Source of the DNA: Falsiroseomonas bella
GTDB lineage: Bacteria; Pseudomonadota; Alphaproteobacteria; Acetobacterales; Acetobacteraceae
Reading direction: 5' to 3'
Length of the DNA: 64,000 nucleotides
Assembly: GCF_003173615.1 (NCBI RefSeq)
Contig: NZ_QGNA01000003.1
Location: 620,001 to 684,000 of the forward strand
Positions 1-64,000 of this stretch are shown piece by piece; within the stretch, counting starts at the first letter, position 1; every line of letters starts with the position of its first letter. Made by a program: the position numbers and the translations under genes. Under the pieces are notes generated by a model that worked only from the letters and a program-made list of their open reading frames with translations, did not search any database and was not told the origin of the DNA.

Positions 1-13
1 TCATCGGGCGCGC

Positions 14-52
14 CTCCCTCCCCCGCTTGCGGGGGAGGGTCGGGGTGGGGGC
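14..52. repeat. GC-rich palindromic intergenic repeat, family A copy 1
   Basis: A short palindrome (CCCCCGC / GCGGGGG around TTGC) is followed by GGGTCGGGGTGGGGG. The same unit, in the opposite orientation, recurs at 56945-56979 and 59958-59993. It lies just downstream of the minus-strand kinase gene. No gene is visible in bases 1-113; the open frame running through them on the minus strand is a shadow of the kinase. Confidence 0.75.
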
Positions 53-113
53 AGCGCGCGCTGCCTCAGACGAGCGACGAAACGCATCGCCCCAGCTTTC
101 CCCAGCCGGCGCC

Positions 114-1517
114 CTACGAAAACCCCGCCAGCGCGCGCGACACCGGCGCCACGGCCTCTTCCGCCTGCCGGAACAGCGCATGCAGCCGAGTCGCCATCGC
201 ATGCCGCCGCGGATCGGGCGCAAACTGCGCCGCTGTCCGCACCAGCCGCGCCTGCATCACCTCCAGCGGAACGTCCTCCAGCGCCGCGAAGGCTGCGACC
301 GCGCAGCCGAGCAGTCCCGGCTCGCGCCCTTCCGTCAGCACCACGGGCCGTCCCAGCACATCGGCGCGCAGCTGTGCCCAGCCCGGCATCGCGCCGCCGC
401 CGCCCAGACGCAGCTCCTCCGCCGCGCGTCCGGTCGCGGCCTCGGCGCGCTCCAGGACGGTGCGGTTGTTCAGCGCGACACCCTGCATCACCGCGCGCCG
501 CATCTCCGCCGCACCATGCTCGCGCGCCAGGCCAAGGAAGGCGCCGCGCAGCGCCGGGTCCCAATGCGGCACGCGCTCGCCGGCCAGCGTCGGCAGAAAC
601 AGCAGCGGCAAGGGATCGCCCGGCGGCGCTTCCTCCGCGGCCACGCCCATCGCGGCGAGCCAGGCGAGCAGGTCCGCGCCGTGCTGGCTCGGCCCGCCGA
701 GCTGCCACAGCCCGCCCCAATCCACAGTCAGCAGCCCCGGCGCGACGGCGGGCGCGTCATGCAGCAGCCCCAGCACCTCCGTGGTGCCGGAGATGCAATA
801 GGCGCAGCCAGCGCGCATCGCGCCCAGCCCCAGCACCGCCGCCCAGCTGTCATGCGCCATCGCCATCACGGGCAGCCCGGCGAGACGTGCAAGCGCGCCC
901 GGCAGCCCGGCCCGCACATGCCCCATGACCTCCCCCGGCCGGTTCAGCGGCGGCAGCAGCGCGGGCAGTCCCGCCGACGCGAACAAGGTCGCCGACGCGG
1001 CCAGCCGCGCCGAGGAGATCACATCGGATGCCACCGCGCCGGTCAGGCAGGCATTCAGGTAGTCCTTCGGCTCGATGGCGGCCGCCGCGCGCGACAGCAC
1101 CCCTGGCTCCTCGCCTGCGAGCCAGAACAGCCGGGCGAGCGGATGGAAGGCGCTGATCTGCGCCGTCTCCGCATGCCCGTCGGGCAGCCGGGCATGCAGC
1201 GCCGGCAGCCTCGCCTCGGCGCGCGTGTCGCCCCACAGGATCGCCGGGCGGAGTACCGCGCCCGCACGGTCCACCAGCACCAGGCTGCGCGTGAAGGCGC
1301 TGACGGCGACGGCGCGCAGCGTGGCGAAGCCGGCGGGATCGGCCGCAAGCAGCGCCTCGGCGCCCGCCTGCACCGCGCGCCACCAATCCTCCGGCTCCGC
1401 CTCTGCGCCGCTGCGCTGCGGCAGCGCATGCAGCGCGCGGATCCCGCCCTCTCCGCCGACCAGCGCGACGCGCAGGCTGGACCCGCCGAGGTCCACCGCC
1501 AGCACGGTGCCGCGCAT
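114..1517 (-). CDS. FGGY-family carbohydrate kinase (xylulokinase-like)
   Basis: Probable ATP-dependent sugar or polyol kinase of 467 residues, the usual length for FGGY kinases. The N-terminus has the phosphate-binding segment VLAVDLGGSSLRVALVGG, the middle carries AMAHDSWAAVLG, where FGGY enzymes keep their catalytic Asp, and YCISGTTEVLG opens the C-terminal lobe. LRLGGGGAMPGWAQLRADVLG near the end matches the adenosine-binding loop (GGGAxSxxWxQxxADxxG in relatives). It starts 10 bases after the Bug-type binding protein gene on the same strand, so the two are probably co-transcribed and may handle the same substrate. The exact sugar cannot be read from sequence. It is cytoplasmic, with no signal peptide or membrane segment. 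Confidence 0.88.
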   Translation of the reverse strand: MRGTVLAVDLGGSSLRVALVGGEGGIRALHALPQRSGAEAEPEDWWRAVQAGAEALLAADPAGFATLRAVAVSAFTRSLVLVDRAGAVLRPAILWGDTRAEARLPALHARLPDGHAETAQISAFHPLARLFWLAGEEPGVLSRAAAAIEPKDYLNACLTGAVASDVISSARLAASATLFASAGLPALLPPLNRPGEVMGHVRAGLPGALARLAGLPVMAMAHDSWAAVLGLGAMRAGCAYCISGTTEVLGLLHDAPAVAPGLLTVDWGGLWQLGGPSQHGADLLAWLAAMGVAAEEAPPGDPLPLLFLPTLAGERVPHWDPALRGAFLGLAREHGAAEMRRAVMQGVALNNRTVLERAEAATGRAAEELRLGGGGAMPGWAQLRADVLGRPVVLTEGREPGLLGCAVAAFAALEDVPLEVMQARLVRTAAQFAPDPRRHAMATRLHALFRQAEEAVAPVSRALAGFS

Positions 1518-1527
1518 GACGACGGCG

Positions 1528-2496
1528 CTAGCTCACCCGCAGCCCGGCGGCCTCGATCACGCGCGTCCACTTCGCATCCTCGGCGCGCACGAAGGGCTCG
1601 AACTCCGCCGAGGGAAGGAAGGCCGCCGTGCAGCCCTGGTTGGCGAGCGCCGCCGCCACGGCGGGCTGCGCCAGCGCCTGGCCCAGGGCGCCCGACAGCT
1701 TCTCCAGCGCCGCGCCCGGCACGCCCGTCGGCGCGACGATGCCCCACCAGGGCGCGATGGCGAAGCCGGGCAGCCCGGCCTCGCCGAGCGTCGGCACCTC
1801 CGGCGCCTGTGGCGCGCGGGTCGGCGTGCTGACGCCGAGGATGCGGATGCGGCCGGCCGCAGCGTGCTCCTGCACGGTGCTGAAGGCGTCGAAATAGTAG
1901 TCCACGCGCCCCGCCACCAGGTCGGTCATCGCCGGCGCGGAGCCGCGATAGGGCACATGCGTCGCCTGGATGCCCGCCGCGGTGTTGAACGCCTCCGCCG
2001 TCAGGTGGCTGGTCGAGCCCTGGCCGGAGGACGCGAAGTTCAGCTTGCCTGCATTCGCCTTCACATGGGCGACGAACTCCGCGAGCGTGCCGGGCAGCCC
2101 GTTCCGTACCACCAGCGCGAAGGGCCCCTGCCCGATCAGGCCGACGAAGCTGAAATCCTTCTGCGGGTCCCAGGGCACGTTCCGCTCGATCACCGGGCGG
2201 AAGAAGGTGCCGGCGCCGGCGATCAGGATCGAGTAGCCATCCGGTGGCGACTTCGCCACGTTCTCGGACCCGATCGCACCGCCCGCCCCGGCGCGGTGGT
2301 CCAGCACCACGGGCTGGCCAAGCGCGGGCGTCATCGCATCGCCCACGATGCGCGCGATGTTGCTGGTCGCGCCGCCCGGCGGCCAGGGCACGACGAAGCG
2401 CACGGGTCGCGTCGGGAAGGCGCCCTGCGCGCGCGCGACGGCCGGCGCGGCGATGACCAGGGCGGTGTTGGCGATCAGCCTGCGGCGCGTCGTCAT
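1528..2496 (-). CDS. Bug/TctC-family tripartite tricarboxylate transporter substrate-binding protein
   Basis: Periplasmic solute-binding protein of 322 residues. The first ~24 residues form a signal peptide with an Arg-rich n-region (TTRRRLIANTALVIAAPAVA), followed by AQGAFPTRPVRFVVPWPPGG, the typical Bug-family start of the mature domain. NFASSGQGSTSHLTAEAFN and THVPYRGSAPAMTDLVAGRV are further family hallmarks of the carboxylate-binding pocket. No TctA/TctB membrane partners are visible in the window, which is common for orphan Bug proteins. It precedes the FGGY kinase in an apparent two-gene operon and is divergent from the GST gene. The ligand is probably a small organic acid or sugar acid, but this is inference. 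Confidence 0.92.
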   Translation of the reverse strand: MTTRRRLIANTALVIAAPAVARAQGAFPTRPVRFVVPWPPGGATSNIARIVGDAMTPALGQPVVLDHRAGAGGAIGSENVAKSPPDGYSILIAGAGTFFRPVIERNVPWDPQKDFSFVGLIGQGPFALVVRNGLPGTLAEFVAHVKANAGKLNFASSGQGSTSHLTAEAFNTAAGIQATHVPYRGSAPAMTDLVAGRVDYYFDAFSTVQEHAAAGRIRILGVSTPTRAPQAPEVPTLGEAGLPGFAIAPWWGIVAPTGVPGAALEKLSGALGQALAQPAVAAALANQGCTAAFLPSAEFEPFVRAEDAKWTRVIEAAGLRVS

Positions 2497-2583
2497 GCGG
2501 CGTGTCTCCTCGGCGGGTGATCATGTTGCACATCCCGCACGCTGCGGCGCAACATCCACGGCGAGGATCGTGGAGGCGCGCCC

Positions 2584-3276
2584 GTGACGAAGCCCGTGCT
2601 GTATCTCGGCAGCGCCTGGTCCTCCTCCTGGTCGGTGGTGGGCTGGATGGCCTGCCGGCTCGGCGGGCTTGCGGTGGAGGAGCGCACGATCTTCCTCTCC
2701 CGCCCGGACAGTCCCGCGAAGCTGCGCGCGATCAGCCCCTCGGGCCGCGTGCCGGCGCTGCACCTGCCGGACGGCACGGTGCTCTGGGACAGCCTCGCCA
2801 TCGCCGAGTGGCTGTGGGAGCGCGATCCCGCCTGCGCGATCTGGCCGCGCGATCCCGCGAAGCGCGCCCATGCCCGCTGCATGGCGGCGGAGCTGCACGG
2901 CCATTTCGACGAGGTGCGCAACGGCCTGCCGATGAACCTGATCAAGCGCTGGCCCGTGAAGGACGGGCTGCCCTCCCACGTGAAGCTGATGAACCGCCCC
3001 GGCGTGCGGACCGGCACGGAGCGGCTGGAGGCGATCTGGCGCGATGCGCTGGCGCGGCATGGCGGGCCGTATCTGACGGGCGAGGCCTTCTGCTTCGCCG
3101 ACGCCGTGATGGCGCCGATGTGCAGCCGCTACGTCACCTATGGCGTCGAGCTTGCGCCGGAATCGATGGCCTTCATCGCGGCGCAGATGGAGAGCCCGCT
3201 GATGCGCGCGTGGCGCGCGCGGGCGGAACGGCAGGCCGACGAGATCGGGCGCGAGGTGGTGCTGCAGTATCCTTGA
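2584..3276 (+). CDS. Glutathione S-transferase family protein
   Basis: Soluble 230-residue protein with a thioredoxin-like N-terminal domain and a helical C-terminal domain. PSGRVPALHLPDGTVLWDSL (about residues 55-75) is the GST beta3-beta4 segment: cis-Pro in VPAL and the glutathione gamma-Glu-binding region near DSLAI. The C-terminal helices include GGPYLTGEAFCFADAVMAPM, with the conserved N-capping and hydrophobic staple region of GSTs. The ATG is the first in the frame and lies about 90 bases from the divergent Bug gene. It probably conjugates or reduces small electrophiles; no substrate can be assigned. Transcription likely ends in the repeat directly downstream. Confidence 0.9.
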   Translation: MTKPVLYLGSAWSSSWSVVGWMACRLGGLAVEERTIFLSRPDSPAKLRAISPSGRVPALHLPDGTVLWDSLAIAEWLWERDPACAIWPRDPAKRAHARCMAAELHGHFDEVRNGLPMNLIKRWPVKDGLPSHVKLMNRPGVRTGTERLEAIWRDALARHGGPYLTGEAFCFADAVMAPMCSRYVTYGVELAPESMAFIAAQMESPLMRAWRARAERQADEIGREVVLQYP

Positions 3277-3279
3277 TTG

Positions 3280-3404
3280 GTGCCCTCAGACGCCGGGCGC
3301 GCGCTCCGCGCGCTTGGCTTGGCGCCACGCACTGGCGTGCCTGCGGCGCGGATGGTTCCGGGCGCGGGCCGCCTTCGCGGCCTCGGCCCGCATCGCGGGC
3401 CGCC
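3280..3404 (+). repeat. Dispersed hairpin repeat, family B copy 1
   Basis: Begins GGTGCCCTCAGACGCCGGGC three bases after the GST stop codon, followed by a GC hairpin (GCGCGCG-CTC-CGCGCGC), the core CTTGGCTTG, and hairpins GGCCGC-CTTC-GCGGCC and GGCCCGC-ATC-GCGGGCC. The same order of cores and hairpins occurs at 27649-27730 and, inverted, at 38412-38534 and 57474-57595. It lies between two converging genes. Confidence 0.8.
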
Positions 3405-3407
3405 TGG

Positions 3408-3827
3408 TTAGCCCCGCCGCGGCCCACGGCCTGCCGGATAGGGCCAGCGCGGATCGTTGAACTCCTGCATCTCCAGCCAGTAGCCCTCCGGGTCCTTGAA
3501 GAAGCAGGAATACACCGTGCGCCCACCCAGCATGTTCGGGGGGCCGTCGAACTCCACGCCCTTCGCCTTGAAATAGGCATAGGCCTGCTCGACGTCGTCG
3601 ACGAGGAAGGTGAACATCATCCCCTTCGTGCCGCGCGGCCGCCCCTCCTTGTTGCAGACGCCGAGGAAGCCCGTCGGGCTCACCTGGAAGACGCGGCACA
3701 CGCCCTGGTCCAGCACCTGCGGCAGCTCCAGCACGTCGCGATAGAAGTTCGCCAGCCGGTCGAGGTCGTCGGTGTAGAGCCAGACGACATTCTGCTCGAT
3801 GAACGGCTTCCACGTGGGCTGATCCAT
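3408..3827 (-). CDS. VOC-superfamily (glyoxalase/bleomycin-resistance-fold) protein
   Basis: 139-residue single-module VOC protein. VVWLYTDDLDRLANFYRDVL is the classic first beta-alpha element, and GRTVYSCFFKDPEGYWLEMQEF ends with the conserved DPEGYxLE strand that supplies a metal-binding Glu. The open frame extends about 64 codons further upstream, but that part is low-complexity Arg/Ala sequence antisense to the neighbouring gene. The ATG at 3827 is preceded by GGGAGAGGGTGTCAC, a good ribosome-binding site, and begins MDQPTWKPF. It could be a lyase, dioxygenase or binding protein; the reaction is not determinable. It is divergent from the RraA-like gene. Confidence 0.87.
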   Translation of the reverse strand: MDQPTWKPFIEQNVVWLYTDDLDRLANFYRDVLELPQVLDQGVCRVFQVSPTGFLGVCNKEGRPRGTKGMMFTFLVDDVEQAYAYFKAKGVEFDGPPNMLGGRTVYSCFFKDPEGYWLEMQEFNDPRWPYPAGRGPRRG

Positions 3828-3883
3828 GTGACACCCTCTCCCGACAGGCCTGCGCAGCTTGGCGGGAAGGAGAGAGGCCGGCA

Positions 3884-4594
3884 ATGACACCCCTGCCCGA
3901 GGCGCTCCGCGCGAAGCTCGCCGCGCTGCCGGTGCCGACGCTCTCCGCCGTGCTGTACGCGCGCGGCCTGCGCAGCCGCTTCCTGCATGGTGTGACGCCC
4001 GCCAACCCTGACGCGCCACGCATGGTCGGCCCGGCCTGGACCATCCGCGCCATCCCCGTGCGCGAGGACATGCGCGACGCCGTGGCGCGCGGCGAGGCGC
4101 CGAACCTGCACCGCAGCCTGTTCGCCGCCGCGCCGGAAGGCGCCGTGCTGGTCTGTGCCACCGGCGGCGCGGCGCATGTCTCGGTCCTCGGCGACATCAT
4201 CGCGACGGCGCTGCATCGCCGGGGCGTCGCTGGCGTGGTGGTGGACAGCGGCGTCGCCGACCTGCCGGCGGTCGCGGCCATCCCGCTTCCGGTCTTCCAT
4301 GCCGGCGGCTCCGCGCCGGTGCCCTCGGGCGCTGCAGTCATGGTCGTGGATGGCGGGGTGCCGGTCGGGCTCGGCGCCGTCGCTGTTTTCCCCGACGACG
4401 TGATGGTTGGCGATGCCTGCGGCGTGGTGTGCATCCCGCGCAGCATCGCCGAGCAGGTCGCCGAGGAAGCCGCCGCGAAGCGCGACTTCGAAGCCTGGGT
4501 CGAGGAACAGATCGCGGCCGGCGCTTCCCTCGACGGGCTCTACCCGCCCGATGCCGCGACGCGGGCGCGCTACACCGCGGCCTGCCGCGCGTGA
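3884..4594 (+). CDS. RraA-family protein (HMG-aldolase-like demethylmenaquinone methyltransferase fold)
   Basis: 236-residue RraA-fold protein. The family has two known activities: class II 4-hydroxy-4-methyl-2-oxoglutarate/oxaloacetate aldolase and, in enterobacteria, RNase E inhibition. GDIIATALHRRGVAGVVVDS followed by GVADLPAVAAIPLPVFHAGG matches the conserved core that contacts pyruvate and the metal in the aldolases. The extended C-terminus (DFEAWVEEQIAAGASLDGLYPPD) is typical of the metabolic rather than the enterobacterial regulator branch, so an aldolase or related lyase role is more likely. The start follows GGAAGGAGAGAGGCCGGCA. The gene stands alone between two minus-strand genes. 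Confidence 0.88.
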   Translation: MTPLPEALRAKLAALPVPTLSAVLYARGLRSRFLHGVTPANPDAPRMVGPAWTIRAIPVREDMRDAVARGEAPNLHRSLFAAAPEGAVLVCATGGAAHVSVLGDIIATALHRRGVAGVVVDSGVADLPAVAAIPLPVFHAGGSAPVPSGAAVMVVDGGVPVGLGAVAVFPDDVMVGDACGVVCIPRSIAEQVAEEAAAKRDFEAWVEEQIAAGASLDGLYPPDAATRARYTAACRA

Positions 4595-4601
4595 TGCGGC
4601 A

Positions 4602-5576
4602 TCAGTCCGCCACGCGCGACCAGCCCGGCCCGGGATCGAAGGCCGTGATGCCCGCGGCGGCGCGCGCGGTGTCGCGCCCGAGGTCGCGCTCCCACACCAC
4701 GCCGTCATGGCTGATCATGAAGCTCTTCCAGCCGGTGCTGCCATAGGTGGCCGGCCAGGCGAGCACGGCGAAGCCGCCGATCATCCTGCCATTCACCACC
4801 CAGTCCATCGCCCCGCCCGGCGCCGCCGGCCCCTGCCGCGTCAGGATGCGGAAGTAGTAGCCGTGATAGGGCTGCGGCGCGTCGCCACGCCCGCGCGCAT
4901 AGCCGCCAGCGCTCGCCGCGGCGATCAGCGGGCCGAGCGGGCTCTGCGCCTCGCCTGGCGCACTCGGCCACCAGAGGCCGTCGCGCTGGCCCGGGGTCGA
5001 GAAGAAGCGCTGCGCATAGGCACGCAGGCCGCCGTGCCGGCCCGGGCCGGCGGCGAAGTCGGCCTGCGCATCCGCGATGGCGCGCAGCGTGTCGATCACG
5101 TCGAGCTCGTTGCGGCCGATCCGCCGGTCCACCAACTCCTGCGCGCCGGCGCGCGCGTCGAAGCGCCAGGCGCCGCCGCTGAGACGCATCGGAATGGGCA
5201 GCGGCCAGCCATCGGCGCCGACCATCAGCACCGCACGATCCGGCGCAGGCCGCTCGATCCGGTGGCCTGCGGCATAGAGCGCCGTGAATTGCTCTCGCGC
5301 CGCCTGGTCGGCCACGCGATCGCCGGAACGGATCAACCGACGCCCTGCCTCCCCGAGGACGCGGAGCAGACGCCGTTCGTCATGCTTCGCGACCGCGTCC
5401 GCGAAGGCGGCGAAGCCCTCATCCGGGCTGCGGAAGCGCTGCGGGGGCACCGGCTGCGGCGCCGGCGCGGCTGCGGGAGGCTGCGCGGCCGGCGCAGCGG
5501 GGGCAGCGGTCTGGGCGAGAGCGCCCGGCATGGCGAGGCCAAGGACCAGCAAGACCGCGGGGAAGGCTCGGATCAT
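4602..5576 (-). CDS. DUF2950 domain-containing exported protein
   Basis: 324 residues with a signal peptide (MIRAFPAVLLVLGLAMPGAL, cleavage near AQT), a Pro/Ala linker to about residue 46, then a DUF2950 domain. RFRSPDEGFAAFADAVAKHD opens the domain and YHGYYFRILTRQGPAAPGG and WPATYGSTGWKSFMISHDG are its typical C-terminal motifs. Function of the family is unknown; it is usually encoded beside DUF3300, as here, where it follows 18 bases after the DUF3300 gene. It is the last gene of the minus-strand envelope block and therefore probably acts in the periplasm with DUF3300. Confidence 0.9.
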   Translation of the reverse strand: MIRAFPAVLLVLGLAMPGALAQTAAPAAPAAQPPAAAPAPQPVPPQRFRSPDEGFAAFADAVAKHDERRLLRVLGEAGRRLIRSGDRVADQAAREQFTALYAAGHRIERPAPDRAVLMVGADGWPLPIPMRLSGGAWRFDARAGAQELVDRRIGRNELDVIDTLRAIADAQADFAAGPGRHGGLRAYAQRFFSTPGQRDGLWWPSAPGEAQSPLGPLIAAASAGGYARGRGDAPQPYHGYYFRILTRQGPAAPGGAMDWVVNGRMIGGFAVLAWPATYGSTGWKSFMISHDGVVWERDLGRDTARAAAGITAFDPGPGWSRVAD

Positions 5577-5594
5577 GGCTGCGTTCCTCCGGCC

Positions 5595-7172
5595 CTACCT
5601 GCCTCGTCCACCGCCGCCGCCGCCGCGCTGCGGCGCCGCACGCTGGGGCGCCGAGCGCTGCGGCGCGGGGCGCGCCTGCGCCGCCTGCCGGCTGGCCTGC
5701 CCGCGCGAGGCGGCGGCGGCGTCACGTTGCGGATTGGCTGCCCCTTGCAGCGCGCCGCGGTCGGCGCGTTGCGGCGCCGCGGGCTGCACCTGTGGCCGGC
5801 CACTTGCGGTCCGGGCGGGTTGCCGGTCGGCGGCGGCGGGACGCTCGGCGGGACGCTGCGCAGGCCGCTCGGCCGGGCGTTCCGCCGGACGCTGCGCAGG
5901 CCGTTCGGCCGGGCGCTGCGCCGGACCGGCGCCGTCGCGGCGATCCGCGAGGTTCTGGCGATCGCCGGCTCCGCCCGGACGCTGCGCCTGCCCACGGTCG
6001 CCAAGGTTCGGCCGATCGCCGCCACCCGGCCGTTCGCGATCCCCGACGCCCGGCCGATCGCCGGCGGCCGGCCGGTCACGCTCGCCGATCTGCGCCCGGT
6101 CCAGGCCACCTTCCCTCTGGATCTGCTCCGTGCGGCCGCGGAACTGCTCGCGCGCATCCGCGCGCTGCGGCGTGCCGGAAGGGCGATAGGTGTTGCGCAC
6201 CTGGTCATTCCGATACGCCACGCCGTGGCGATGCGTCTCGTCGTGTCGCCAGACGTTGTTGTTGATCTGCGCCCGGTTGACGTTGATGTTGTTGTAGCGG
6301 TTGACGTTGACGTTCACGTTGCCGCGCCCCCAGCCGGGCGAGGCCCAGCCCCAGAGCGAGCCCACCAGCGCCACGCCGCCGGCGAAGGCCATGCCGGTCA
6401 GCAGCGCATTGCCGATGCCCCAGGACGGCGGTGGCGGATAATAGGTTGGCGGGTAGGACGCATAGGGCCAGGTGCCGTAGACGACATTCGGGTTGTAGGC
6501 GGGCACATAGACCGTCTCCGGCTGCGTCGGCTCGATGACGATCATCTGCGGCGGCGGCGCCACCACCGGCGCAACCGCGCCCGGCGCCGGCGCGGCGACG
6601 ACATTGGTCGTCACGTTCACCGTCTGCTGCGGCCCGCTCTGCAGCGTGCCGGCGGCATGGGCGCGCCCGCGCAGCACCTGCACGGCGTTCAGCACGTCTT
6701 CCTGCTGCCCGAGCAGCGCATCGCCCACCTGCTGCGTCCAGTCGAGCTGGTCGCTCATCATCGTCAGCACGTCCGGGAACGGCACCAGCGACTTGACGGA
6801 GGGATCCCAGCTCTGCGCCTCCAGCGCCTTCGCCAAATCCTCCCCCTTGAGCTGGGCGTTGTTCCCCTGCCCGACCCAGCGCTGTGCCTGAACCACCTCC
6901 AGCGGATAGGTGGACGCCATCAGCACCTGCATCAGCAGGCTGTCGGGATAGAGCGCGATCGGCGCCAGCAGCGCCTCGAGCTGGCCCTGGTCGAGGCGGT
7001 CGTTCTGCCCCGCCTGCGTGGGCTGCGCGGCCGGCTGCGGCGCGGGCGCCGCCGTCTGCGCCAGGGCCGTGCCCGGTGGATGGGTGCAGACCGCGCCGCC
7101 GAAGCCGGCCGCGACGAGCAGCAGCAGCGTGGGACGCCAGGGACCGCTGCGCCCGCCCATACCACGCTTCAT
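5595..7172 (-). CDS. DUF3300 domain-containing exported protein with Arg/Pro repeat tail
   Basis: 525 residues. An N-terminal signal or signal-anchor segment (WRPTLLLLVAAGFGGAVC) is followed by the DUF3300 core: LLAPIALYPDSLLMQVLMAS, then VKSLVPFPDVLTMMSDQLDW. A Pro/Tyr stretch (ETVYVPAYNPNVVYGTWPYA) and a Gly-rich hydrophobic segment come next, then an Asn-rich patch (NVNVNVNRYNNINVNRAQIN) and a ~200-residue tail of GDR and ERPAQRP repeats ending in poly-Gly. The basic tail may bind cell wall or nucleic acid (inference). The frame stays open upstream through the DUF502 gene, but ATG 7172 overlaps the DUF502 stop by 4 bases, indicating translational coupling. Confidence 0.88.
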   Translation of the reverse strand: MKRGMGGRSGPWRPTLLLLVAAGFGGAVCTHPPGTALAQTAAPAPQPAAQPTQAGQNDRLDQGQLEALLAPIALYPDSLLMQVLMASTYPLEVVQAQRWVGQGNNAQLKGEDLAKALEAQSWDPSVKSLVPFPDVLTMMSDQLDWTQQVGDALLGQQEDVLNAVQVLRGRAHAAGTLQSGPQQTVNVTTNVVAAPAPGAVAPVVAPPPQMIVIEPTQPETVYVPAYNPNVVYGTWPYASYPPTYYPPPPSWGIGNALLTGMAFAGGVALVGSLWGWASPGWGRGNVNVNVNRYNNINVNRAQINNNVWRHDETHRHGVAYRNDQVRNTYRPSGTPQRADAREQFRGRTEQIQREGGLDRAQIGERDRPAAGDRPGVGDRERPGGGDRPNLGDRGQAQRPGGAGDRQNLADRRDGAGPAQRPAERPAQRPAERPAERPAQRPAERPAAADRQPARTASGRPQVQPAAPQRADRGALQGAANPQRDAAAASRGQASRQAAQARPAPQRSAPQRAAPQRGGGGGGRGR

Positions 7173-7765
7173 CGCTGTCCTCCCCCAACCGGCACCACGG
7201 TTGCCCGCGCCGCTTCGGCGTTCTGGAGCAGTTCGCGCAGCCCGAGCCCCCAGGAGGCGACGCACCGCAGGAACGGCATGAGCGGCACGTCCAGCACTCT
7301 GACCCTGTCGGCCGTGAAAAGATAGACGGCGCCGGACATCGCCCCCGGTGAGCCAGGGACGAAGACAACGAGACGCCCGTCGGCGAGTTCGTCCATCACC
7401 AGCGCGGGGCACTCGCCCTCCTCGATGCTGGCAAGCGCGGGGCGCGGCCGGCGACCTTCTTCCGCGGTCAGGCCTTCGCCGAGCATCGCCTTGGCCAGGC
7501 GATAGCCGGGTATGCGCTCGAACAGCAGGCGATCGGCGTTGCGCCGCAGCGCGGCGCCCATGGCGGAGCGCACGAGCAGCCCGACCGCCAGGCACAGCAC
7601 CACCAGCAGCGCGACCGCCCCGACCAGCGGATGCACGAATTGCGACGAGAGCGGATCGGCGGCGTCGCGCAGCCGCGCCACGATCCCGATCACCAGCAGC
7701 GCGAGCGCGCCCAGCGGCAGCACCACCAGCGCCCCATCCAGCAGGGCGCGGCGCAGCTGCCTCAT
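7169..7765 (-). CDS. DUF502 family membrane protein
   Basis: 198 residues. Two membrane segments (about residues 10-30, LVVLPLGALALLVIGIVARL, and 46-68, VGAVALLVVLCLAVGLLVRS) precede a soluble domain with RIPGYRLAKAMLGEG and FVPGSPGAMSGAVYLFTADR. These match the DUF502 layout (PxPxPxSG-like loop). The gene overlaps the previous one by 4 bases and the next by 4 bases, so it sits in the middle of a tightly coupled operon with DUF3300 and DUF2950. DUF502 proteins have no established reaction. Confidence 0.85.
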   Translation of the reverse strand: MRQLRRALLDGALVVLPLGALALLVIGIVARLRDAADPLSSQFVHPLVGAVALLVVLCLAVGLLVRSAMGAALRRNADRLLFERIPGYRLAKAMLGEGLTAEEGRRPRPALASIEEGECPALVMDELADGRLVVFVPGSPGAMSGAVYLFTADRVRVLDVPLMPFLRCVASWGLGLRELLQNAEAARATVVPVGGGQR

Positions 7766-8364
7766 CGGCCGCGCGCCGGCTGCACGCTGATCGCCAGCGC
7801 CTCGACCCAGGTGACATCCACCTCGTCGCCCGGCCGCAGGCCGGCGACATACTCCCGCACCCGCGGATCCTGCGGCACCAGGGATCGCACGCCGGCCGGC
7901 CCCTCGAAAGTGACGCGCCCATCGGCGGGATTCACGGAGACGATCCTCACCCGCACGCGCAGCGCCTCGCCAGCCACCGCGCCGGGCCGCTGGCCGGGCT
8001 CGGCCCGACCGGCGCCCGTCACGGCCTGCGGCTCCGCCGTGCTGCCGGGCGGCGCCATCTCCAGCAGCAGCGCGTCGCGATACTCCACCACCACGCGGTC
8101 CCCCGCGCGCACCTGCGCCAGGTTGCGCACCTCAGGCCCGGCGGTGATGGTGGCGAGCCGGCCGTCCTGCGCGCGCAGCACCACCTGGCGCGTCGCCTGG
8201 TCCACGCTCTGCACCGTCGCCGCGCCGCGCACCACGCGCTCCCGCGCGAAGGGTTCCGCCGCCGTGGGCGCTGCCGGCGTGGGTTGCGGCGCCGCGGTCT
8301 GCGCCAGCGCGGGCTGCGCGAGCAGCAGCGCGCCGAGCGCCGCGGCGAGATGGCGTCCTGACAT
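7762..8364 (-). CDS. Secreted protein of unknown function with two beta-barrel-like repeats
   Basis: 200 residues. The first 20 are a clear signal peptide (SGRHLAAALGALLLAQPALA, cut near AQT). The mature part has two similar halves: ATVQSVDQATRQVVLRAQDG ... VRAGDRVVVEYRDAL, and RIVSVNPADGRVTFEGPAG ... LRPGDEVDVTWVEAL. This resembles a duplicated OB or SH3-like barrel as in DUF5666-type proteins; that is inference. A longer start 18 codons upstream would destroy the signal peptide n-region and is rejected. The gene overlaps DUF502 by 4 bases and belongs to the envelope operon. Confidence 0.78.
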   Translation of the reverse strand: MSGRHLAAALGALLLAQPALAQTAAPQPTPAAPTAAEPFARERVVRGAATVQSVDQATRQVVLRAQDGRLATITAGPEVRNLAQVRAGDRVVVEYRDALLLEMAPPGSTAEPQAVTGAGRAEPGQRPGAVAGEALRVRVRIVSVNPADGRVTFEGPAGVRSLVPQDPRVREYVAGLRPGDEVDVTWVEALAISVQPARGR

Positions 8365-8387
8365 GGCCTTCCTCCTGGTGTCTTGCG

Positions 8388-9392
8388 TCACGCGTCGCCG
8401 GGGAACACGCGGCGCCAATCCTGCCGCATGGAGATCACCGACCAGCCGCGCTGCGGTGCCTCGTCCAGCGCCTTGGCGAGCCGGCCGACATGGCTCTCCC
8501 GGTCATAGGCGTATTCGCGCTCCGCATCGTCGTGGCGGAGGATCATGCCGAGGCGGCGCCCGGCGCCTTCCGTGGTGTATCGCAGCATCTCATGGTCGCC
8601 ATCCGAATTGCCGAAGGCGGCGATGGGCCGCTGCCCGATGTGCCGCGCGATGCCCACGGGCTTGCCGGGGCCGTCATCCACGAAGTCGAGGCGCGGCTCG
8701 CGCGTCAGCGTGATGCGGCCATCCTGCTCGCCGGGCTTCAGCGCGAAGGTCGAGCCGATGACCCGGTGCGGCGGGATGCCGTAGGTCCCGGCCGAGAAGG
8801 CGCGGATGAACTCGACGCCGCCGCCCGAGACGATGAAGCTGGTGAAGCCGTTCGCGCCCAGGAAGGCCAGCACCTCCAGCATCGGCTGGTAGACCAGTTC
8901 CGTGTAGGGCCGGCGCCAGCGCGCATCGCGCGCCGTGGCGAGCCATGCGGACGCGAGGCGCTGGAATTCCTCGGGCGTGTTGCCAGCCTGCGCCGCGCCG
9001 GCGAGCTTCAGCAGCGCCTCCATCCCGCCGCGCGCGGCTTCCTGCAGATTGCCCGCGATCGCGGCCCGGAAGGTGGGGTCCTCCTGCCATTGTGGGTTCC
9101 GCGGCGCCAATTCGCGGATACGGTCCAGGATGAAGAACAGCTGCGTGTAGGCCGGCTGCTCGACCCAGAGCGTGCCGTCATTGTCGAAGACGGCGATGCG
9201 CGCCGCGGGCGGCACGAAGGCCTCGCCGCCCTCGCGCGTCACGGCGGCGACGAAGTCGCGCAGTGCCTGCTTGCGTGGACCTTCGCGCCAGGAGGGCAGC
9301 GGGTCCGTGGCGGGCTGCGCGCGTGGCGCCGCCGCGCCCGTCGTGGCCAGAAGCAGGCCGAGCGCCGCGCGCCGCGGCAACACGCTCGTCAT
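8388..9392 (-). CDS. Exported HAD-superfamily phosphatase/hydrolase
   Basis: 334 residues. The N-terminus (LPRRAALGLLLATTGAAAPR) looks like a Tat or Sec signal peptide. HAD motif I is AVFDNDGTLW (Asp70 and Asp72), motif II is SFIVSGGG, and the acidic motif IV is AAFGNSDGDHEML. The cap region between motifs I and II is helical and about 120 residues, as in phosphoserine-phosphatase-like C1 members. Periplasmic HAD phosphatases are relatively rare; location in the envelope block with a sulfatase suggests action on an exported or imported ester, though the substrate is unknown. It is separated from AqpZ by a strong hairpin. Confidence 0.86.
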   Translation of the reverse strand: MTSVLPRRAALGLLLATTGAAAPRAQPATDPLPSWREGPRKQALRDFVAAVTREGGEAFVPPAARIAVFDNDGTLWVEQPAYTQLFFILDRIRELAPRNPQWQEDPTFRAAIAGNLQEAARGGMEALLKLAGAAQAGNTPEEFQRLASAWLATARDARWRRPYTELVYQPMLEVLAFLGANGFTSFIVSGGGVEFIRAFSAGTYGIPPHRVIGSTFALKPGEQDGRITLTREPRLDFVDDGPGKPVGIARHIGQRPIAAFGNSDGDHEMLRYTTEGAGRRLGMILRHDDAEREYAYDRESHVGRLAKALDEAPQRGWSVISMRQDWRRVFPGDA

Positions 9393-9420
9393 GCGACGCC
9401 TCCTTCCCCGCCCGGGTGCC

Positions 9421-9452
9421 GGCAGGCGGGCGGGGGGAACCGCCCGCCTGCC
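9421..9452. terminator. Perfect 13-bp GC hairpin between aqpZ and the HAD gene
   Basis: GGCAGGCGGGCGG (9421-9433) pairs perfectly with CCGCCCGCCTGCC (9440-9452) across a six-base loop. There is no T tract, so an intrinsic terminator is not certain; it may instead attenuate read-through or stabilise mRNA ends within the minus-strand block. Confidence 0.6.
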
Positions 9453-9509
9453 ACGAGGCAGCCGCCCTGGGGGGCAAGGCGACTGCCCGGCATCATCCTT
9501 CGCGTCCCG

Positions 9510-10250
<741 letters not shown>

Positions 10251-10316
10251 GATGACGTCTCGTTCCTGGGTCGGTCAGCCGTGCCGCCGCGCATCCGCCG
10301 GCGGCACGGCCGGGGT

Positions 10317-11933
10317 TCAGCGGCCGCTCGCGCCCTGGCGCAGCCGCGCCATCGCATCGCCGAGGCCGAAGCTTCCCGGCGCCTGGCGGGGCGGGAACTG
10401 CTCGAAGGTCGCCAGGAAGCGCCCGACGATGGCCTGGGCCGGCACCAGCGCGAAGGCATGCTCGATGCGCCAGCGGCCGTAGTCGATCGATTCGTCGGCG
10501 CGCTCATAGGGATCGCTGCGCAGGTTGTAGAGCTGCGGGAAGCGCAGCGTGGTGAAGGGCCGCTCCCACACATGCAGGCCGTGCGCCTCCTGGATCATGA
10601 AGTGGATCTTCCACTGGTCCAGGCGCAGCGCCGCGAGGTCGCCGTCATCGGTGAAGTAGAACATCTCCCGCCGCGCGCCGTCCCCGGTCTTCGTCAGCAG
10701 CGGCAGCTGGTTGTAGCCGTCGAGATGCACCTTGTAGGTGCGCCGCCCGGCCTGGTGGCCGTCCAGCAGCTTCTGCTTGATCTCCGGCTCGCCCGCGGCG
10801 GCGAGCAGCGTCGGCAGCCAGTCCTGGTGGGAGAAGATGTCGTTGATCACCTGCCCGGCCGGGATGCGCCCCGGCCAGCGCACCAGCGACGGCACGCGGA
10901 AGCCGCCTTCCCAGGCCGTCGCCTTCTCGCCGCGGAAGGGCGTGGCGCCGCCATCGGGCCAGGACATCACCTCGGCGCCGTTGTCGGTCGAGTAGAGGAC
11001 GATGGTGTTCTCGGCGATGCCGAGGTCGTCTAGCTTCTTCAGCAGCTGCCCGACATGCCCGTCATGCTCGACCATGCCGTCCGGATAGACGCCGAGGCCC
11101 GTGACGCCGCGGCTCGCTTCCTTCAGCCGCGTCCAGATGTGCATGCGCGTCGAGTTGAACCAGGTGAAGAACGGCTTCCCGTCGCGATGGGCGCGATCCA
11201 TGAAGTCGAGCGCGCCGGTGAGGAACTCCTCGTCCACCGTCTCCATGCGCTGCTTCGTCAGCGGCCCGGTGTTCTCGATGCGCTGCGTGCCGTCCGGGTT
11301 CGCCCAGGACTTCAGCACGCCGCGCGGGCCGAAGCGGCGGCGGAATTCGGGGTTGCGCGGATAGTCCGGGTTCTCCGGCTCGTCCTCCGCATTCAGGTGA
11401 TAGAGGCTGCCGAAGAACTCGTCGAAGCCGTGCATGGTCGGCAGGTGTTCGTCGCGGTCGCCGAGGTGGTTCTTGCCGAACTGCCCGGTGACGTAGCCGA
11501 GCGGCTTGAGCAGCCCGGCGATCGTCGGGTCCTCGGCGCGCATCCCCTCGGTCGCGCCGGGCAGGCCGACCTTGGAGAGGCCCGTGCGAACGGGGCTCTG
11601 CCCGGTGATGAAGGCGGAGCGCCCGGCGGTGCAGGAATTCTCGCCATAGGCGTCGGTGAACATCGCGCCCTCGCGCGCGATGCGGTCGATGTTGGGCGTG
11701 CGGTAGCCCATCATGCCCATGTTGTAGCAGGACGGGTTCGACCACCCCACGTCGTCGCCCCAGATCACCAGGATGTTCGGCCGCCCCTGCGGCGCGCGCG
11801 CGCCCGGCGCGGGAGAAGCCGGCGCCTGCTGCGCCTGGGCGAGGCGCGTGCCAGCCGCCGCGGTCGCGGCGAGCCCGGCGGCGCCGCCGAGAAGCATGTC
11901 GCGGCGCGAACGGCCGCCCGTGGTCTGGCTCAT
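10317..11933 (-). CDS. Tat-exported type I sulfatase (arylsulfatase family)
   Basis: 538 residues. The N-terminus carries a twin-arginine signal (SRRDMLLGGAAGLAATAAAG). The catalytic signature NSCTAGRSAF places the Cys to be converted to formylglycine at residue 101 (C-x-A-x-R). NILVIWGDDVGW supplies the metal-binding Asp pair and YSTDNGAE another metal-site Asp/Asn. The start at 11933 is 11 bases after the stop of the formylglycine-generating enzyme gene, so substrate and maturase are co-expressed. Tat export suits a protein that is folded and modified in the cytoplasm. It hydrolyses sulfate esters; aryl or lipid/sugar substrates are possible. Confidence 0.93.
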   Translation of the reverse strand: MSQTTGGRSRRDMLLGGAAGLAATAAAGTRLAQAQQAPASPAPGARAPQGRPNILVIWGDDVGWSNPSCYNMGMMGYRTPNIDRIAREGAMFTDAYGENSCTAGRSAFITGQSPVRTGLSKVGLPGATEGMRAEDPTIAGLLKPLGYVTGQFGKNHLGDRDEHLPTMHGFDEFFGSLYHLNAEDEPENPDYPRNPEFRRRFGPRGVLKSWANPDGTQRIENTGPLTKQRMETVDEEFLTGALDFMDRAHRDGKPFFTWFNSTRMHIWTRLKEASRGVTGLGVYPDGMVEHDGHVGQLLKKLDDLGIAENTIVLYSTDNGAEVMSWPDGGATPFRGEKATAWEGGFRVPSLVRWPGRIPAGQVINDIFSHQDWLPTLLAAAGEPEIKQKLLDGHQAGRRTYKVHLDGYNQLPLLTKTGDGARREMFYFTDDGDLAALRLDQWKIHFMIQEAHGLHVWERPFTTLRFPQLYNLRSDPYERADESIDYGRWRIEHAFALVPAQAIVGRFLATFEQFPPRQAPGSFGLGDAMARLRQGASGR

Positions 11934-11944
11934 CGTGTTCTCCC

Positions 11945-12904
11945 TCAAGCCTGGTTCGAGACGTCGCGGCGGATGCAGCGAAAGCCGATATGGCTCATGC
12001 CCGTGTCCACCATCTGCGCGTGGCGCGCCGCGGGGCGGTAGCGCCGGCAATAGGACGGCGCGCAGAGGAAGCTGCCGCCCTTCACCACCTTGCGCGGGAT
12101 GCGGATTGCCGGCTGCGCCGGGTCGTAGCTGAACTCCATGCGCGGGCCGCGCGGGTCGAGCGGCGCACAGCAGGGCTTCGTCGGGTCGGCCTCGTGCCGG
12201 GTGGACCACCAGTCGGTCGTCCATTCCCAGACATTGCCCGCCATGTCCGACAGGCCGTAGCCGTTCGGCGGATAGCTGCCGACCGGCGCGGTCCGCTCGA
12301 AGCCGTCGGCGGCGAAGTTCCGCCAGGGAAACGGCCCCTGCCAGGTGTTGGCCATGTGCACGCCGTCCGGCGTCAGCTCCTCGCCCCAGACGAACTCCGC
12401 CGCTTCGAGCCCGCCGCGCGCGGCGAATTCCCACTCGGCCTCGGTCGGCAGTTCCTTTCCGGCCCAGCGCGCATAGGCCTCGGCATCCTCGAAGGCGATC
12501 TGCACCACGGGATGCGCTTCGCGCCCCTCGACCGTGCTGCCCGGACCCTCCGGCTGGCGCCAGTTCGCGCCGGGCGTCCAGTGCCACCAGTTGGTCATGT
12601 CGCGCGTGTCCACCGGCCCCTCCGTCATGCGGAAGACCAGGGCGCCGGGCACGAGCATCAGCGGATCGGCGCCCGGATACATCGCCGGGTCGAGCGGCCG
12701 TTCGGCGACCGTCACATGGCCCGTTGCGGCCACGAAGCGGGCGAACTCGGCGTTGGTGACGGCGGTCCGGTCCATCCAGAAGCCGCTGACCCGGACGGCA
12801 TGCGCCGGCCGTTCCTCCGGATAATGGCGGTCGGAGCCCATCAGGAAGGTGCCGCCGGGAATGGCGACCATGCCCGCGGGCGCGCGCGACTCGAGCGTCG
12901 CCAT
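11945..12904 (-). CDS. Formylglycine-generating enzyme (SUMF1/FGE family)
   Basis: 319 residues with no signal peptide. The family converts the sulfatase active-site Cys to formylglycine. GMVAIPGGTFLMGSD opens the domain, ELPTEAEWEFAARGG and GNVWEWTTDWW are conserved core motifs, and KGGSFLCAPSYCRRYRPAAR contains the copper-binding cysteine pair Cys281 and Cys286 with the spacing of true FGEs. This distinguishes it from SUMF1 homologues that merely share the fold. The chosen ATG (12904) has GGGAGG upstream; an alternative ATG lies at 12928. It is the first gene of the minus-strand block and is divergent from a LysR regulator. Confidence 0.92.
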   Translation of the reverse strand: MATLESRAPAGMVAIPGGTFLMGSDRHYPEERPAHAVRVSGFWMDRTAVTNAEFARFVAATGHVTVAERPLDPAMYPGADPLMLVPGALVFRMTEGPVDTRDMTNWWHWTPGANWRQPEGPGSTVEGREAHPVVQIAFEDAEAYARWAGKELPTEAEWEFAARGGLEAAEFVWGEELTPDGVHMANTWQGPFPWRNFAADGFERTAPVGSYPPNGYGLSDMAGNVWEWTTDWWSTRHEADPTKPCCAPLDPRGPRMEFSYDPAQPAIRIPRKVVKGGSFLCAPSYCRRYRPAARHAQMVDTGMSHIGFRCIRRDVSNQA

Positions 12905-12987
12905 GCGTCCTGCCGCCTCCCTTCCCATGGGTCCCCGCCTGTTCGTTCCCGAAAGCCATTGCCATGGGCGCGCGCTTATCGGCCAAT

Positions 12988-13000
12988 GCCGTGTCGGCAA
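12988..13000. promoter_or_regulatory. Palindromic T-N11-A site, probable LysR operator
   Basis: TGCCGTGTCGGCA is a perfect 5-bp-arm dyad of the T-N11-A form bound by LysR-type regulators. It lies between the divergent FGE and lysR genes, 24 bases before the lysR ATG, where an autoregulatory recognition site is expected. Assignment is by position and form only. Confidence 0.6.
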
Positions 13001-13023
13001 TCTTCGCTTGCCGGGGGAGGCAT

Positions 13024-13995
13024 ATGCTCGAGGTGCGGGACCTGCGGCTTGTGCAGGCGATCGGGGAGCACGGCAGCCTGGTCAGGGCGGCGCGCGTCCT
13101 GAACACCACGCAGCCGGCGCTGACCCGCAGCCTCGCCGCGCTGGAGGCGAAGCTGAAGGGCCGGCTGTTCGAGCGCAGCCCGCGCGGCGCCATCGCCACG
13201 GATCTCGGTCGCGCCGTGCTTGCCGACGCGCAGGAGATGCTGGGCCGGCTCGAACGCCTGGACCGCTACCTGGCGGAGGTGCGCGGCGACCAGGTGCGCG
13301 ACCTCTCCATCCATGCGGGCGCCTATCTGGCGGAGACGCTCGCCATGACCGCCGCGGCGCGGATGCTGCCGCTCTACCCCCGCGTGCGGTTGCGCGTGAA
13401 CTCGGTGAACTGGGCCGACGTAGCCCGCGGCCTGCACGACCGGGAAGCGCCGATCGGCCTGGTGGACCGGCGCGGGATCGAGGACGATCCCGGCCTGGAG
13501 GTGGAGCCCCTGCAGCCGCAGCCCGGCGTCTTCGTCGTCCGCCCGGGCCATCCGCTGACGATGCAGCGCGGCCTCAGCCTGCCCGACATCCTCTCCTATC
13601 CGATGATCTTCATCGGCCGCGTGCCGACCGCCGTGCAGGCGCCGATGGCGGTGGCGCGCGAGCAGGCCCGCGTGCGCGGCACCATGCACCCGGCCTTTCC
13701 CGCGCTGGTGCAGGAAAGCCCGACCGTGGCCCTGGCCGCGGTGCGCCAGTCCGATGCGGTGGCTCCGATGACGCTGCCGCTGGCGCTGCCGGCGCTGCAG
13801 GCCGGCCAGGTCGTCGCCCTGCCCTGGCGGGAGCCCTGGGTCTCGCTGCACCCGGTCGTCCTTCGCCTGCGCCGCCGCCATCTGGGCGAGGCGGAGCAGG
13901 CCTTCCTCGACCTGCTGCGCGGCGTGGACCGGGAGTTCGAGCAGGCGGCGCGCGACTGGTGCGCGGCGCAGGGCCTGTCGCCCGACTGCGGCTGA
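13024..13995 (+). CDS. LysR-family transcriptional regulator divergent from the sulfatase block
   Basis: 323 residues. The winged helix is residues 1-60 (LRLVQAIGEHGSLVRAARVL, then NTTQPALTRSLAALEAKLKG and LFERSPRGAIATDLG), followed by a two-lobe effector domain. The ATG at 13024 has GGGGGAGG six bases upstream; a longer frame from 12964 is less likely. Position and the intervening T-N11-A dyad suggest it controls the FGE/sulfatase block and itself. Effector unknown. Confidence 0.9.
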   Translation: MLEVRDLRLVQAIGEHGSLVRAARVLNTTQPALTRSLAALEAKLKGRLFERSPRGAIATDLGRAVLADAQEMLGRLERLDRYLAEVRGDQVRDLSIHAGAYLAETLAMTAAARMLPLYPRVRLRVNSVNWADVARGLHDREAPIGLVDRRGIEDDPGLEVEPLQPQPGVFVVRPGHPLTMQRGLSLPDILSYPMIFIGRVPTAVQAPMAVAREQARVRGTMHPAFPALVQESPTVALAAVRQSDAVAPMTLPLALPALQAGQVVALPWREPWVSLHPVVLRLRRRHLGEAEQAFLDLLRGVDREFEQAARDWCAAQGLSPDCG

Positions 13996-14012
13996 CGCAG
14001 TAGCCTTAGCCC

Positions 14013-14696
14013 ATGCAGGTGCTGACGCTGCTCGACTGGCTGGCGCTCGCGGTCTTCGCCGCCTGCTGGATCGGCTATGCGACCGTGGTGGACCGCGTGC
14101 CGGCGATCCGGGCACGCAGCGTGATCGCCGCCATGGACGCGCACCGCCGCCGCTGGATGCTGGCGGCGCTGGCGCGCGAGAACCGCATCGCCGACATCGC
14201 GGCGATCGGCAACCTGATGCAGTCCACCGGCTTCCTGGCCACCACCTCCATCCTGATCCTGGGCGGCCTGGTGGCGCTGCTCGGCGCATCGGACATGGGG
14301 CGGCGCGTCATCGCGGTGCTGCCCTGGTCCGCGGTGCCCGACGAGGTCGCCTGGGAGATCAAGATCGCCCTGCTGCTGGTGATCTTCGTCAACGCCTTCT
14401 TCGAGCTGACCTGGGCGCTGCGCCAGTTCAACTACGGCTCCATCCTGCTCGGCGCCATGCCGCATGCGCCGGAGAGCGCGGCGGCCCAGGCCGAAGCCGA
14501 GGCGACGGCCCGCGTGCTGAACCGCGCCGCACGGCATTTCACCACGGGCCTGCGCAGCTACTATTTCGGGCTGGCGGCGCTGGCCTGGATCGTGCATCCC
14601 CTGGCGCTGGCGCTGGCGAGCCTGCTGGTGCTGCGCGAGCTGCACCGTCGCGAGTTCCGATCGGAAGTGCGCGCGGCGCTGCGGGCGGCGGGCTGA
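14013..14696 (+). CDS. DUF599 family integral membrane protein
   Basis: 227 residues with four hydrophobic segments: near 6-24 (LLDWLALAVFAACWIGYAT), 70-92 (STGFLATTSILILGGLVALL), 110-132 (VAWEIKIALLLVIFVNAFFE) and 185-207 (YFGLAALAWIVHPLALALAS). ELTWALRQFNYGSILLGAMP is the family hallmark. DUF599 proteins occur widely in alphaproteobacteria and have no assigned function. It starts 17 bases after the lysR gene and could be co-transcribed with it. It converges with the P1 peptidase gene, with only a weak GGGCC-TGAC-GGCCC hairpin between (14730-14743). Confidence 0.86.
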   Translation: MQVLTLLDWLALAVFAACWIGYATVVDRVPAIRARSVIAAMDAHRRRWMLAALARENRIADIAAIGNLMQSTGFLATTSILILGGLVALLGASDMGRRVIAVLPWSAVPDEVAWEIKIALLLVIFVNAFFELTWALRQFNYGSILLGAMPHAPESAAAQAEAEATARVLNRAARHFTTGLRSYYFGLAALAWIVHPLALALASLLVLRELHRREFRSEVRAALRAAG

Positions 14697-14761
14697 GTCT
14701 TGCGGATGGGCGGGCCGATTCAGACCTTCGGGCCTGACGGCCCTTCGGTCATCGGGCCGCC

Positions 14762-15847
14762 TCAGCGCCGCGCCAGCAGTTCCGCCAGGCGGTCGAGGGG
14801 CAGGGCGCGGCCGGTGACGCGACGGCCTCCGATGCGGCTTTCCACCGTGGTCGCCATGGTCAGCGCGTTCAGCACCGCCTCCTCCGTCGCTTCGATGGCC
14901 GCGACGAAAAGCGGCGAGACGCGGTCATTCGGCCACTCCGCATAGCGCGCCTCCGCGGCCCGCTTCTCCGGCGCGCGGATCACCTCGGGATGCGTCGCGA
15001 AGGCGATGGCGTAGTCGCCCGAGCCGTCGCTGAACGCCGCGCCCGTCCGCGCGATGCCCGCCATGGCGCGCCGTGCGAGGCGCTGCAGGTTGCGGTCCGA
15101 CAGCGGCGCGTCGGTCGCGACCACCACCACCACGGAGCCATCCGCATCGGCCTGTTGCGCGACATGGTCAGCCAGGAAGTATCTGCCGAGCAGCCGGCCG
15201 ACGGGCACGCCGTCCATCACCAGCGCGCCACCGTAATTCGCCTGCACGAGCGCCCCCACCGTCCAGCCGCCGAGCGCCGGCGGCAGCACGCGGGACGCCG
15301 TGCCGATGCCGCCTTTCCACCCGAAGGCCATGGTGCCCGTGCCGGCGCCGACGCTGCCTTCAGCGACCGGCCCCGGGGCCGCGATCGCCAGCGCATCGCG
15401 CATCTCGGCCGCGCCGATCCCGCGGGCGCGGATGTCGTTGAGGCGCCCGTCATTGGTCTCGCCCACCACGGCGTTCACGCTGCGCACGGCCTCGTTGCCG
15501 GGCTGCGCCAGCGTCCAGTCCACCAGCGCCTCCACCGCGCGGCCGACGGCCAGCGTGTTGGTCAGCAGGATCGGCGTCTCCAGCTCGCCGAGTTCCTGGA
15601 CCTGCGTCACCCCGGCCATCTTGCCGAAGCCGTTCATCGCGAAGACGCCCGCCGGCACACGGTGCGCGAAGGGATTTTGCGCGTGCGGCAGGATGGCGGT
15701 GACGCCGGTGCGCGTGCCCTCCCCCGCGATCACCGTCACCTGCCCGACGCGCACACCCGCGACATCCGTGATCGCATTGAGCGGGCCGGGCGGCAGGATG
15801 CCGGGAGCAAGGCCGAGCTCGCGCGCGCGGCGGCGGTGTTCCGTCAT
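14762..15847 (-). CDS. P1-family (DmpA/BapA-type) aminopeptidase
   Basis: 361-residue self-processing N-terminal-nucleophile hydrolase. The predicted autocleavage site is Gly237-Ser238 in QADADGSVVVVVATDAPLSD, so Ser238 would become the nucleophile of the beta subunit. GPLNAITDVAGVRVGQVTVI, AVVGETNDGRLNDIRARGI and EGSVGAGTGTMAFGWKGGIG are conserved in the alpha part. Family members release N-terminal D-Ala, L-amino acids or beta-amino acids from short peptides. No signal peptide is seen with ATG 15847; the 18 extra upstream codons of the open frame look spurious. Stop lies beside the converging DUF599 gene. Confidence 0.92.
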   Translation of the reverse strand: MTEHRRRARELGLAPGILPPGPLNAITDVAGVRVGQVTVIAGEGTRTGVTAILPHAQNPFAHRVPAGVFAMNGFGKMAGVTQVQELGELETPILLTNTLAVGRAVEALVDWTLAQPGNEAVRSVNAVVGETNDGRLNDIRARGIGAAEMRDALAIAAPGPVAEGSVGAGTGTMAFGWKGGIGTASRVLPPALGGWTVGALVQANYGGALVMDGVPVGRLLGRYFLADHVAQQADADGSVVVVVATDAPLSDRNLQRLARRAMAGIARTGAAFSDGSGDYAIAFATHPEVIRAPEKRAAEARYAEWPNDRVSPLFVAAIEATEEAVLNALTMATTVESRIGGRRVTGRALPLDRLAELLARR

Positions 15848-15857
15848 GCGCCTCGCC

Positions 15858-16520
15858 TCAATGCACCGGAAGCCGGCGGCCGGGGATCGGCGCCTCCGCA
15901 TCCAGCGCGCAGAGCGCCTCCACCAGCTTTGCCGGCGGCGTCACGCTGCCGGGCTCGACCGTGCAGCGCTGCGCGGCCGGAAGCTCCGGGTCGAGCCGGC
16001 GCGTCAGGGTGAAGGCACGATCCAGCGCGCCGTCGCCGCCGAAGCGGTGGAACACATGCTCCACCGCGCAGCAGCCGCTGCGCGCCGTTGCGACGAGATG
16101 ACCGGCGGGATCGAGCGTGAAGGTGGCGCCCGAGACCTCGCCGGCCGCCACGAAGCGCGAGCGCCAAGGCTGCATCCGCCACAGCGCGAAGGCGGTGTTC
16201 GCCCCGCCGGCGATCAGCGGCAGCCAGAGATCGGCCGCGCCGTCCTGGTCGGCGTCGAGTGCGCGGGGCGGCGCATCCGGCGCATCGGTCGGCACCGCGA
16301 AGCGCTGCCGCTCCACCCCGCCGGTGTCGAGCACGCGCACCTGCCAGGCGCCGTCCTGCGCCTCGACATGCAGGATCAGCGGCCGGGACCGCGGCCGCTC
16401 CGCGCGCAGCACGATCTCGGCGGCGTCGGCGCCGGCGGGCAGCGCTGCCAGCACGGCGAGCGCCGCCACCCGGATCGCGCCGTGAAGACGCGTAAGACGC
16501 GGCCTAGGCCGCGACGCCAT
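15858..16520 (-). CDS. Secreted protein of unknown function
   Basis: 220 residues beginning with a signal peptide ([20 protein letters not shown], cleaved near DAAE). The mature part has [20 protein letters not shown], an Asp-rich loop like the calcium loops of FG-GAP/VCBS proteins, followed by a beta-rich domain and two Cys pairs ([10 protein letters not shown] and single Cys near the end) that could form disulfides. The ATG at 16520 overlaps the end of alaS by 17 bases, suggesting co-transcription. I do not recognise a specific family; XAC2610-like periplasmic proteins have a similar layout. Confidence 0.7.
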
Positions 16521-19164
16521 GCGCCAGCGTCTCGCGCACAGCGGACAGCGCCTCGGCCGCCTTGTCGGCATCGGGGCCGCCGGCCTGCGCCATCTCCGGC
16601 CGCCCACCGCCACCCTTGCCGCCGACCGCGGCCGCCGCGGCGCGCACGAGCGAGACGGCATCCGCCCTGCCCTTCGCGCCCTCGCCGAGCCCCGCGACGA
16701 TGCTCGCCTTGCCGCCTTCGCTGCTCACCAGCACCACGACATCCGCCGTGCCGCCCTTGAGGATCGCCTCGGCCAGGCCCTTCAGGTCGCGCGCCGGCAC
16801 CTCGCCCACATCGCGCAGCGCCACGCGCAGCCCGCCGATGGTCTCCACCTCCGCCGCCGCGCCGCCGGTCGCGAGCTTCTTGCGCAGGTCGGAGACCTCG
16901 CGCTCCAGCTTGCGGCGCTCCTCCACCAGCGCGGCGATGCGGTCCGCCAGTTCCTGCGGCCGCACCTTCAGCGCCGCGGCGGCCTCGTTCAGCTGGCGGT
17001 CGCGCTCTTCCAGCAGCTTCAGCGCGCTCTCGCCGGTTACCGCCTCGACGCGGCGAACGCCGGCGCTGACCGCGCCCTCGCTGACGATCCGGAACAGGCC
17101 GATGTCGCCGGTGCGGCGCACATGCGTGCCGCCGCAGAGCTCGAGCGAATAGACGCCGTGCTTCTCTGCGGCCGCCTCGTCATGGCCCATGCCGACGACG
17201 CGCACCTCCTCGCCGTATTTCTCGCCGAACAGCGCCATCGCGCCGGCGGCGACGGCCTGCTCCGGCGTCATCAGCCGCGTCGTCACCTCGGCATTCTCGC
17301 GCACGCGGGCGTTCACCTCGGCCTCGACCCAGGCCAGGTCCTCGTCCGTCATCGGCGCGTTGTGCGAGACGTCGAAGCGCAGCCGGTCCGGCGCGTTCAG
17401 CGAGCCCTTCTGGCTCACATGCGTCCCCAGCCGCCGCCGCAGCGCCTCATGCAGCAGATGCGTCGCGGAGTGGTGCGACCGGATCGCGGTGCGGCGGGCA
17501 TGGTCCACCTCGGCCTGCACCGCGAGGCCGACCTTCGCCTCGCCATGCGCGACCTGGCCGTAATGCACGATCAGGTCGCCCAGCTTCTTCTGCGTGTCGC
17601 GGACATTGATCCGCGCCGCCTCGCCGGCGGAGATCAGGCCGGTGTCGCCCACCTGGCCGCCGCTCTCGGCGTAGAAGGGCGTCTGGTTCAGCACGACCGC
17701 GACCTCGGCGCCGACGGGCGCGCTGTCCACCACCTGACCGTCGCGCACGATGGCGAGGATCTCGCCCTCCGCCGTCTCGGTCGAGTAGCCGAGGAATTCC
17801 GTCGCGCCGACCTTCTCCTTGAGGTCGAACCAGAGGGTTTCGGTGGCCGCCTCGCCCGAGCCCGCCCAGGCCGCGCGGGCGCGCTTCTTCTGCTCGGCCA
17901 TTGCCGCCTCGAAGCCGGCGACGTCCACGCTCTTGCCCTCGCCGCGCAGCGCGTCCTGCGTCAGGTCCAGCGGGAAGCCATAGGTGTCGTAGAGGCGGAA
18001 GGCCACCTCGCCCGGCAGCACGCCCCTGTCGCCGAGCCGCGCCGTCTCCTCCGCCAGCAGGCCGAGGCCGCGGGCGAGCAGGCTGCGGAAGCGGCCTTCC
18101 TCGAGCTTCAGCGTCTCGACGATCAGCTTCTCCGCGCGCACCAGTTCCGGATAGGCGGCGCCCATCTGGCGGATCAGCGCGGGCACCAGGCGATAGAGCA
18201 GCGGGTCCTGCGAGCCCATCATGTGCGCATGGCGCATGGCGCGGCGCATGATCCGGCGCAGGACATAGCCGCGCCCCTCGTTGGACGGCAGCACCCCATC
18301 CGCAACCAGGAAGGACGATGCCCGCAGGTGGTCCGCCACCACACGGTGGCTGGCCCGCCACTTGCCGTCCGGGTCCTGCCCGGTCGCCTCGGCGCTGGCC
18401 AGGATGATCGCGCGCAGCGTGTCCGTGTCGTAATTGTCGTGCTTGCCCTGCAGGATCGCCGCGAAGCGCTCCAGCCCCATGCCCGTGTCGATCGAGGGCT
18501 TGGGCAGCGCCACGCGCGTGCCGGGCGGCCCTTCCTCATACTGCATGAAGACCAGGTTCCAGATCTCGATGAAGCGGTCGCCGTCCTGGTCCTCGGAGCC
18601 AGGCGGGCCGCCGGCGATCTTGTCGCCATGGTCGAAGAAGATCTCGGAGCACGGGCCGCAGGGGCCGGTGTCGCCCATGCGCCAGAAATTGTCGCTGGTC
18701 GGGATGCGGATGATGCGGCTTTCGGACAAACCCGCGATCTTCTTCCAATAGGCGGGCGCCTCCTCGTCCTCCGAGTAGACGGTGACCAGAAGCCGGTCCT
18801 TCGGCAGGGCGAAATCCTTGGTCAGCAGCTCCCAGGCATGATGGATGGCCTGTTCCTTGAAGTAGTCGCCGAAGCTGAAATTCCCCAGCATCTCGAAGAA
18901 GGTGTGGTGGCGGGCGGTATAGCCCACATTGTCCAGGTCGTTGTGCTTGCCGCCGGCACGGACGCATTTCTGCGCCGTGGTCGCGCGCACATAGGGGCGC
19001 TTCTCCTGCCCGGTGAAGACATTCTTGAACTGCACCATGCCGGAATTCGCGAACATCAGTGTCGGGTCGTTGCGCGGCACCAGCGGCGAGCTGTCCACCA
19101 CCTCGTGCCCATTGCGGCGGAAGTAGTCGAGGAAGGTGGCGCGGATGTCGTTGCTGCTGGTCAT
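16504..19164 (-). CDS. alaS: Alanyl-tRNA synthetase
   Basis: 886 residues, normal for AlaRS. The class II aminoacylation domain begins [20 protein letters not shown] with motif 2 [20 protein letters not shown]. The editing domain zinc-binding residues are in [12 protein letters not shown] and [10 protein letters not shown] coiled-coil segment ([20 protein letters not shown]) precedes the Gly-rich C-Ala domain ([16 protein letters not shown]). The start at 19164 gives [15 protein letters not shown]; the open frame extends further but is low complexity. Adjacent recA is conserved synteny in alphaproteobacteria. Confidence 0.98.
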
Positions 19165-19312
19165 GGCCTTGGTTCGCCGAAGTCTCTTGCCCGGGGAAAA
19201 GCCGCTTCCACTAGCGCGCAGTGCTGCCCCCGTCGAGGGCCGGCGCGCCGGAACCCGCCCCCGTGCCCGCCCGTTCGGGACCTGCCACCACCCCACCACA
19301 GGGACGACCGCC

Positions 19313-19849
19313 ATGGCCGAGGACTTCAAGTCGCTGATGGGCGAACTGCTTCAGGACACCTACAGCGCCGAGACGCAATTGCTGGACGCATTGCCCGACA
19401 TGGCAGACGCCGCCTCCACCCCGGCGCTTCGGGACGCCTTCGAGGAGCATCTCGAGATCACCCAGCGCCAGGTCGAGCGGCTGGAGAAGGTTGCGGAGAT
19501 GCTGGGCTGCGACCCGGAGGGCGAGGAATGCGAGGCGATGGAGGGCCTGGTCGCGGAGGCCGAGGAGATCGTGGACGAGCACGAGGAAGGCCCGGTGCGC
19601 GACGCCGCGCTGATCTCCGCCGCGCAGAAGGTCGAGCACTACGAGATCGCGGCCTACGGCACCCTCTGCGCCATGGCGAAGGCCGCCGGCATGCAGGAGG
19701 CCGCCGACTTGCTGGCCCAGACGCTCAAGGAGGAGAAGGACACCGACGAGCGCCTGACCGAGATCGCCGAACAGCACGTCAACCCGGCCGCCCTGCGCGG
19801 CAAGGCGGCGAACGACCCGGCGAAGCGGAGCAAGGGCAGCGCGGCGTGA
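19313..19849 (+). CDS. Ferritin-like DUF892 (YciE/YciF) protein
   Basis: 178 residues, four-helix ferritin-like fold. The N-terminal [20 protein letters not shown] and the later [20 protein letters not shown] and [19 protein letters not shown] carry the Glu and Glu-x-x-His residues that form the di-iron site in this family. A mid-protein acidic segment ([20 protein letters not shown]) and a C-terminal Lys-rich tail are typical. DUF892 proteins are stress-associated, with unproven biochemistry. The ATG at 19313 follows AGGGACGACC. Divergent from alaS and convergent with recA, with a large palindrome cluster downstream. Confidence 0.9.
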
Positions 19850-19860
19850 GGTAGGGCGTG

Positions 19861-20045
19861 TGTGCGGGGGCGCTGCCCCCGTGCCCCCGCCGGGGAGCTT
19901 TAAGCTCCCCGGACCCCCACATTCGTATTGAACGCAGAAGGAGGAGGGGGCCAAGGCCCCCTCCTCCTTCTGCGTTAAACGGACGCCGGTCCAGGAAGCT
20001 CAGCTTCCTGGTGGGGGTGCAGGGGGCAAAGCCCCCTGCAGACCG
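19861..20045. repeat. Cluster of five hairpins (mosaic of palindromic repeats)
   Basis: Between the converging DUF892 and recA genes lie, in order: a GGGGGC-GC-TGCCCCC-type hairpin; an 11-bp palindrome CCGGGGAGCTT/AAGCTCCCCGG (19890-19912); the 22-bp hairpin at 19931-19976; CCAGGAAGCT-C-AGCTTCCTGG (19991-20011); and TGCAGGGGGC-AAA-GCCCCCTGCA (20018-20040). All are perfect or nearly so and leave almost no unpaired sequence. Confidence 0.85.
19931..19976. terminator. Perfect 22-bp hairpin, bidirectional terminator candidate
   Basis: Two 22-base arms (19931-19952 and 19955-19976) are perfectly complementary across a two-base AA loop, the strongest hairpin in the window. The ends are AAC...GTT on each side, giving short A/T flanks in both directions. 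It lies between converging genes, as expected of a bidirectional terminator, though it could equally be a mobile repeat unit. Confidence 0.65.
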
Positions 20046-20049
20046 TCCC

Positions 20050-21084
<1,035 letters not shown>

Positions 21085-21181
21085 GGGGTCGCGCCCTCTC
21101 CGACGTCCTGTCTCAACCCACGGGCGCAACCGCCGGGCGAATCACCACCCTGCGGTCATGCCTGCGGCAAACATGCCCGAT

Positions 21182-21214
21182 CGGTTGCGGGGACACCACG
21201 GGGTTCCGCAACCG
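21182..21214. promoter_or_regulatory. Inverted repeat upstream of recA
   Basis: CGGTTGCGG (21182-21190) and CCGCAACCG (21206-21214) are perfect 9-bp arms around a 15-base loop. The site lies in the 182-base gap between the CckA-like gene and recA. It could be a terminator for the former or an operator for the latter; it lacks a T tract and does not match the known SOS consensus. Confidence 0.45.
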
Positions 21215-21266
21215 GCCGGTAGCCGGGCGGCACTATGGCCCAGGTGGATGGGCCCGACAAGAACAT

Positions 21267-22841
<1,575 letters not shown>

Positions 22842-22906
22842 CGGCATCCCCCTGTCCAGCGCAACATCACGCTTCAGTGACCCTGCACATGCATTCGGGT
22901 GTCTCG

Positions 22907-23992
22907 TCAAGCGCGTCTCGCCCCATCCCGTGCAACAAGTTGTTCGTCACCGCGCCTGCGGCGCCATACGAATGCAATGATCTCGGCGACCGCCTGGTAA
23001 TGCTCCGCTGGAATCTCGGCGCCGAGTTCCAGCCTGTGCAGGGCACGCGCGAGCGGAGGATTGCTGACAATCGGCACGGCAGCTGCCTCGGCCCGCGCGC
23101 GGATACGCGCGGCCAGCTCGTCCACGCCCTTCGCCACGACCTTCGGCGCCGCCTCTCCCTCGGCATAGGCCAGCGCCACCGCATAGTGTGTGGGGTTCGT
23201 AATCACAACCGCTGCGCGAGGAACCTCCGCCATCATGCGGTTGCGGGCGCGGCTCTCGCGCAGCTGCCGGCGGCGGGCGCGGAGATGCGGGTCGCCCTCG
23301 CTCTCCTTCATCTCGTCGCGCAGTTCCTGCCGCGTCATGCGCAGCTGGCGAAGGTGGTTGAACCGCACCCAGAGCAGGTCGAGCACCGCAAGGGCCGCGA
23401 AGGCGCCGAGCGCCGCGCCGACCAGCCGCCAGGATGCGTCCGCGGCTGCCTGCAGCATCCCGCCGGCCGGGGCGTGCAGCGCCGACTGCAACTCGGCCGG
23501 ATCGCCGAGCGCAAACCAGAGCGCGACGCCCACGACGCCGATCTTCAACAGGCTGCGGAGGAATTCCGCGAGGCCCTCCGCCCCGAACAGCCGCCGCAGC
23601 CCCGCGAGCGGACTGATCTTGTCGAGCCGCGGCTCGAGCGCCTTGGCCGAGACCAGCCCGCGCGTCTGCAGCAGCGTCGCGGCACAGGCGCCGAGCGCCG
23701 CCGCACCGGCCACCGCCGCGACCAGCAGCAGCCCCTGCCAGCCGAGCAGCCGCGCCACCTCCAGCGGGTCTGCGCCATGCGCCTGCTCCAGCGTGGCGCG
23801 CATGGCCTTCAGCAGCTCGAGCCCGAGCGGCGGCAGCGCCAGCGCCACGGCCAGGCTGCCGGCCGCGAGCGCCGCGAAGCCCGCCGCCTCCCGCGACAGC
23901 GCCACCTGCCCCTGCTCGCGCGCCTTCTCGACACGCCGCGGTGTCGCGGCTTCCGAGCGGTCGGCGGGATCGGCGGCATCCTCCTCGGCCAT
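22907..23992 (-). CDS. flhB: Flagellar type III export gate protein FlhB
   Basis: 361 residues. The N-terminal cytoplasmic segment (DRSEAATPRRVEKAREQGQV) is canonical, four membrane helices follow, and the cytoplasmic domain contains the autocleavage motif NPTH (266-269) in VVITNPTHYAVALAYAEGE. Cleavage between Asn266 and Pro267 switches export specificity from hook to filament subunits. It follows fliR with three bases between stop and start, in the order fliQ-fliR-flhB, and precedes the CckA-like gene. Confidence 0.97.
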   Translation of the reverse strand: MAEEDAADPADRSEAATPRRVEKAREQGQVALSREAAGFAALAAGSLAVALALPPLGLELLKAMRATLEQAHGADPLEVARLLGWQGLLLVAAVAGAAALGACAATLLQTRGLVSAKALEPRLDKISPLAGLRRLFGAEGLAEFLRSLLKIGVVGVALWFALGDPAELQSALHAPAGGMLQAAADASWRLVGAALGAFAALAVLDLLWVRFNHLRQLRMTRQELRDEMKESEGDPHLRARRRQLRESRARNRMMAEVPRAAVVITNPTHYAVALAYAEGEAAPKVVAKGVDELAARIRARAEAAAVPIVSNPPLARALHRLELGAEIPAEHYQAVAEIIAFVWRRRRGDEQLVARDGARRA

Positions 23993-23995
23993 CGC

Positions 23996-24778
23996 TCAGC
24001 GCGCCCCCGGCAGCGCCTGGAACGCATCGGCGAGGCTTTCCGCGAACACCGCCAGCAGCGGCGGCGCCAGCAGGGCCAGCAGAGCGATCCCGGCCAGGAT
24101 CTGCCCCGGCACCGCGACGAAGAAGGTCTGCACCTGCGGCGCCAGCCGCGCGAGCAGGCCGAGCGAGAGGTTCAGCACGATCGCCGCGATCACGAAGGGC
24201 GCGGCCAGGCGCAGCGCCAGCGCGAGGGAGGCGGCGCCAGCCTCCGCCATCGCCTCGGCGGCCGCGCCGGCCGGCATCGGCGCGCCAGCGGGCAGCACCG
24301 CGTAGCTGTCCACCAGCGCGCGCAGCGCGATGGCATAGAGCCCCGTGCCGAGCACGAGGCAGGCTGCAATGAGCCCGAAGGCGCGGCCCAGCGCCGTGCT
24401 CTGGCCGCCGAGCTCGGGATCCGCGACCAGCAGGCCCTGCAGCCCGATCAGCGTGGCGATCGCCTGCCCCGCCATGGCGAGTGCCAGCGCGGCGATGCGC
24501 GCCAGCCCGCCGAGCCAGAGCCCGACCACGACCTCCTGCGCGATCAGCCCGGCTGCGCCCGCGCCATCGGCCGGCGCCGCCGGCAGGCCGGGTGCCAGCA
24601 CCGGCAGCAACAGCGCCAGCAGCGCCAGCCCGAGCACGAGGCGGATGGTGGGCGAGACCTCCTGCTCGCCGAGGCCCGGCAGCAGCATCACCGCCGCGCC
24701 GATCCGCGCGAAGGCCAGCACCGCCTGGAAGGCCAGCGCCGGTAGCGACTGCAGCAGCGCGGCGTCCTCGGCCGTCAT
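23996..24778 (-). CDS. fliR: Flagellar export apparatus protein FliR
   Basis: 260 residues with six to seven hydrophobic helices, the usual FliR form. Hallmarks are FQAVLAFARIGAAVMLLPGL near the start, VSPTIRLVLGLALLALLLPV, and the C-terminal AAPFVIAAIVLNLSLGLLAR and LAPQVQTFFVAVPGQILAGI. FliR forms the FliPQR export gate with FliP and FliQ in the inner membrane. The ATG overlaps the stop of fliQ in an ATGA junction, and flhB follows three bases later, so all are translationally coupled. Confidence 0.96.
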   Translation of the reverse strand: MTAEDAALLQSLPALAFQAVLAFARIGAAVMLLPGLGEQEVSPTIRLVLGLALLALLLPVLAPGLPAAPADGAGAAGLIAQEVVVGLWLGGLARIAALALAMAGQAIATLIGLQGLLVADPELGGQSTALGRAFGLIAACLVLGTGLYAIALRALVDSYAVLPAGAPMPAGAAAEAMAEAGAASLALALRLAAPFVIAAIVLNLSLGLLARLAPQVQTFFVAVPGQILAGIALLALLAPPLLAVFAESLADAFQALPGAR

Positions 24779-25053
24779 CGCACGCCGCCGAGCTCGATGG
24801 CGCGGTCGAACAGCGTCTCGGTCCAGCCGCGCATCGCGCCGACCGCGAAAGGGCCGAGCAGCAGCATCACAACCGCGCAGACTGCGAGCTTCGGCAGGAA
24901 GGCCAGCGTCGCCTCCTGCACCTGCGTCAGCGCCTGCAGCAGCGAGATGACAAGGCCGACGGCGAGCACCGCGAGCAGCGGGGGCCCCATGACCTGCAGC
25001 GAGACCCAGAGGGATTCGCGCAGCGCCTGCGCCAGCGCCTGCTCGGTGTCCAC
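24775..25053 (-). CDS. fliQ: Flagellar export apparatus protein FliQ
   Basis: 92 residues with two membrane hairpin helices, as in all FliQ proteins: VSLQVMGPPLLAVLAVGLVI and LPKLAVCAVVMLLLGPFAVG. The loop LLQALTQVQEATLAFLPKL is the family signature. FliQ surrounds FliP and FliR in the export gate. It overlaps fliR by 4 bases and follows fliE by 34 bases in the minus-strand rod/export operon. Confidence 0.96.
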   Translation of the reverse strand: MDTEQALAQALRESLWVSLQVMGPPLLAVLAVGLVISLLQALTQVQEATLAFLPKLAVCAVVMLLLGPFAVGAMRGWTETLFDRAIELGGVR

Positions 25054-25087
25054 GGAGCTTTTCCCCGCCTGCGATGCCGCGCCGCCG

Positions 25088-25405
25088 TCAGATCGGCATG
25101 CGCATGACGTCCTGGTAGGCGGCGACGACGCGGTCGCGCACGGCGACCGCGGTCTGCAGCGTGAGCTCGGCGCGGGAGATCGCCAGCACTGCCTCCGTCA
25201 CGCCGCCCTGGCCGAGCATGGCCGCGGTGGAGGCGGCCTCCGCGCTGCGGCCGATCTGCACGCCCTGCTCCATCGCCCGCTGCACCAGCGCGCCGAAGCC
25301 GCCGGTCGCCGCCTCCGCCGCGCCGACGGTGCCGCCGGCCGCCGCGCCCGAGGCGGCGCGATAGGCCGCGGCGGCGGTCGCGCCGATGCCGGCGGCGCCG
25401 CTCAC
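25088..25405 (-). CDS. fliE: Flagellar hook-basal body protein FliE
   Basis: 105 residues. FliE joins the MS ring to the rod and is the first rod protein exported. The N-terminal ~45 residues are Ala/Gly-rich and low complexity, and the C-terminal GQGGVTEAVLAISRAELTLQ and TAVAVRDRVVAAYQDVMRMP give the conserved coiled helices ending in the typical Tyr-x-Asp/Glu-hydrophobic-Met pattern. It overlaps flgC by 4 bases. The order flgB-flgC-fliE is standard. Confidence 0.93.
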   Translation of the reverse strand: MSGAAGIGATAAAAYRAASGAAAGGTVGAAEAATGGFGALVQRAMEQGVQIGRSAEAASTAAMLGQGGVTEAVLAISRAELTLQTAVAVRDRVVAAYQDVMRMPI

Positions 25406-25809
25406 CGCAGCGCCTCGATCGCGCGCGTCAGCATGGCGCGCGTGGTCTCCAGCACGGAGAGGTTGGCGCTGTAGCTGCGCTGCGCCTCCCGCATGTCCAT
25501 CACCTCGACCAGGCTGTCCACGTTCGGCGTCTTGACGTAGCCGCGCTCATCCGCCGCCGGGTGGGAGGGCTCGAAGCGCGTCGGGAACTCGCCGGGCGCG
25601 GTGCCGATGCGCGAGACGCCGACCGCCTCCACGCCGAGCGCCCGGTCGAGCCGGTTGGCGAAGGTCACGGTGCGGCGGCGATAGGGATCGGCGCCCGGCG
25701 CCTCCCCCGTGCTGTCGCGGTTGGCCAGGTTCTCCGCGACGACGCGCAGGCGCGTGGACTGCGCCGCCATGCCCGCCGCCGAGATCCGCAAGGCGCGATC
25801 GAGGTCCAT
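25402..25809 (-). CDS. flgC: Flagellar basal-body rod protein FlgC
   Basis: 135 residues. The N-terminal rod motif is ALRISAAGMAAQSTRLRVVA with AENLAN, and the C-terminal motif is YVKTPNVDSLVEVMDMREAQ with RSYSANLSVLETTRAML. Both ends form the coiled-coil rod shell. It follows flgB by 26 bases and overlaps fliE by 4 bases. A longer frame reading back through flgB is out-of-frame shadow sequence. Confidence 0.97.
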   Translation of the reverse strand: MDLDRALRISAAGMAAQSTRLRVVAENLANRDSTGEAPGADPYRRRTVTFANRLDRALGVEAVGVSRIGTAPGEFPTRFEPSHPAADERGYVKTPNVDSLVEVMDMREAQRSYSANLSVLETTRAMLTRAIEALR

Positions 25810-25835
25810 CCTCTTCCCCTTCCCTGCAACCGCGC

Positions 25836-26243
25836 TCAACGCCCGAGCGTCGCGCGGAACATGCCCATGAAGCTGCGATGCACCGCCATCGCCACGGCAT
25901 GGGCGGTATCCGTCTCCGCGATGCGCATCGCCTCGCGGTCGAGCGAGACGGCGTTGCCGTCCGGCGTCACCTCCGGCACGCCGCGCTCGGTGCGCGCATT
26001 CGCCGCCGCGGCCGGGCTGCCGGCGCCATGCCCGGGCTGGGTGCGCGCCATCGCCAGCCGTACCGCCCCTTCCAGCTCGCGCCGGAAGGGCACGAGGTCG
26101 TGCGGGCGGTAGCCGGGCGTGTCGGCATTGGCGACGTTCTGCGCCAGCACCGCCTGGCGCCGGTCGAGCCAATGCAGCCGCCGCTCGGCGAGGGCCAGCG
26201 GATCGGGGGCGCGGGCGGCGCGGGTCGCGGCGGCGGGATCCAT
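25836..26243 (-). CDS. flgB: Flagellar basal-body rod protein FlgB
   Basis: 135 residues. The conserved rod motif RQAVLAQNVANADTPGYRPH is present in the first third, and the C-terminal helix has AMAVHRSFMGMFRATLGR. FlgB is the proximal rod protein. It is the first gene of the minus-strand operon flgB-flgC-fliE-fliQ-fliR-flhB and is divergent from the small gene preceding fliO. The gap upstream (26244-26339) has no sigma-54 consensus; GGTTAGC at 26276-26282 and GGTAACG at 26300-26306 on the plus strand are only weak CtrA-like half-sites. Confidence 0.95.
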   Translation of the reverse strand: MDPAAATRAARAPDPLALAERRLHWLDRRQAVLAQNVANADTPGYRPHDLVPFRRELEGAVRLAMARTQPGHGAGSPAAAANARTERGVPEVTPDGNAVSLDREAMRIAETDTAHAVAMAVHRSFMGMFRATLGR

Positions 26244-26339
26244 GCACGCAGCCTCGCGCGAAGCGGTGAAGAAACGGTTAGCGATGCGAGGATGGCGGCG
26301 GTAACGCTTCCTTCACCGGCGCCGGGCTAGTCAGCGCCG

Positions 26340-26591
26340 ATGCGCAAGCCAACCCAACCCGCCGAGGCCGTCCACGCCGCCATCGCCTCGCTCGACGGCA
26401 CGCTGTCCCTCGCGCGCGCGCTGGTCGAGGGCGGGCGCCGGATCGACCTCGCCGGGCTCGAGCGCGAGGCGACGACGCTCTGCGCCGCCGTGATGGCGCT
26501 CGGCGCGGAGGAAGCGAAGCGGTTGCGCCCTGCCCTGCTGTCGCTGCGCGGCCAGGTGGACGGCCTCGCGGCCAGCCTCGCCCGCACCTGA
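26340..26591 (+). CDS. Small hypothetical protein upstream of fliO
   Basis: 83 residues, helical, with no signal or membrane segment: AEAVHAAIASLDGTLSLARA, LAGLEREATTLCAAVMALGA and EEAKRLRPALLSLRGQVDGL. The amphipathic helical pattern and position at the head of the fliO-fliP pair suggest a flagellar chaperone or regulator of the FlgN/FliT size class, as seen for unnamed genes at this spot in other alphaproteobacteria; that is inference. It is 37 bases upstream of fliO and divergent from flgB. Confidence 0.65.
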   Translation: MRKPTQPAEAVHAAIASLDGTLSLARALVEGGRRIDLAGLEREATTLCAAVMALGAEEAKRLRPALLSLRGQVDGLAASLART

Positions 26592-26628
26592 ACCCACCCC
26601 CACAGGCTCGTCCCAGGATGGAGACGGC

Positions 26629-26898
26629 ATGCACGAGATCGGCTGGACCGGCCTGATCACCGCCGCCGCGGCGCTGGCGGGCATCCTGCTCGCGCTGGTG
26701 CTGGTGCTGCGCGGCGTGCGCGCCGCCGGCCTTGCGCGCGGCAACCGCCGCCTGATGGTGGAGGAAGCGGTGGCGCTGGATGCGCGCCGCCGTGTGGTGC
26801 TGCTGCGCTGCGACGGACGATCGCTGTTGCTGCTGACGGGCGGTGGGCAGGACATCGTGCTGGGCTGGCCCGAGACGCCGCCGAAGGCAGGGCCATGA
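26629..26898 (+). CDS. fliO: Flagellar biosynthetic protein FliO
   Basis: 89 residues. One membrane helix (ITAAAALAGILLALVLVLRG, about 9-30) is followed by a small cytoplasmic domain with NRRLMVEEAVALDARRRVVL and LLLTGGGQDIVLGW, the usual FliO pattern. FliO stabilises FliP during export-gate assembly. It overlaps fliP in an ATGA junction. The low residue count is normal for alphaproteobacterial FliO. Confidence 0.88.
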   Translation: MHEIGWTGLITAAAALAGILLALVLVLRGVRAAGLARGNRRLMVEEAVALDARRRVVLLRCDGRSLLLLTGGGQDIVLGWPETPPKAGP

Positions 26899-27617
26899 TC
26901 CGCGCCCTCCTCTTCCTGCTGCTGCTGATGCTGCCCGGCGCGGCCGCGGCGCAGAGCCTCAACCTCGATCTCGGCGGCGAAGGGGCGGGCGCCACCGCGC
27001 GTCTGGTGCAGCTTGCCGCGCTGATCGGCCTGCTTTCGCTTGCGCCGGCGCTGCTGGTGATGGTCACCGCCTTCGCGCGCATCGTCATCGTGCTGTCCCT
27101 GCTGCGGAGCGCCATCGGCGCGCCCGCCATCCCGCCCAACCCGGTGCTGATCGCACTCGCGCTGTTCCTCACCCTGTTCGTGATGGAGCCGGTGCTGATG
27201 GCGAGTTGGGAACAGGGCATCCGCCCCATGTCGGAAGGCAGGATCGGCGAGATGGAGGGGCTCGCCGCCGCCGCCGAGCCCTTCCGCCGCTTCATGGCGG
27301 CCCAGGTGCGCGACGCCGATCTCGCGCTGTTCCTCGACCTCGGGAACCTGCCGCAGGCGCCGGCCGAGCAGGCGCCGTGGCGCGCGCTGATGCCGGCCTT
27401 CCTGGTGGGCGAGCTGCGCCGCGCCTTCGAGATCGGGTTCCTGCTGTTCCTGCCTTTCCTGGTGATCGACCTGGTCGCGGCGAGCGTGCTGATGTCGCTC
27501 GGCATGATGATGTTGCCGCCAACCGTCGTCGCGCTGCCCTTCAAGCTTGCCTTCTTCGTCCTGGTGGACGGCTGGCGGCTGGTCGCGGGCAGCCTGGTGC
27601 AGGGATTCGCGACCTGA
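26895..27617 (+). CDS. fliP: Flagellar export gate protein FliP
   Basis: 240 residues with an N-terminal cleavable signal (MIRALLFLLLLMLPGAAAAQ) and four membrane helices. The conserved MVTAFARIVIVLSLLRSAIG, PPNPVLIALALFLTLFVM-type segment and the C-terminal LVIDLVAASVLMSLGMMMLP and PFKLAFFVLVDGWRLVAGSL identify it. FliP forms the core pentamer of the FliPQR gate. It is followed by a strong small hairpin at 27628-27649, a likely terminator. Confidence 0.97.
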   Translation: MIRALLFLLLLMLPGAAAAQSLNLDLGGEGAGATARLVQLAALIGLLSLAPALLVMVTAFARIVIVLSLLRSAIGAPAIPPNPVLIALALFLTLFVMEPVLMASWEQGIRPMSEGRIGEMEGLAAAAEPFRRFMAAQVRDADLALFLDLGNLPQAPAEQAPWRALMPAFLVGELRRAFEIGFLLFLPFLVIDLVAASVLMSLGMMMLPPTVVALPFKLAFFVLVDGWRLVAGSLVQGFAT

Positions 27618-27627
27618 TGCCGGTGAG

Positions 27628-27649
27628 CCTTTCCGTTGACACGGAAAGG
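27628..27649. terminator. Hairpin after fliP
   Basis: CCTTTCCGT (27628-27636) pairs perfectly with ACGGAAAGG (27641-27649) over a TGAC loop, 11 bases after the fliP stop. The stem is less GC-rich than its surroundings. No T tract follows; the next repeat begins immediately. Confidence 0.55.
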
Positions 27650-27730
27650 GCCCTCAGACGCCGCCGCTTCGCTTGGCTGCGCCGCACAAGCGGCGGGCCG
27701 CCTTCGCGGCCTCGCCCGCCTCCGGCGGGC
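27649..27730 (+). repeat. Dispersed hairpin repeat, family B copy 2 (degenerate)
   Basis: GGCCCTCAGACGCC matches the start of the family-B repeat, followed by a shortened CTTGGCTG core enclosed by CCGCCGCTT/AAGCGGCGG arms, and hairpins GGCCGC-CTTC-GCGGCC and GCCCGCC-TCC-GGCGGGC. It is translated in the spurious upstream extension of the next gene. The rest of the 210-base gap to 27827 shows no gene. Confidence 0.7.
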
Positions 27731-27827
27731 GCAGCGCACGGGAATGGCTCGGCAGCAACTGCCCACAAAGGCTGGACAGCAGGGCCGCCCGCCGCGCATC
27801 GTCGCGCTGCGCAACAGAGGCGGAGCG

Positions 27828-29243
27828 ATGGGCCGGCTTCTCTTCCTGCTCGTCCTGTTCGTGCTGCCCGGCCTTGCGCCCGCGCTGGCGCAGCCCGCGA
27901 CGGCGCCGCAGGGCCGAATCCTCTGCAGTCCGCGCGTGCCGCCCGACGAGGAATGGCGCGTCGGCTCGGGCTTCATGGTGATGCGCTCCGTCGCGGAGCA
28001 CCTGAACGGCAGCGCGCCGGCGCTGCGGCTCGAGAATGTGCAGCAGACCGCCAAGGCCATCCCGACGCTGGAATTCATCATCTCCCGCCCGGACGGCATC
28101 ACCGCGAATGAATGGCGCGCCGCGTGGCTGGAGGCGGTGGCCTATCCCGCGGACCGGACGCCGGGCTCCATCACGGAGCAGGATCTTGTCCGCGGCACCG
28201 TCCTGCCGCCCTCTCCGGAGGACGACCGCACCGCGGTGACTGCCCTGTTCCCCGCGCTCGAGCGCGGTGGCTGGCTGCCCACGCGATGGCAGGTGGTGGT
28301 CTTCGTCTGCGTCGACCCGAACTACGACCCCGGCTCCCGCCGCGCGAACGGCAAGGAGATCCGCGCCTATGCGCGGGAGCCCTTCTTCATCTCCACCTTC
28401 AAGCTTTCGACGCTGACGGGCGTGCTGACGGTGGCCGCGATCTACCTCGCCCTCGCCCTGGCGACGCTGCAGCTCCAGTCGAGGCAGATCGCGCATGCGC
28501 AGAGCACCGGCGTGATCCGCCGCGGCCGCAGCGCGGCCTTCTGGTACGCCATGCGCCCGACGGTGATCGCGCAGGACAGCTTCGGGGTCTGCAGCCTGTC
28601 GCGCTTCCAGGTGCTGCTGTTCACCGTGGTCGTCTCCGGCGTCTATGCCTATGTCATGGCGCGCACCGGCAAGCTGCCGGAGGTGTCAAACACGGTGCTG
28701 ACGCTGCTTGGCATCACCCTCGCGGGCTCGACGCTGGCGCGCGTGGCGGAGGGCACCAGCATCGACACGCAGAACCGGCTCTGGCTGCTCGGCACGGGGA
28801 TCGTGGACCCCTCGCCCCGGCTGCCGCGCTGGCTCGACCTCGTCTCGGCGGAAGGCGAGATCGACGTGACGCGGGTGCAGGCGCTGGTGTTCAGCCTGTT
28901 CGCGGCCGGTGCGCTGGTGGTGAACGGCACCGGCGACCTCGCCAATTTCAGCATCCCGGAGCAGGTGAACTACCTGATCGGCATCAGCCAGGCGGTCTAT
29001 GTCGCCGGCCGCGCCCTGCCGCATGAATCGGCGCGCCGGCTGAACGAGGAGGTGCGCGCCCTGCAGGACGCCGAGGCCAAGGCGCTGCATGACCCGGCCG
29101 ACGCCGACGCCCGCCAGCAATTCGAGACGGCGCGCAAGGGCATCGGACCGACGCTGACAGACGTGTTCGGCGAGCGCTTCCGCGCCGCCCGCCTCAGGCA
29201 GTTCAAGCCGGGCGAGCGGGTGGCGGAGGTGCCGGCGGAATAG
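27828..29243 (+). CDS. Polytopic membrane protein of unknown function
   Basis: 471 residues. A signal peptide (MGRLLFLLVLFVLPGLAPAL) precedes an exported domain of about 165 residues (ILCSPRVPPDEEWRVGSGFM, then WQVVVFVCVDPNYDPGS with a second Cys). Membrane helices follow near 192-214, 260-278, 286-304, 351-368 and 382-396, then a cytoplasmic Glu/Ala-rich tail. The segment GVIRRGRSAAFWYAMRPTVI between helices is basic. I do not recognise the family. The true ATG is 27828; the frame extends back through repeat sequence. It sits between fliP and speE, but nothing in it is a flagellar signature. Confidence 0.78.
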   Translation: MGRLLFLLVLFVLPGLAPALAQPATAPQGRILCSPRVPPDEEWRVGSGFMVMRSVAEHLNGSAPALRLENVQQTAKAIPTLEFIISRPDGITANEWRAAWLEAVAYPADRTPGSITEQDLVRGTVLPPSPEDDRTAVTALFPALERGGWLPTRWQVVVFVCVDPNYDPGSRRANGKEIRAYAREPFFISTFKLSTLTGVLTVAAIYLALALATLQLQSRQIAHAQSTGVIRRGRSAAFWYAMRPTVIAQDSFGVCSLSRFQVLLFTVVVSGVYAYVMARTGKLPEVSNTVLTLLGITLAGSTLARVAEGTSIDTQNRLWLLGTGIVDPSPRLPRWLDLVSAEGEIDVTRVQALVFSLFAAGALVVNGTGDLANFSIPEQVNYLIGISQAVYVAGRALPHESARRLNEEVRALQDAEAKALHDPADADARQQFETARKGIGPTLTDVFGERFRAARLRQFKPGERVAEVPAE

Positions 29244-29255
29244 CCCGTTGGCGCG

Positions 29256-30134
29256 TCAGCGCCGCGGCAGGTGCCGGGCGATGTAGGGCGGCAGGTTGAA
29301 GGCGCCCACATGGATCTCGGGCGTCCAGTAACCGGTGGTGTCCAGCACGCCCGCCACATCCGCGCGGCGCCGGATCTCCGCCGCGTCCACCGTCCGCAGC
29401 GCGGCATCCTTCGCCGCCCAGCCCAGCGTCATGTAGCCCCCGACATAGGTCGGCACCGCCGCGACATAGGCCCAGACATCCGGGAAGGATTTCGCGCGCC
29501 GCAGCGAGGTGTCGCGCAGCTCCTCGGCCTGCATCGCCGGCACGCCGCACTGGTTCACGATCAGGCCGCGATCGGTGAGGATGCGGGCGCAATTCGCATA
29601 GAACTCGTCGGTGAACAGCACCTCGCCCACGCCGATGGGATCGGTGCTGTCCACGATGATCGCGTCATAGCTGCCGGCGGGCGCCTGGCGGACATGGTCG
29701 ATGCCGTCGCCGACGATCACCTCGGCGCGCGGATCGGTCCAGGCGTCGCCGGCGATGCCGGGCATGAATTCCTTGGCCAGCCGGATCACCTCGCCGTCGA
29801 TCTCGACCATCACGGCCTTCTCGACGTTGCGGTGCTGGAGGACGCGCTTGAGCACGCCGCCATCGCCCGCGCCGATGATCAGCACGCGCTTCGCATCGCC
29901 ATGCGCCAGCAGCGGCACATGGGCGATCATCTCCTGGTAGACGAACTCGTCCATCTCGGTGATCTGCACCACGCCGTCGAGCAGCATGACGCGGCCATGC
30001 GTGTGGCTCTCGAACAGCATGATGTCCTGGAAGTCGGACTTCACGCGCGCCAGTTCGCGCTTCACCAGGAAGCGCTGGCCCCATTCGGCGTAGAGCGTCT
30101 CGTTCACCCAGGAATCGGTGGGCATCTCTGTCAT
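29256..30134 (-). CDS. speE: Spermidine synthase (polyamine aminopropyltransferase)
   Basis: 292 residues. VLIIGAGDGGVLKRVLQHRN is the SAM/dcSAM-binding loop and YDAIIVDSTDPIGVGEVLFT contains the catalytic Asp. Near the start, KSDFQDIMLFESHTHGRVML and LLDGVVQITEMDEFVYQEMI are typical of SpeE. It transfers an aminopropyl group from decarboxylated SAM to putrescine. It lies 79 bases downstream of speD, which supplies decarboxylated SAM, on the same strand but across a strong terminator. Starts at 30134 or 30125 are both possible. Confidence 0.96.
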   Translation of the reverse strand: MTEMPTDSWVNETLYAEWGQRFLVKRELARVKSDFQDIMLFESHTHGRVMLLDGVVQITEMDEFVYQEMIAHVPLLAHGDAKRVLIIGAGDGGVLKRVLQHRNVEKAVMVEIDGEVIRLAKEFMPGIAGDAWTDPRAEVIVGDGIDHVRQAPAGSYDAIIVDSTDPIGVGEVLFTDEFYANCARILTDRGLIVNQCGVPAMQAEELRDTSLRRAKSFPDVWAYVAAVPTYVGGYMTLGWAAKDAALRTVDAAEIRRRADVAGVLDTTGYWTPEIHVGAFNLPPYIARHLPRR

Positions 30135-30156
30135 TCCGCTGTCACGAGTGGCTGGC

Positions 30157-30190
30157 AAGAAAAAGGGCCGGACCCTTCGGCCCGGCCCCT
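30157..30190 (-). terminator. Rho-independent terminator after speD
   Basis: On the minus strand a GC stem (GGGCCGG paired with CCGGCCC, arms at 30182-30188 and 30165-30171) is followed by TTTTTCTT. This is the only textbook intrinsic terminator in the window. It ends speD transcription and so partly uncouples speE from it. Confidence 0.8.
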
Positions 30191-30213
30191 TATCACGAAA
30201 CGGCGCGAAGCGC

Positions 30214-30666
30214 TTACCCGATCAGGCCGCGCTTGTGCTCGGCGAGCTGCACGCGCTCGGGCTGGAAGCCCTTCTTGATCGCCGGGATCGCCTTGGCGGG
30301 GTCGCACTCGCCGCACATGAAGATGTCAATCGCGGCGTAGTCGCGCTCCGGCCAGGTGTGGATGGAGATGTGGCTCTCCGCCAGCACCAGCACGCCCGAC
30401 ACTCCGCCATTCGGCGAGAAGTGGTGGAAGTGCCCGTGCAGGATCGTCGCACCGGCCGCGAGCGCGCCCTCCCGTAGGACGGCGTCGATGTGGTCGGGGT
30501 CATCCAGCCGCGTCGCGCCCCAGAGGTCCACGATCAGGTGGACGCCGGCGAAGCGCAGGCCGCCGCGGTTGATGAAGTAGTCCTTCTCGACCGACCCGTG
30601 GTCGATGTCGTTCCGGGTGTCGCTCGGCATATCCGAGACCATCCCCGGTTGGACGAGAGCTTCCAT
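30214..30666 (-). CDS. speD: S-adenosylmethionine decarboxylase proenzyme
   Basis: 150 residues, prokaryotic class with autocatalytic pyruvoyl formation. The cleavage site is Glu97-Ser98 in LAESHISIHTWPE, with the downstream His99 and the acid-base residues of HGHFHHFSPNGGVSGVLVL and DIFMCGECDP. The product, decarboxylated SAM, is used by SpeE encoded downstream. ATG 30666 has GGAAGGAGCC upstream. The slightly long N-terminus (MEALVQPGMVSDMPSDTRND) is typical of alphaproteobacterial SpeD. Confidence 0.96.
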   Translation of the reverse strand: MEALVQPGMVSDMPSDTRNDIDHGSVEKDYFINRGGLRFAGVHLIVDLWGATRLDDPDHIDAVLREGALAAGATILHGHFHHFSPNGGVSGVLVLAESHISIHTWPERDYAAIDIFMCGECDPAKAIPAIKKGFQPERVQLAEHKRGLIG

Positions 30667-30864
30667 GAACGAGGCTCCTTCCAGCCAGCAGATGACCTTG
30701 GTGGCCGCGATAGGCGGCACCTCGTGGGGTCAACGGGGCGCGCATATGGGGCAAGGGGGACGGGGGCGCAAGGGAAATCGGGACCCCCGGGCCGAAAAAA
30801 ACGCGGGTTCCCCCCGATGGGGACGCGGGGCTTCACCGGCCGCCCCCGGGGGGAGGCCGGAGAC

Positions 30865-33690
30865 TTACCTTGCCGCCCCGCTGCCCGGCCGCAACCGCTC
30901 CAGCTGGGCGGGTAGCAGGCGGGCCACCTCCAGCTCCCGCCGCAGCCGCGGCAGGTCGCCGATGCCGCCGATCCGGCCGGCCGTCATCAGCGCGAAGGCC
31001 TCGGCGAAGGCGCCTTCCTCCATGCGTGAACCTTCGGCGGCGCGCAGCGCGGCGAGCCCGGCCTCGTCGCCGGCCAGCGCCAGCAGTGCGGCGGCGCGGG
31101 CGAGTTGGCGCCGCGCCTCCTCCTCCAGCGGCGCCGGAGACGCAGGCAGCGTGGCGGCGAGATGCGCCTGCATGGCCGCCGCCGCGCCCGGCCAGTCCTG
31201 GCGCGCGGCGAGCAGCTCGGCCAGCTCAGGCAGCGCTTCCCGCCCCGCCTCGCGCAGACGCGCCGCGGCCAGGTCATGCGCACCGAGCGCGGACAGGGCG
31301 CGCGCTTCGGCGCGCAGGCGCGCGACGCGCAACTCCTCCGGCAGCGCCGCCGCCGTGGTGTCCTCCAGCGCCTTGCGCGCCCCGGCCGCATCCCCGGCGT
31401 TCAGCGCGAGCTTGGCCTGCGACAGCCCGATGCGGGCGCGCGATTCGTCGCTCTCCGCCCGCGCCAGCGCGCCACCCAGCACGCGACGCGCGCGATCCAC
31501 CAGGTCGAGCGCGGCGAGGCGCTCGGCGAGTGCGGTCAACGCCTGCTCGGTCGGAGCGCCGGGCGGCAGCAGCGCCGCATGGGTGTCGAACAGCGCGACG
31601 GCGGCGACCGGCGGCTCGGTCTCGATCGCAGCGAGCAGCGCGGCGGCCTGCTTCGGGCGCAGTTCCGCGGCAGCCTGCGGGAAGGCCTGCTCGGCCTCCC
31701 GCAGCGCGTCGAAGGCAGCGCGCGGCGCGCCGGCCTGGAGGCGCAGCTCCGCCAGCCGCGTGCGGGCGCGCAGTTCCTGCGCATCGCCGCGCCACGCCGC
31801 GAGCACCGCCTCCATCGCCGCCGCCGCGCCGGCGGCATCCAGCGCGCCGGTCGCAAGCCGAAGCTCCGCCGCGCGGCGCATCGCGATCGCGCGCGCGAGC
31901 CGATCGCGGCCGCGCGCCACGGCGTCGTAGCCGGCAAGCGCGCCCTCCGAATCGCCGCCGGCTTCGCGCAGCCGTGCCTCGGCCAGCGCAAAGGCCGGAT
32001 CGTCCTCCCGGCCCGCAATCAAGCGGCGTGCCGCGACGGTCTCGCCGCCCTCCGCGAGCGCCATCGCGGCGAGCGGCGCCAGGCGGTCGCGCAGCGGCTC
32101 CGGCCAGGCGCGCAGGATCGGAAGCGAGGCGGCGATTCCAGCAGCCCCGTCCTCGCCGCGCGCGGCGGCCAGCAAGCCACGCCACAGCACGATCTCGTCG
32201 CTCTCCGGCAGGCGTGGATCGAGCAGGCCGTCGGCCTCGTTCAATCGGCCCGCGACCAGTGCGGCAGCGCCATGCAGCGCGCGCGTCCTGGGCTGTTCGG
32301 CCGCGCGCGGATCCTCGCGCATCGCCAGCGCCGCCATCGCCTGCGCTTCCGGTCCCAGGCCGAGGGCGAGCAGTGCCTCCGCGGCGCGCAGGCGCGGCGG
32401 GCCGCGGCCGAGCGGCGGCGCGCCGGCGACGGCGAGATTCGCATTGCGCTCGCGCTGCACCAGCGCGGCGAGCGGCTCCGACGGCAGGTCGAACAGGCGC
32501 GAGAGCGCGGCAGCCTCGTCCGCGGCCTCGGCTTCCGCGCCCATCGCCAGCGCGACGCCTGGCCCGGGATCGGCGGCGAAGCCGGCCGGCAAGGCGCGCA
32601 GCGTCACGCTGTCCGCACGCGGCAGGATGGCGGCGCCGAGGCGCGTCGGCAGCACCTCGAAGGCTGCGGCGCGGCGGCCGGCGGGCGTCGCCTCGCCGCC
32701 CTCGCGCACCGTGCCGACCAGCAGCGCCCCGCCCGTCTCGGGGTCGAGCACCGCGACGCTGCGTGCGGCGCGCGATGCGCGCAGCAGCAGGCGCGCCGGC
32801 GGGCCGGGCTCGATATCCGGCCGGATCGAGCGCAGCGTCGGCGGCGCCTCCACCTGCTCCAGCAACCAGCCATCGCGATGGCGCGTGACCAGCGGCGTTG
32901 CGAAGGCGGCGCGCGGCAGGCGCAGCAAGGTGGCGTGCTCGCCGCGGCTGATCTGCGTTCCGGTTAGCGGCCCCGACCGCAGCGCGGCATCGTCGAGCGA
33001 GACCGGCGCATCCAGCACCAGCAACCAAGCATCGCCCCGGGCAAAGAGCGCGGCACCGACCTCGGCCGAGGCCGGCACCAGAAGGCGGCCGGGCGCGGCC
33101 TGCACCGGGCGCGCGGGCGGCGCCTGCGCGACCTCGGCGGCGGGCGGCGCACTGCGCTCCGGCGCGGTCGCGGGCTGCACCGGAGCAGGCTGCACCGGCG
33201 CGGATTGCACCGGCGCGGAATGCACCGGTGCGGCCGGCGCGGGCTGGACGGCGGCCGGCCGCGGCGGCTCCGGCGCGGCTGGGCGCGGCGTGGCGGAAGC
33301 ACGCGGCGCCGCGGAAGGCGTCGCAGCCGGCGCGGCGCGCGCCGGGTTCTGCGCATCCACGACCACGCGGTTGCCGAGACGGAACACCCGCACCCGCGCG
33401 CCCGGCGCCAGCGTCACCGTCGCCGTGTCGCCTTCCGCCGCGATGGCGCGGATGTTGCGCGGCGGGCGGCGTGCCGCGCTGGCGTCGAAGCTGGCCGGCG
33501 CGGCGAAGCGCAGCACCACGCGTCCTTCGGATTCCTCGACCGCGTAGCCGACGCGCTCCGGCCAGTCGAAGACCAGCCTGCCATGCGTCGGGTGATCGCC
33601 CACGCGCATCCGAACGCGCGCCTCGGCCGAGGCCGCCTCGGGCAGCAGCAGCAGCAGGACCAGCAGCAGCAGCAGGCCGAGACGGCGCAT
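30865..33690 (-). CDS. Exported AMIN/TPR-type protein of the motility operon
   Basis: 941 residues. An N-terminal signal (LGLLLLLVLLLLLPEAASAE) is followed by an AMIN-like beta domain (about 25-110, VRMRVGDHPTHGRLVFDWPE and VVLRFAAPASFDAS). A Pro/Ala linker with imperfect PVQPAPVQP repeats spans about 120-200, then a second beta domain, and from ~400 onward an alpha-solenoid of TPR-like repeats (EAQAMAALAMREDPRAAEQP; DPAFALAEARLREAGGDSEG). It ends four bases downstream-order from cheZ in the minus operon fliL-fliM-DUF6468-MotE-cheY-cheZ. Similar large TPR proteins lie in alphaproteobacterial motility loci; function here is not defined, perhaps in cell wall or motor assembly. Confidence 0.78.
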   Translation of the reverse strand: MRRLGLLLLLVLLLLLPEAASAEARVRMRVGDHPTHGRLVFDWPERVGYAVEESEGRVVLRFAAPASFDASAARRPPRNIRAIAAEGDTATVTLAPGARVRVFRLGNRVVVDAQNPARAAPAATPSAAPRASATPRPAAPEPPRPAAVQPAPAAPVHSAPVQSAPVQPAPVQPATAPERSAPPAAEVAQAPPARPVQAAPGRLLVPASAEVGAALFARGDAWLLVLDAPVSLDDAALRSGPLTGTQISRGEHATLLRLPRAAFATPLVTRHRDGWLLEQVEAPPTLRSIRPDIEPGPPARLLLRASRAARSVAVLDPETGGALLVGTVREGGEATPAGRRAAAFEVLPTRLGAAILPRADSVTLRALPAGFAADPGPGVALAMGAEAEAADEAAALSRLFDLPSEPLAALVQRERNANLAVAGAPPLGRGPPRLRAAEALLALGLGPEAQAMAALAMREDPRAAEQPRTRALHGAAALVAGRLNEADGLLDPRLPESDEIVLWRGLLAAARGEDGAAGIAASLPILRAWPEPLRDRLAPLAAMALAEGGETVAARRLIAGREDDPAFALAEARLREAGGDSEGALAGYDAVARGRDRLARAIAMRRAAELRLATGALDAAGAAAAMEAVLAAWRGDAQELRARTRLAELRLQAGAPRAAFDALREAEQAFPQAAAELRPKQAAALLAAIETEPPVAAVALFDTHAALLPPGAPTEQALTALAERLAALDLVDRARRVLGGALARAESDESRARIGLSQAKLALNAGDAAGARKALEDTTAAALPEELRVARLRAEARALSALGAHDLAAARLREAGREALPELAELLAARQDWPGAAAAMQAHLAATLPASPAPLEEEARRQLARAAALLALAGDEAGLAALRAAEGSRMEEGAFAEAFALMTAGRIGGIGDLPRLRRELEVARLLPAQLERLRPGSGAAR

Positions 33691-33694
33691 GGGA

Positions 33695-34291
33695 TCAGAG
33701 CTCCGACAGCAGGCGGTCGATTTCGGCCTGGCTCACCGCCGCGCCCGGCAGCTGCGGGCCTTCGGCAAGGCGGCGGCCCTCCGTCACCTCGGCCTCCGGC
33801 TCCGGCGCCGCGCGGCCCTCGAGGAAGTTGCCCGTCACGTCGGCCACGCGCGCCTCGATCGCCTTCAGCGCGGTCACCACCTTGCCGATGCGCTGGCCGG
33901 TGATGTCCTGGAAGCTGCAGGCCTCGTAGATGCGGGTGATGGCGCCCTGCAGCGCCTCCGCATCCGCCTTGCCGACGCGGGCCGACACCGTCTCCAGCAC
34001 CTCGCAGCAATCGAGGATCTCGTTCGTCGCCTGCGCGGTGTGGTCCACGATCGCGTCCAGCTCGTCGGTCGCGCTCGGGATGTGGCTGCCGGTGATGTCG
34101 TCCACCTTCAGCCGCGCGATCTCCTGCTTCGCGCGGGCGACGGTGCGGCCGAGGCCTTCCAGCTCGGCCAGCAGCGCGGCCTCGGTCGCGGTCAGGTCGC
34201 CGGCCATGCTGCCGAGCACCTGCCGGACGGCCGCTTCGATCCTCTCGCTGGTGGGCGCGTCCGCCGCGCCGGGGGCGATGCCGTCAGGCAT
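33695..34291 (-). CDS. cheZ: CheZ-family chemotaxis protein phosphatase
   Basis: 198 residues, largely a long helical hairpin. IYEACSFQDITGQRIGKVVT contains the conserved Asp/Gln pair with the catalytic Gln of CheZ. The C-terminal 12 residues are SQAEIDRLLSEL, a CheY-binding peptide resembling the FliM N-terminal motif. It overlaps cheY by 8 bases, so phosphatase and substrate are co-translated. CheZ removes phosphate from CheY-P and so resets motor bias. Ala-rich start; ATG 34291. Confidence 0.9.
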   Translation of the reverse strand: MPDGIAPGAADAPTSERIEAAVRQVLGSMAGDLTATEAALLAELEGLGRTVARAKQEIARLKVDDITGSHIPSATDELDAIVDHTAQATNEILDCCEVLETVSARVGKADAEALQGAITRIYEACSFQDITGQRIGKVVTALKAIEARVADVTGNFLEGRAAPEPEAEVTEGRRLAEGPQLPGAAVSQAEIDRLLSEL

Positions 34292-34664
34292 GCACCATCA
34301 CCTTCTCGATCTTCTCGCGCAGCGTCTCGGCGTTGAACGGCTTGACGATGTAGTTGGAGACGCCCGCCTGCTTCGCCGCGACCACGTTCTCCGTCTTGCT
34401 CTCGGCGGTGATCATGATGAAGGGCGTGTGCTTCAGACGGGGATCGGCCCGCACCTCCTTCAGCAGGTCGAGGCCGGTCATCGGCGCCATGTTCCAGTCG
34501 CTGATGACCAGGCCGAAATTGCCGGCGCGCAGCTTGCTGAGCGCCTCCTCCCCGTCCGAGGCCTCCTCGACATTCTCGATGTCGAGCTGCTTCAGCAGGT
34601 TGCGGATGATGCGCAGCATCGTCTTGTAGTCGTCCACGATCAGGACGGACATGCGCTTGTCCAT
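34284..34664 (-). CDS. cheY: Chemotaxis response regulator CheY
   Basis: 126-residue stand-alone receiver. Acidic pocket residues are Asp11 and Asp12 (SVLIVDDYKTM), the phospho-acceptor is Asp56 (FGLVISDWNM), the switch Thr is in FIMITAESKTENV, and the conserved Lys is in NYIVKPF. Phospho-CheY would bind FliM encoded in the same operon. Upstream (34665-34762) is a 98-base gap containing GGTAACC on the minus strand, which may hold a separate promoter; cheY and cheZ overlap. Confidence 0.96.
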   Translation of the reverse strand: MDKRMSVLIVDDYKTMLRIIRNLLKQLDIENVEEASDGEEALSKLRAGNFGLVISDWNMAPMTGLDLLKEVRADPRLKHTPFIMITAESKTENVVAAKQAGVSNYIVKPFNAETLREKIEKVMVHA

Positions 34665-34762
34665 GCGTTCCGGTTACCCTCTTGCCCAGCGCCGCGCGCC
34701 CCGCGGCACGGCCGTGAGAGCTAGCGCGGCGCTGATGAACGCATCGCGAAGACGCAGTTCCC

Positions 34763-35380
34763 TCATCGCCGCGCCGCCTGCTGTTCCACCCGCTCCGCCC
34801 GCAGCCGCGCGAGTTCCGCCGTCAGGGCACGCGCGCGATCCGGCCGCATGGCGCCGAGCACCGGCGCGGCCTTCGCCTCGCGCATGCGGTCCACGATCGA
34901 GAGCAGCACGGGCATGTCGAGATCGTCGAAGATCGCCGCCGCGTCGCGCGGCCGCATCCCCTCATAGAGCTTCACCAGCCCGCGCAGCCCGGCATCCTCC
35001 CGCGCCGCGCGCTCCCGCTCCAGCGCCTCCAGCCGCCCCTGCAGGGCGGTGAGTTCCTCCACGCGCGTCATCAGCCGCCGTTCGGCGGCGGCCAGCATCA
35101 CCTCGCGCTGCGCCGCGGCCTGCTCCCGCGCCTCGATCTCGGCGCGGCGCGCGCGCAACGCCTCCAGCACCGCGCGTTCGGCGGCGGCTTCGGCCGGCGG
35201 CGGCGCCTCCGGTTGCGCGGCGGGTGGCGGCGCCGGCGCGGCTGGCGGCGCCTGCGCGGCAGCAGAGGCGACCGGTCTCGGCGCGGCAGCCCAGAACGGC
35301 GCTGCAAGCCGCTCCGCCTTCATCAGCACCAGCAGCGCCGCCGCGCCGATGCCGAGCCGCAGCAGCCCGATGCGCGGCAT
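34763..35380 (-). CDS. MotE-like flagellar motor chaperone/MgtE-N-domain protein
   Basis: 205 residues. One membrane helix (LLRLGIGAAALLVLMKAERL, about 5-24), a Pro/Ala linker (34-66), a coiled coil (ARRAEIEAREQAAAQREVML and RRLMTRVEELTALQGRLEAL), then an MgtE-N-like helical domain YEGMRPRDAAAIFDDLDMPV. This matches the periplasmic MotE/FliG-MgtE fold proteins found between fliL/fliM and motor genes in alphaproteobacteria; MotE of Sinorhizobium stabilises MotC. One base separates it from the DUF6468 stop. Confidence 0.82.
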   Translation of the reverse strand: MPRIGLLRLGIGAAALLVLMKAERLAAPFWAAAPRPVASAAAQAPPAAPAPPPAAQPEAPPPAEAAAERAVLEALRARRAEIEAREQAAAQREVMLAAAERRLMTRVEELTALQGRLEALERERAAREDAGLRGLVKLYEGMRPRDAAAIFDDLDMPVLLSIVDRMREAKAAPVLGAMRPDRARALTAELARLRAERVEQQAARR

Positions 35381-35381
35381 C

Positions 35382-35810
35382 TCAGCGCAGGCCCTGCAGC
35401 GCGCGCAGCAATTCGCGTTCCGCCTCGCTGCGGGCCGCGCGCTCGGGCGCGGCGGCGGGCGGGGCAGGCGCGTCGCCCGCCATCGGCCGCGCCCGGCGCA
35501 CCAGCCCGTCCAGGCGATCGGCCAGCACCTCCGCGCGCTCGGTCAGGAAGGCCAGGTCGTCGCGCAGCTTTTCGGCGGTCGCGACGCGCTCCGCGACCGC
35601 GCGCCCGGACTGCTCGGCGGTCGCGCGCAGCCGCGCCAGCGCCGCCTCCGCGGCTTCCGTGGCGCGGGCGATGTCCGCAGCGCCGTTCTGCAGGTCGCCG
35701 CCGGCGCCGCGCAGCACCGCGATCCGCCGCTCCAGCCGCCAGGCGAAGGGGATCACTACCAGCAACAGGGCCAGCAGCGTGGCATGCGCAGCCCATTCCA
35801 GCAGGCTCAT
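35382..35810 (-). CDS. DUF6468 family flagellar-operon protein
   Basis: 142 residues. An N-terminal membrane helix (LEWAAHATLLALLLVVIPFA) is followed by a helical coiled domain (ARATEAAEAALARLRATAEQ; KLRDDLAFLTERAEVLADRL) and an Ala-rich tail. DUF6468 proteins are found between fliM and motE-like genes in alphaproteobacteria and have no experimental role known to me. The ATG overlaps the fliM stop in an ATGA junction. Confidence 0.82.
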   Translation of the reverse strand: MSLLEWAAHATLLALLLVVIPFAWRLERRIAVLRGAGGDLQNGAADIARATEAAEAALARLRATAEQSGRAVAERVATAEKLRDDLAFLTERAEVLADRLDGLVRRARPMAGDAPAPPAAAPERAARSEAERELLRALQGLR

Positions 35811-36907
35811 GCGGCATCCTCCGTCGGGGTGGGCGGCACCGGGCGCACCTTGTCGATCCTGACCGCGAGGCGGCTTTCCCGGCGGCCAAGCTCGGCCTCG
35901 AACAGCGCCACATCGCCGCAGCGCAGCGAGACGGGGGCGCCGGGCGGGGTGGAGAGCAGGATGCGGTCGCCGACGCGCAGCCCCAGCACCTGGCTCAGCG
36001 GCATCACCTGCTGGTCGAGCACGACATCCAGCGCGACGTCGGTCTGGCGCAGTTCCTCCGCCAGGTGGGTCTCCCAGATGCTGTCGCGGCCGAAGCGCTC
36101 GCCCATGAATTGCTGCAGCAGCAGCTCGCGCACCGGCTCCAGCGTGGCGTAGGGCAGCAGCACTTCCAGCCGGCCGCCTCGATCCTCCATCTCGATCCGC
36201 ATGCGGCTGACGACCGCGGCGTTGGACAGGCGGGAGATGGCGGCGAAGCGCGGGTTCACCTCCAGCCGGTCGAAGCGGAAATCCACCTCGCAGAGCGGCT
36301 CGAAGGCGGCCTTCAGGTCGCCCAGCACCACGCCGATCAGGCGCTCCACCAGGGTGCGCTCGATGGTGGTGTAGGGGCGGCCCTCGATGCGCATCGCGGC
36401 CGTGCCGCGCCGCCCGCCGAGCAGCACGTCCACCACCGAATAGATCAGCGCGGAATCCACCACGATCAGGCCGTAATTGTCCCACTGCTCGGCGCGGAAC
36501 ACCGCCAGCATCGCCGGCAGCGGGATGGAGTTCAGGTAGTCGCCGAAGCGCTGCGAGGCCATCACGTCGATGGAGATCTCGACATTGTCGGAGGTGAAGT
36601 TGCGCAGCGTGGTCGTCATCAGCCGCACCAGGCGATCGAAGACGATCTCCAGCATCGGCAGGCGTTCGTAGGCGACGAGGCCGGAGGAGATGATGCGCTC
36701 GATGCCGGACATCGCGCTCTCGCGCGAGGGGCCGGCATCGAAGCCGAGCAGGCTGTCGATCTCGGCCTGGTTCAGCACGCGCGTCGCCTCGCCGGAGGTC
36801 GGCGCCTCGCCCTCCGCGCCCTTCCCGCCCTGCTCCTGGTCGAGCGCCGCGCCCCAGGCGGCGGCGAGGTCCTCCTGGTTCTCGCCCTCCCCCGCCTCGC
36901 CGCTCAT
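35807..36907 (-). CDS. fliM: Flagellar motor switch protein FliM
   Basis: 366 residues. The CheY-binding motif LNQAEIDSLLGFD is at 45-57, preceded by an acidic Gly-rich extension of about 44 residues that most FliM proteins lack. The middle domain has MLEIVFDRLVRLMTTTLRNF and the conserved GG pair in VVDVLLGGRRGT. The C-terminal domain (LRVGDRILLSTPPGAPVSLR) is the FliN-like SpoA fold. It overlaps fliL at the 5-prime side and DUF6468 at the 3-prime side, each by 4 bases. Confidence 0.96.
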   Translation of the reverse strand: MSGEAGEGENQEDLAAAWGAALDQEQGGKGAEGEAPTSGEATRVLNQAEIDSLLGFDAGPSRESAMSGIERIISSGLVAYERLPMLEIVFDRLVRLMTTTLRNFTSDNVEISIDVMASQRFGDYLNSIPLPAMLAVFRAEQWDNYGLIVVDSALIYSVVDVLLGGRRGTAAMRIEGRPYTTIERTLVERLIGVVLGDLKAAFEPLCEVDFRFDRLEVNPRFAAISRLSNAAVVSRMRIEMEDRGGRLEVLLPYATLEPVRELLLQQFMGERFGRDSIWETHLAEELRQTDVALDVVLDQQVMPLSQVLGLRVGDRILLSTPPGAPVSLRCGDVALFEAELGRRESRLAVRIDKVRPVPPTPTEDAA

Positions 36908-37443
36908 TGCACCAGGATCTCCACGAAGAGCACGTCGGTGACGCGCGCGGGGCTCGCGGCGATGGAGGCACGCGCGATCAATTCCTCCCGCAGGCGGTGC
37001 GACCCGGCGGAGCCGCGCAGCTCGTCCGGTCGCACCTCGCGCAGATAGGTGGCGAAGAGGTCCACGAGGCGCGGCATCGCCTCGGTCACCGCCGCGACCT
37101 GCGTGGAATCGGAGATCTCGAGCTTGGCGCGCAGCCGCACGAAGCTGGCGCGGCGGCCGTTCGGCACGTTGAGGTTGGAGACGATCTCCGGCAGGTCCAC
37201 GAAGGCCGGCGTCGGCGCGGGCGGGGGCTGCGCCGCCGCTTCCTCGGTCGCGTCGGCCGGCTTCGCGCCCATGCCGAGCAGCGGCGGCAGGATGCCGCCG
37301 AACCACAAGCCTGCGCCGAGCCCGATCAACAGCAGCGGCAGCGCGAGCAGCAGCAGCTTCTTCTTGCCGCCGCCCTTCCTGGGCTCGCCGGCCTCGCCCT
37401 CCGGCTTCTTTTCCTCCTTCGCGGCCGCCATGGCCCGTTCCAT
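36904..37443 (-). CDS. fliL: Flagellar basal body-associated protein FliL
   Basis: 179 residues. A Lys/Glu/Gly-rich cytoplasmic N-terminus precedes one membrane helix (KLLLLALPLLLIGLGAGLWF), then a Pro/Ala linker and the periplasmic domain with FVDLPEIVSNLNVPNGRRAS and FVRLRAKLEISDSTQVAAVT, ending VTDVLFVEILVQ, the typical FliL C-terminus. FliL rings surround MotAB stators. Start choice is ambiguous: 37443 has AGGAGG close upstream, 37431 and 37467 are alternatives. It heads the minus-strand motility operon. Confidence 0.92.
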   Translation of the reverse strand: MERAMAAAKEEKKPEGEAGEPRKGGGKKKLLLLALPLLLIGLGAGLWFGGILPPLLGMGAKPADATEEAAAQPPPAPTPAFVDLPEIVSNLNVPNGRRASFVRLRAKLEISDSTQVAAVTEAMPRLVDLFATYLREVRPDELRGSAGSHRLREELIARASIAASPARVTDVLFVEILVQ

Positions 37444-37480
37444 CCGCCTCCTGCCGACGCGGCGCATCCTGGGCGGGCTG

Positions 37481-37487
37481 GGTTAAC
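37481..37487. promoter_or_regulatory. CtrA-like half-site between fliL and flgF
   Basis: GGTTAAC is an exact CtrA half-site (TTAACC on the minus strand) in a GC-rich divergent intergenic region, 38 bases upstream of the fliL start. No second half at the N7 spacing is present, so binding is tentative. Confidence 0.3.
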
Positions 37488-37578
37488 GGATGCTTTCGAT
37501 GGCGCGTGCCGCTTGCCGATACAGGGAAAAACCTGCCGGGCGCGCGGCAGCCGACGCCGCGGAAAGCGCCGCGCCGGC

Positions 37579-37593
37579 TGGCACGCGCCTTGC
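37579..37593 (+). promoter_or_regulatory. Sigma-54 promoter of flgF
   Basis: TGGCACG-CGCC-TTGC is an exact match to the sigma-54 -24/-12 consensus (GG-N10-GC). It lies 33 bases upstream of the flgF ATG. Transcription would need an FlbD-type activator bound further upstream. Confidence 0.8.
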
Positions 37594-37625
37594 GGAACGG
37601 CTGGCGACGCATCGGAGCACGCCGC

Positions 37626-38372
37626 ATGGACAGCCCCGGCTATATCGTCCTGTCACGCCTGATCGCCGCGCAACGCGCGACGGCGGTGACGGCGAACAAC
37701 ATGGCCAATGCCGACACGCCCGGCTATCGCGCGCATCGCCCGCTCTTCGGTGCCGTGCTGGAGCGGCAGCTCTGGGCCGATGCGCCGCGGGGCGGCCGCG
37801 ACCTGGCCTTCGCGCAGGACCGGGCCACCTGGCGGGACGCCACGCCGGCGCCGCTGACGCGCACCGGCAATCCGCTCGACCTCGCTCTGTCCGACCAGGA
37901 GGCCTTCCTGGCGGTGGAGACGCCGCGCGGCGAGCGCTACACGCGCGCCGGCCGCTTCACGCTGGACGGCCAGGGCCGCGTGGTGGACGCCGAGGGCAAC
38001 CAGGTGTTGGCCGCCGGCGGTCAGCCGCTGCGCCTGGAGCCGAACACGTCGCGCATCGACATACGCGGCGACGGCGCCGTGCTGACGGAGAACGGGCCGG
38101 CGGGCCAGCTGCGCATCGTGCGCTTTGCCGACCTGCAGCGCCTGACGGCCGAAGGCGACCGCAACTTCGCCGCGCCCGAGGACATGCCGCCCGAGCCCGT
38201 GGCGGCGCCGGGCGTGGTGCAGGGCGCGGTGGAGGGCAGCAATGTCCGCCCCGTTCTCGAGATGACGCGGCTGACCGACGACATGCGCCACTTCCAGTTC
38301 GTCGCGCAGATGGCCGAGCGCGAAGGCGAACGCCTCGGCAGCGCCGTCGAACGCATCCTCCGGCGCCGGTGA
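37626..38372 (+). CDS. flgF: Flagellar basal-body rod protein FlgF
   Basis: 248 residues. The N-terminal rod motif (VTANNMANADTPGYRAHRPL) and the central EAFLAVETPRGERYTRAGRF are characteristic, and the C-terminus (VRPVLEMTRLTDDMRHFQFV) fits FlgF rather than FlgG. It forms part of the proximal rod. The ATG at 37626 lies just after the sigma-54 promoter; a longer frame from 37506 would begin upstream of that promoter and is rejected. flgG follows after a family-B repeat. Confidence 0.94.
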   Translation: MDSPGYIVLSRLIAAQRATAVTANNMANADTPGYRAHRPLFGAVLERQLWADAPRGGRDLAFAQDRATWRDATPAPLTRTGNPLDLALSDQEAFLAVETPRGERYTRAGRFTLDGQGRVVDAEGNQVLAAGGQPLRLEPNTSRIDIRGDGAVLTENGPAGQLRIVRFADLQRLTAEGDRNFAAPEDMPPEPVAAPGVVQGAVEGSNVRPVLEMTRLTDDMRHFQFVAQMAEREGERLGSAVERILRRR

Positions 38373-38411
38373 GGACGACAACGATGAATCCCGACAACCA
38401 TCAGAACTGGC

Positions 38412-38534
38412 GGTCGCCGCAGGCGACCGAGCGGCCGAACGGCCGCCGCGCACAAACCAGCAGCATAGCCCGGCGCACCCGTGGCCTGCGCGCAAGCCAA
38501 GGCCGCGGAGCGGCCGCCCGGCGCCTGAGGGCAC
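38412..38534 (-). repeat. Dispersed hairpin repeat, family B copy 3
   Basis: On the minus strand it begins GTGCCCTCAGGCGCCGGGCG, then hairpin GGCCGC-TCC-GCGGCC, core TTGGCTTGCGCGCAGGCC, a spacer ending GGTTTGTGCGCGGC, and hairpins GCGGCC-GTTC-GGCCGC and GGTCGCC-TGC-GGCGACC. It interrupts the flgF-flgG junction, which is normally close, and lies only six bases before the flgG ATG. Confidence 0.85.
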
Positions 38535-38540
38535 ACTAAG

Positions 38541-39326
38541 ATGCGCAGCCTTCACATCGCCGGCACCGGCATGATGGCCCAGCAGACCAATGTCGAGGTC
38601 ATCTCCAACAACATCGCGAACATGAGCACGACCGGCTACAAGCGCCGGCGCGCCGAGTTCCAGGACCTGCTGTACCAGAACCTCCGCCGCGTCGGCTCGC
38701 AGAGCGCCGACACGGGATCGGTGCTGCCCTCCGGCGCGCAGATCGGCCTCGGCGTGAAGACCGGCGCCGTGTATCGCATCACCGAACAGGGCAGCCTGGG
38801 CCAGACCGGCAACCGCTTCGACATCGCGGTGCGGGGCAACGGCTATTTCCAGGTGCAGCTGCCCTCCGGTGAAACCGCCTACACGCGCGACGGCACCTTC
38901 GCCCTCTCGCCCGAAGGCGTGCTGGTGACGGCCGACGGCTTCGTCGTGCAGCCCGGCATCACCATCCCCGCCAATGCGGTGGACGTCACCATCAACGCCA
39001 ATGGCGAGGTGCTGGCGAAGCTCGACGGCCAGATCGAGCCGCAGAATGTCGGCCAGATCCAGCTTGCGATCTTCGCCAACGAGGGCGGGCTGGAGGCGAT
39101 CGGCGACAACATGCTGCTGGCCACGCCAGGCTCGGGCGATCCGCAACAGGGCGCGCCGGGCACGCCGGGCTTCGGCCAGGTGCTGCAGGGCTTCGTCGAG
39201 AATTCCAACGTCAATGTCGTGCAGGAGATCACCAGCCTGATCACCGCCCAGCGCGCCTATGAGATGAACAGCCGCGTCATCTCCGCGAGCGACGAGATGC
39301 TCTCCACCCTCTCGCGGCTGCGGTGA
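38541..39326 (+). CDS. flgG: Flagellar distal rod protein FlgG
   Basis: 261 residues, full length. The N-terminal MAQQTNVEVISNNIANMSTT and YKRRRAEFQDLLYQNLRR, central QGSLGQTGNRFDIAVRGNGY and the C-terminal FVENSNVNVVQEITSLITAQ with AYEMNSRVISASDEML are all canonical. FlgG forms the distal rod below the hook. The family-B repeat immediately upstream places flgG translation next to stable hairpins; no clear Shine-Dalgarno is seen in the six-base gap. Confidence 0.97.
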   Translation: MRSLHIAGTGMMAQQTNVEVISNNIANMSTTGYKRRRAEFQDLLYQNLRRVGSQSADTGSVLPSGAQIGLGVKTGAVYRITEQGSLGQTGNRFDIAVRGNGYFQVQLPSGETAYTRDGTFALSPEGVLVTADGFVVQPGITIPANAVDVTINANGEVLAKLDGQIEPQNVGQIQLAIFANEGGLEAIGDNMLLATPGSGDPQQGAPGTPGFGQVLQGFVENSNVNVVQEITSLITAQRAYEMNSRVISASDEMLSTLSRLR

Positions 39327-39331
39327 CGGCC

Positions 39332-40249
39332 ATGCGGTATCTTCTGTTCGTGCTCGCGCTTCTCGCCGCCGCGCCGCTGCGCGCGGAGCAGCCGGGGCCG
39401 CGGCCCTTTGCCGTGGTGCAGGACGCCGTCGTGCGACTCTCCGACCTGTTCGAGAATGCCGGCCCGCGCGCCGATGTGGTGCTCGGCCCCGCGCCCGCGC
39501 CCGGTGCGCGGCTGGTGGTGGAGGCGCCGCAGCTGCAGGCCATCGCGCGGGCCAACGGCCTGGACTGGCGCCCGATGGGCGCCGAGCGCGTGGTGCTGGA
39601 ACGGCCGGGCCGCGCGCTCTCCCATGACGAGGTCCTGCTCGCGCTCCGCGCCGCGCTGCGCGGCCAGGGGCTCGAGGATGAGGACGAGATCGAGCTCCCC
39701 GGCTTCGCGCCGCCGATGGTGCCCGAGGGCGGCTTCGTGCAGCTCGCCGTGGAGGGGGCCGTGCTGGATCTCGCGGGCGCGCGCTTCGTCGCGACGCTCG
39801 CCATCATGGCCGAGGGCACGCCGACGCAACGCCTGCGCCTGGCCGGACGCGCCCTGCGCACCGCGCCGATGCTGGTCGCGGCGCGTCGGCTCACCGCCGG
39901 CGAGGTGCTGGACGCCGAGGACGTCCGGCTGATCCGCGTCCCCGCCTCCCGCCTGCGTCCCGGCGCCGCCCAGGCGACGGAGGCGGTGCTCGGGCAGGCG
40001 CTGCGCCGCCCCGCCGCGGCCGAGCAGCCGCTGCTGCTGGCCGACCTGGCGCAGCCGATGCTGATCGAGCGCGGGCAGACCGTGACGATGCTCTACGAGA
40101 TCCCGGGCATGACGCTGAGCGCCCAGGGCCGCGCCATGGCCGCCGCCCCGCGCGGCGGCACGGTGCCGGTGATGAACCTGTCGAGCCGGACGGTCGTGCA
40201 GGCGGAAGCCGTCGCGCGCGGCCGCGTACGCGTGGGGCCCCCGCGATGA
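39332..40249 (+). CDS. flgA: Flagellar P-ring chaperone FlgA
   Basis: 305 residues with a signal peptide (MRYLLFVLALLAAAPLRAEQ). The C-terminal SAF domain shows LVAARRLTAGEVLDAEDVRL and GQTVTMLYEIPGMTLSAQGR with VMNLSSRTVVQAEAV, as in FlgA proteins that assist P-ring assembly in the periplasm. It follows flgG directly; GTG 39323 (overlapping the flgG stop) is an alternative start. It overlaps flgH by 4 bases. Confidence 0.93.
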   Translation: MRYLLFVLALLAAAPLRAEQPGPRPFAVVQDAVVRLSDLFENAGPRADVVLGPAPAPGARLVVEAPQLQAIARANGLDWRPMGAERVVLERPGRALSHDEVLLALRAALRGQGLEDEDEIELPGFAPPMVPEGGFVQLAVEGAVLDLAGARFVATLAIMAEGTPTQRLRLAGRALRTAPMLVAARRLTAGEVLDAEDVRLIRVPASRLRPGAAQATEAVLGQALRRPAAAEQPLLLADLAQPMLIERGQTVTMLYEIPGMTLSAQGRAMAAAPRGGTVPVMNLSSRTVVQAEAVARGRVRVGPPR

Positions 40250-40971
40250 ACAGAAGTGCGCTGCTACTCGCCGCGCTGGTCCTTGCCGGCTGCGAGCGGC
40301 TCAGCGAGGTCGGGCGCCCGCCGGTCCTCGCCGGCATCGAGAACCCGACCAGCGACCCGCGCTGGCGGCAGGTGAGCATGCCCATGCCCGCGCTGGAAAC
40401 GCCGGTGGTGACCGCGAATTCGCTCTGGCGCCCCGGCAGCCGGACCTTCCTGCGCGACCAGCGCGCGGCGCAGCCGGGCGACCTGGTGACCATCCTGGTC
40501 TCGATCCAGGACCGCGCGCAGCTCAACAACGAGACGGAGCGCGAGCGGTTGGGCACGGATTCGCTCGGCATCCCACGCATCCTCGGGCTGGAGAGCAGCT
40601 TCACCCGCATCTTCCCCAACACCATCGATCCGTCGCGGCTGGTGGAGACGCGCGGCGCGCAGAACACGAATGGCAGCGGCAGCATCCGCCGCAACGAGAG
40701 CGTGACGCTCCGCGTGGCCGCGACGGTGGCGCAGGTGCTGCCGAACGGAAACCTGGTGGTGACCGGACGGCAGCAGGTGCGGGTCAACAGCGAGCTGCGC
40801 GACCTGACGGTCAGCGGCGTGATCCGCCCGCAGGACATCTCCAGCGACAACACGGTGCGGCACGACCGGCTGGCGGAAGCGCGCATCGCCTATGGCGGCC
40901 GCGGCACGATCAGCGACGTGCAGCGCCCGCGCTACGGCCAGGAGGTGCTGGACACCATCCTGCCCTTCTGA
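40246..40971 (+). CDS. flgH: Flagellar L-ring protein FlgH (lipoprotein)
   Basis: 241 residues. Lipobox LVLAGCE places the lipidated Cys at about residue 15. The conserved NSLWRPGSRTFLRDQRAAQP, PGDLVTILVSIQDRAQLNNE and the C-terminal ISSDNTVRHDRLAEARIAYG and GRGTISDVQRPRYGQEVLD identify FlgH, which forms the L ring in the outer membrane. It overlaps flgA by 4 bases. A small CCCCTT-CGT-AAGGGG hairpin lies just after the stop at 40992-41006. Confidence 0.97.
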   Translation: MNRSALLLAALVLAGCERLSEVGRPPVLAGIENPTSDPRWRQVSMPMPALETPVVTANSLWRPGSRTFLRDQRAAQPGDLVTILVSIQDRAQLNNETERERLGTDSLGIPRILGLESSFTRIFPNTIDPSRLVETRGAQNTNGSGSIRRNESVTLRVAATVAQVLPNGNLVVTGRQQVRVNSELRDLTVSGVIRPQDISSDNTVRHDRLAEARIAYGGRGTISDVQRPRYGQEVLDTILPF

Positions 40972-41033
40972 TCTTGACGCCGGCGCCGTGCCCCCTTCGT
41001 AAGGGGCCGGAACCGGGGCGGGAGAGGGTGCGG

Positions 41034-41396
41034 ATGAACACGGCGGCGATCGTCGCGCTGGTGGCGACCATCGCGCTCGGCTTCGCGACCGGGGCGCTGT
41101 ATCTGATGCGGGCGCGACGCAAGCGGCTGAAGGACCTGCACCTGATCGCCGCGCTGGCGGCGAGCGGGCTGGTGCTGGCCGCCGTCATCGCCGCGCCGCC
41201 GCCAAGCCTGCCGGGACCGGCTGGCTTCATCCCGATCGCCCTGGTCGGCATCGCCACCGCCGCGGGCTGGGGCGCGTGGAAACTGGCGCGCGGATCGAAA
41301 TCGCGGGGCGAGCTGGTGCTGTTCGCGCATATCGTGCTCGGCATCGCGGGCTTCTTCGTCTTCCTCGCCTGGGCGAAGTCGGTCTCGGCGGGCTGA
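41034..41396 (+). CDS. Small four-helix membrane protein of unknown function
   Basis: 120 residues with four hydrophobic segments: AAIVALVATIALGFATGALY, LIAALAASGLVLAAVIAAPP, FIPIALVGIATAAGWGAWKL and VLFAHIVLGIAGFFVFLAWA. A basic loop (MRARRKRLKDLH) follows the first helix. The ATG at 41034 has GGAGAGGG upstream and is preferred to the earlier frame start. It lies between flgH and the SRAP gene on the same strand. No family recognised. Confidence 0.72.
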   Translation: MNTAAIVALVATIALGFATGALYLMRARRKRLKDLHLIAALAASGLVLAAVIAAPPPSLPGPAGFIPIALVGIATAAGWGAWKLARGSKSRGELVLFAHIVLGIAGFFVFLAWAKSVSAG

Positions 41397-41416
41397 CCCC
41401 GCACGGAGGACACATC

Positions 41417-42145
41417 ATGTGCGGCCGCTTCTTCCTGCAGCGCGACCCGGCCGGCCTCGCCCGGTATTTCGAGACGACGAACCCCACGCCGAACCACCCG
41501 CCCTCCTGGAACGTGGCGCCGACGCAGACCTCGCTGGTCGTGCGGCGCCATCCGGACAGCGGCGAGCGGCACCTCGATCCGCTGCGCTGGGGGCTGGTGC
41601 CGCGCTGGGCGAAGGACACGAAGGACGCGGCGAAGCTGATGAACGCCCGCGGCGACGGTATCGCGGAGAAGCCGAGCTTCCGCGACGCCTTCGCGAAGCG
41701 CCGCTGCCTGGTGCCGATGGACGGTTTCTATGAATGGCGGAAGGCGGAGGACGGCTCGCGCCAGGCCTATGCGGTCGCGCTCGCGTCCGGCGAACCGATG
41801 GCCGTCGCCGGGCTGTGGGAAGGCTGGAAGTCGCCGGAAGGCGAGTGGCTGCGCACCTTCACCGTCATCACGACGGAGGCGAACGGCAAGCAGGCGCTGG
41901 TGCATCACCGCATGCCGGTGATCCTGGCGCCCGAGACCTGGGATGCCTGGCTCGGCGCCGAGCCCGCGGAGCCGGAAGACCTGCTGGAACTGATGGTCCC
42001 CTGCCCCGAGGAGGACCTGGCGATCTGGCCGGTGGACAACCGCGTCGGCCGCGTGGCGGAGAACGACGCGCGGCTGCTGGCCCGCGATCCGCTGGCGCAG
42101 CCGCCGCCCGAGCTGGACGATCCGGTGCCGGATCTCAGCGGGTAG
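41417..42145 (+). CDS. SRAP-domain protein (YedK/HMCES family)
   Basis: 242 residues. Met1 is removed in the family to expose Cys2 (MCGRFFLQRDPAGL), which forms a thiazolidine crosslink with abasic sites in single-stranded DNA. Conserved WNVAPTQTSLVVRRHP, LRWGLVPRWAKD, NARGDGIAEKPSFRDAFAKR, PMDGFYEWRKAEDG (active Glu) and VHHRMPVILAPETW (active His) are all present, so the protein should be functional. ATG 41417 follows CGGAGGACAC. Its position before the KAP NTPase gene, 52 bases away, is not a known pairing. Confidence 0.94.
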   Translation: MCGRFFLQRDPAGLARYFETTNPTPNHPPSWNVAPTQTSLVVRRHPDSGERHLDPLRWGLVPRWAKDTKDAAKLMNARGDGIAEKPSFRDAFAKRRCLVPMDGFYEWRKAEDGSRQAYAVALASGEPMAVAGLWEGWKSPEGEWLRTFTVITTEANGKQALVHHRMPVILAPETWDAWLGAEPAEPEDLLELMVPCPEEDLAIWPVDNRVGRVAENDARLLARDPLAQPPPELDDPVPDLSG

Positions 42146-42197
42146 CCAGGCGCGCCGCCCACTCGCTATCGTCCCGGAACAGGACGGGAGCGACGCC

Positions 42198-45100
42198 ATG
42201 CAGCCGCCGCCCACGGATGTGCCCGACTTCCCCGTGCCGCTCTCGGCGGAGACGGTCGAGGTTGTGCGCGCAGCCGCCTGGATCGGGGAGAGTATCCAGG
42301 ACGACGTCTTCGTCAGCTACACGACGCTGCTGCTCGGCCTGCTCTTCGCGCGGCTGAGCGCGAAGCAGGACTGGCAGGTGGAAGCACGCCGCGCGCTGCG
42401 CGTCGCGGAGATGCTGAAGGGCAAGGGCGAGCTCTCCCGTTCCGCGATCGACCGCATCGCCCGCGAGGTGGCGGCATCGCCGGAACGCGGCTGGCCCTCG
42501 GGGCGGCCGATGCTGTCGGCATCGGCAACACTCGTGCTCACCTCGGCCGCCAGCCTGCATGCGCGGCGCACCGGCAGCACGACGCCGGCCGAGCCCGCCG
42601 ACATCATGGCCAGCTACCTGTTCGACATCCCACGCGCCCATGTGACGCAGGCGCAGGTTTGGGGGCTGTCCGGAGAGGAAGGAAGGCGGGTCGCGGCGCT
42701 GCTGCCGGGCTCGACGCCGCCCGATTCGACGGCCAGCCCGGCGCCGGACCAGACGGCATCATCCCCCACGTCCACCGATTTGCCCGGCTACGACGCGCCC
42801 GCCTCCGCCATCCTCCGCCTCGCCTTCGTCCTCGCCGGCCGCCGCAAGGAAGCCAGGCGCGCGCTGCTGCGCTCCTCCGGCCTGATGGTCGCCATCGCGG
42901 AATCCCAGCGGCTGCTGCCCCCCGGCGATGCGGAGCTCGCGAAGATGCTGCGCGGCATGCTCGATCATGACGGCGGCTATGCCGCCGTGCGCGATGCGGC
43001 CTTCGACATGCCGGCCGACCTCGCCGCCGCGGTCGCCGCGGCGGGCGACAGCTTCCCGCCGCTCAGCAACAATGCCCAGCCGATCCTCGACGATGCGCGG
43101 CTCATCGCGGGGCGCACCTCCGGCAACGCCCCGGTCGGTGCGCGCCACCTGCTCGCGGCCCTCATCAGCATGCCCGACGGCACCGACCGCGCGAGCGACG
43201 CGCGCATCCGCCTCACCGAGGCCGGCGCCGATATCGACGTACTGCGCGAAGCGATGGCGCGGATCATCCGGGACCGGCATCCGCGCGACGACCACGCCGC
43301 CTGGCGCAGCCTGCTGATCGGCAGCAGCCTGCCGATGATCGCGACCGCCCGGCCAGACGTGATCCCGGCCGATCCGCGCGGCGACGACACGCTCGACATC
43401 CGGCGCTACGCCGACGCACTCGGCGCGCTGATGGCGGCACGGGAGCAGCGGCCGCCGCTTTCCATCGCGGTCTTCGGCCCCTGGGGCTCGGGCAAGTCCT
43501 TCTTCATGGCGATGATCCGCGCCGCCGTGCGGGAGTTCGAGCAGGCCGGGCGCGACGCGGCGGCGCGGAAGCAGCCCACGCCCTTCCTCGGCCGCATCGT
43601 GCAGATCGAGTTCAACGCCTGGCATTATGCCGAGGGCAATCTCTGGGCGAGCCTCGTCCACGCCATCCTCGTCGCGCTGGAGCGCGAGCTGAAGCCCAAG
43701 GACCCGGCGACCGCGCCCTTCGAGCTGATGCTGAACCAGCTCAAGCTGCGCGAGGCGGAGAAGATCGAGGCCGAGCAGCGGCTGCAGGCGGCGGAGCGGC
43801 GGCTGGTGGAGGCGCAGGCCGCGATGCGGCAGGCCGACCAGCAGCTCGCCTCCCGCCGCGCGAGCGAGGGCAACCTGCCGAGCGCCGCCGATGTGCTGCG
43901 CGCCGTGCAGCAGGAAGCGCTGGCGCAGCTCGGCCCGCCCGAGGGGCAGGCGAGTCCCGAGGCCTGGATCCGCAGCGTCGGCGACAGCGTCGCCAAGGCC
44001 GCGACCTATCTCGGCCGGCCGGAGCTTGCGGACCAGGTTCCGGCGCTCACCAAGGCCGCGACCGGCGCGGCGACGACGACGGCGGCGCTGCAGACCCAGC
44101 TCGGCGCCGTGCGCGAATTACTGGACGAGGCGCATTCCAGCGCGGCGCGTGGCATGGGCCAGCTCGGCTGGCTGGCCAATGCGCGCATCCGGAAGGACCG
44201 GCTGATTCTCGGCGTGCTGCTCACGCTGATCGCACTCGTGCTGCTGGTCGGCCTCGCGCAGGAACTGGAGGCGCGCGGCGCGGAGATCGCGGCGACCATG
44301 ACCACCGTGGTGACGCTGCTCGGCACCGCCACCACCGCGCTCGGCGCCGCGCTCGCCTGGGCGAAGCGCCACATGGCCGACGCCTCCCGCGCCTTCGCGC
44401 TGCTGGGCAGCATCCGGGAGCGGGTGGAGGCGCGGCAGGCGCAGCGCCTGTCGGAACACGAGGCCGAACTCCTCGCCGCGCGCCGCGCCACGAGCGAGGC
44501 GGAAGCCGAGGCCGCCCGCCGCCGCGCCGAATTCCAGGCCGCGCAGGCCGCCGTGGACAAGGCGCAGGAGGAGCTGAAGCAATCCGTCTCGGCCGAGCGG
44601 CTGAAGCGCTTCGTCGCGCAGCGCCTGGCGGAGGGCGACTACCAGCGGCATCTCGGCCTGGTCCACACCATCCGCACCGACCTCGAGCGCCTGCAGGAGA
44701 TTCTCGAGCAGGTGCACCCGCAGGAAAGCGCGGTGCAGGCGCAGGCGCCGGTGGAGCGCATCGTGCTCTACATCGACGACCTCGACCGCTGCCCGCCGGC
44801 GCGCGTGGTGGAGGTGCTGGAGGCGGTGCACCTGCTGCTGGCCTTCAAGCTGTTCGTCGCGGTGGTCGGCGTGGATGTGCGCTGGGTCGCGCAGGCGCTG
44901 CATGAGCGCTATCCGAAGCAGCTCGGCGAGGGCCCGGGCATCGCCTCCCCGATCGACTACCTGGAGAAGGTTTTTCAAGTTCCCTTCTGGCTGCCGCCGA
45001 TGGATGCCGCGGCCGGCCGGCGCCTGCTGGAGGGTGCGGTCGGCACGGATGGTCCGTCCGCCGCGAGCGACACCAGCGGGGGCGGCGCGAGCACGACGCA

Positions 45101-45767
45101 CGCGAAGGCGGGGCAGGCCACGCCGGACAAGCCGCTCGACGAACCCGCCGATGCCGCCGGCCCAGAGGAGGAGGAGGCGACACCCGCCCAAGCGGCAGCC
45201 AAAGCGGAGATCCCGGAACCGCAAGCCGTCGCGGAAGCGCTGGTGCTCGGACCCACGGAGCGCGACAGGCTTCTCGACATGGCCGCGGCCATCGGCGCCT
45301 CGCCGCGCCGCGCGAAGCGCTTCGCCAATCTCTATCGCCTGCTGAAGGCCAGCCTCTCGCCCGCCGAGCGCCGCGGCTTCGCGCTGGAAGGCGGGGAGGC
45401 CGGCAGCTACGACGCGGCGCTGATCCTGCTGGCACTCTCCACCGGCGCGCCGCGCGCCACCGGCGCGCTCATCGCACGCCTGCAGGCGACGCCCGCGTCA
45501 GACTCCCTCGCGGCCCTCGATGCCGCCCTGGAAGCCGCGCCGCCCGAGGAAGCCGCCGCGGTCGGCGCCGCCCGCGCGCTCTGCCACGCCGTCGCGGACC
45601 AGCAGCGCCTCGCAAGCGACCTGCATTTCTGGTCCTCGCGCGTCACGCGCTTCAACTTCGATGGACGCCCCCCGCCGGCGCGCCGATCCGCGGCGCCATC
45701 CGCGCCGGAACCGCCCGCGCGGAAATCGCCGGCGCCGCGCCGGAAGCCGAAGCCGGCGGCCGCCTGA
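42198..45767 (+). CDS. KAP-family P-loop NTPase with Clp-N-like N-terminal repeats
   Basis: 1189 residues. Two helical repeats resembling ClpA/ClpC N-domains are at ~30-55 (DDVFVSYTTLLLGLLFARLS) and ~290-350 (APVGARHLLAALISMPDG). The NTPase has Walker A GPWGSGKSFFM (~427-437), VQIEFNAWHYAEGNLWASLV, and Walker B IVLYIDDLDRCPP (~854-866). Between them are a coiled coil, two membrane helices (~669-688 LILGVLLTLIALVLLVGLAQ; ~700-722), and a second coiled coil, the usual KAP insertion that anchors the ATPase to the membrane. A C-terminal sensor-like helix region has RRAKRFANLYRLLKASLSP and ends in a basic Pro/Lys tail. KAP proteins are linked to membrane complexes and sometimes to phage defence. 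No target can be named here. Confidence 0.88.
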   Translation: MQPPPTDVPDFPVPLSAETVEVVRAAAWIGESIQDDVFVSYTTLLLGLLFARLSAKQDWQVEARRALRVAEMLKGKGELSRSAIDRIAREVAASPERGWPSGRPMLSASATLVLTSAASLHARRTGSTTPAEPADIMASYLFDIPRAHVTQAQVWGLSGEEGRRVAALLPGSTPPDSTASPAPDQTASSPTSTDLPGYDAPASAILRLAFVLAGRRKEARRALLRSSGLMVAIAESQRLLPPGDAELAKMLRGMLDHDGGYAAVRDAAFDMPADLAAAVAAAGDSFPPLSNNAQPILDDARLIAGRTSGNAPVGARHLLAALISMPDGTDRASDARIRLTEAGADIDVLREAMARIIRDRHPRDDHAAWRSLLIGSSLPMIATARPDVIPADPRGDDTLDIRRYADALGALMAAREQRPPLSIAVFGPWGSGKSFFMAMIRAAVREFEQAGRDAAARKQPTPFLGRIVQIEFNAWHYAEGNLWASLVHAILVALERELKPKDPATAPFELMLNQLKLREAEKIEAEQRLQAAERRLVEAQAAMRQADQQLASRRASEGNLPSAADVLRAVQQEALAQLGPPEGQASPEAWIRSVGDSVAKAATYLGRPELADQVPALTKAATGAATTTAALQTQLGAVRELLDEAHSSAARGMGQLGWLANARIRKDRLILGVLLTLIALVLLVGLAQELEARGAEIAATMTTVVTLLGTATTALGAALAWAKRHMADASRAFALLGSIRERVEARQAQRLSEHEAELLAARRATSEAEAEAARRRAEFQAAQAAVDKAQEELKQSVSAERLKRFVAQRLAEGDYQRHLGLVHTIRTDLERLQEILEQVHPQESAVQAQAPVERIVLYIDDLDRCPPARVVEVLEAVHLLLAFKLFVAVVGVDVRWVAQALHERYPKQLGEGPGIASPIDYLEKVFQVPFWLPPMDAAAGRRLLEGAVGTDGPSAASDTSGGGASTTHAKAGQATPDKPLDEPADAAGPEEEEATPAQAAAKAEIPEPQAVAEALVLGPTERDRLLDMAAAIGASPRRAKRFANLYRLLKASLSPAERRGFALEGGEAGSYDAALILLALSTGAPRATGALIARLQATPASDSLAALDAALEAAPPEEAAAVGAARALCHAVADQQRLASDLHFWSSRVTRFNFDGRPPPARRSAAPSAPEPPARKSPAPRRKPKPAAA

Positions 45768-45785
45768 CGAGCGAACGCCGCGCCG

Positions 45786-46736
45786 TCAGCGCTGGCTTTC
45801 CCCGGATGCCGCCGGCGGCGTCGGGACGCGTTCGGCGGTCCGCGTGGGCGCGAGCAGGATCGCCAGCACGAGCAGCAGTGCAGCAACGCCGCCGGCGAAC
45901 AGCCAGGCGGCGCGGCGATGGCGCGGAGCGGAGTGCGCCGCCCGGCGCCCGGGCTGGGGCGAGCCGACGGGCCGCGCGGCCGGCGCATGCTCGCTGCGCA
46001 GCGCGGCGGCGATCCGCTCGGTCTCGGCGGAGGGCTTCGCGCCGAGCTCGCGGACCAGCGCCGCGGCGCAGATCTGGTATTGCCGCAGCGCCGCCGTGCG
46101 GTGGCCCGCCGACGGGAGCAACTGCATCAGGAGCTGGTGGCCCTCCTCCAGCGCCGGGTCGATGGCCAGCGCGCGGCGCGCCGCGGCGATCGCCTCCCCC
46201 GTCTCGCCCGCCTCCGCCAGCGCGCGCGCCAGGCGCAGCCTGAGGTCGCAGGCCAGCGAGCGCAGCCGTTCCCGTTCGCGTTCCAGCCATTCGACCAACA
46301 GCTCGGAGGAGACCGCCAGTCCCTCGAGGAAGTCGCCCGCCCAGAGCGCCTCCGCCTGCCGCAGCGAGTCGAGATCGTCGCGCGCGGCCAGGGCCTCGAA
46401 GGATTCGAGATCTGTCGTGACGGCGGCCGGATCGAGCGCGACGAACCCGGCATCGGTCACGACCGGGTCTGCGCCGGCGGCCGCGAGGCCGCGGCGAAGC
46501 GTCAGCAGCGCCTGGCGCAGACTGTGCCGCGCCTGCTCCTGCCCGCGATCCGCCCAGAACAGCGTCGCAACGCGGTCACGGTGCTGCGGCACGCCTCGGC
46601 GCGTTGCCAGATAGGCCAGCAGCACCTGCACCTTGGGCCCGAAGGACTGATCGGGCCGCTCCTCCCCCATCGACAGCCGGAACGGCCCGAGCAGCCGCAG
46701 GGCAAGCCGGGCTGATTGCGTGTCGCTCGCTGACAT
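45786..46736 (-). CDS. SARP/BTAD-family transcriptional regulator with C-terminal membrane helix
   Basis: 316 residues. The N-terminal OmpR-like winged helix (LALRLLGPFRLSMGEERPDQ; FGPKVQVLLAYLATRRGVPQ; RDRVATLFWADRGQEQARHS) is followed by a BTAD helical domain (DLESFEALAARDDLDSLRQA ... GHRTAALRQYQICAAALVRE). A predicted membrane segment at ~275-295 (RAAWLFAGGVAALLLVLAIL) and a 20-residue exported tail end the protein. DNA-binding proteins with a C-terminal anchor resemble one-component CadC-type sensors, but the outside part here is very short. It converges on the KAP NTPase gene, 18 bases from its stop. Confidence 0.85.
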   Translation of the reverse strand: MSASDTQSARLALRLLGPFRLSMGEERPDQSFGPKVQVLLAYLATRRGVPQHRDRVATLFWADRGQEQARHSLRQALLTLRRGLAAAGADPVVTDAGFVALDPAAVTTDLESFEALAARDDLDSLRQAEALWAGDFLEGLAVSSELLVEWLERERERLRSLACDLRLRLARALAEAGETGEAIAAARRALAIDPALEEGHQLLMQLLPSAGHRTAALRQYQICAAALVRELGAKPSAETERIAAALRSEHAPAARPVGSPQPGRRAAHSAPRHRRAAWLFAGGVAALLLVLAILLAPTRTAERVPTPPAASGESQR

Positions 46737-47110
46737 GCGTGGCCCCGAACGCCGGAATGCCTCGAAGCTTAAACATTAGGACTGACGCATTCAAACGGAT
46801 TCGTGATCCCGTCCCGCTGCCGCGTTCCCAGCGCTGACGGGTATTTGACGCGCCCGTACACGCCCACTGCCGCGGCACGGACGCTCCGCTGACACCCCGG
46901 GCGGCAGCCTTCCGACTCGGAGGACGGGCGGCTTGGACGCGGAACACGTCAAGGATGGGACAGTCGGCGCGTCGGCGGCGAATACGCCTCCGATTCGGCC
47001 CGCCGCCCGGCCGGTCGGCGCCTGGCGCCTGGTGGCGGCTCTCGCCTTCAGTGCCGTCGGCCTCTGGCCGCGCCCTGCCGCCTCCCCAGCACGGGAAGGG
47101 GGACGCCACG
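46737..47110. other. 374-base divergent intergenic region
   Basis: Lies between the SARP regulator (minus) and the AspH-like gene (plus). A locally AT-richer stretch near 46765-46800 (CTTAAACATTAGGACTG) probably holds the SARP promoter. A TTG-started frame at 46933-47136 would encode 67 residues with a hydrophobic stretch, but it overlaps the AspH-like start and has no support. Nothing else is recognised. Confidence 0.5.
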
Positions 47111-47827
47111 ATGGACACGACATTCGACCTCTATGAGCACGCCGCCGGCGCGATCCGCAGGCTCTATGACAGCCGGATCGAGGCGCCCGCGATCCTGCCG
47201 ATGGACCGCCTCTTCCCGGAAGGCCAGCGCTTCGCCGAAGCGTGGCGCGACCTGCGCGACGAGGCCCTGGCCGTGGCGCAGGGCCTGGCCCGGGTGCCAC
47301 GTTTCCACGAGATCATGCCCGAGCAGGCCGAAATCTCCTCCAACGACGGACGCGACTGGCGCCTGCTGTTGCTGAAGGCCTATGGCGTGGAATTCCCGGA
47401 GAACATGCGCCTCTGCCCCACGCTTGCAGGCCTGCTCCGCGCCACGCCGGAGGTGCTCTCCGCCTCCGTCTCCTTCCTCGCCCCGCGCAAGGTGATCCCG
47501 GAGCATCGCGGGCCGGTGCGCGGCGTGCTGCGCTTCTACCTGCCGCTGGTCATGCCGCGCGACGCGCTCGGGCGCCCGGCCGCGGTCCTGTCCGTGGACG
47601 GGCAGGATCTGCGGCTGGAGGAAGGCCAGGCGCTGCTGTGGGACGACACCTTCCGCCACGGCGTGCGCAACGAGAGCGACGCGGTGCGGATCGTGCTGCT
47701 GATGGATGTCTGGCGGCGCGGCATGCCGCTCGACATGCAGGCGCTGTCGAAGCTGGTGGTCTGGACCGTGCGGGCAGGCATCCGCGCCCGCCGCGTGGTC
47801 GAGCGCGCCCGCCGGCGCGAGGCGTAG
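47111..47827 (+). CDS. Aspartyl/asparaginyl beta-hydroxylase (AspH)-family dioxygenase
   Basis: 238-residue 2-oxoglutarate/Fe(II) oxygenase. VIPEHRGPVRGVLRFYLPLV gives the first iron-binding His and WDDTFRHGVRNESDAVRIVL the distal His plus the Arg that binds 2-oxoglutarate; AspH-type enzymes use only two His ligands, consistent with this. DGRDWRLLLLKAYGVEFPEN and CPTLAGLLRATPEVLSASVS are typical of the lipid A/ornithine-lipid or peptide-modifying members of the family. ATG 47111 follows GGGAAGGGGGACGCC. The substrate is unknown. Confidence 0.88.
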   Translation: MDTTFDLYEHAAGAIRRLYDSRIEAPAILPMDRLFPEGQRFAEAWRDLRDEALAVAQGLARVPRFHEIMPEQAEISSNDGRDWRLLLLKAYGVEFPENMRLCPTLAGLLRATPEVLSASVSFLAPRKVIPEHRGPVRGVLRFYLPLVMPRDALGRPAAVLSVDGQDLRLEEGQALLWDDTFRHGVRNESDAVRIVLLMDVWRRGMPLDMQALSKLVVWTVRAGIRARRVVERARRREA

Positions 47828-47858
47828 CGCGGCACCTCGGCGCCGCGCAGCGCCGGGA

Positions 47859-48275
47859 TCAATCGTCCCGGTGCACGCGCTCCATGCGCTCGTGGCGCTC
47901 CTGTGCCTCGATGGAGAGGGTCGCGATCGGCCGCGCCTCCAGCCGGCGCAGGCCGATCGGCTCGCCGGTTTCCTCGCAATAGCCGTAGGTGCCGTTCTCG
48001 ATCCGCTCGATCGCCTGGTCGATCTTCGAGATCAGCTTGCGCGCGCGATCCCGCGTGCGGAGTTCCAGCGCACGGTCGGTCTCGACGCTCGCACGGTCGG
48101 TGAGGTCCGCCTCGGCAATGCCGCCCTCACCGAGGCTGTGCAGCGTCTCGCCGGCCTCGCGCAACAACTCTCCCCGCCATCGCAAGAGCTTCTGCCTGAA
48201 ATATTCGAGCTGAAGGGGATTCATGAACTCTTCGTCGGACGACGGTCGGTAGTCCGGCGGCAAGGTCACGAGCAT
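47859..48275 (-). CDS. dksA: RNA polymerase-binding protein DksA
   Basis: 138 residues. The N-terminal ITLPPDYR-like start (LVTLPPDYRPSSDEEFMNPL), coiled coil with tip Asp residues (ADLTDRASVETD, Asp57 and Asp60) and C-terminal globular part TYGYCEETGEPIGLRRLEAR identify DksA. Only Cys100 of the four zinc cysteines remains, as in other alphaproteobacterial DksA proteins that are less zinc-dependent. ATG 48275 has GGGGAAG upstream; earlier frame is spurious. It lies between fliX and the AspH-like gene, a location shared with other alphaproteobacteria where dksA sits beside flgI/fliX. Confidence 0.94.
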   Translation of the reverse strand: MLVTLPPDYRPSSDEEFMNPLQLEYFRQKLLRWRGELLREAGETLHSLGEGGIAEADLTDRASVETDRALELRTRDRARKLISKIDQAIERIENGTYGYCEETGEPIGLRRLEARPIATLSIEAQERHERMERVHRDD

Positions 48276-48441
48276 GGCACACTTCCCCAACCTCCTTCGG
48301 CCATGGCCCGGCGCCCGGCCGGCGAAGGCGGGCGGACCATAGTGGCGACACTGGGGCAGAGACAAGCCCTGTCTCCACGGCAAGTCGCTGATCTTCGCGC
48401 ATTTTCACCCGAATGCCGCGAAGCCGCGCGGCAAACGGCGT

Positions 48442-48858
48442 TCAGGGCGGCGCGGCGCCTGCTTTCTGCGCATGCCGACGGGCGAGTTCCACCCGCGCGC
48501 GTAGCCGGACATGCGCGAGCAACGACCGCAGCGCGGGCTCGGTCGCCTCCTCCGACGCTTCCGCGAGTGCCTCGAGCCGGGCGAGCCGCGCCGGATCGTC
48601 GCCGCCCCGCAGCAGGTCGAGCTGCAGGCCGCGCAGCTCCTCGAGCGCCAGCGCGGCGCGCTGCAGCGGCGCCTGGCGCCGCCCGCGCGAGCCGGCGGAT
48701 TCGTCCTGCACCGCGAGCAGCGCCGCGACCCCCGCGCTCGCCGAGGTCGCTGTGGAAGCCGCCGAGCGGGCCTCCGGCAGCGCGAATCCGGACCCCGGGC
48801 GCGCGCCGCGCCGCGCCGCCGCCACGCCAGCGGCGAAGACCCCACCGATTCCCCTCAC
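48442..48858 (-). CDS. fliX: Flagellar assembly trans-acting regulator FliX
   Basis: 138 residues from a GTG start. The Ala/Gly-rich N-terminus (RGIGGVFAAGVAAARRGARP, then GSGFALPEARSAAS) and helical remainder ([55 protein letters not shown]) match Caulobacter FliX in order and length (SGFSLPA, DALIALQ, ILDVLEDIRVGLLDGDL, AAVELAK). FliX couples basal-body assembly to FlbD activation of sigma-54 genes. GTG 48858 follows AGGACGTCGGC; the real gene is hidden in a 1027-residue antisense frame. It is divergent from flgI, with a sigma-54 promoter between. Confidence 0.82.
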   Translation of the reverse strand: MRGIGGVFAAGVAAARRGARPGSGFALPEARSAASTATSASAGVAALLAVQDESAGSRGRRQAPLQRAALALEELRGLQLDLLRGGDDPARLARLEALAEASEEATEPALRSLLAHVRLRARVELARRHAQKAGAAPP

Positions 48859-48957
48859 GCCGACGTCCTGTCCGCTCTCATGGCCCTCTCCTGCCGCCCT
48901 GCCGGCACCGTCTGCCGCGATCCCGGCAGGACTTGCCGTGCCTTCGGCCCCCAGCCC

Positions 48958-48972
48958 TGGCACGCCGGTTGC
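48958..48972 (+). promoter_or_regulatory. Sigma-54 promoter of flgI
   Basis: TGGCACG-CCGG-TTGC is an exact -24/-12 match with GG and GC ten bases apart. It lies 52-66 bases upstream of the flgI start and between fliX and flgI. Together with the identical element before flgF it indicates an FlbD/FliX-controlled late flagellar class. Confidence 0.8.
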
Positions 48973-49023
48973 CCGGCACCCGGCTGCGGCGCCGATGACG
49001 CGCCGTGCGACCTGGAGGGGAGC

Positions 49024-50172
49024 GTGGCCGAAATTCCTTGCCCGAAGATGAGCGCGCGGCTGCGGCGCATCGCCAGCGCCGCGCTTGGCTGCCTGCTGGC
49101 CGCGCTGCCGGCGCTCGTCGCGCCGGCGTCGGCGCAGGTGCGCATCAAGGACATCGCCGATGTCGAGGGCGTGCGCGACAACCAGCTGGTCGGCTACGGG
49201 CTGGTGGTGGGGCTGAACGGCACCGGCGACCGGCTGCGCTCGGCGGTCTTCACCCGCCAGTCGCTGATCGGCGTGCTGGAGCGGCTCGGCGTGAACACGC
49301 GCGACCAGGAAGCCCGGCTCGACACCAAGAACGTCGCGGCGGTGATGGTGACGGCGAACCTGCCGGCCTTCTCCCGCCCCGGCACGCGGATCGACGTCGC
49401 TGTCTCGACGCTTGGCGACGCCACCAACATCACCGGCGGCACGCTGCTGGTCACGCCGCTGCTCGGCGCCGACGGGGAGGTCTATGCCGTGGCGCAGGGC
49501 ACCGTCGCCACGGGTGCGATCGCGGCGCGCGGCGCGGCGGGCAGCGTCACCCGTGGCGTGCCCACGGCGGGCCGCATCTCCTCCGGCGCGGTGGTGGAGC
49601 GCGAGGTCGCCTTCCGCTTCGCCCAGGGCGACCGCATCCGGCTTTCGCTGCGCAACCCGGACCTGACGACGGCGCGGCGCATCGCCGCCGCGATCAACCG
49701 CTTCGGCGGCAGCGGCATGGCTGTGGCGACCGACCCGCGCACCGTCTCGCTCAACATCGGCGGGCGCGACGCCGTCGGCCTGCTGGCGGAGATCGAGCAG
49801 CTGCGCGTGCAGCCCGACCAGGTGGCGCGCGTGGTGATCGAGGAAGCCTCCGGCACCATCGTCATGGGGGCGAATGTCCGCATCAGCACGGTTGCGATCG
49901 CGCAGGGCAACCTGACCATCCGCATCACGGAGACGCCGCAGGTGGTGCAGCCCAATGCGCTCGCCCAGGGCCAGACGGCGGTGGTGCCGCGCACCAACAT
50001 CGAGGTGGACGACCAGGCCGAGCGCCGCATGGGCATCCTGCGCGGCACGGTCACGCTGGACGACCTGGTGCGGGGGATGAACAGCCTCGGCGTCGGGCCG
50101 CGCGACCTGATCACGATCCTGCAGACCATCAAGGCCGCCGGCGCGCTGCAGGCGGAACTCGAAGTGAGATGA
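49024..50172 (+). CDS. flgI: Flagellar P-ring protein FlgI
   Basis: 382 residues from GTG 49024 (374 from ATG 49048). The GTG has GGAGGGG six to ten bases upstream, the ATG has none, but both keep the signal peptide (ASAALGCLLAALPALVAPAS, cut before AQVRIKDIADVEG). QVRIKDIADVEGVRDNQLVG, YGLVVGLNGTGDRLRSAVFT and TDPRTVSLNIGGRDAV-type blocks, and the C-terminal PRDLITILQTIKAAGALQAE are standard. FlgI forms the periplasmic P ring, assembled with FlgA. It leads a short operon with a rod-binding and a FlgN-like gene. Confidence 0.96.
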   Translation: MAEIPCPKMSARLRRIASAALGCLLAALPALVAPASAQVRIKDIADVEGVRDNQLVGYGLVVGLNGTGDRLRSAVFTRQSLIGVLERLGVNTRDQEARLDTKNVAAVMVTANLPAFSRPGTRIDVAVSTLGDATNITGGTLLVTPLLGADGEVYAVAQGTVATGAIAARGAAGSVTRGVPTAGRISSGAVVEREVAFRFAQGDRIRLSLRNPDLTTARRIAAAINRFGGSGMAVATDPRTVSLNIGGRDAVGLLAEIEQLRVQPDQVARVVIEEASGTIVMGANVRISTVAIAQGNLTIRITETPQVVQPNALAQGQTAVVPRTNIEVDDQAERRMGILRGTVTLDDLVRGMNSLGVGPRDLITILQTIKAAGALQAELEVR

Positions 50173-50185
50173 GGGAGACGGAGCC

Positions 50186-50470
50186 ATGACCGCGCTGAAT
50201 GCCCTGAGCCAGTCGCCGCCGGCGGCGCATGGCACGCTGCGACGCCTCTCGCAGGAATTCGAGGCACAGGCCGTCTCGGCCATGTTCCAGCCGGTCTTTG
50301 CCGCGCTGCCGACCGACGGCCCCTTCGGCGGCGGCCAGGCGGAGGCGCAGTGGCGGCCCATGCTGGTGGACGCGATCGCCCGCGACATCGCCCGCACCGG
50401 CGGCTTCGGCATCGGCGATGCCGTGTTCCGCGAATTGCTGCGGGCCCAGGAAGGAGGACGAAGCGCATGA
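50186..50470 (+). CDS. Rod-binding protein (FlgJ N-terminal type)
   Basis: 94 residues. LRRLSQEFEAQAVSAMFQPV is the start of the PF10135-type rod-binding domain, and GGFGIGDAVFRELLRAQ ends it. The muramidase half of enterobacterial FlgJ is absent, as in most alphaproteobacteria where a separate lysozyme opens the wall. It acts as a rod-capping scaffold in the periplasm. It follows flgI by 13 bases and overlaps the next gene in an ATGA junction. Confidence 0.88.
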   Translation: MTALNALSQSPPAAHGTLRRLSQEFEAQAVSAMFQPVFAALPTDGPFGGGQAEAQWRPMLVDAIARDIARTGGFGIGDAVFRELLRAQEGGRSA

Positions 50471-50862
50471 TGGACGCCGTGATGCAGGCCGCGCAGCGCC
50501 TGATGGAGGCGCTGCGCGCCGAGAACGAGGCCCTCGCCCGGCTCGACCTCGCCGCGGCGGGCGAGCTCGCCGGCGGCAAGCGCCAGGCGGCGGACGCCTT
50601 CGCCGCCGCTTTCGCCGCCGCGCAGAAGCTCGGCACGCGGGCGGAGGGCGGGGAGCGCGCGCGCGCCGAGGAGGTCGCAGCGCGGCTGCGCGACCTGACG
50701 GCGGAGAACCGCCGGCTGCTCGAACGCGCCATCGCGCTGCAGTCGCGCGTGATCGAGACCATCGCCGGCGCGGCGCGACCGCCCGGCCCCGGCACCTATG
50801 GTGCGCGCGGCCGCATGAAGGAGGGGCGCGGCGCCGCGGTCTCGGTGCTGTCGCGGGCGTGA
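50467..50862 (+). CDS. FlgN-like flagellar export chaperone (tentative)
   Basis: 131 residues, strongly helical (AAQRLMEALRAENEALARLD; AAAGELAGGKRQAADAFAAA; VAARLRDLTAENRRLLERAI), with a short Gly/Arg-rich tail (GPGTYGARGRMKEGRGAAVS). The size, helical hairpin pattern with an LxxEN motif and position at the end of the flgI operon fit FlgN, the chaperone for hook-associated proteins. Evidence is pattern-based only. Start ATG 50467 overlaps the rod-binding gene stop. Confidence 0.68.
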   Translation: MMDAVMQAAQRLMEALRAENEALARLDLAAAGELAGGKRQAADAFAAAFAAAQKLGTRAEGGERARAEEVAARLRDLTAENRRLLERAIALQSRVIETIAGAARPPGPGTYGARGRMKEGRGAAVSVLSRA

Positions 50863-50916
50863 GGCGCCAGACCTGCGATTGCCGAGGGCGCGCCGCTTCG
50901 GCATAGCTGCGGCCGC

Positions 50917-51696
50917 ATGGCCGATCACCCTCAGCAGGACCAGGACTGGGCCGCGCTGCTCGCGGCGCGGGATGGCGCGCCCGTACCGGCGACGCCGCTC
51001 GGCGACCTGTTCGGGCCGGTGCTCGCCGCGCCCACCGCGGCGGATGGCTGCCGTGTGATCGGTCGGCTCGCGCAGACCCTCGATGGGCGCATCGCCACGG
51101 CGGGCGGTGCCTCGCAATGGATCGGCGGCGCGGGCGACATCCTGCACACGCACCGGCTGCGCGCGCTGTGCGACGTGGTGCTGGTCGGCGCCGGCACGGT
51201 GCGGCACGACGATCCGCGGCTGACCACGCGCGACGTGGCGGGGCCCAATCCCGTGCGCGTGATCCTCGATCCCGCGCGCCGGCTGCCGGCGACGCATGGC
51301 GTCTTTCGGGACGGCGCGGCGCCGACGCTCCTGGTGGCGGCGACCGATGGTCCGCCCTCGCATGGCCAGGCGGAGGTGCTGCGCATCCCGCGCGCCGGCG
51401 AAGGGCTGGACCTGCCGGCGCTGCTGCGCGCGCTGGCCGCGCGAGGGCTGCGGCGGATCTTCGTGGAAGGCGGCGGGCAGACCGTGTCGGGTTTCCTCGC
51501 GGCGGGGCTGCTCGACCGGCTGCATGTGACGATCGCGCCGGTGATCCTCGGCTCCGGCATTCCCGCCTTCAGCCTGCCCGAGGCGACGCGCATCGCCGAC
51601 GGGCTGCGCTTCGCCTGGCGGATCTGGCCGATCGGCGATGACATACTCTGCGACGCGGCGCTGGACCGCGCGCGGCCGAAGGTCTGCGCGGCATGA
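50917..51696 (+). CDS. RibD C-terminal-type (DHFR-fold) reductase
   Basis: 259 residues. The RibD_C core begins CRVIGRLAQTLDGRIATAGG and contains SQWIGGAGDILHTHRLRALC, DVVLVGAGTVRHDDPRLTTR, GLRRIFVEGGGQTVSGFLAA and LDRLHVTIAPVILGSGIPAF. These are NADPH and pyrimidine-binding motifs of RibD reductases. The deaminase half of RibD is absent and the N-terminal ~45 residues are a divergent extension. So it probably reduces a pyrimidine or pterin ribityl-like intermediate. It overlaps the MDR gene by 4 bases and begins a five-gene operon. Upstream of it is the end of the flagellar operon. Confidence 0.88.
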   Translation: MADHPQQDQDWAALLAARDGAPVPATPLGDLFGPVLAAPTAADGCRVIGRLAQTLDGRIATAGGASQWIGGAGDILHTHRLRALCDVVLVGAGTVRHDDPRLTTRDVAGPNPVRVILDPARRLPATHGVFRDGAAPTLLVAATDGPPSHGQAEVLRIPRAGEGLDLPALLRALAARGLRRIFVEGGGQTVSGFLAAGLLDRLHVTIAPVILGSGIPAFSLPEATRIADGLRFAWRIWPIGDDILCDAALDRARPKVCAA

Positions 51697-52670
51697 AGGC
51701 GCGCGCCTTCTGGACGGTCGCGCCTGGGCGCGGGGAGATCCGCGAGGCGGAGCTCGCCGCCCCGGCCGCCGACCAGGCGCTGGTTGTCACGCGCGCGAGC
51801 GGCATCTCGCGCGGGACCGAGCGCCTCGTCTTCACCGGCCGCGTGCCGGAAAGCCAGTGGGGCGCGATGGGCGCGCCGCTGATGCAGGGCGGCTTCCCCT
51901 TCCCCGTCTCCTACGGCTACGCGGCGGTCGGCCTCGTGCAGGAGGGCCCGTCCGCGTTGCGCGGCCGCCGCGTCTTCTGCCTGCATCCGCACCACGACGC
52001 CTTCCTCGCGCCCGCCGCCATGTGCATCCCGGTCCCCGACACGGTGCCGGACAGGCGTGCCGTGCTGGCGGCCAACATGGAAACCGCCGTCAACGTGCTG
52101 TGGGATGCGCGCCCACTGGTCGGCGAGCGTGCGCTGGTGATCGGCGCGGGCGTGGTCGGGCTGCTGGTGGCCTTCCTGCTGGCGCGCGTGCCGGGCCTCG
52201 ACCTCGTCGTCTGCGACCTCGATGCCTCGCGCCGCGATCTGGTCGAGCGCTTCGGCGCCCGCTTCTGCGCGCCGCAGGATGCGCCGGGCGAGCGCGACCT
52301 GGTGGTGCATGCCTCGGCCAGCGCCGAGGGGCTGCGCCTCGCACTCACGCGCTGCGGCTTCGAGGGGCGGATCGTCGAGGCCTCCTGGTTCGGCGACCGC
52401 GCCGTGGAACTGCCGCTCGGCGAGGCCTTCCACGCGAAGCGCCTGTCGCTGGTCTCGACGCAGGTCGGCGCGGTGGCGCCGGCGATGCGCGGGCACCGCA
52501 CGCATGGGGAGCGGATGGCGCTCGCGCTGTCGCTGCTGGCCGATGACCGCCTGGACGCGCTGCTCGGGCCGGAGATCCCCTTCGCCGAATTGCCGGCGCG
52601 GATCGGGTCGGTGCTGTTGCCGGATGCCGGCGCGCCCCAACCTCTCTGTCCCGTCGTCACCTATATATAG
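51693..52670 (+). CDS. MDR-superfamily dehydrogenase, zinc-less BchC-like
   Basis: 325 residues. VTRASGISRGTERLVFTGRV and FPFPVSYGYAAVGLVQEGPS follow the pattern of BchC and related dehydrogenases, where the usual Cys and His-Glu zinc ligands of alcohol dehydrogenase are absent. The NAD(P) domain has ALVIGAGVVGLLVAFLLARV. The C-terminal RLSLVSTQVGAVAPAMRGHR is conserved in this group. It overlaps the RibD-like reductase gene by 4 bases and precedes the PTPS-like gene by 18, so it likely oxidises or reduces a product of the same pathway. Confidence 0.87.
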   Translation: MKARAFWTVAPGRGEIREAELAAPAADQALVVTRASGISRGTERLVFTGRVPESQWGAMGAPLMQGGFPFPVSYGYAAVGLVQEGPSALRGRRVFCLHPHHDAFLAPAAMCIPVPDTVPDRRAVLAANMETAVNVLWDARPLVGERALVIGAGVVGLLVAFLLARVPGLDLVVCDLDASRRDLVERFGARFCAPQDAPGERDLVVHASASAEGLRLALTRCGFEGRIVEASWFGDRAVELPLGEAFHAKRLSLVSTQVGAVAPAMRGHRTHGERMALALSLLADDRLDALLGPEIPFAELPARIGSVLLPDAGAPQPLCPVVTYI

Positions 52671-52688
52671 AGTGAGAGAGCGCCTGCG

Positions 52689-53087
52689 ATGTTCAGCCTG
52701 ACCGTCGTCGACCACATCATGATTGCGCACAGCTTCCGCGGCGAGGCCTTCGGCCCGGCGCAGCGGCTGCACGGCGCGACCTTCGTCGTCGAAGCCGAGT
52801 TCTGTGCGCCGAAGCTCGACGACCTGCACCTGCTGATCGACATCGGCCTGGCGAAGGACGTGCTGCGCGCGGTGCTCGCCCCGATCGACTATCGCAACCT
52901 GGATGCCGAGCCGGTCTTCGCCGGCAAGAACACCACCACCGAGTATCTCTGCCTGCACATCCAGCAGGAGCTCGCCAGCGCCTGCCGCGACGGGCGGCTC
53001 GGCGATGGCGGCAAGGCGGTGACCGGCATCAAGGTGCTGCTGCGCGAGAGCCATATCGCCTGGGCGGCCTTCGAAGGGCCTGTTTGA
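52689..53087 (+). CDS. 6-pyruvoyl/6-carboxy-tetrahydropterin synthase homologue, active site altered
   Basis: 132 residues with the QueD/PTPS T-fold. The family Zn ligands are three His and the catalytic residues a Cys, a His and an Asp. Here His14 (MIAHSF) and His28 remain, but the second His of the HGH motif is Ala30 (LHGATF), the Cys position is Ala25 (GPAQRLHG) and the LDHH catalytic motif is IDYR (Asp67 kept, His lost). NTTTEYLCLHI and LLRESHIAW retain the substrate-binding Glu120. It may therefore bind a pterin-like compound or catalyse something else. It sits between the MDR gene and the GT4 gene. Confidence 0.85.
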   Translation: MFSLTVVDHIMIAHSFRGEAFGPAQRLHGATFVVEAEFCAPKLDDLHLLIDIGLAKDVLRAVLAPIDYRNLDAEPVFAGKNTTTEYLCLHIQQELASACRDGRLGDGGKAVTGIKVLLRESHIAWAAFEGPV

Positions 53088-53092
53088 ACGAC

Positions 53093-54127
53093 ATGGATAT
53101 TGCCCTGCTCGTCCCCGGGCCGTTCGACACGATTTCGGGGGGCTACATCTATGACCGCCGGCTGGTCGAGGGCCTGCGCGGCCTCGGCCATGCGGTGCAG
53201 GTGGTGGAACTGCCCGGCTGCCACCCGCTGCCGGACGCCGCAGCGACGGAGGGCGCGCGCGCCGCGCTCGCCGCAATCCCGGCCTCGACGCGGATCATCG
53301 TCGACGGCCTCGGCCTGCCCGCCTTCGCGCCCTTCGCCGAGGAACTCGCCGCACGCCGCGCCGTCGGCCTGATCCACCACCCGACCGCGCTCGAGCACGG
53401 CAATCCCGGCGAGGTCCGCGACGCGCTGCGCGCCGCCGAGCAGGCGCTGTTCCCGCGCATGGCGCGCCTCGTCGCCACCAGCCCGCTCACCGCGCGGCGG
53501 CTGGAGCCGGAATTCGGCGTGGACCCGGCGCGCATCGGCGTGGTCGAGCCCGGCACCGATCCCGCCGCGCGCAGCGCAGGCTCGCGCGGGGGCTGCGCGA
53601 TCCTCTCGGTCGGCAGCCTGATCCCGCGCAAGGGCCATGACGTGCTGATGCGCGCGCTGGCCACGCTCTCCGACCTGGACTGGCGCCTGACCATCGCCGG
53701 CGGCGCGCGCGACCCGGTGTACGCGCACGGCCTGTCTGCCTTGGCCGAGGAACTCGGCATCGCGCAGCGCGTGACCTTCGCCGGCGAGGTGGACGGCCCG
53801 GCACTGGCGGCGCTGTGGCAGGGCACGGACCTCTTCGCGCTGGCCAGCCATTGGGAAGGCTACGGCATGGCCGTGGCCGAGGCGCTGGCGCGCGGCGTGC
53901 CGGTCGCCGTCACCGCCGGCGGCGCGCTGGCGGAGCTCGTGCCGGTCGAGGCCGGCGTGGTCTCGCCGCCCGGCGACGTGGTCTCGCTCGGCAAGGCGAT
54001 GCGCCGCGCCATCTTCGACACGGCGCTGCGCGCGGAGATGGCGGAGGCCGCCTGGCAGGCCGGGCAGCGCCTGCCACGCTGGGCCGACCGCGCGACCGCC
54101 TTCGCCGCCGAGCTGGAGAAGGCCTGA
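53093..54127 (+). CDS. GT4-family glycosyltransferase
   Basis: 344 residues, GT-B fold. The N-terminal Gly-rich loop is DTISGGYIYDRRLVEGLRGL. The C-terminal half has CAILSVGSLIPRKGHDVLMR and the ExxxxxxxE motif in ASHWEGYGMAVAEALARGVP, which binds the nucleotide sugar. The acceptor is unknown, but location in a pterin-like operon suggests sugar transfer to the pterin product, as pterin glycosides are known in cyanobacteria. ATG 53093 is preferred over TTG 53084, which overlaps the previous stop. The methyltransferase ATG follows its TGA directly. Confidence 0.9.
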   Translation: MDIALLVPGPFDTISGGYIYDRRLVEGLRGLGHAVQVVELPGCHPLPDAAATEGARAALAAIPASTRIIVDGLGLPAFAPFAEELAARRAVGLIHHPTALEHGNPGEVRDALRAAEQALFPRMARLVATSPLTARRLEPEFGVDPARIGVVEPGTDPAARSAGSRGGCAILSVGSLIPRKGHDVLMRALATLSDLDWRLTIAGGARDPVYAHGLSALAEELGIAQRVTFAGEVDGPALAALWQGTDLFALASHWEGYGMAVAEALARGVPVAVTAGGALAELVPVEAGVVSPPGDVVSLGKAMRRAIFDTALRAEMAEAAWQAGQRLPRWADRATAFAAELEKA

Positions 54128-55027
54128 ATGCCCGAGGAATTCGACGGCGACTGGCTCGACCTGCGCGAGCCCTTCGACGCGGCCGCGCGCGACCCTGGCC
54201 TTGCGGCGCAACTCTCGCAGGCACTGCCGGCACGGCCGCGCATTCTCGATCTCGGTGCCGGCACCGGCGCGCTGCTGCGCTGGCTCGGGCACTTCATCGG
54301 CCGCGCCCAGGCCTGGACGCTAGTGGACGCCGATGCCGCGCTGATCGAACGCGCCTTCGACACCATCGCGGAGCGCGCGGAGAATGCCGGCTGGGGCGTG
54401 ACCTTCCCGGGACGGAAGACGCTGCTGGTGCACAGCCCGCGCGGCGCATGGCGCGTGGAAGGGCTGGTCGCCGATCTGCGGGAAGCGCCGGACAACCTGC
54501 CGCTGCATGCAGTGGACGCGGTGGTGAACACCGCGCTCTGCGACCTGGTCAGCCACGGCTGGATCGAACGCATGGCGGCCGTCTGCGCCGCGCGCGGCCT
54601 GCCCTTCTATGCCGCGCTGAACGTCACGGGCCGCGAGCGCTTCTCCCCCCCGCATCGGGAGGACGCGCTGGTCGCCCGTGGCTTCGCCCGCGACCAGGCG
54701 CGCGACAAGGGCTTTGGCGGCATCGCGCTGGGCGCGCAGGCGCCGGAGGCGATCGCGGAGGCCTTCGCGGCGCAGGGCTATGCCGTGCTGCGCGCACCCT
54801 CCGACTGGTCGGTGCGCACGCGGCCGCTCAACCCCGTCGCGACGCGCTTCGCGGAGGAACTGGTGGGCGGCATGGCCGCGGCCGCCGGCCAGCATGAGCG
54901 GCGCGGCCGCCTCGCTCTGCGCGACTGGGCGCGGCTGCGCATGGAGCAGGCGGCGGATGGCCGGCTCGGCTTCCGCATCGGCCACGCCGACATGCTATGC
55001 CTACCGCCTGGGAAGGACACTGCCTGA
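54128..55027 (+). CDS. Class I SAM-dependent methyltransferase
   Basis: 299 residues. Motif I is PRILDLGAGTGALLRWLGHF, with WTLVDADAALIERAF giving the acidic end of beta2, and DAVVNTALCDLVSHGWIERM later in the core. The C-terminal third (ALRDWARLRMEQAADGRLGF) is helical and could bind substrate. The ATG begins immediately after the GT4 stop and its TGA overlaps the OtnK ATG. It is the last gene of the candidate pterin operon, or links it to the otnK/otnC pair. Confidence 0.88.
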   Translation: MPEEFDGDWLDLREPFDAAARDPGLAAQLSQALPARPRILDLGAGTGALLRWLGHFIGRAQAWTLVDADAALIERAFDTIAERAENAGWGVTFPGRKTLLVHSPRGAWRVEGLVADLREAPDNLPLHAVDAVVNTALCDLVSHGWIERMAAVCAARGLPFYAALNVTGRERFSPPHREDALVARGFARDQARDKGFGGIALGAQAPEAIAEAFAAQGYAVLRAPSDWSVRTRPLNPVATRFAEELVGGMAAAAGQHERRGRLALRDWARLRMEQAADGRLGFRIGHADMLCLPPGKDTA

Positions 55028-56286
55028 TGGCTCTTCTGCTCGGCTGCGTCGCGGACGACTTCACCGGCGCGACGGACCTCGCCTCCATGCTGGTGCGCAA
55101 CGGCATGACCTGCGTGCAGGTGATTGGCGTGCCCACCGGTCCCTTGCCCGAGGCCGACGCCGTGGTGATCGCGCTGAAGTCCCGCACCGCGCCGGTTGCG
55201 CAGGCGGTGGCGGAGAGTGTCGCGGCGGCCGAGGCGCTGCTGGCCGCAGGCGCGAAGCAGCTCTTCTTCAAATACTGCTCGACCTTCGACAGCACGGACG
55301 ACGGCAACATCGGCCCGGTGGCGGATGCGCTGCTGAAGCGGCTCGGCGCCGGCTTCGCCATCGCCTGCCCGGCCTTCCCGGCCAATGGCCGCAGCATCTA
55401 CCAGGGGCACCTCTTCGTGGGATCGCGCCTGCTGAACGAGAGCGGGATGGAGAACCACCCCCTCACCCCGATGAAGGATGCCGATCTCGTGCGCGTGCTG
55501 TCGCGCCAGACCGATGGCGGCGTCGGCCTCGTGCCCTTCGCCGTGGTCGAGCAGGGCGCGGCGGCGATCCGGCAGGCGATGACGAAGCTGGCGGAAGGCG
55601 GGCGACGCTACGCGATCGTGGATGCCGTCAGCGACGCGCATCTGCACGCGATCGGTGAGGCCTGCGCCAGCCATGCGCTGGTCACCGGCGGCTCGGGCGT
55701 CGCGATGGGCCTGCCCGGGAATTTCCGGCGCGCCGGCCTGCTGCCGGAGCGCAGCGACGCCGCGGCCTTGCCGAAGGCGGAGGGGCTCTGCGCGGTCGTC
55801 GCGGGGTCCTGCTCCCGCGCCACGCTCGGGCAGATCGGGCTCGCGCGCGATCACGTGCCGGTTCTCGAGCTCGATGCGCTCGCCACGCCCGATGCGCAGG
55901 CGCTGGCACGGCAGGCGCTGGACTGGGTCGAGGGCAGGCTCGCCGCCGACCGGCCCGTGGTGATCGCAGCGAGCGCGCCGCCCGAGAAGGTGGCCGCGCT
56001 GCAGCAGAAGCTGGGACGCGACGCCGCAGGCACGCTGGTGGAGGAAGCGCTGGCGGCCGTCGCGAAAGGGCTGGTCGCACGCGGCGTGAAGCGGCTGGTG
56101 GTGGCGGGCGGCGAGACTTCCGGCGCGGTGGTGCAGCGGCTCGGCGTCACGTCGCTGCGCATCGGCGCCGAGATCGATCCGGGCGTGCCCTGGACGTTTG
56201 CGGAACCGGTGGGGATTCACCTGGCGCTCAAGAGCGGCAATTTCGGCGCGCGCGACTTCTTCCTCAAGGCCTTCACCCATGGATGA
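55027..56286 (+). CDS. otnK: Four-carbon acid sugar kinase OtnK
   Basis: 419 residues. OtnK phosphorylates 3-oxo-tetronates (from D-threonate, L-erythronate). LLLGCVADDFTGATDLASML, FKYCSTFDSTDDGNIGPVAD, CPAFPANGRSIYQGHLFVGS, MENHPLTPMKDADLVRVLSR and VAGGETSGAVVQRLGV are hallmark motifs; the N-terminal domain binds substrate and the C-terminal domain ATP. It overlaps the previous stop (TGATG) and the otnC start by 8 bases. The partner dehydrogenase (ltnD-type) and isomerase (otnI) are not in the window. Confidence 0.95.
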   Translation: MALLLGCVADDFTGATDLASMLVRNGMTCVQVIGVPTGPLPEADAVVIALKSRTAPVAQAVAESVAAAEALLAAGAKQLFFKYCSTFDSTDDGNIGPVADALLKRLGAGFAIACPAFPANGRSIYQGHLFVGSRLLNESGMENHPLTPMKDADLVRVLSRQTDGGVGLVPFAVVEQGAAAIRQAMTKLAEGGRRYAIVDAVSDAHLHAIGEACASHALVTGGSGVAMGLPGNFRRAGLLPERSDAAALPKAEGLCAVVAGSCSRATLGQIGLARDHVPVLELDALATPDAQALARQALDWVEGRLAADRPVVIAASAPPEKVAALQQKLGRDAAGTLVEEALAAVAKGLVARGVKRLVVAGGETSGAVVQRLGVTSLRIGAEIDPGVPWTFAEPVGIHLALKSGNFGARDFFLKAFTHG

Positions 56287-56914
56287 GCGCGCCCTCCGCG
56301 AGGAACTGGCGGTGCTCGGGAAGTCGCTGTTCGACCGCGGCTACTCGGTCGGCACGGCCGGCAACGTCAGCGTTCGCCTGCCGGACGGCTACCTGATGAC
56401 GCCGACCAATTCCTGCCTCGGACGGCTGGATCCGGCGCGGATCAGCAAGCTGGCGCCGGACTGGTCGCATATCACGGGCGACAAGCCGAGCAAGGAGGTG
56501 TTCCTGCATCGCGCCGTGCTGACGGCGCGGCCGGAGGCGGGTGCCGTCGTGCATCTCCACTCGACCTACGCCACGGCGATCTCCTGTCTGGCTCCCGAAG
56601 GCGGCGACGCGGAGGTGCCGCCGCTGACACCCTATTTCGTCATGCGCATCGGCCGCCGCCTCCCCTGCGTGCCCTATTACCGCCCGGGCGACGGCGCGAT
56701 GGAACCGGCGGTGTTCGAGGCGGCGAAGGTCGCGAAGGCGCTGCTGCTGGCGAACCATGGCCCTGTGGTGAGCGGCGCCACGCTGCGCGACGCGGTGTAC
56801 GCCGCCGAGGAGCTGGAGGAGGCCGCGCGGCTGGCGCTGCTGCTGCGCAACGTACCCGGCGTGCGGCGGCTGACGCCGGCGCAGGTGGACGACCTGCTGC
56901 AGACCTTCGGGTAA
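56279..56914 (+). CDS. otnC: 3-oxo-tetronate 4-phosphate decarboxylase OtnC (class II aldolase family)
   Basis: 211 residues. Zinc-binding His residues are in VVHLHSTYATAISCLAPEGG and LLANHGPVVSGATLRDAV, and SVGTAGNVSVRLPDGYLMTP is the phosphate-binding loop. OtnC decarboxylates the OtnK product, yielding dihydroxyacetone phosphate. It overlaps otnK, so kinase and decarboxylase are translated together. It is followed by a family-A repeat and the converging GNAT gene. Confidence 0.95.
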   Translation: MDERALREELAVLGKSLFDRGYSVGTAGNVSVRLPDGYLMTPTNSCLGRLDPARISKLAPDWSHITGDKPSKEVFLHRAVLTARPEAGAVVHLHSTYATAISCLAPEGGDAEVPPLTPYFVMRIGRRLPCVPYYRPGDGAMEPAVFEAAKVAKALLLANHGPVVSGATLRDAVYAAEELEEAARLALLLRNVPGVRRLTPAQVDDLLQTFG

Positions 56915-56944
56915 GGCCACGCCACGCGTCCCATCGGTGCGCGG

Positions 56945-56979
56945 CCCCCACCCCGACCCTCCCCCGCATGCGGGGGAGG
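56945..56979. repeat. Family A repeat, copy 2
   Basis: CCCCACCCCGACCCTCCCC is followed by the palindrome CCCCCGCATGCGGGGG. It lies between the converging otnC and GNAT genes and probably acts as their shared terminator hairpin. Confidence 0.75.
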
Positions 56980-56985
56980 AAGACG

Positions 56986-57447
56986 TCAGAGCGAGGCGGC
57001 GGGATCAAGGCGGATGACGTAGCTGCGCCAGTCGGCGCGGGCTGCGATGCGCTCATAGAGGGCGATGGCGGCGATGTCGCCCTCGGGCACGATCCAGCGC
57101 AGATGGCTCCAGCCCCGCGAGCGGCCGAGCGCGCAGCATTCCGCGATCAGGGCGCGCGCGATGCCCTGGCCACGCGCCGCCGGCAGGACGAACAGGTCGT
57201 CGAGCTGGCCGCAGCAGCGTGCGAAGACGATCTCCGGCAGATCGAAGAGCACGGCGAAGCCGAGCGCCGCGCCATCGCGCTCCGCCACCATCACCTCGGC
57301 CGCCGGATGCGCCGCGAGGAGCGCGGCCTGGTCTTCCGGCGCAGCCACGGCGGCACCGGCGAGCGCCTCCCGCATCTCCGCGGCATAGGCCGCAAGGAGC
57401 GGTGCAAGCGCGCCGCGCTCAGCGCGCGGCAAGGGACGGATCAACAT
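56986..57447 (-). CDS. GNAT-family N-acetyltransferase
   Basis: 153 residues. Motif A, the acetyl-CoA pyrophosphate loop, is LFVLPAARGQGIARALIAEC. WSHLRWIVPEGDIAAIALYE is the following beta5-alpha4 segment. The frame is open for 49 codons further upstream, but those codons read straight through the family-B repeat (giving the telltale LACAQATGA peptide). ATG 57447 lies outside the repeat. No clear Shine-Dalgarno precedes it, so weak or leaderless translation is possible. Acceptor substrate unknown. Confidence 0.88.
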   Translation of the reverse strand: MLIRPLPRAERGALAPLLAAYAAEMREALAGAAVAAPEDQAALLAAHPAAEVMVAERDGAALGFAVLFDLPEIVFARCCGQLDDLFVLPAARGQGIARALIAECCALGRSRGWSHLRWIVPEGDIAAIALYERIAARADWRSYVIRLDPAASL

Positions 57448-57473
57448 GCCAGGAAGATAGGATGCGGCCCGGC

Positions 57474-57595
57474 GGCCCGCGAAGCGGGCCGAGCGCGCGA
57501 ATGCGCGCCGCACACCAACCGACAATGCCACCAGCGCGCCTGTGGCCTGCGCGCAAGCCAAGCCGGCGGAAGCCGGCGCCGGCGCTTCAGGCACC
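57474..57595 (-). repeat. Dispersed hairpin repeat, family B copy 4
   Basis: On the minus strand: GGTGCCTGAAGCGCCGGC, hairpin GCCGGC-TTCC-GCCGGC, core TTGGCTTGCGCGCAGGCC, a spacer ending GGTTGGTGTGCGGC, and hairpins GCGCGC-ATTC-GCGCGC and GGCCCGC-TTC-GCGGGCC. It lies between the histone-like gene and the GNAT gene and supplies spurious N-terminal codons to the latter. The remainder of the 57448-57660 gap holds nothing else recognisable. Confidence 0.85.
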
Positions 57596-57660
57596 CCATA
57601 AACGCGCGAAGGGCGCCACCCTTGCGGATGGCGCCCCCTACGCCGGGATCGGCGGTTGGA

Positions 57661-58116
57661 TCAGGATGCGTTGTCGGCCGACGGCGCGGCGGCAGCGGCG
57701 GCAGCGGCGGCGCGCTTCGCGGCGCGGGTCGCGGCGGCCTTCTTCGCGGCCTCCGAACGGGCGGAGGTCGCCTTCTTCGGCGCCGCCTTGCGGGCGGTCG
57801 TCTTCTTCGCCGCCGCCTTCTTCGGCGCGGCCTTGCGAGCGGTCGTCTTCTTCGCCGCCGCCTTCTTCGGCGCCGCCTTGCGGGCGGTCGTCTTCTTCGC
57901 CGCCGCCTTCTTCGGCGCCGCCTTGCGGGCGGTCGTCTTCTTCGCCGCCGCCTTCTTCGGCGCCGCCTTGCGGGCGGTCGTCTTCTTCGCCGCCGCCTTC
58001 TTCGGCGCGGCCTTCTTCGCCGCCGGCTTCCGGGCGGTCTTCTTCGTGGCGGCCATCGCCATCGCCTGGGCGCGGGGCTCGGCTTCGGTCTCGGTGGTCT
58101 CGACGATATCGGTCAT
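57661..58116 (-). CDS. Histone H1-like Lys/Ala-rich DNA-binding protein
   Basis: 151 residues. A short acidic N-terminus (MTDIVETTETEAEPRAQAMA) is followed by about five near-identical 15-residue units of KKAAAKKTTARKAAP, then KKATSARSEAAKKAAATRAA and a poly-Ala tail. This resembles the C-terminal domains of histone H1 and bacterial H1-like proteins (AlgP, HctB), which bind DNA through Lys-rich tails. The 45-bp DNA repeats are nearly identical, so copy number may vary among strains. The ATG at 58116 is chosen for its RBS (AAGGACC) and for excluding a non-repetitive 53-residue extension. Confidence 0.85.
   Translation of the reverse strand: MTDIVETTETEAEPRAQAMAMAATKKTARKPAAKKAAPKKAAAKKTTARKAAPKKAAAKKTTARKAAPKKAAAKKTTARKAAPKKAAAKKTTARKAAPKKAAAKKTTARKAAPKKATSARSEAAKKAAATRAAKRAAAAAAAAAPSADNAS
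57772..58020 (-). repeat. 45-bp coding tandem repeats
   Basis: About five copies of a 45-bp unit encode KKAAAKKTTARKAAP. Copies differ at only a few third-codon positions. Such repeats are prone to slippage and recombination, so the protein length may differ between isolates. Confidence 0.85.
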
Positions 58117-58770
58117 TCTGTCAGGTCCTTCGTGTGTGACGCGGTGATGTTCCGAAGGCGGGGCACACGCGCGGAAACGGGGCGCGGCGTCCGCCGAGGC
58201 AGTCGGGGTGGCGTCGTCACGGCCGGCGCGGATCCCGTATCGCGCCAGACCGCGGCATGCGCCGTCCACTCCCACGCAGGCGCCGGGGACGACGCGCGCC
58301 GCGCTGCATGGCGCCTGGCGCGTGTTCCGGCATCTCTCCCGCCGGGCGCTGGCGCGCGGGGCGCGCTGTCCGGCGGTGCGGAGAAGGATGTGCGTTGGAT
58401 GCCAACCTCCCCCCCGAGCCTGCGGTCCATGGACCGATCCTTCCTGCCGCGCGCCGCGCCGACGTGTCGCTTGCCTTCCTTCGATCGCTGCGTCGTGGAG
58501 TGTGCCGACGTCGCCGCTTCGATCTTCGGCGCGCGAATCGCGTCAAGCGCGTGCGTGCGAATCAGACGTGCGGCATTCGCGCGCAACGTGTCAAACGGAA
58601 TCGCATCGCGATGCACGATGACGCGCATGATTTTCGTCGCGACGACTCTGCGTACTGCGTCGTGGTGTCGTCGGGCGTCGTCGGAGAGCGGAAGACGGCG
58701 GTGCTGCGAAGCGTCGCGACGCACCTGCCGAGGTGCCGCGCCGGCATCCGCCGGCGCGGCGCGCGAAGCG
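58117..58770. other. 654-base gap upstream of the histone-like gene
   Basis: No convincing gene. The minus-strand frame over it lacks coding character. Bases ~58480-58720 are strikingly rich in CG dinucleotides and TCG/GCG triplets. The region should contain the promoter of the histone-like gene. A strong terminator hairpin of prpC lies at its right end. Confidence 0.55.
58735..58760 (-). terminator. Hairpin after prpC
   Basis: GCCGCGCCGGC (58735-58745) and GCCGGCGCGGC (58750-58760) form a perfect 11-bp stem over an ATCC loop, 10 bases beyond the prpC stop. There is no T tract. Confidence 0.6.
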
Positions 58771-59907
58771 TCAGCCGCGGCTGCCGATCGGCTTCACCGG
58801 ACGCTGCGCTTCTCCGGTGTACTGGGAGAGCGGGCGGATCAGCCGGTTGTCCGCCGCCTGCTCGAACACATGCGCCGCCCAGCCGGTGATGCGGGAGCAG
58901 ACGAAGATCGGCGTGAACATCGGGATGTCGAAGCCCATCAGGTAGTACGCGGGGCCGGCCGGGAAATCGAGGTTCGGATGGATCTTCTTCTCCCGCAGCA
59001 TGATCTCCGCCAGCACGCGGGAGGTCTCCATCCAGCGCCGGTCGCCCACCACCTCCGCCATCTTCTCGGCGTATTTCTTCATGGTCGGCACGCGGCTGTC
59101 GCCGCTCTTGTAGACGCGGTGGCCGAAGCCCATCACCAGCGCCTTGTGGTCGAACTTGCCGTGGATCCACTCCCCGGCCTTATCCGGCCCGCCGATCTCC
59201 TTCAGCATGTGCATCACCGCCTCGTTGGCGCCGCCATGCAGCGGGCCCTTTAGCGCGGCGATCGCCGCCGTGATGGCTCCGTGCATGTCCGCCCCGGTCG
59301 AGGTCACCGTCCGCGCCGTGAAGGTGGAGGCGTTGAAGGTGTGCTCGGCGTAGAGGATCATCGAGACGTCGAAGGACTTGATGACCTCCGGCTGCGGCAC
59401 CTTCCCGAAGACCAGGTGGAAGAAGTTCTCGCAGAAGGGCAGCGAGGGGTCCGGCGCGATCGGCTCCAGCCCCTTGGACAGGCGGTTGGTCGCGGCCACC
59501 GCGGTCGGCAGCTTGGCCAGCAGCCGCATCGCCTTGCGCCGCTGCGCCGCGTCCGAGACGTCGCCCGCCTCCGGGTCCTCGGTCCCCATGAAGGAGACGG
59601 CGGTGCGCACCGCGTCCATCGGGTGCGCGTCCTTCGGGATGGCGCGCAGGACGGAAAGCAGCGCCGGGGAGATCGCCCGGTTGGCCCGCTCCTCCTTCTG
59701 GAAGGCGGCGAGCTGGGCGGCGGTCGGCAGTTCGCCGTGCCAGAGCAGGTAGGCGACCTCCTCGAAGTTGCTCTCCTCGCAGAGGTCCTGCACGGCATAG
59801 CCGCGATAGGTGAGGCTGTTGGTCTCCGGCATCACCTTGGAGACGGCGGAGACGTCGGCATAGACGCCGACCAGGCCCTTGTAGATGGTGGGTTCTGCTT
59901 CGCTCAT
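58771..59907 (-). CDS. prpC: 2-methylcitrate synthase/citrate synthase
   Basis: 378 residues. Catalytic His and Asp motifs are PLHGGANEAVMHML and GFGHRVYKSGDSRVPT, with SRITGWAAHVFEQ near the end. The short length, the start (AEPTIYKGLVGVYADVSAVS; LTYRGYAVQDLCEESNFEEV) and the neighbour prpD indicate the 2-methylcitrate branch, which detoxifies and uses propionyl-CoA, although such enzymes often also accept acetyl-CoA. It is preceded by prpD on the same strand, with a 96-base gap holding a family-A repeat. No prpB is in the window. Confidence 0.93.
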   Translation of the reverse strand: MSEAEPTIYKGLVGVYADVSAVSKVMPETNSLTYRGYAVQDLCEESNFEEVAYLLWHGELPTAAQLAAFQKEERANRAISPALLSVLRAIPKDAHPMDAVRTAVSFMGTEDPEAGDVSDAAQRRKAMRLLAKLPTAVAATNRLSKGLEPIAPDPSLPFCENFFHLVFGKVPQPEVIKSFDVSMILYAEHTFNASTFTARTVTSTGADMHGAITAAIAALKGPLHGGANEAVMHMLKEIGGPDKAGEWIHGKFDHKALVMGFGHRVYKSGDSRVPTMKKYAEKMAEVVGDRRWMETSRVLAEIMLREKKIHPNLDFPAGPAYYLMGFDIPMFTPIFVCSRITGWAAHVFEQAADNRLIRPLSQYTGEAQRPVKPIGSRG

Positions 59908-59957
59908 GACTGGTTCACTCCCCAGATGTGCAGGGACAACGGCCCGAGGGTGCGCTG

Positions 59958-59993
59958 CCCCCACCCCGACCCTCCCCCGCGCGCGGGGGAGGG
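59958..59993. repeat. Family A repeat, copy 3
   Basis: CCCCACCCCGACCCTCCCC followed by CCCCCGC-GC-GCGGGGG. It lies in the gap between prpD and prpC, so it interrupts a presumed operon and may attenuate or cut the transcript. Confidence 0.75.
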
Positions 59994-60003
59994 AGTGGAT
60001 CGT

Positions 60004-61542
60004 TCAGAAGATGCCCGGCTTGGACTCCAGCAGCGTGCCGGCCGGCAGCGCGACGTTCAGCACGTGCAGCTCGCCCGCCGGGATGCGGGCCAGGTCCTGC
60101 ACGTCGGCCAGGAAGCGGTTGGCCTCCCGCGTCGTGATGATGCCTTCGGTCAGCGTGCGGAACTTCTGGATGTACTGATCCCGGGCGAAGGGCCGCGCGC
60201 CGTTCGGGTGGGCGTTGGCCACGCCAAGCTCGTCCACGATCTTCGTCCCGTCGTTGAACTCGATCTCCACCCGGCCGCCAAAGGAGAGCTCGTCCGGATC
60301 GCGGGAGTGGTACTTCCGGGTCCACTCCGCGTCCTCGCGCGTCTCGATCTTGTGCCAGAGGCGGACGGTGTCCGCCCGCTGCGCCCGCTTCGGCGCGTAG
60401 CTGTCCACGTGGTGCCAGCGCCCGTCCTGCAGGGCGACGGCGAAGATGTACATGATCGAGTGGTCCAGCGTCTCCCGGCTGGCCTTGGGGTCCATCTTCT
60501 GCGGGTCGTTGGCCCCGGTGCCGATCACGTAGTGGGTGTGGTGGGAGGTGTGGATGGTGATCCGCTTGATCGCCTCCCAGTCCTTGATCTGCTCCCGCAT
60601 GCGGAAGGCCAGGTCGATCAACGCCTGGGACTGGTACTCGGCCGAGTGCTCCTTGGTGTAGCTGTCGAGGATGGCGCGCTTCGGCTCGCCCGGCGCCGGC
60701 AGCGGCACCTCGTAGTAGACCGGGTCGTAGACCGTCTTGCGGCCCTTGCTGTCGGCCTGCGTCCGGCCGGACAGCACCCAGGCGATCACGCTGTCCTCGC
60801 CTTCATAGATCGGCGAGGGCGCGCCTTCGCCGCGCATGCAGCGGTCCACCGCCTCCACCGCGAGCTTGCCGGCATGGGCGGGGGCATAGGCCTTCCAGCT
60901 GCTGATCTCGCCCTTCCGGCTCTGGCGGAAGCTGATCGAGGTGTGCAGCGCCTGCTGGATGGACTGGAAGATCACCTCCTGCTTCAGGCCGAGCAGCGTG
61001 CCGATGCCGGCCGCGGCCGCAGGGCAGAGATGGGCGATGTGGTCCACCTTGTGCTCATGCAGGCAGATCGCGCGCACCAGGTCGATATGCAGCTCATAGG
61101 AGGTCGCCAGGCCGCGGATCAGGTCCCGGCCTGACTTGCCCATCGTCTGCGCCACCGCCAGCACGGGCGGGATGTTGTCGCCGGGGTGGGAGTAGTCCGC
61201 GGCCAGGAAGGTGTCGTGGAAGTCGAGCTCGCGCACCGCCGTGCCGTTCGCCCAGGCCGCCCATTCGGGGCTGACGGTCGTCGCCGACTTCACGCCGAAC
61301 ACCGTGCCCCCGCCCTTGCGCGGATGACCCAGCGCCATGCCGCGCGCCGAGACGACCGGGCGGCGGTTGATCGCGGCGATGGCGACGGAGGCGTTGTCGA
61401 TGATCCGGTTGATGATCATCGCCTGGACGTCCTTCTCCACCGCGACCTTGTCGGTGGCGACGGCGGCCATCTTCCAGGCCAGCTGGTCCTCTCGCTTCAG
61501 CAGCGCCTTCGAGGGGTGGACCTTCACGGGATGCTTCTGCAC
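60004..61542 (-). CDS. prpD: MmgE/PrpD family 2-methylcitrate dehydratase
   Basis: 512 residues. PrpD dehydrates 2-methylcitrate. Conserved motifs include [60 protein letters not shown] and [23 protein letters not shown] at 61542 has GAGGA five bases upstream; ATG 61554 is four codons earlier but lacks spacing for a ribosome site. It begins the prpD-prpC pair and is divergent from a LysR regulator. Confidence 0.94.
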
Positions 61543-61605
61543 GTCTGTCCTCATCCTTGCCGTGTGGAACTCTACGCGCCGTTTTGCGCCCGCTTCGCGT
61601 GATCG

Positions 61606-61620
61606 TCCATTCCGATTGGA
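61606..61620. promoter_or_regulatory. Dyad between prpD and lysR
   Basis: TCCA-N7-TGGA is a short inverted repeat in the 177-base divergent gap. It is a possible regulator site, though its outer spacing is not exactly T-N11-A. Confidence 0.3.
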
Positions 61621-61719
61621 CAAGAGCGGCGATATGGATTTCGTATCGCGCCGACGCTAAAGCGTGTGCGCAGGGTTGAGGCAGGCCAGGCGCACAACAA
61701 GACGCCACACGGATCTGCC

Positions 61720-62619
61720 ATGGATTTTCGCCTCGTCCGCCGCCTCGGGCATTTTCTCGCCGTCGCCGAGGAAGGGCATTTCGGCCGCGCCGCCGCGCGG
61801 CTCGGCATCTCGCAGCCGCCGCTGACCGCGCAGATCCAGGCGCTGGAACGCGAGCTCGGCGTGAAGCTGCTGGAGCGCACCGGCAAGGGCGCGCGCCCGA
61901 CGCGGGAGGGCGAGGCGCTGATCCCGCTCGCGCGCCGTCTCGCCGAAGGCGCGGGAGAGCTCGAGGCGCTGGCGCGAGAGCTCCGCGCCGGCCGCGCCGC
62001 GCCGGTCGCGATCGCCTGCGTCACCTCCGCGCTATTCGACTACCTGCCGCCGCTGGTCCGCGCGCTGCAGGCGGCGCGCCCGGACGCGGCGGTCTCGGTG
62101 CGGGAGCTCGACACGACCGATGCGGTGGAGGCGCTGCGGCGCGGCGAGGTCGACCTCGCCTTGCTGCGGCTGGATCGTGACCGCCCGCCGGTGAAGCTGC
62201 GCGCCCTCGGCCGCGACGTGCTGGCGGCCGCACTGCCGAGCGGCCATCCGCTGGCCGAGAGCAGCGCGCCGCTGCCGCTCGGCCAGCTTGCCGACGAGCC
62301 GATGCTGGTGCTGCCCCGCGGCATCAGCCCCGCCTATTCGGATGCGATGGTCACCGCTTGCCGCGAGGCCGGCTTCACGCCGCGCGTCGTGCGGGAGGTG
62401 GGCAGCGCGATGGCGCAGCTCGGCTTCGTCGCAGCCGGGCTCGGCATCGCGCTGGTCAGCGCGGGCATGGCGCGGCTGCGCCCGCCGGGCGTGGCGTTCC
62501 GCGAGCTGGAAGGACCGATCCATGCTGTGGGCGTGGCGCTGGCCTGGAATGCCGAGCGCGAGAGCGAGGCGACGCGCCTGGCGCTCGATTTCGCGGAGAT
62601 GCTCTTTCCGGGCGGGTGA
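61720..62619 (+). CDS. LysR-family transcriptional regulator divergent from prpD
   Basis: 299 residues. The winged helix (FLAVAEEGHFGRAAARLGIS; QPPLTAQIQALERELGVKLL) is followed by the effector domain with VAIACVTSALFDYLPPLVRA and VREVGSAMAQLGFVAAGLGI. ATG 61720 is chosen over a frame beginning at 61666, which adds 18 unlikely residues. By position it probably regulates prpD-prpC. In many bacteria prp operons are controlled by PrpR or GntR proteins, so a LysR regulator would be a local variation. Confidence 0.9.
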   Translation: MDFRLVRRLGHFLAVAEEGHFGRAAARLGISQPPLTAQIQALERELGVKLLERTGKGARPTREGEALIPLARRLAEGAGELEALARELRAGRAAPVAIACVTSALFDYLPPLVRALQAARPDAAVSVRELDTTDAVEALRRGEVDLALLRLDRDRPPVKLRALGRDVLAAALPSGHPLAESSAPLPLGQLADEPMLVLPRGISPAYSDAMVTACREAGFTPRVVREVGSAMAQLGFVAAGLGIALVSAGMARLRPPGVAFRELEGPIHAVGVALAWNAERESEATRLALDFAEMLFPGG

Positions 62620-62683
62620 GTCTTTCCGAGACGTTGCCGATCTGCTACGAAATCGTAACCCCAATCAGCCCGCGAGATAGAGT

Positions 62684-64000
62684 GTGAGCGTGCGCGACCC
62701 GCTCTGGTCCGTGCTGAACGCGACCAGTCTGCGCCTCAGCCTCGCCTGGCAGAGCCAGGACGGCGTGATCGCCTTGCAGCCCGACACCGAGATCGGGATC
62801 GGCGACCGTTCCGCGCTGCTGTTCCAGGCGATCGACGCCACCGAGACGCGCGACATCCTCGGCGTCGATCTGACGGCGGGCAATCTCTACTATTTCTGGG
62901 TCGCGGCGGCGTGGCAGCCGGTCATCGAGATCTTCGACGCCGAGGGCTACCGCCTCCTCTCGCTCGACGGCGACGACATCGGCTTCCCGGACCTCGTCGG
63001 CGAGGACTCGATCCTGTTCTTCGCGCCCGAGGTCAGCGGGCGCCATCACCTGCGCATCGGCTTCGTCGATCCGGCCCGGAAGGGCGACTACGTGGTCGAG
63101 GCCTGGGAGGATGTCGGCGCCAACTTCGTCAATGACCTCGAACCGGTGGTCAGCCAGGTCTCGATCGAGGCGACGGATGCGGTGAAGCGGGAAGGCGCGG
63201 CCGGCACCGCCACCACCTTCACCTTCACCCTCCGCCGCACCGGCGACCTCTCCACCCAGCAGGATGTGCTGTGGTTCGCCGCCGCCGCAGGGACCAGCCC
63301 GGCCGCGCGCTCCGACTTCGTGGACCCGGATTCGCTCGCCGAGCGCGTCACCTTCGCGCCGGGCGAGAGCGTGAAGACCATCGCGATCCAGGTCGCCGGC
63401 GACGACCTCGTCGAGGCGGACGAGACCTTCGAGGTCCGGCTCGCCTTCCCTTCCGCGGGGCTCGGCGTCGGCCAGGGCGTGGCGGTTGGCCGCATCCTCA
63501 CCGACGAGATGGCGATCGCCTTCTCTCCGGCGAGCCTCGCGATCGCGGAGGGCCAGTCCGGCGCCACACCCGTGACGGTGACCGTGACGCGCAGCGGCGA
63601 CCTTGCCGCCTGGAGCGGCTTCTGGACCGTGGAGGGTCATGGCGACCGCCCGGTGGACGCCGCGGATTTCGTGGGCGGTTCGCTGCCGCTCGGCGTCCTC
63701 TCCTTCGCGGCGGGGCAGGTCACGGCGGAGATCAGCTTCTCCATCCAGGGCGACCTGACGCCGGAATTCGACGAGGGCTTCCTGCTGCGCGTGGCCGAGC
63801 CTCCGTCCGGAACAGCCTTCGGTCGCACCGAGCGCCGCGTCTTCACCACCACCGGCACCGTGCTCGACGACGACAGCCGGATCGGCATCACGCGCATCAG
63901 CCCCTCGACCCCGGAGGGCACCGGCGAGGGCTGGCTGCAGGCCTTCTTCGTTCATCGCGTCGCGCCGGCGGGCTCGACGCACAGCGTGGCTTGGCGGGTG
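62684..64000 (+). CDS. Calx-beta-domain secreted/adhesin-like protein, 3-prime end outside window
   Basis: At least 439 residues, cut by the window edge. The GTG start directly follows an in-frame TAG. The first ~150 residues are a pre-domain (GVDLTAGNLYYFWVAAAWQP; FFAPEVSGRHHLRIGFVDPA) like the bacterial PPC/serralysin-type C-terminal domains. It is followed by Calx-beta modules: AAGTATTFTFTLRRTGDLST with VKTIAIQVAGDDLVEADETF, then SGATPVTVTVTRSGDLAAWS with EISFSIQGDLTPEFDEGFLL. No signal peptide is seen, consistent with type I secretion through a C-terminal signal beyond the window. Long neighbouring antisense frames are shadows. Confidence 0.85.
   Translation, partial: MSVRDPLWSVLNATSLRLSLAWQSQDGVIALQPDTEIGIGDRSALLFQAIDATETRDILGVDLTAGNLYYFWVAAAWQPVIEIFDAEGYRLLSLDGDDIGFPDLVGEDSILFFAPEVSGRHHLRIGFVDPARKGDYVVEAWEDVGANFVNDLEPVVSQVSIEATDAVKREGAAGTATTFTFTLRRTGDLSTQQDVLWFAAAAGTSPAARSDFVDPDSLAERVTFAPGESVKTIAIQVAGDDLVEADETFEVRLAFPSAGLGVGQGVAVGRILTDEMAIAFSPASLAIAEGQSGATPVTVTVTRSGDLAAWSGFWTVEGHGDRPVDAADFVGGSLPLGVLSFAAGQVTAEISFSIQGDLTPEFDEGFLLRVAEPPSGTAFGRTERRVFTTTGTVLDDDSRIGITRISPSTPEGTGEGWLQAFFVHRVAPAGSTHSVAWRV

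Follow-up and report, generated by a model that had tools for sequence, protein, structure and literature searches.

A conserved gene block with a SCO6650-type PTPS-like gene in Falsiroseomonas bella as candidate core of a GTP-derived pathway

Layout of the gene block

Five same-strand open reading frames lie nearly overlapping at positions 50917-55027 (+) of the window, by which we mean the whole 64,000-nucleotide stretch of Falsiroseomonas bella DNA that was analysed. Together with the two genes that follow, they are:

50917..51696, +, RibD_C-type reductase (PF01872, 152.5 bits)
51693..52670, +, BchC-like MDR dehydrogenase (TIGR01202, 49 bits, under the cut-off; AlphaFold MDR fold)
52689..53087, +, PTPS-like T-fold protein of the SCO6650 type (PF01242, 69 bits)
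53084..54127, +, GT4 glycosyltransferase with a TTG start (PF00534, 99.8 bits)
54128..55027, +, class I SAM methyltransferase (AlphaFold pLDDT 96; structural matches are methyltransferases)
55027..56286, +, 3-oxo-tetronate kinase, OtnK type (NF043035, 608.8 bits, cut-off 350)
56279..56914, +, 3-oxo-tetronate 4-phosphate decarboxylase, OtnC type (NF043034, 278 bits, cut-off 250)

From the RibD_C gene through the methyltransferase gene, the spacing is a 4-base overlap, an 18-base gap, a 4-base overlap, and 0. The tight coupling of five genes described in an earlier note on this DNA is borne out by an ORF check of the window, with all reading frames at the coordinates given there, co-directional and near-overlapping. 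A tRNA scan found no tRNA, and pattern scans found no terminator-like site and a single weak promoter-like match, at position 54357. FlgN and FlgI genes lie upstream of the block in the window.

The transcribed unit is likely longer than five genes, since a start codon at 55027 that agrees with the OtnK family model shares the sequence TGATG with the stop of the methyltransferase gene, and an OtnC-like gene then follows. Judged from this arrangement, the operon probably extends past the methyltransferase into the OtnK-type gene. In loci from the same family, an OtnK-type gene adjoins the block in 18/19 cases and an OtnC-type gene in 14/19; no OtnK-type gene was found at a locus from another family (L047). 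The OtnK-type gene is probably a lineage-specific addition.

Families of the encoded proteins

The RibD-C assignment made earlier holds at the family level and can be refined. In a PDB sequence search, the solved structures nearest to the window RibD_C protein are the 2,5-diaminopyrimidine-type reductases 6p8c (best match, 106 bits) and 2azn, both of which we take to be archaeal proteins; the RibD chains 2o7p/2g6v scored 66 bits. The protein stays under the equivalog model TIGR01508 for diaminopyrimidine ribosyl phosphate reductase (107.6 vs a cut-off of 186 bits). It is predicted to be a relative of the 2,5-diamino-6-ribosylaminopyrimidinone 5'-phosphate reductases, with that compound as its predicted substrate. 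Although closest in sequence to 6p8c and 2azn, it sits in a cluster without riboflavin genes, and the bifunctional RibD (deaminase plus reductase domains) is a separate gene in the same genome. The BchC-like protein matches no Pfam family above cut-off and fails the NCBIfam BchC model TIGR01202 (cut-off 291 bits); its AlphaFold model (pLDDT 96) has the MDR fold, and its polyol-dehydrogenase matches are generic. The family apparently lacks two usual MDR zinc ligands, as judged partly by eye.

Streptomyces coelicolor SCO6650 (3d7j), a homologue of the PTPS-like protein at 153 bits and its sole PDB match at E 0.01 in a single-sequence search, was deposited as uncharacterised. SCO6650 and its gene cluster, including SCO6655, were reportedly treated in papers from 2008, and SCO6650 is said to lack PTPS activity. 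The available text of PMC2853524 names SCO6655 once. The block's gene is the only PTPS-family match in its genome. All 153 PTPS-like sequences collected read HGA in place of HGH, within the motif FGPA[QR]xxHGA, as does the window's protein; 80 of them, all actinobacterial, were retrieved with patterns that themselves contain HGA, and the remaining 73 came from searches with profiles or proteins. Moreover, none of the 153 has a Cys at residues 19-30 of the segment that was aligned. According to the available part of PMC5041015, the known PTPS types (COG0720 I-III) read HGH, and types I and II also carry an upstream Cys. The present proteins share the family and a conserved Glu near the C terminus with QueD/PTPS-I to PTPS-III, but have neither HGH nor a Cys in the aligned stretch. 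The earlier naming as a PTPS homologue is correct for the family (PF01242) and fails for the standard PTPS type.

The window GT4 has three PDB matches at E 1e-12, namely 6kih (Tll1590), 3c4q, and 3c48, the latter two presumably MshA. The window methyltransferase stays under the Pfam cut-offs, while a homologue at locus L112 passes PF13649; the top PDB structural matches of the window protein are class I methyltransferases (best TM 0.56). In three loci outside the class, the GT4 and methyltransferase genes are fused. The methyltransferase is missing in 4/19 same-family loci, one of which is a short contig piece.

Conservation and partner genes

The PTPS-like and BchC-like profiles (thresholds 1e-20 and 1e-30) match an identical 45 of 385 class genomes, the sample being taken as the same in both searches from equal counts and equal handles among the rows listed. 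The sampled genomes include relatives and are thus not independent, and the co-occurrence statistics are descriptive. All five genes occur together in 15 of the 19 loci fetched from the window's own family. This, with the coincidence of the two profiles, suggests that the block is kept together beyond chance; an accidental neighbourhood was rejected on the exact PTPS-like/BchC-like co-occurrence. The class loci are the surroundings of 40 of the 45 PTPS-positive genomes, and the block with GT4 and methyltransferase is present in 34/40 (window counted), in 12/14 of a second locus set, and in 6/6 loci examined outside the class. The earlier note had staked its proposal on the genes being conserved together, as they are found to be both within the family and in the actinobacterial block, where the BchC-like, PTPS-like, GT4, and methyltransferase genes of the window recur jointly in 76/80 loci. 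These 80 loci, two of them from one species, rank highest among at least 595 matched stretches and lie near SCO6650 by construction. They surround relatives of S. coelicolor SCO6650, which presumably stands in a gene cluster of its own. Small AT-rich genomes of 1.4-1.6 Mb also carry the block; at L112 (genome 1.4 Mb), seven core genes are contiguous. In a first clustering of neighbours, antisense ORFs in G+C-rich DNA made false conserved families; the later clustering excluded ORFs overlapping core genes, its remaining families may still be antisense, and ten representatives were identified.

The actinobacterial loci add RibA, a creatininase, a CDP-alcohol phosphotransferase, and a flippase-like protein and mostly do without RibD_C, whereas RibD_C is present in the window and these four partners are missing from the surroundings of the block. 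RibA lies near the block in 15/40 class loci (one of them, L096, a weak, RibBA-like match), 6/14 second-set loci, and 70/80 actinobacterial loci; for the creatininase-family gene, the counts are 7/40, 2/14, and 70/80. Neither stands beside the block in any of the 19 same-family loci. In the window's genome, a cluster-type RibA is found on contig C10 (377 bits, vs 147 for RibBA), and the best of seven creatininases, scored against the cluster creatininases, on contig C11 (268 bits; next paralogue 161). The 18-kb stretch around the latter holds none of the profiled pathway genes, and the surroundings of both genes show no informative neighbours. The GTP cyclohydrolase partner suggested earlier was thus found in many genomes, but it is of type II (RibA) and on another contig here. 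At a threshold of 1e-75, cluster-type RibA also occurs in 113/340 PTPS-negative class genomes, which weakens it as an exclusive pathway marker, and it falls under the threshold in 8/45 PTPS-positive genomes.

The key Tyr of RibA, which we take to correspond to Tyr105 of E. coli RibA, is present in 20 of 21 presumably proteobacterial cluster matches, L096 being the exception. Among the 70 actinobacterial cluster matches, this position is Met in 44, His in 10, and Gln in 1, with the pattern unmatched in 15; in the actinobacterial loci, the creatininase is usual. The creatininase-family enzyme BrbF is a proven AFRPP formamidase that serves riboflavin in Sinorhizobium meliloti, and two more distant relatives failed to replace it (available part of PMC9478397). 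By family, BrbF/ArfB with GTP cyclohydrolase II or III resembles the present pairing, a creatininase-family partner of RibA with the same proposed intermediate; those systems lead into riboflavin, whereas the downstream genes of the block cluster are not riboflavin genes. The L112 cluster creatininase meets no NCBIfam equivalog cut-off.

RibD_C itself is variable. Altogether, 32 actinobacterial genomes were searched whole: 29, chosen for loci without a local RibD_C, have no cluster-type RibD_C anywhere (best match 112 bits), and three chosen as carriers have one at 236-249 bits. The 29 suggest that the RibD_C reduction step is not universal.

Proposed pathway and its alternatives

We propose, with a probability of about 0.5, that this operon, a homologue of the Streptomyces gene block at SCO6650, encodes the core of a GTP-derived pathway that is widespread, lacks functional characterisation, and proceeds by the steps below. 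From the enzyme families encoded, the gene set probably makes a GTP-derived, sugar-decorated, pterin-like small molecule. RibA, on a separate contig here, would open GTP to 2-amino-5-formylamino- or 2,5-diamino-6-ribosylaminopyrimidinone 5'-phosphate (step 1), and the creatininase-family formamidase would take off the formyl group where RibA cannot deformylate (step 2). The RibD_C enzyme would then reduce the ribosyl to a ribityl group (step 3), and the BchC-like dehydrogenase might oxidise a secondary alcohol of the ribityl polyol, most simply at C2' (step 4). This would yield a 1-amino-1-deoxy-ketose identical to the one formed by GTP cyclohydrolase I through an Amadori rearrangement. The PTPS-like protein may bind this ketose and guide ring closure to a dihydropterin (step 5), to be glycosylated by GT4 and methylated by the methyltransferase (step 6). 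Where a lineage also has the CDP-alcohol phosphotransferase and the flippase-like protein, these might link the product to a phospho-alcohol, which could be a lipid, and carry it to the other side of the membrane (step 7). Comparison of loci supports a single gene set, for which steps 1 and 2 are the likely entry; we infer steps 3 to 7 and the product, and steps 4, 5, and 7 are the weakest. The five-gene operon of the earlier note thus stands as a dedicated set but not as a complete one, further enzymes being encoded outside 50917..55027.

In Chlorobium and cyanobacteria, the pathways to pterin glycosides start from GTP cyclohydrolase I and biopterin. In product type, the proposed compound would resemble the glycosylated pterins reported for those organisms (PMC5683033, PMC13259868). 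Searches of the open-licence literature, some by gene name or by pterin glycoside, yielded no account of a pathway with this gene set, and within this scope the earlier statement that no such pathway is characterised is supported; "undescribed" holds for the pathway but goes too far for SCO6650, given its deposited structure.

Another possible, though rather unlikely, reading takes the window operon as a head-group module: a diaminopyrimidine or pterin polyol phosphate would be attached by the CDP-alcohol phosphotransferase as a lipid head group in a phospho- or phosphatidyl-linked conjugate, then glycosylated, methylated, flipped, and possibly passed to periplasmic glucans, given the sulfatase-family and MdoH neighbours. 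The phosphotransferase is present in 79/80 and the flippase-like protein in 74/80 actinobacterial loci, both are in 6/6 loci outside the class, and 22 of the 23 class genomes with the phosphotransferase (threshold 1e-25) are PTPS-positive; in the 23rd (L245), it lies beside a cluster-type RibD_C. This co-occurrence and the L245 locus also speak for the main pathway proposed above. Sulfatase-family, FkbM, MdoH, and ChvA/NdvA-type genes adjoin the block in some loci. However, a search of the window's genome at E 1e-25 did not find the phosphotransferase, which is lacking in 23/45 PTPS-positive class genomes, this one included; its donor and acceptor are putative; and of the eight stretches in which it is separate from the block, two (L242 and L243) have no profiled pathway partner beside it. 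Moreover, MdoH is near the block in 10/40 and sulfatase-family genes in 5/40 class loci, and most ABC matches are generic (five exceed 500 bits across all loci).

That RibA, the creatininase, and RibD_C feed a spare or alternative riboflavin branch, with accidental neighbours as the remaining genes, is improbable. The BrbF precedent in S. meliloti (PMC9478397, available part) and the riboflavin-type character of RibA, BrbF, and RibD_C speak for it. On contig 8, however, the genome already has the bifunctional RibD and, roughly 1.3 kb away, RibBA, and this branch was rejected as the riboflavin genes of the genome lie separately. The PTPS-like and BchC-like genes always co-occur in the sample, and these two, GT4, and the methyltransferase have no known riboflavin role. 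Neither the seven window genes (which include no deaminase, lumazine synthase, or riboflavin synthase) nor the ten recurrent neighbour ORFs scanned comprise a riboflavin gene. Still harder to credit is a standard operon of the PTPS/QueD kind that serves queuosine, folate, or biopterin synthesis. It would fit the block's gene being the only PTPS-family match of the genome, but the invariant HGA and a QueD model score of 37 bits against a cut-off of 89 contradict it, and FolE lies apart from the block on a different contig; it was rejected on motif and model scores.

Returning to the GTP-derived pathway, a bolder extension, which we consider a long shot, is a second, redox-type route from GTP to pterin (C1' reduction, C2' oxidation, and PTPS-fold closure without the usual zinc site), its glycosylated and methylated head group lipid-coupled in many lineages, defining a pterin-lipid class common to proteobacteria and actinobacteria. 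The association with a CDP-alcohol phosphotransferase hints at an unexpected membrane end product. For annotators, HGA instead of HGH is a simple sign against naming such genes QueD or PTPS. Moreover, SCO6650, an orphan among solved structures, is now linked to a definite set of genes whose entry point can be tested. As this set occurs in 45/385 class genomes, small genomes included, and in many actinobacteria, its product likely matters to many bacteria.

The five-gene block and its conservation

The five genes that the earlier note described were confirmed with the domain content it gave, running in one direction with almost no gaps, and the set is real, conserved and still uncharacterised. 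FlgN and FlgI genes lie upstream.

50917–55027: RibD_C reductase, BchC-like MDR dehydrogenase, PTPS-like protein, GT4 glycosyltransferase and class I methyltransferase, in this order
55027–56914: OtnK-like kinase, then OtnC-like decarboxylase, directly 3′ of the methyltransferase without a gap
57661–58275, minus strand: Ala/Lys-rich ORF with AAKK repeats, histone H1-like by eye

The BchC label denotes a weak relation (49 bits against a cut-off of 291). The window methyltransferase has no Pfam match above the cut-offs; its homologue in L112, a locus in a 1.4-Mb genome, passes the Pfam cut-off, and the AlphaFold model (28 sequences, pLDDT 96.2) resembles PDB entries for class I methyltransferases, with a TM of 0.56 at best. 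That no characterised pathway has this gene set agrees with the open-licence papers, in which no description was found.

In a protein search of 59 genomes, the window's own included, the BchC-like protein matched in 26: 15/15 in the genus, 10/20 in the rest of the family and 1/24 in the rest of the class. Profiles for the PTPS-like and the BchC-like protein, applied apparently to one and the same draw of 385 class genomes, returned identical lists of 45 genomes scattered over the class; in one of the genomes (G069) the two genes lie on separate contigs. Surroundings were covered for 40 of these 45 genomes, the window among them, and hold the BchC-like gene in 39, GT4 in 38, the methyltransferase in 35 and RibD_C in 31, contig ends accounting for some of the absences. 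The 19 same-family loci all carry RibD_C, BchC-like and PTPS-like genes, together with GT4 (18) and the methyltransferase (15). The OtnK-like gene adjoins the block in 18 of them and the OtnC-like gene in 14; neither was found in the other-family locus L047, and we treat the pair, which are four-carbon acid-sugar genes, as a lineage-specific addition. OtnK is retained even in three same-family loci without the methyltransferase (L044–L046).

In a phylum sample, 23/359 genomes were positive, nine of them outside the class. Among 14 of these 23 loci that were read, GT4, the methyltransferase and RibD_C each occur in 13. Six of the loci lie outside the class; all six combine the four-gene block with genes for a flippase-like protein and a CDP-alcohol phosphotransferase, RibD_C accompanies it in five, and RibA plus creatininase in two. 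GT4 and the methyltransferase are fused in a single open frame in three of the six (L224, 10223–12160; L225; L228); the actinobacterial L189 is a fourth candidate, but its frame runs off the contig end. In L112, all seven core genes are contiguous (6130–12064) in a stretch of 28% G+C.

The sole PDB match of the window PTPS-like protein at E 0.01 is 3d7j, "Uncharacterized protein SCO6650" (153 bits). A genome contig scan matched at least 595 stretches, and the best 80, all actinobacterial because SCO6650 stood first in the search alignment, hold BchC-like (79), methyltransferase (78), GT4 (77), CDP-alcohol phosphotransferase (79) and flippase-like (74) genes. RibD_C is present in 13, of cluster type by score in 10. 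Whole-genome searches of 32 actinobacterial genomes found cluster-type RibD_C at 236–249 bits in three picked as local carriers, and no RibD_C match above 112 bits in 29 picked from loci lacking it. In a BchC-like tree of 46 rows, the window groups with its family (nine rows) and the four actinobacterial rows fall together, with bootstrap not settled. L209 (Streptomyces tendae) has a second SCO6650-type PTPS, and its 18-kb stretch holds no further profiled gene.

Probable entry from GTP

A GTP cyclohydrolase partner, sought following the earlier note, is present in many genomes: RibA lies beside the block in 15/40 class loci (one weak) and in 70 of the 80 best of at least 595 actinobacterial stretches, but the RibA of the window's own genome is on contig 10 (377 bits with the cluster profile; RibBA 147). 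The best of seven creatininases in that genome scores 268 bits (next, 161), FolE is on contig 1, and contig 8 carries bifunctional RibD and RibBA about 1.3 kb apart. Away from them, the same contig has one more RibD_C match, the third and a weaker one at 64 bits. Cluster-type RibA is not exclusive to genomes with the PTPS-like gene, being present in 37/45 with and 113/340 without it.

Proteobacterial cluster RibA keeps three invariant zinc-site cysteines in the alignment, and 20 of 21 matches keep the Tyr of the K-x-R-x-Y-x-LQ stretch, the exception being a weak RibBA-like frame (L096). At this position, 70 actinobacterial RibA have Met (44), His (10) or Gln (1), with the pattern unmatched in 15. 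In SCO6655, Met at this site reportedly halts the reaction at the formylated product. Creatininase is found in 70 of the 80 actinobacterial loci (best 80 of at least 595) versus 7/40 class and 2/14 phylum loci. In Sinorhizobium meliloti, BrbF, an AFRPP formamidase of the creatininase family, takes the formyl group off that product (PMC9478397). The creatininase distribution fits Met-type RibA followed by BrbF-type deformylation and points to 2,5-diamino-6-ribosylaminopyrimidinone 5′-phosphate as an early intermediate, the cluster creatininases being candidate formamidases by family membership. Against this assignment count the L112 creatininase, which reached no equivalog cut-off, and two more distant BrbF relatives that failed to complement in the same study (PMC9478397).

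Candidate later steps

The likeliest product is a pterin or related heterocycle, as the earlier note proposed. RibD_C matches the PDB sequences 6p8c (106 bits) and 2azn (83 bits), both named pyrimidine(one) reductases, and the RibD chains 2o7p and 2g6v less well (66 bits). Matches to the BchC-like AlphaFold model (46 sequences, pLDDT 96.1) are MDR enzymes. TarJ, the enzyme that converts ribulose 5-phosphate into ribitol 5-phosphate by reduction, is among them, as are dehydrogenases for sorbitol, xylitol and idonate, and numerous further members of the MDR family fit comparably well. From these matches we infer a reduction at C1′ and then an oxidation at C2′ of the side chain, two redox steps that would arrive at the same Amadori compound as GTP cyclohydrolase I does.

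In the alignment, two of the usual three zinc-site His are conserved in the PTPS-like protein; the third is Ala in 153/153 sequences, HGA having been built into the search patterns for the 80 actinobacterial ones and the other 73 coming from profile or protein searches. The protein lacks a Cys where the nucleophile would be expected, but a Glu close to its C terminus is conserved. Judged by these residues, it is predicted to bind a pterin-like compound and would not carry out the PTPS or QueD reaction. A COG0720 review names subfamilies I–IV and VI and terms PTPS-V unclear (PMC5041015).

CDP-alcohol phosphotransferase and possible envelope-related neighbours

In many loci the block adjoins a CDP-alcohol phosphotransferase gene with the motif D-x2-DG-x2-AR-x8-G-x3-D-x3-D (one A being S in the alignment). 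The gene is present in 11 of the 40 class loci and in 23/385 class genomes, 22 of which have the PTPS-like gene; the remaining carrier is a 74%-complete genome with the gene beside cluster-type RibD_C on a 14-kb contig (L245). Eight stretches were covered in which it lies away from the block.

Neighbours of CDP-alcohol phosphotransferase genes apart from the block
RibA: L238, L239
RibD_C: L241 (also FkbM and MdoH), L245
FkbM: L240
Sulfatase-family gene: L244
No profiled partner, an ABC hit aside: L242, L243

The phosphotransferase would thus be a pathway member in roughly half of the carriers within the class; the window's genome is without it. An MdoH/OpgH-type glucan glucosyltransferase gene is the divergent neighbour of the BchC-like gene in L089, L230, L235 and others, and a ChvA/NdvA-type glucan exporter lies beyond the creatininase in L089 and L115. 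The flippase-like, sulfatase-family, FkbM, MdoH and ChvA/NdvA-type genes among the neighbours of the block are suggestive of export or envelope use.
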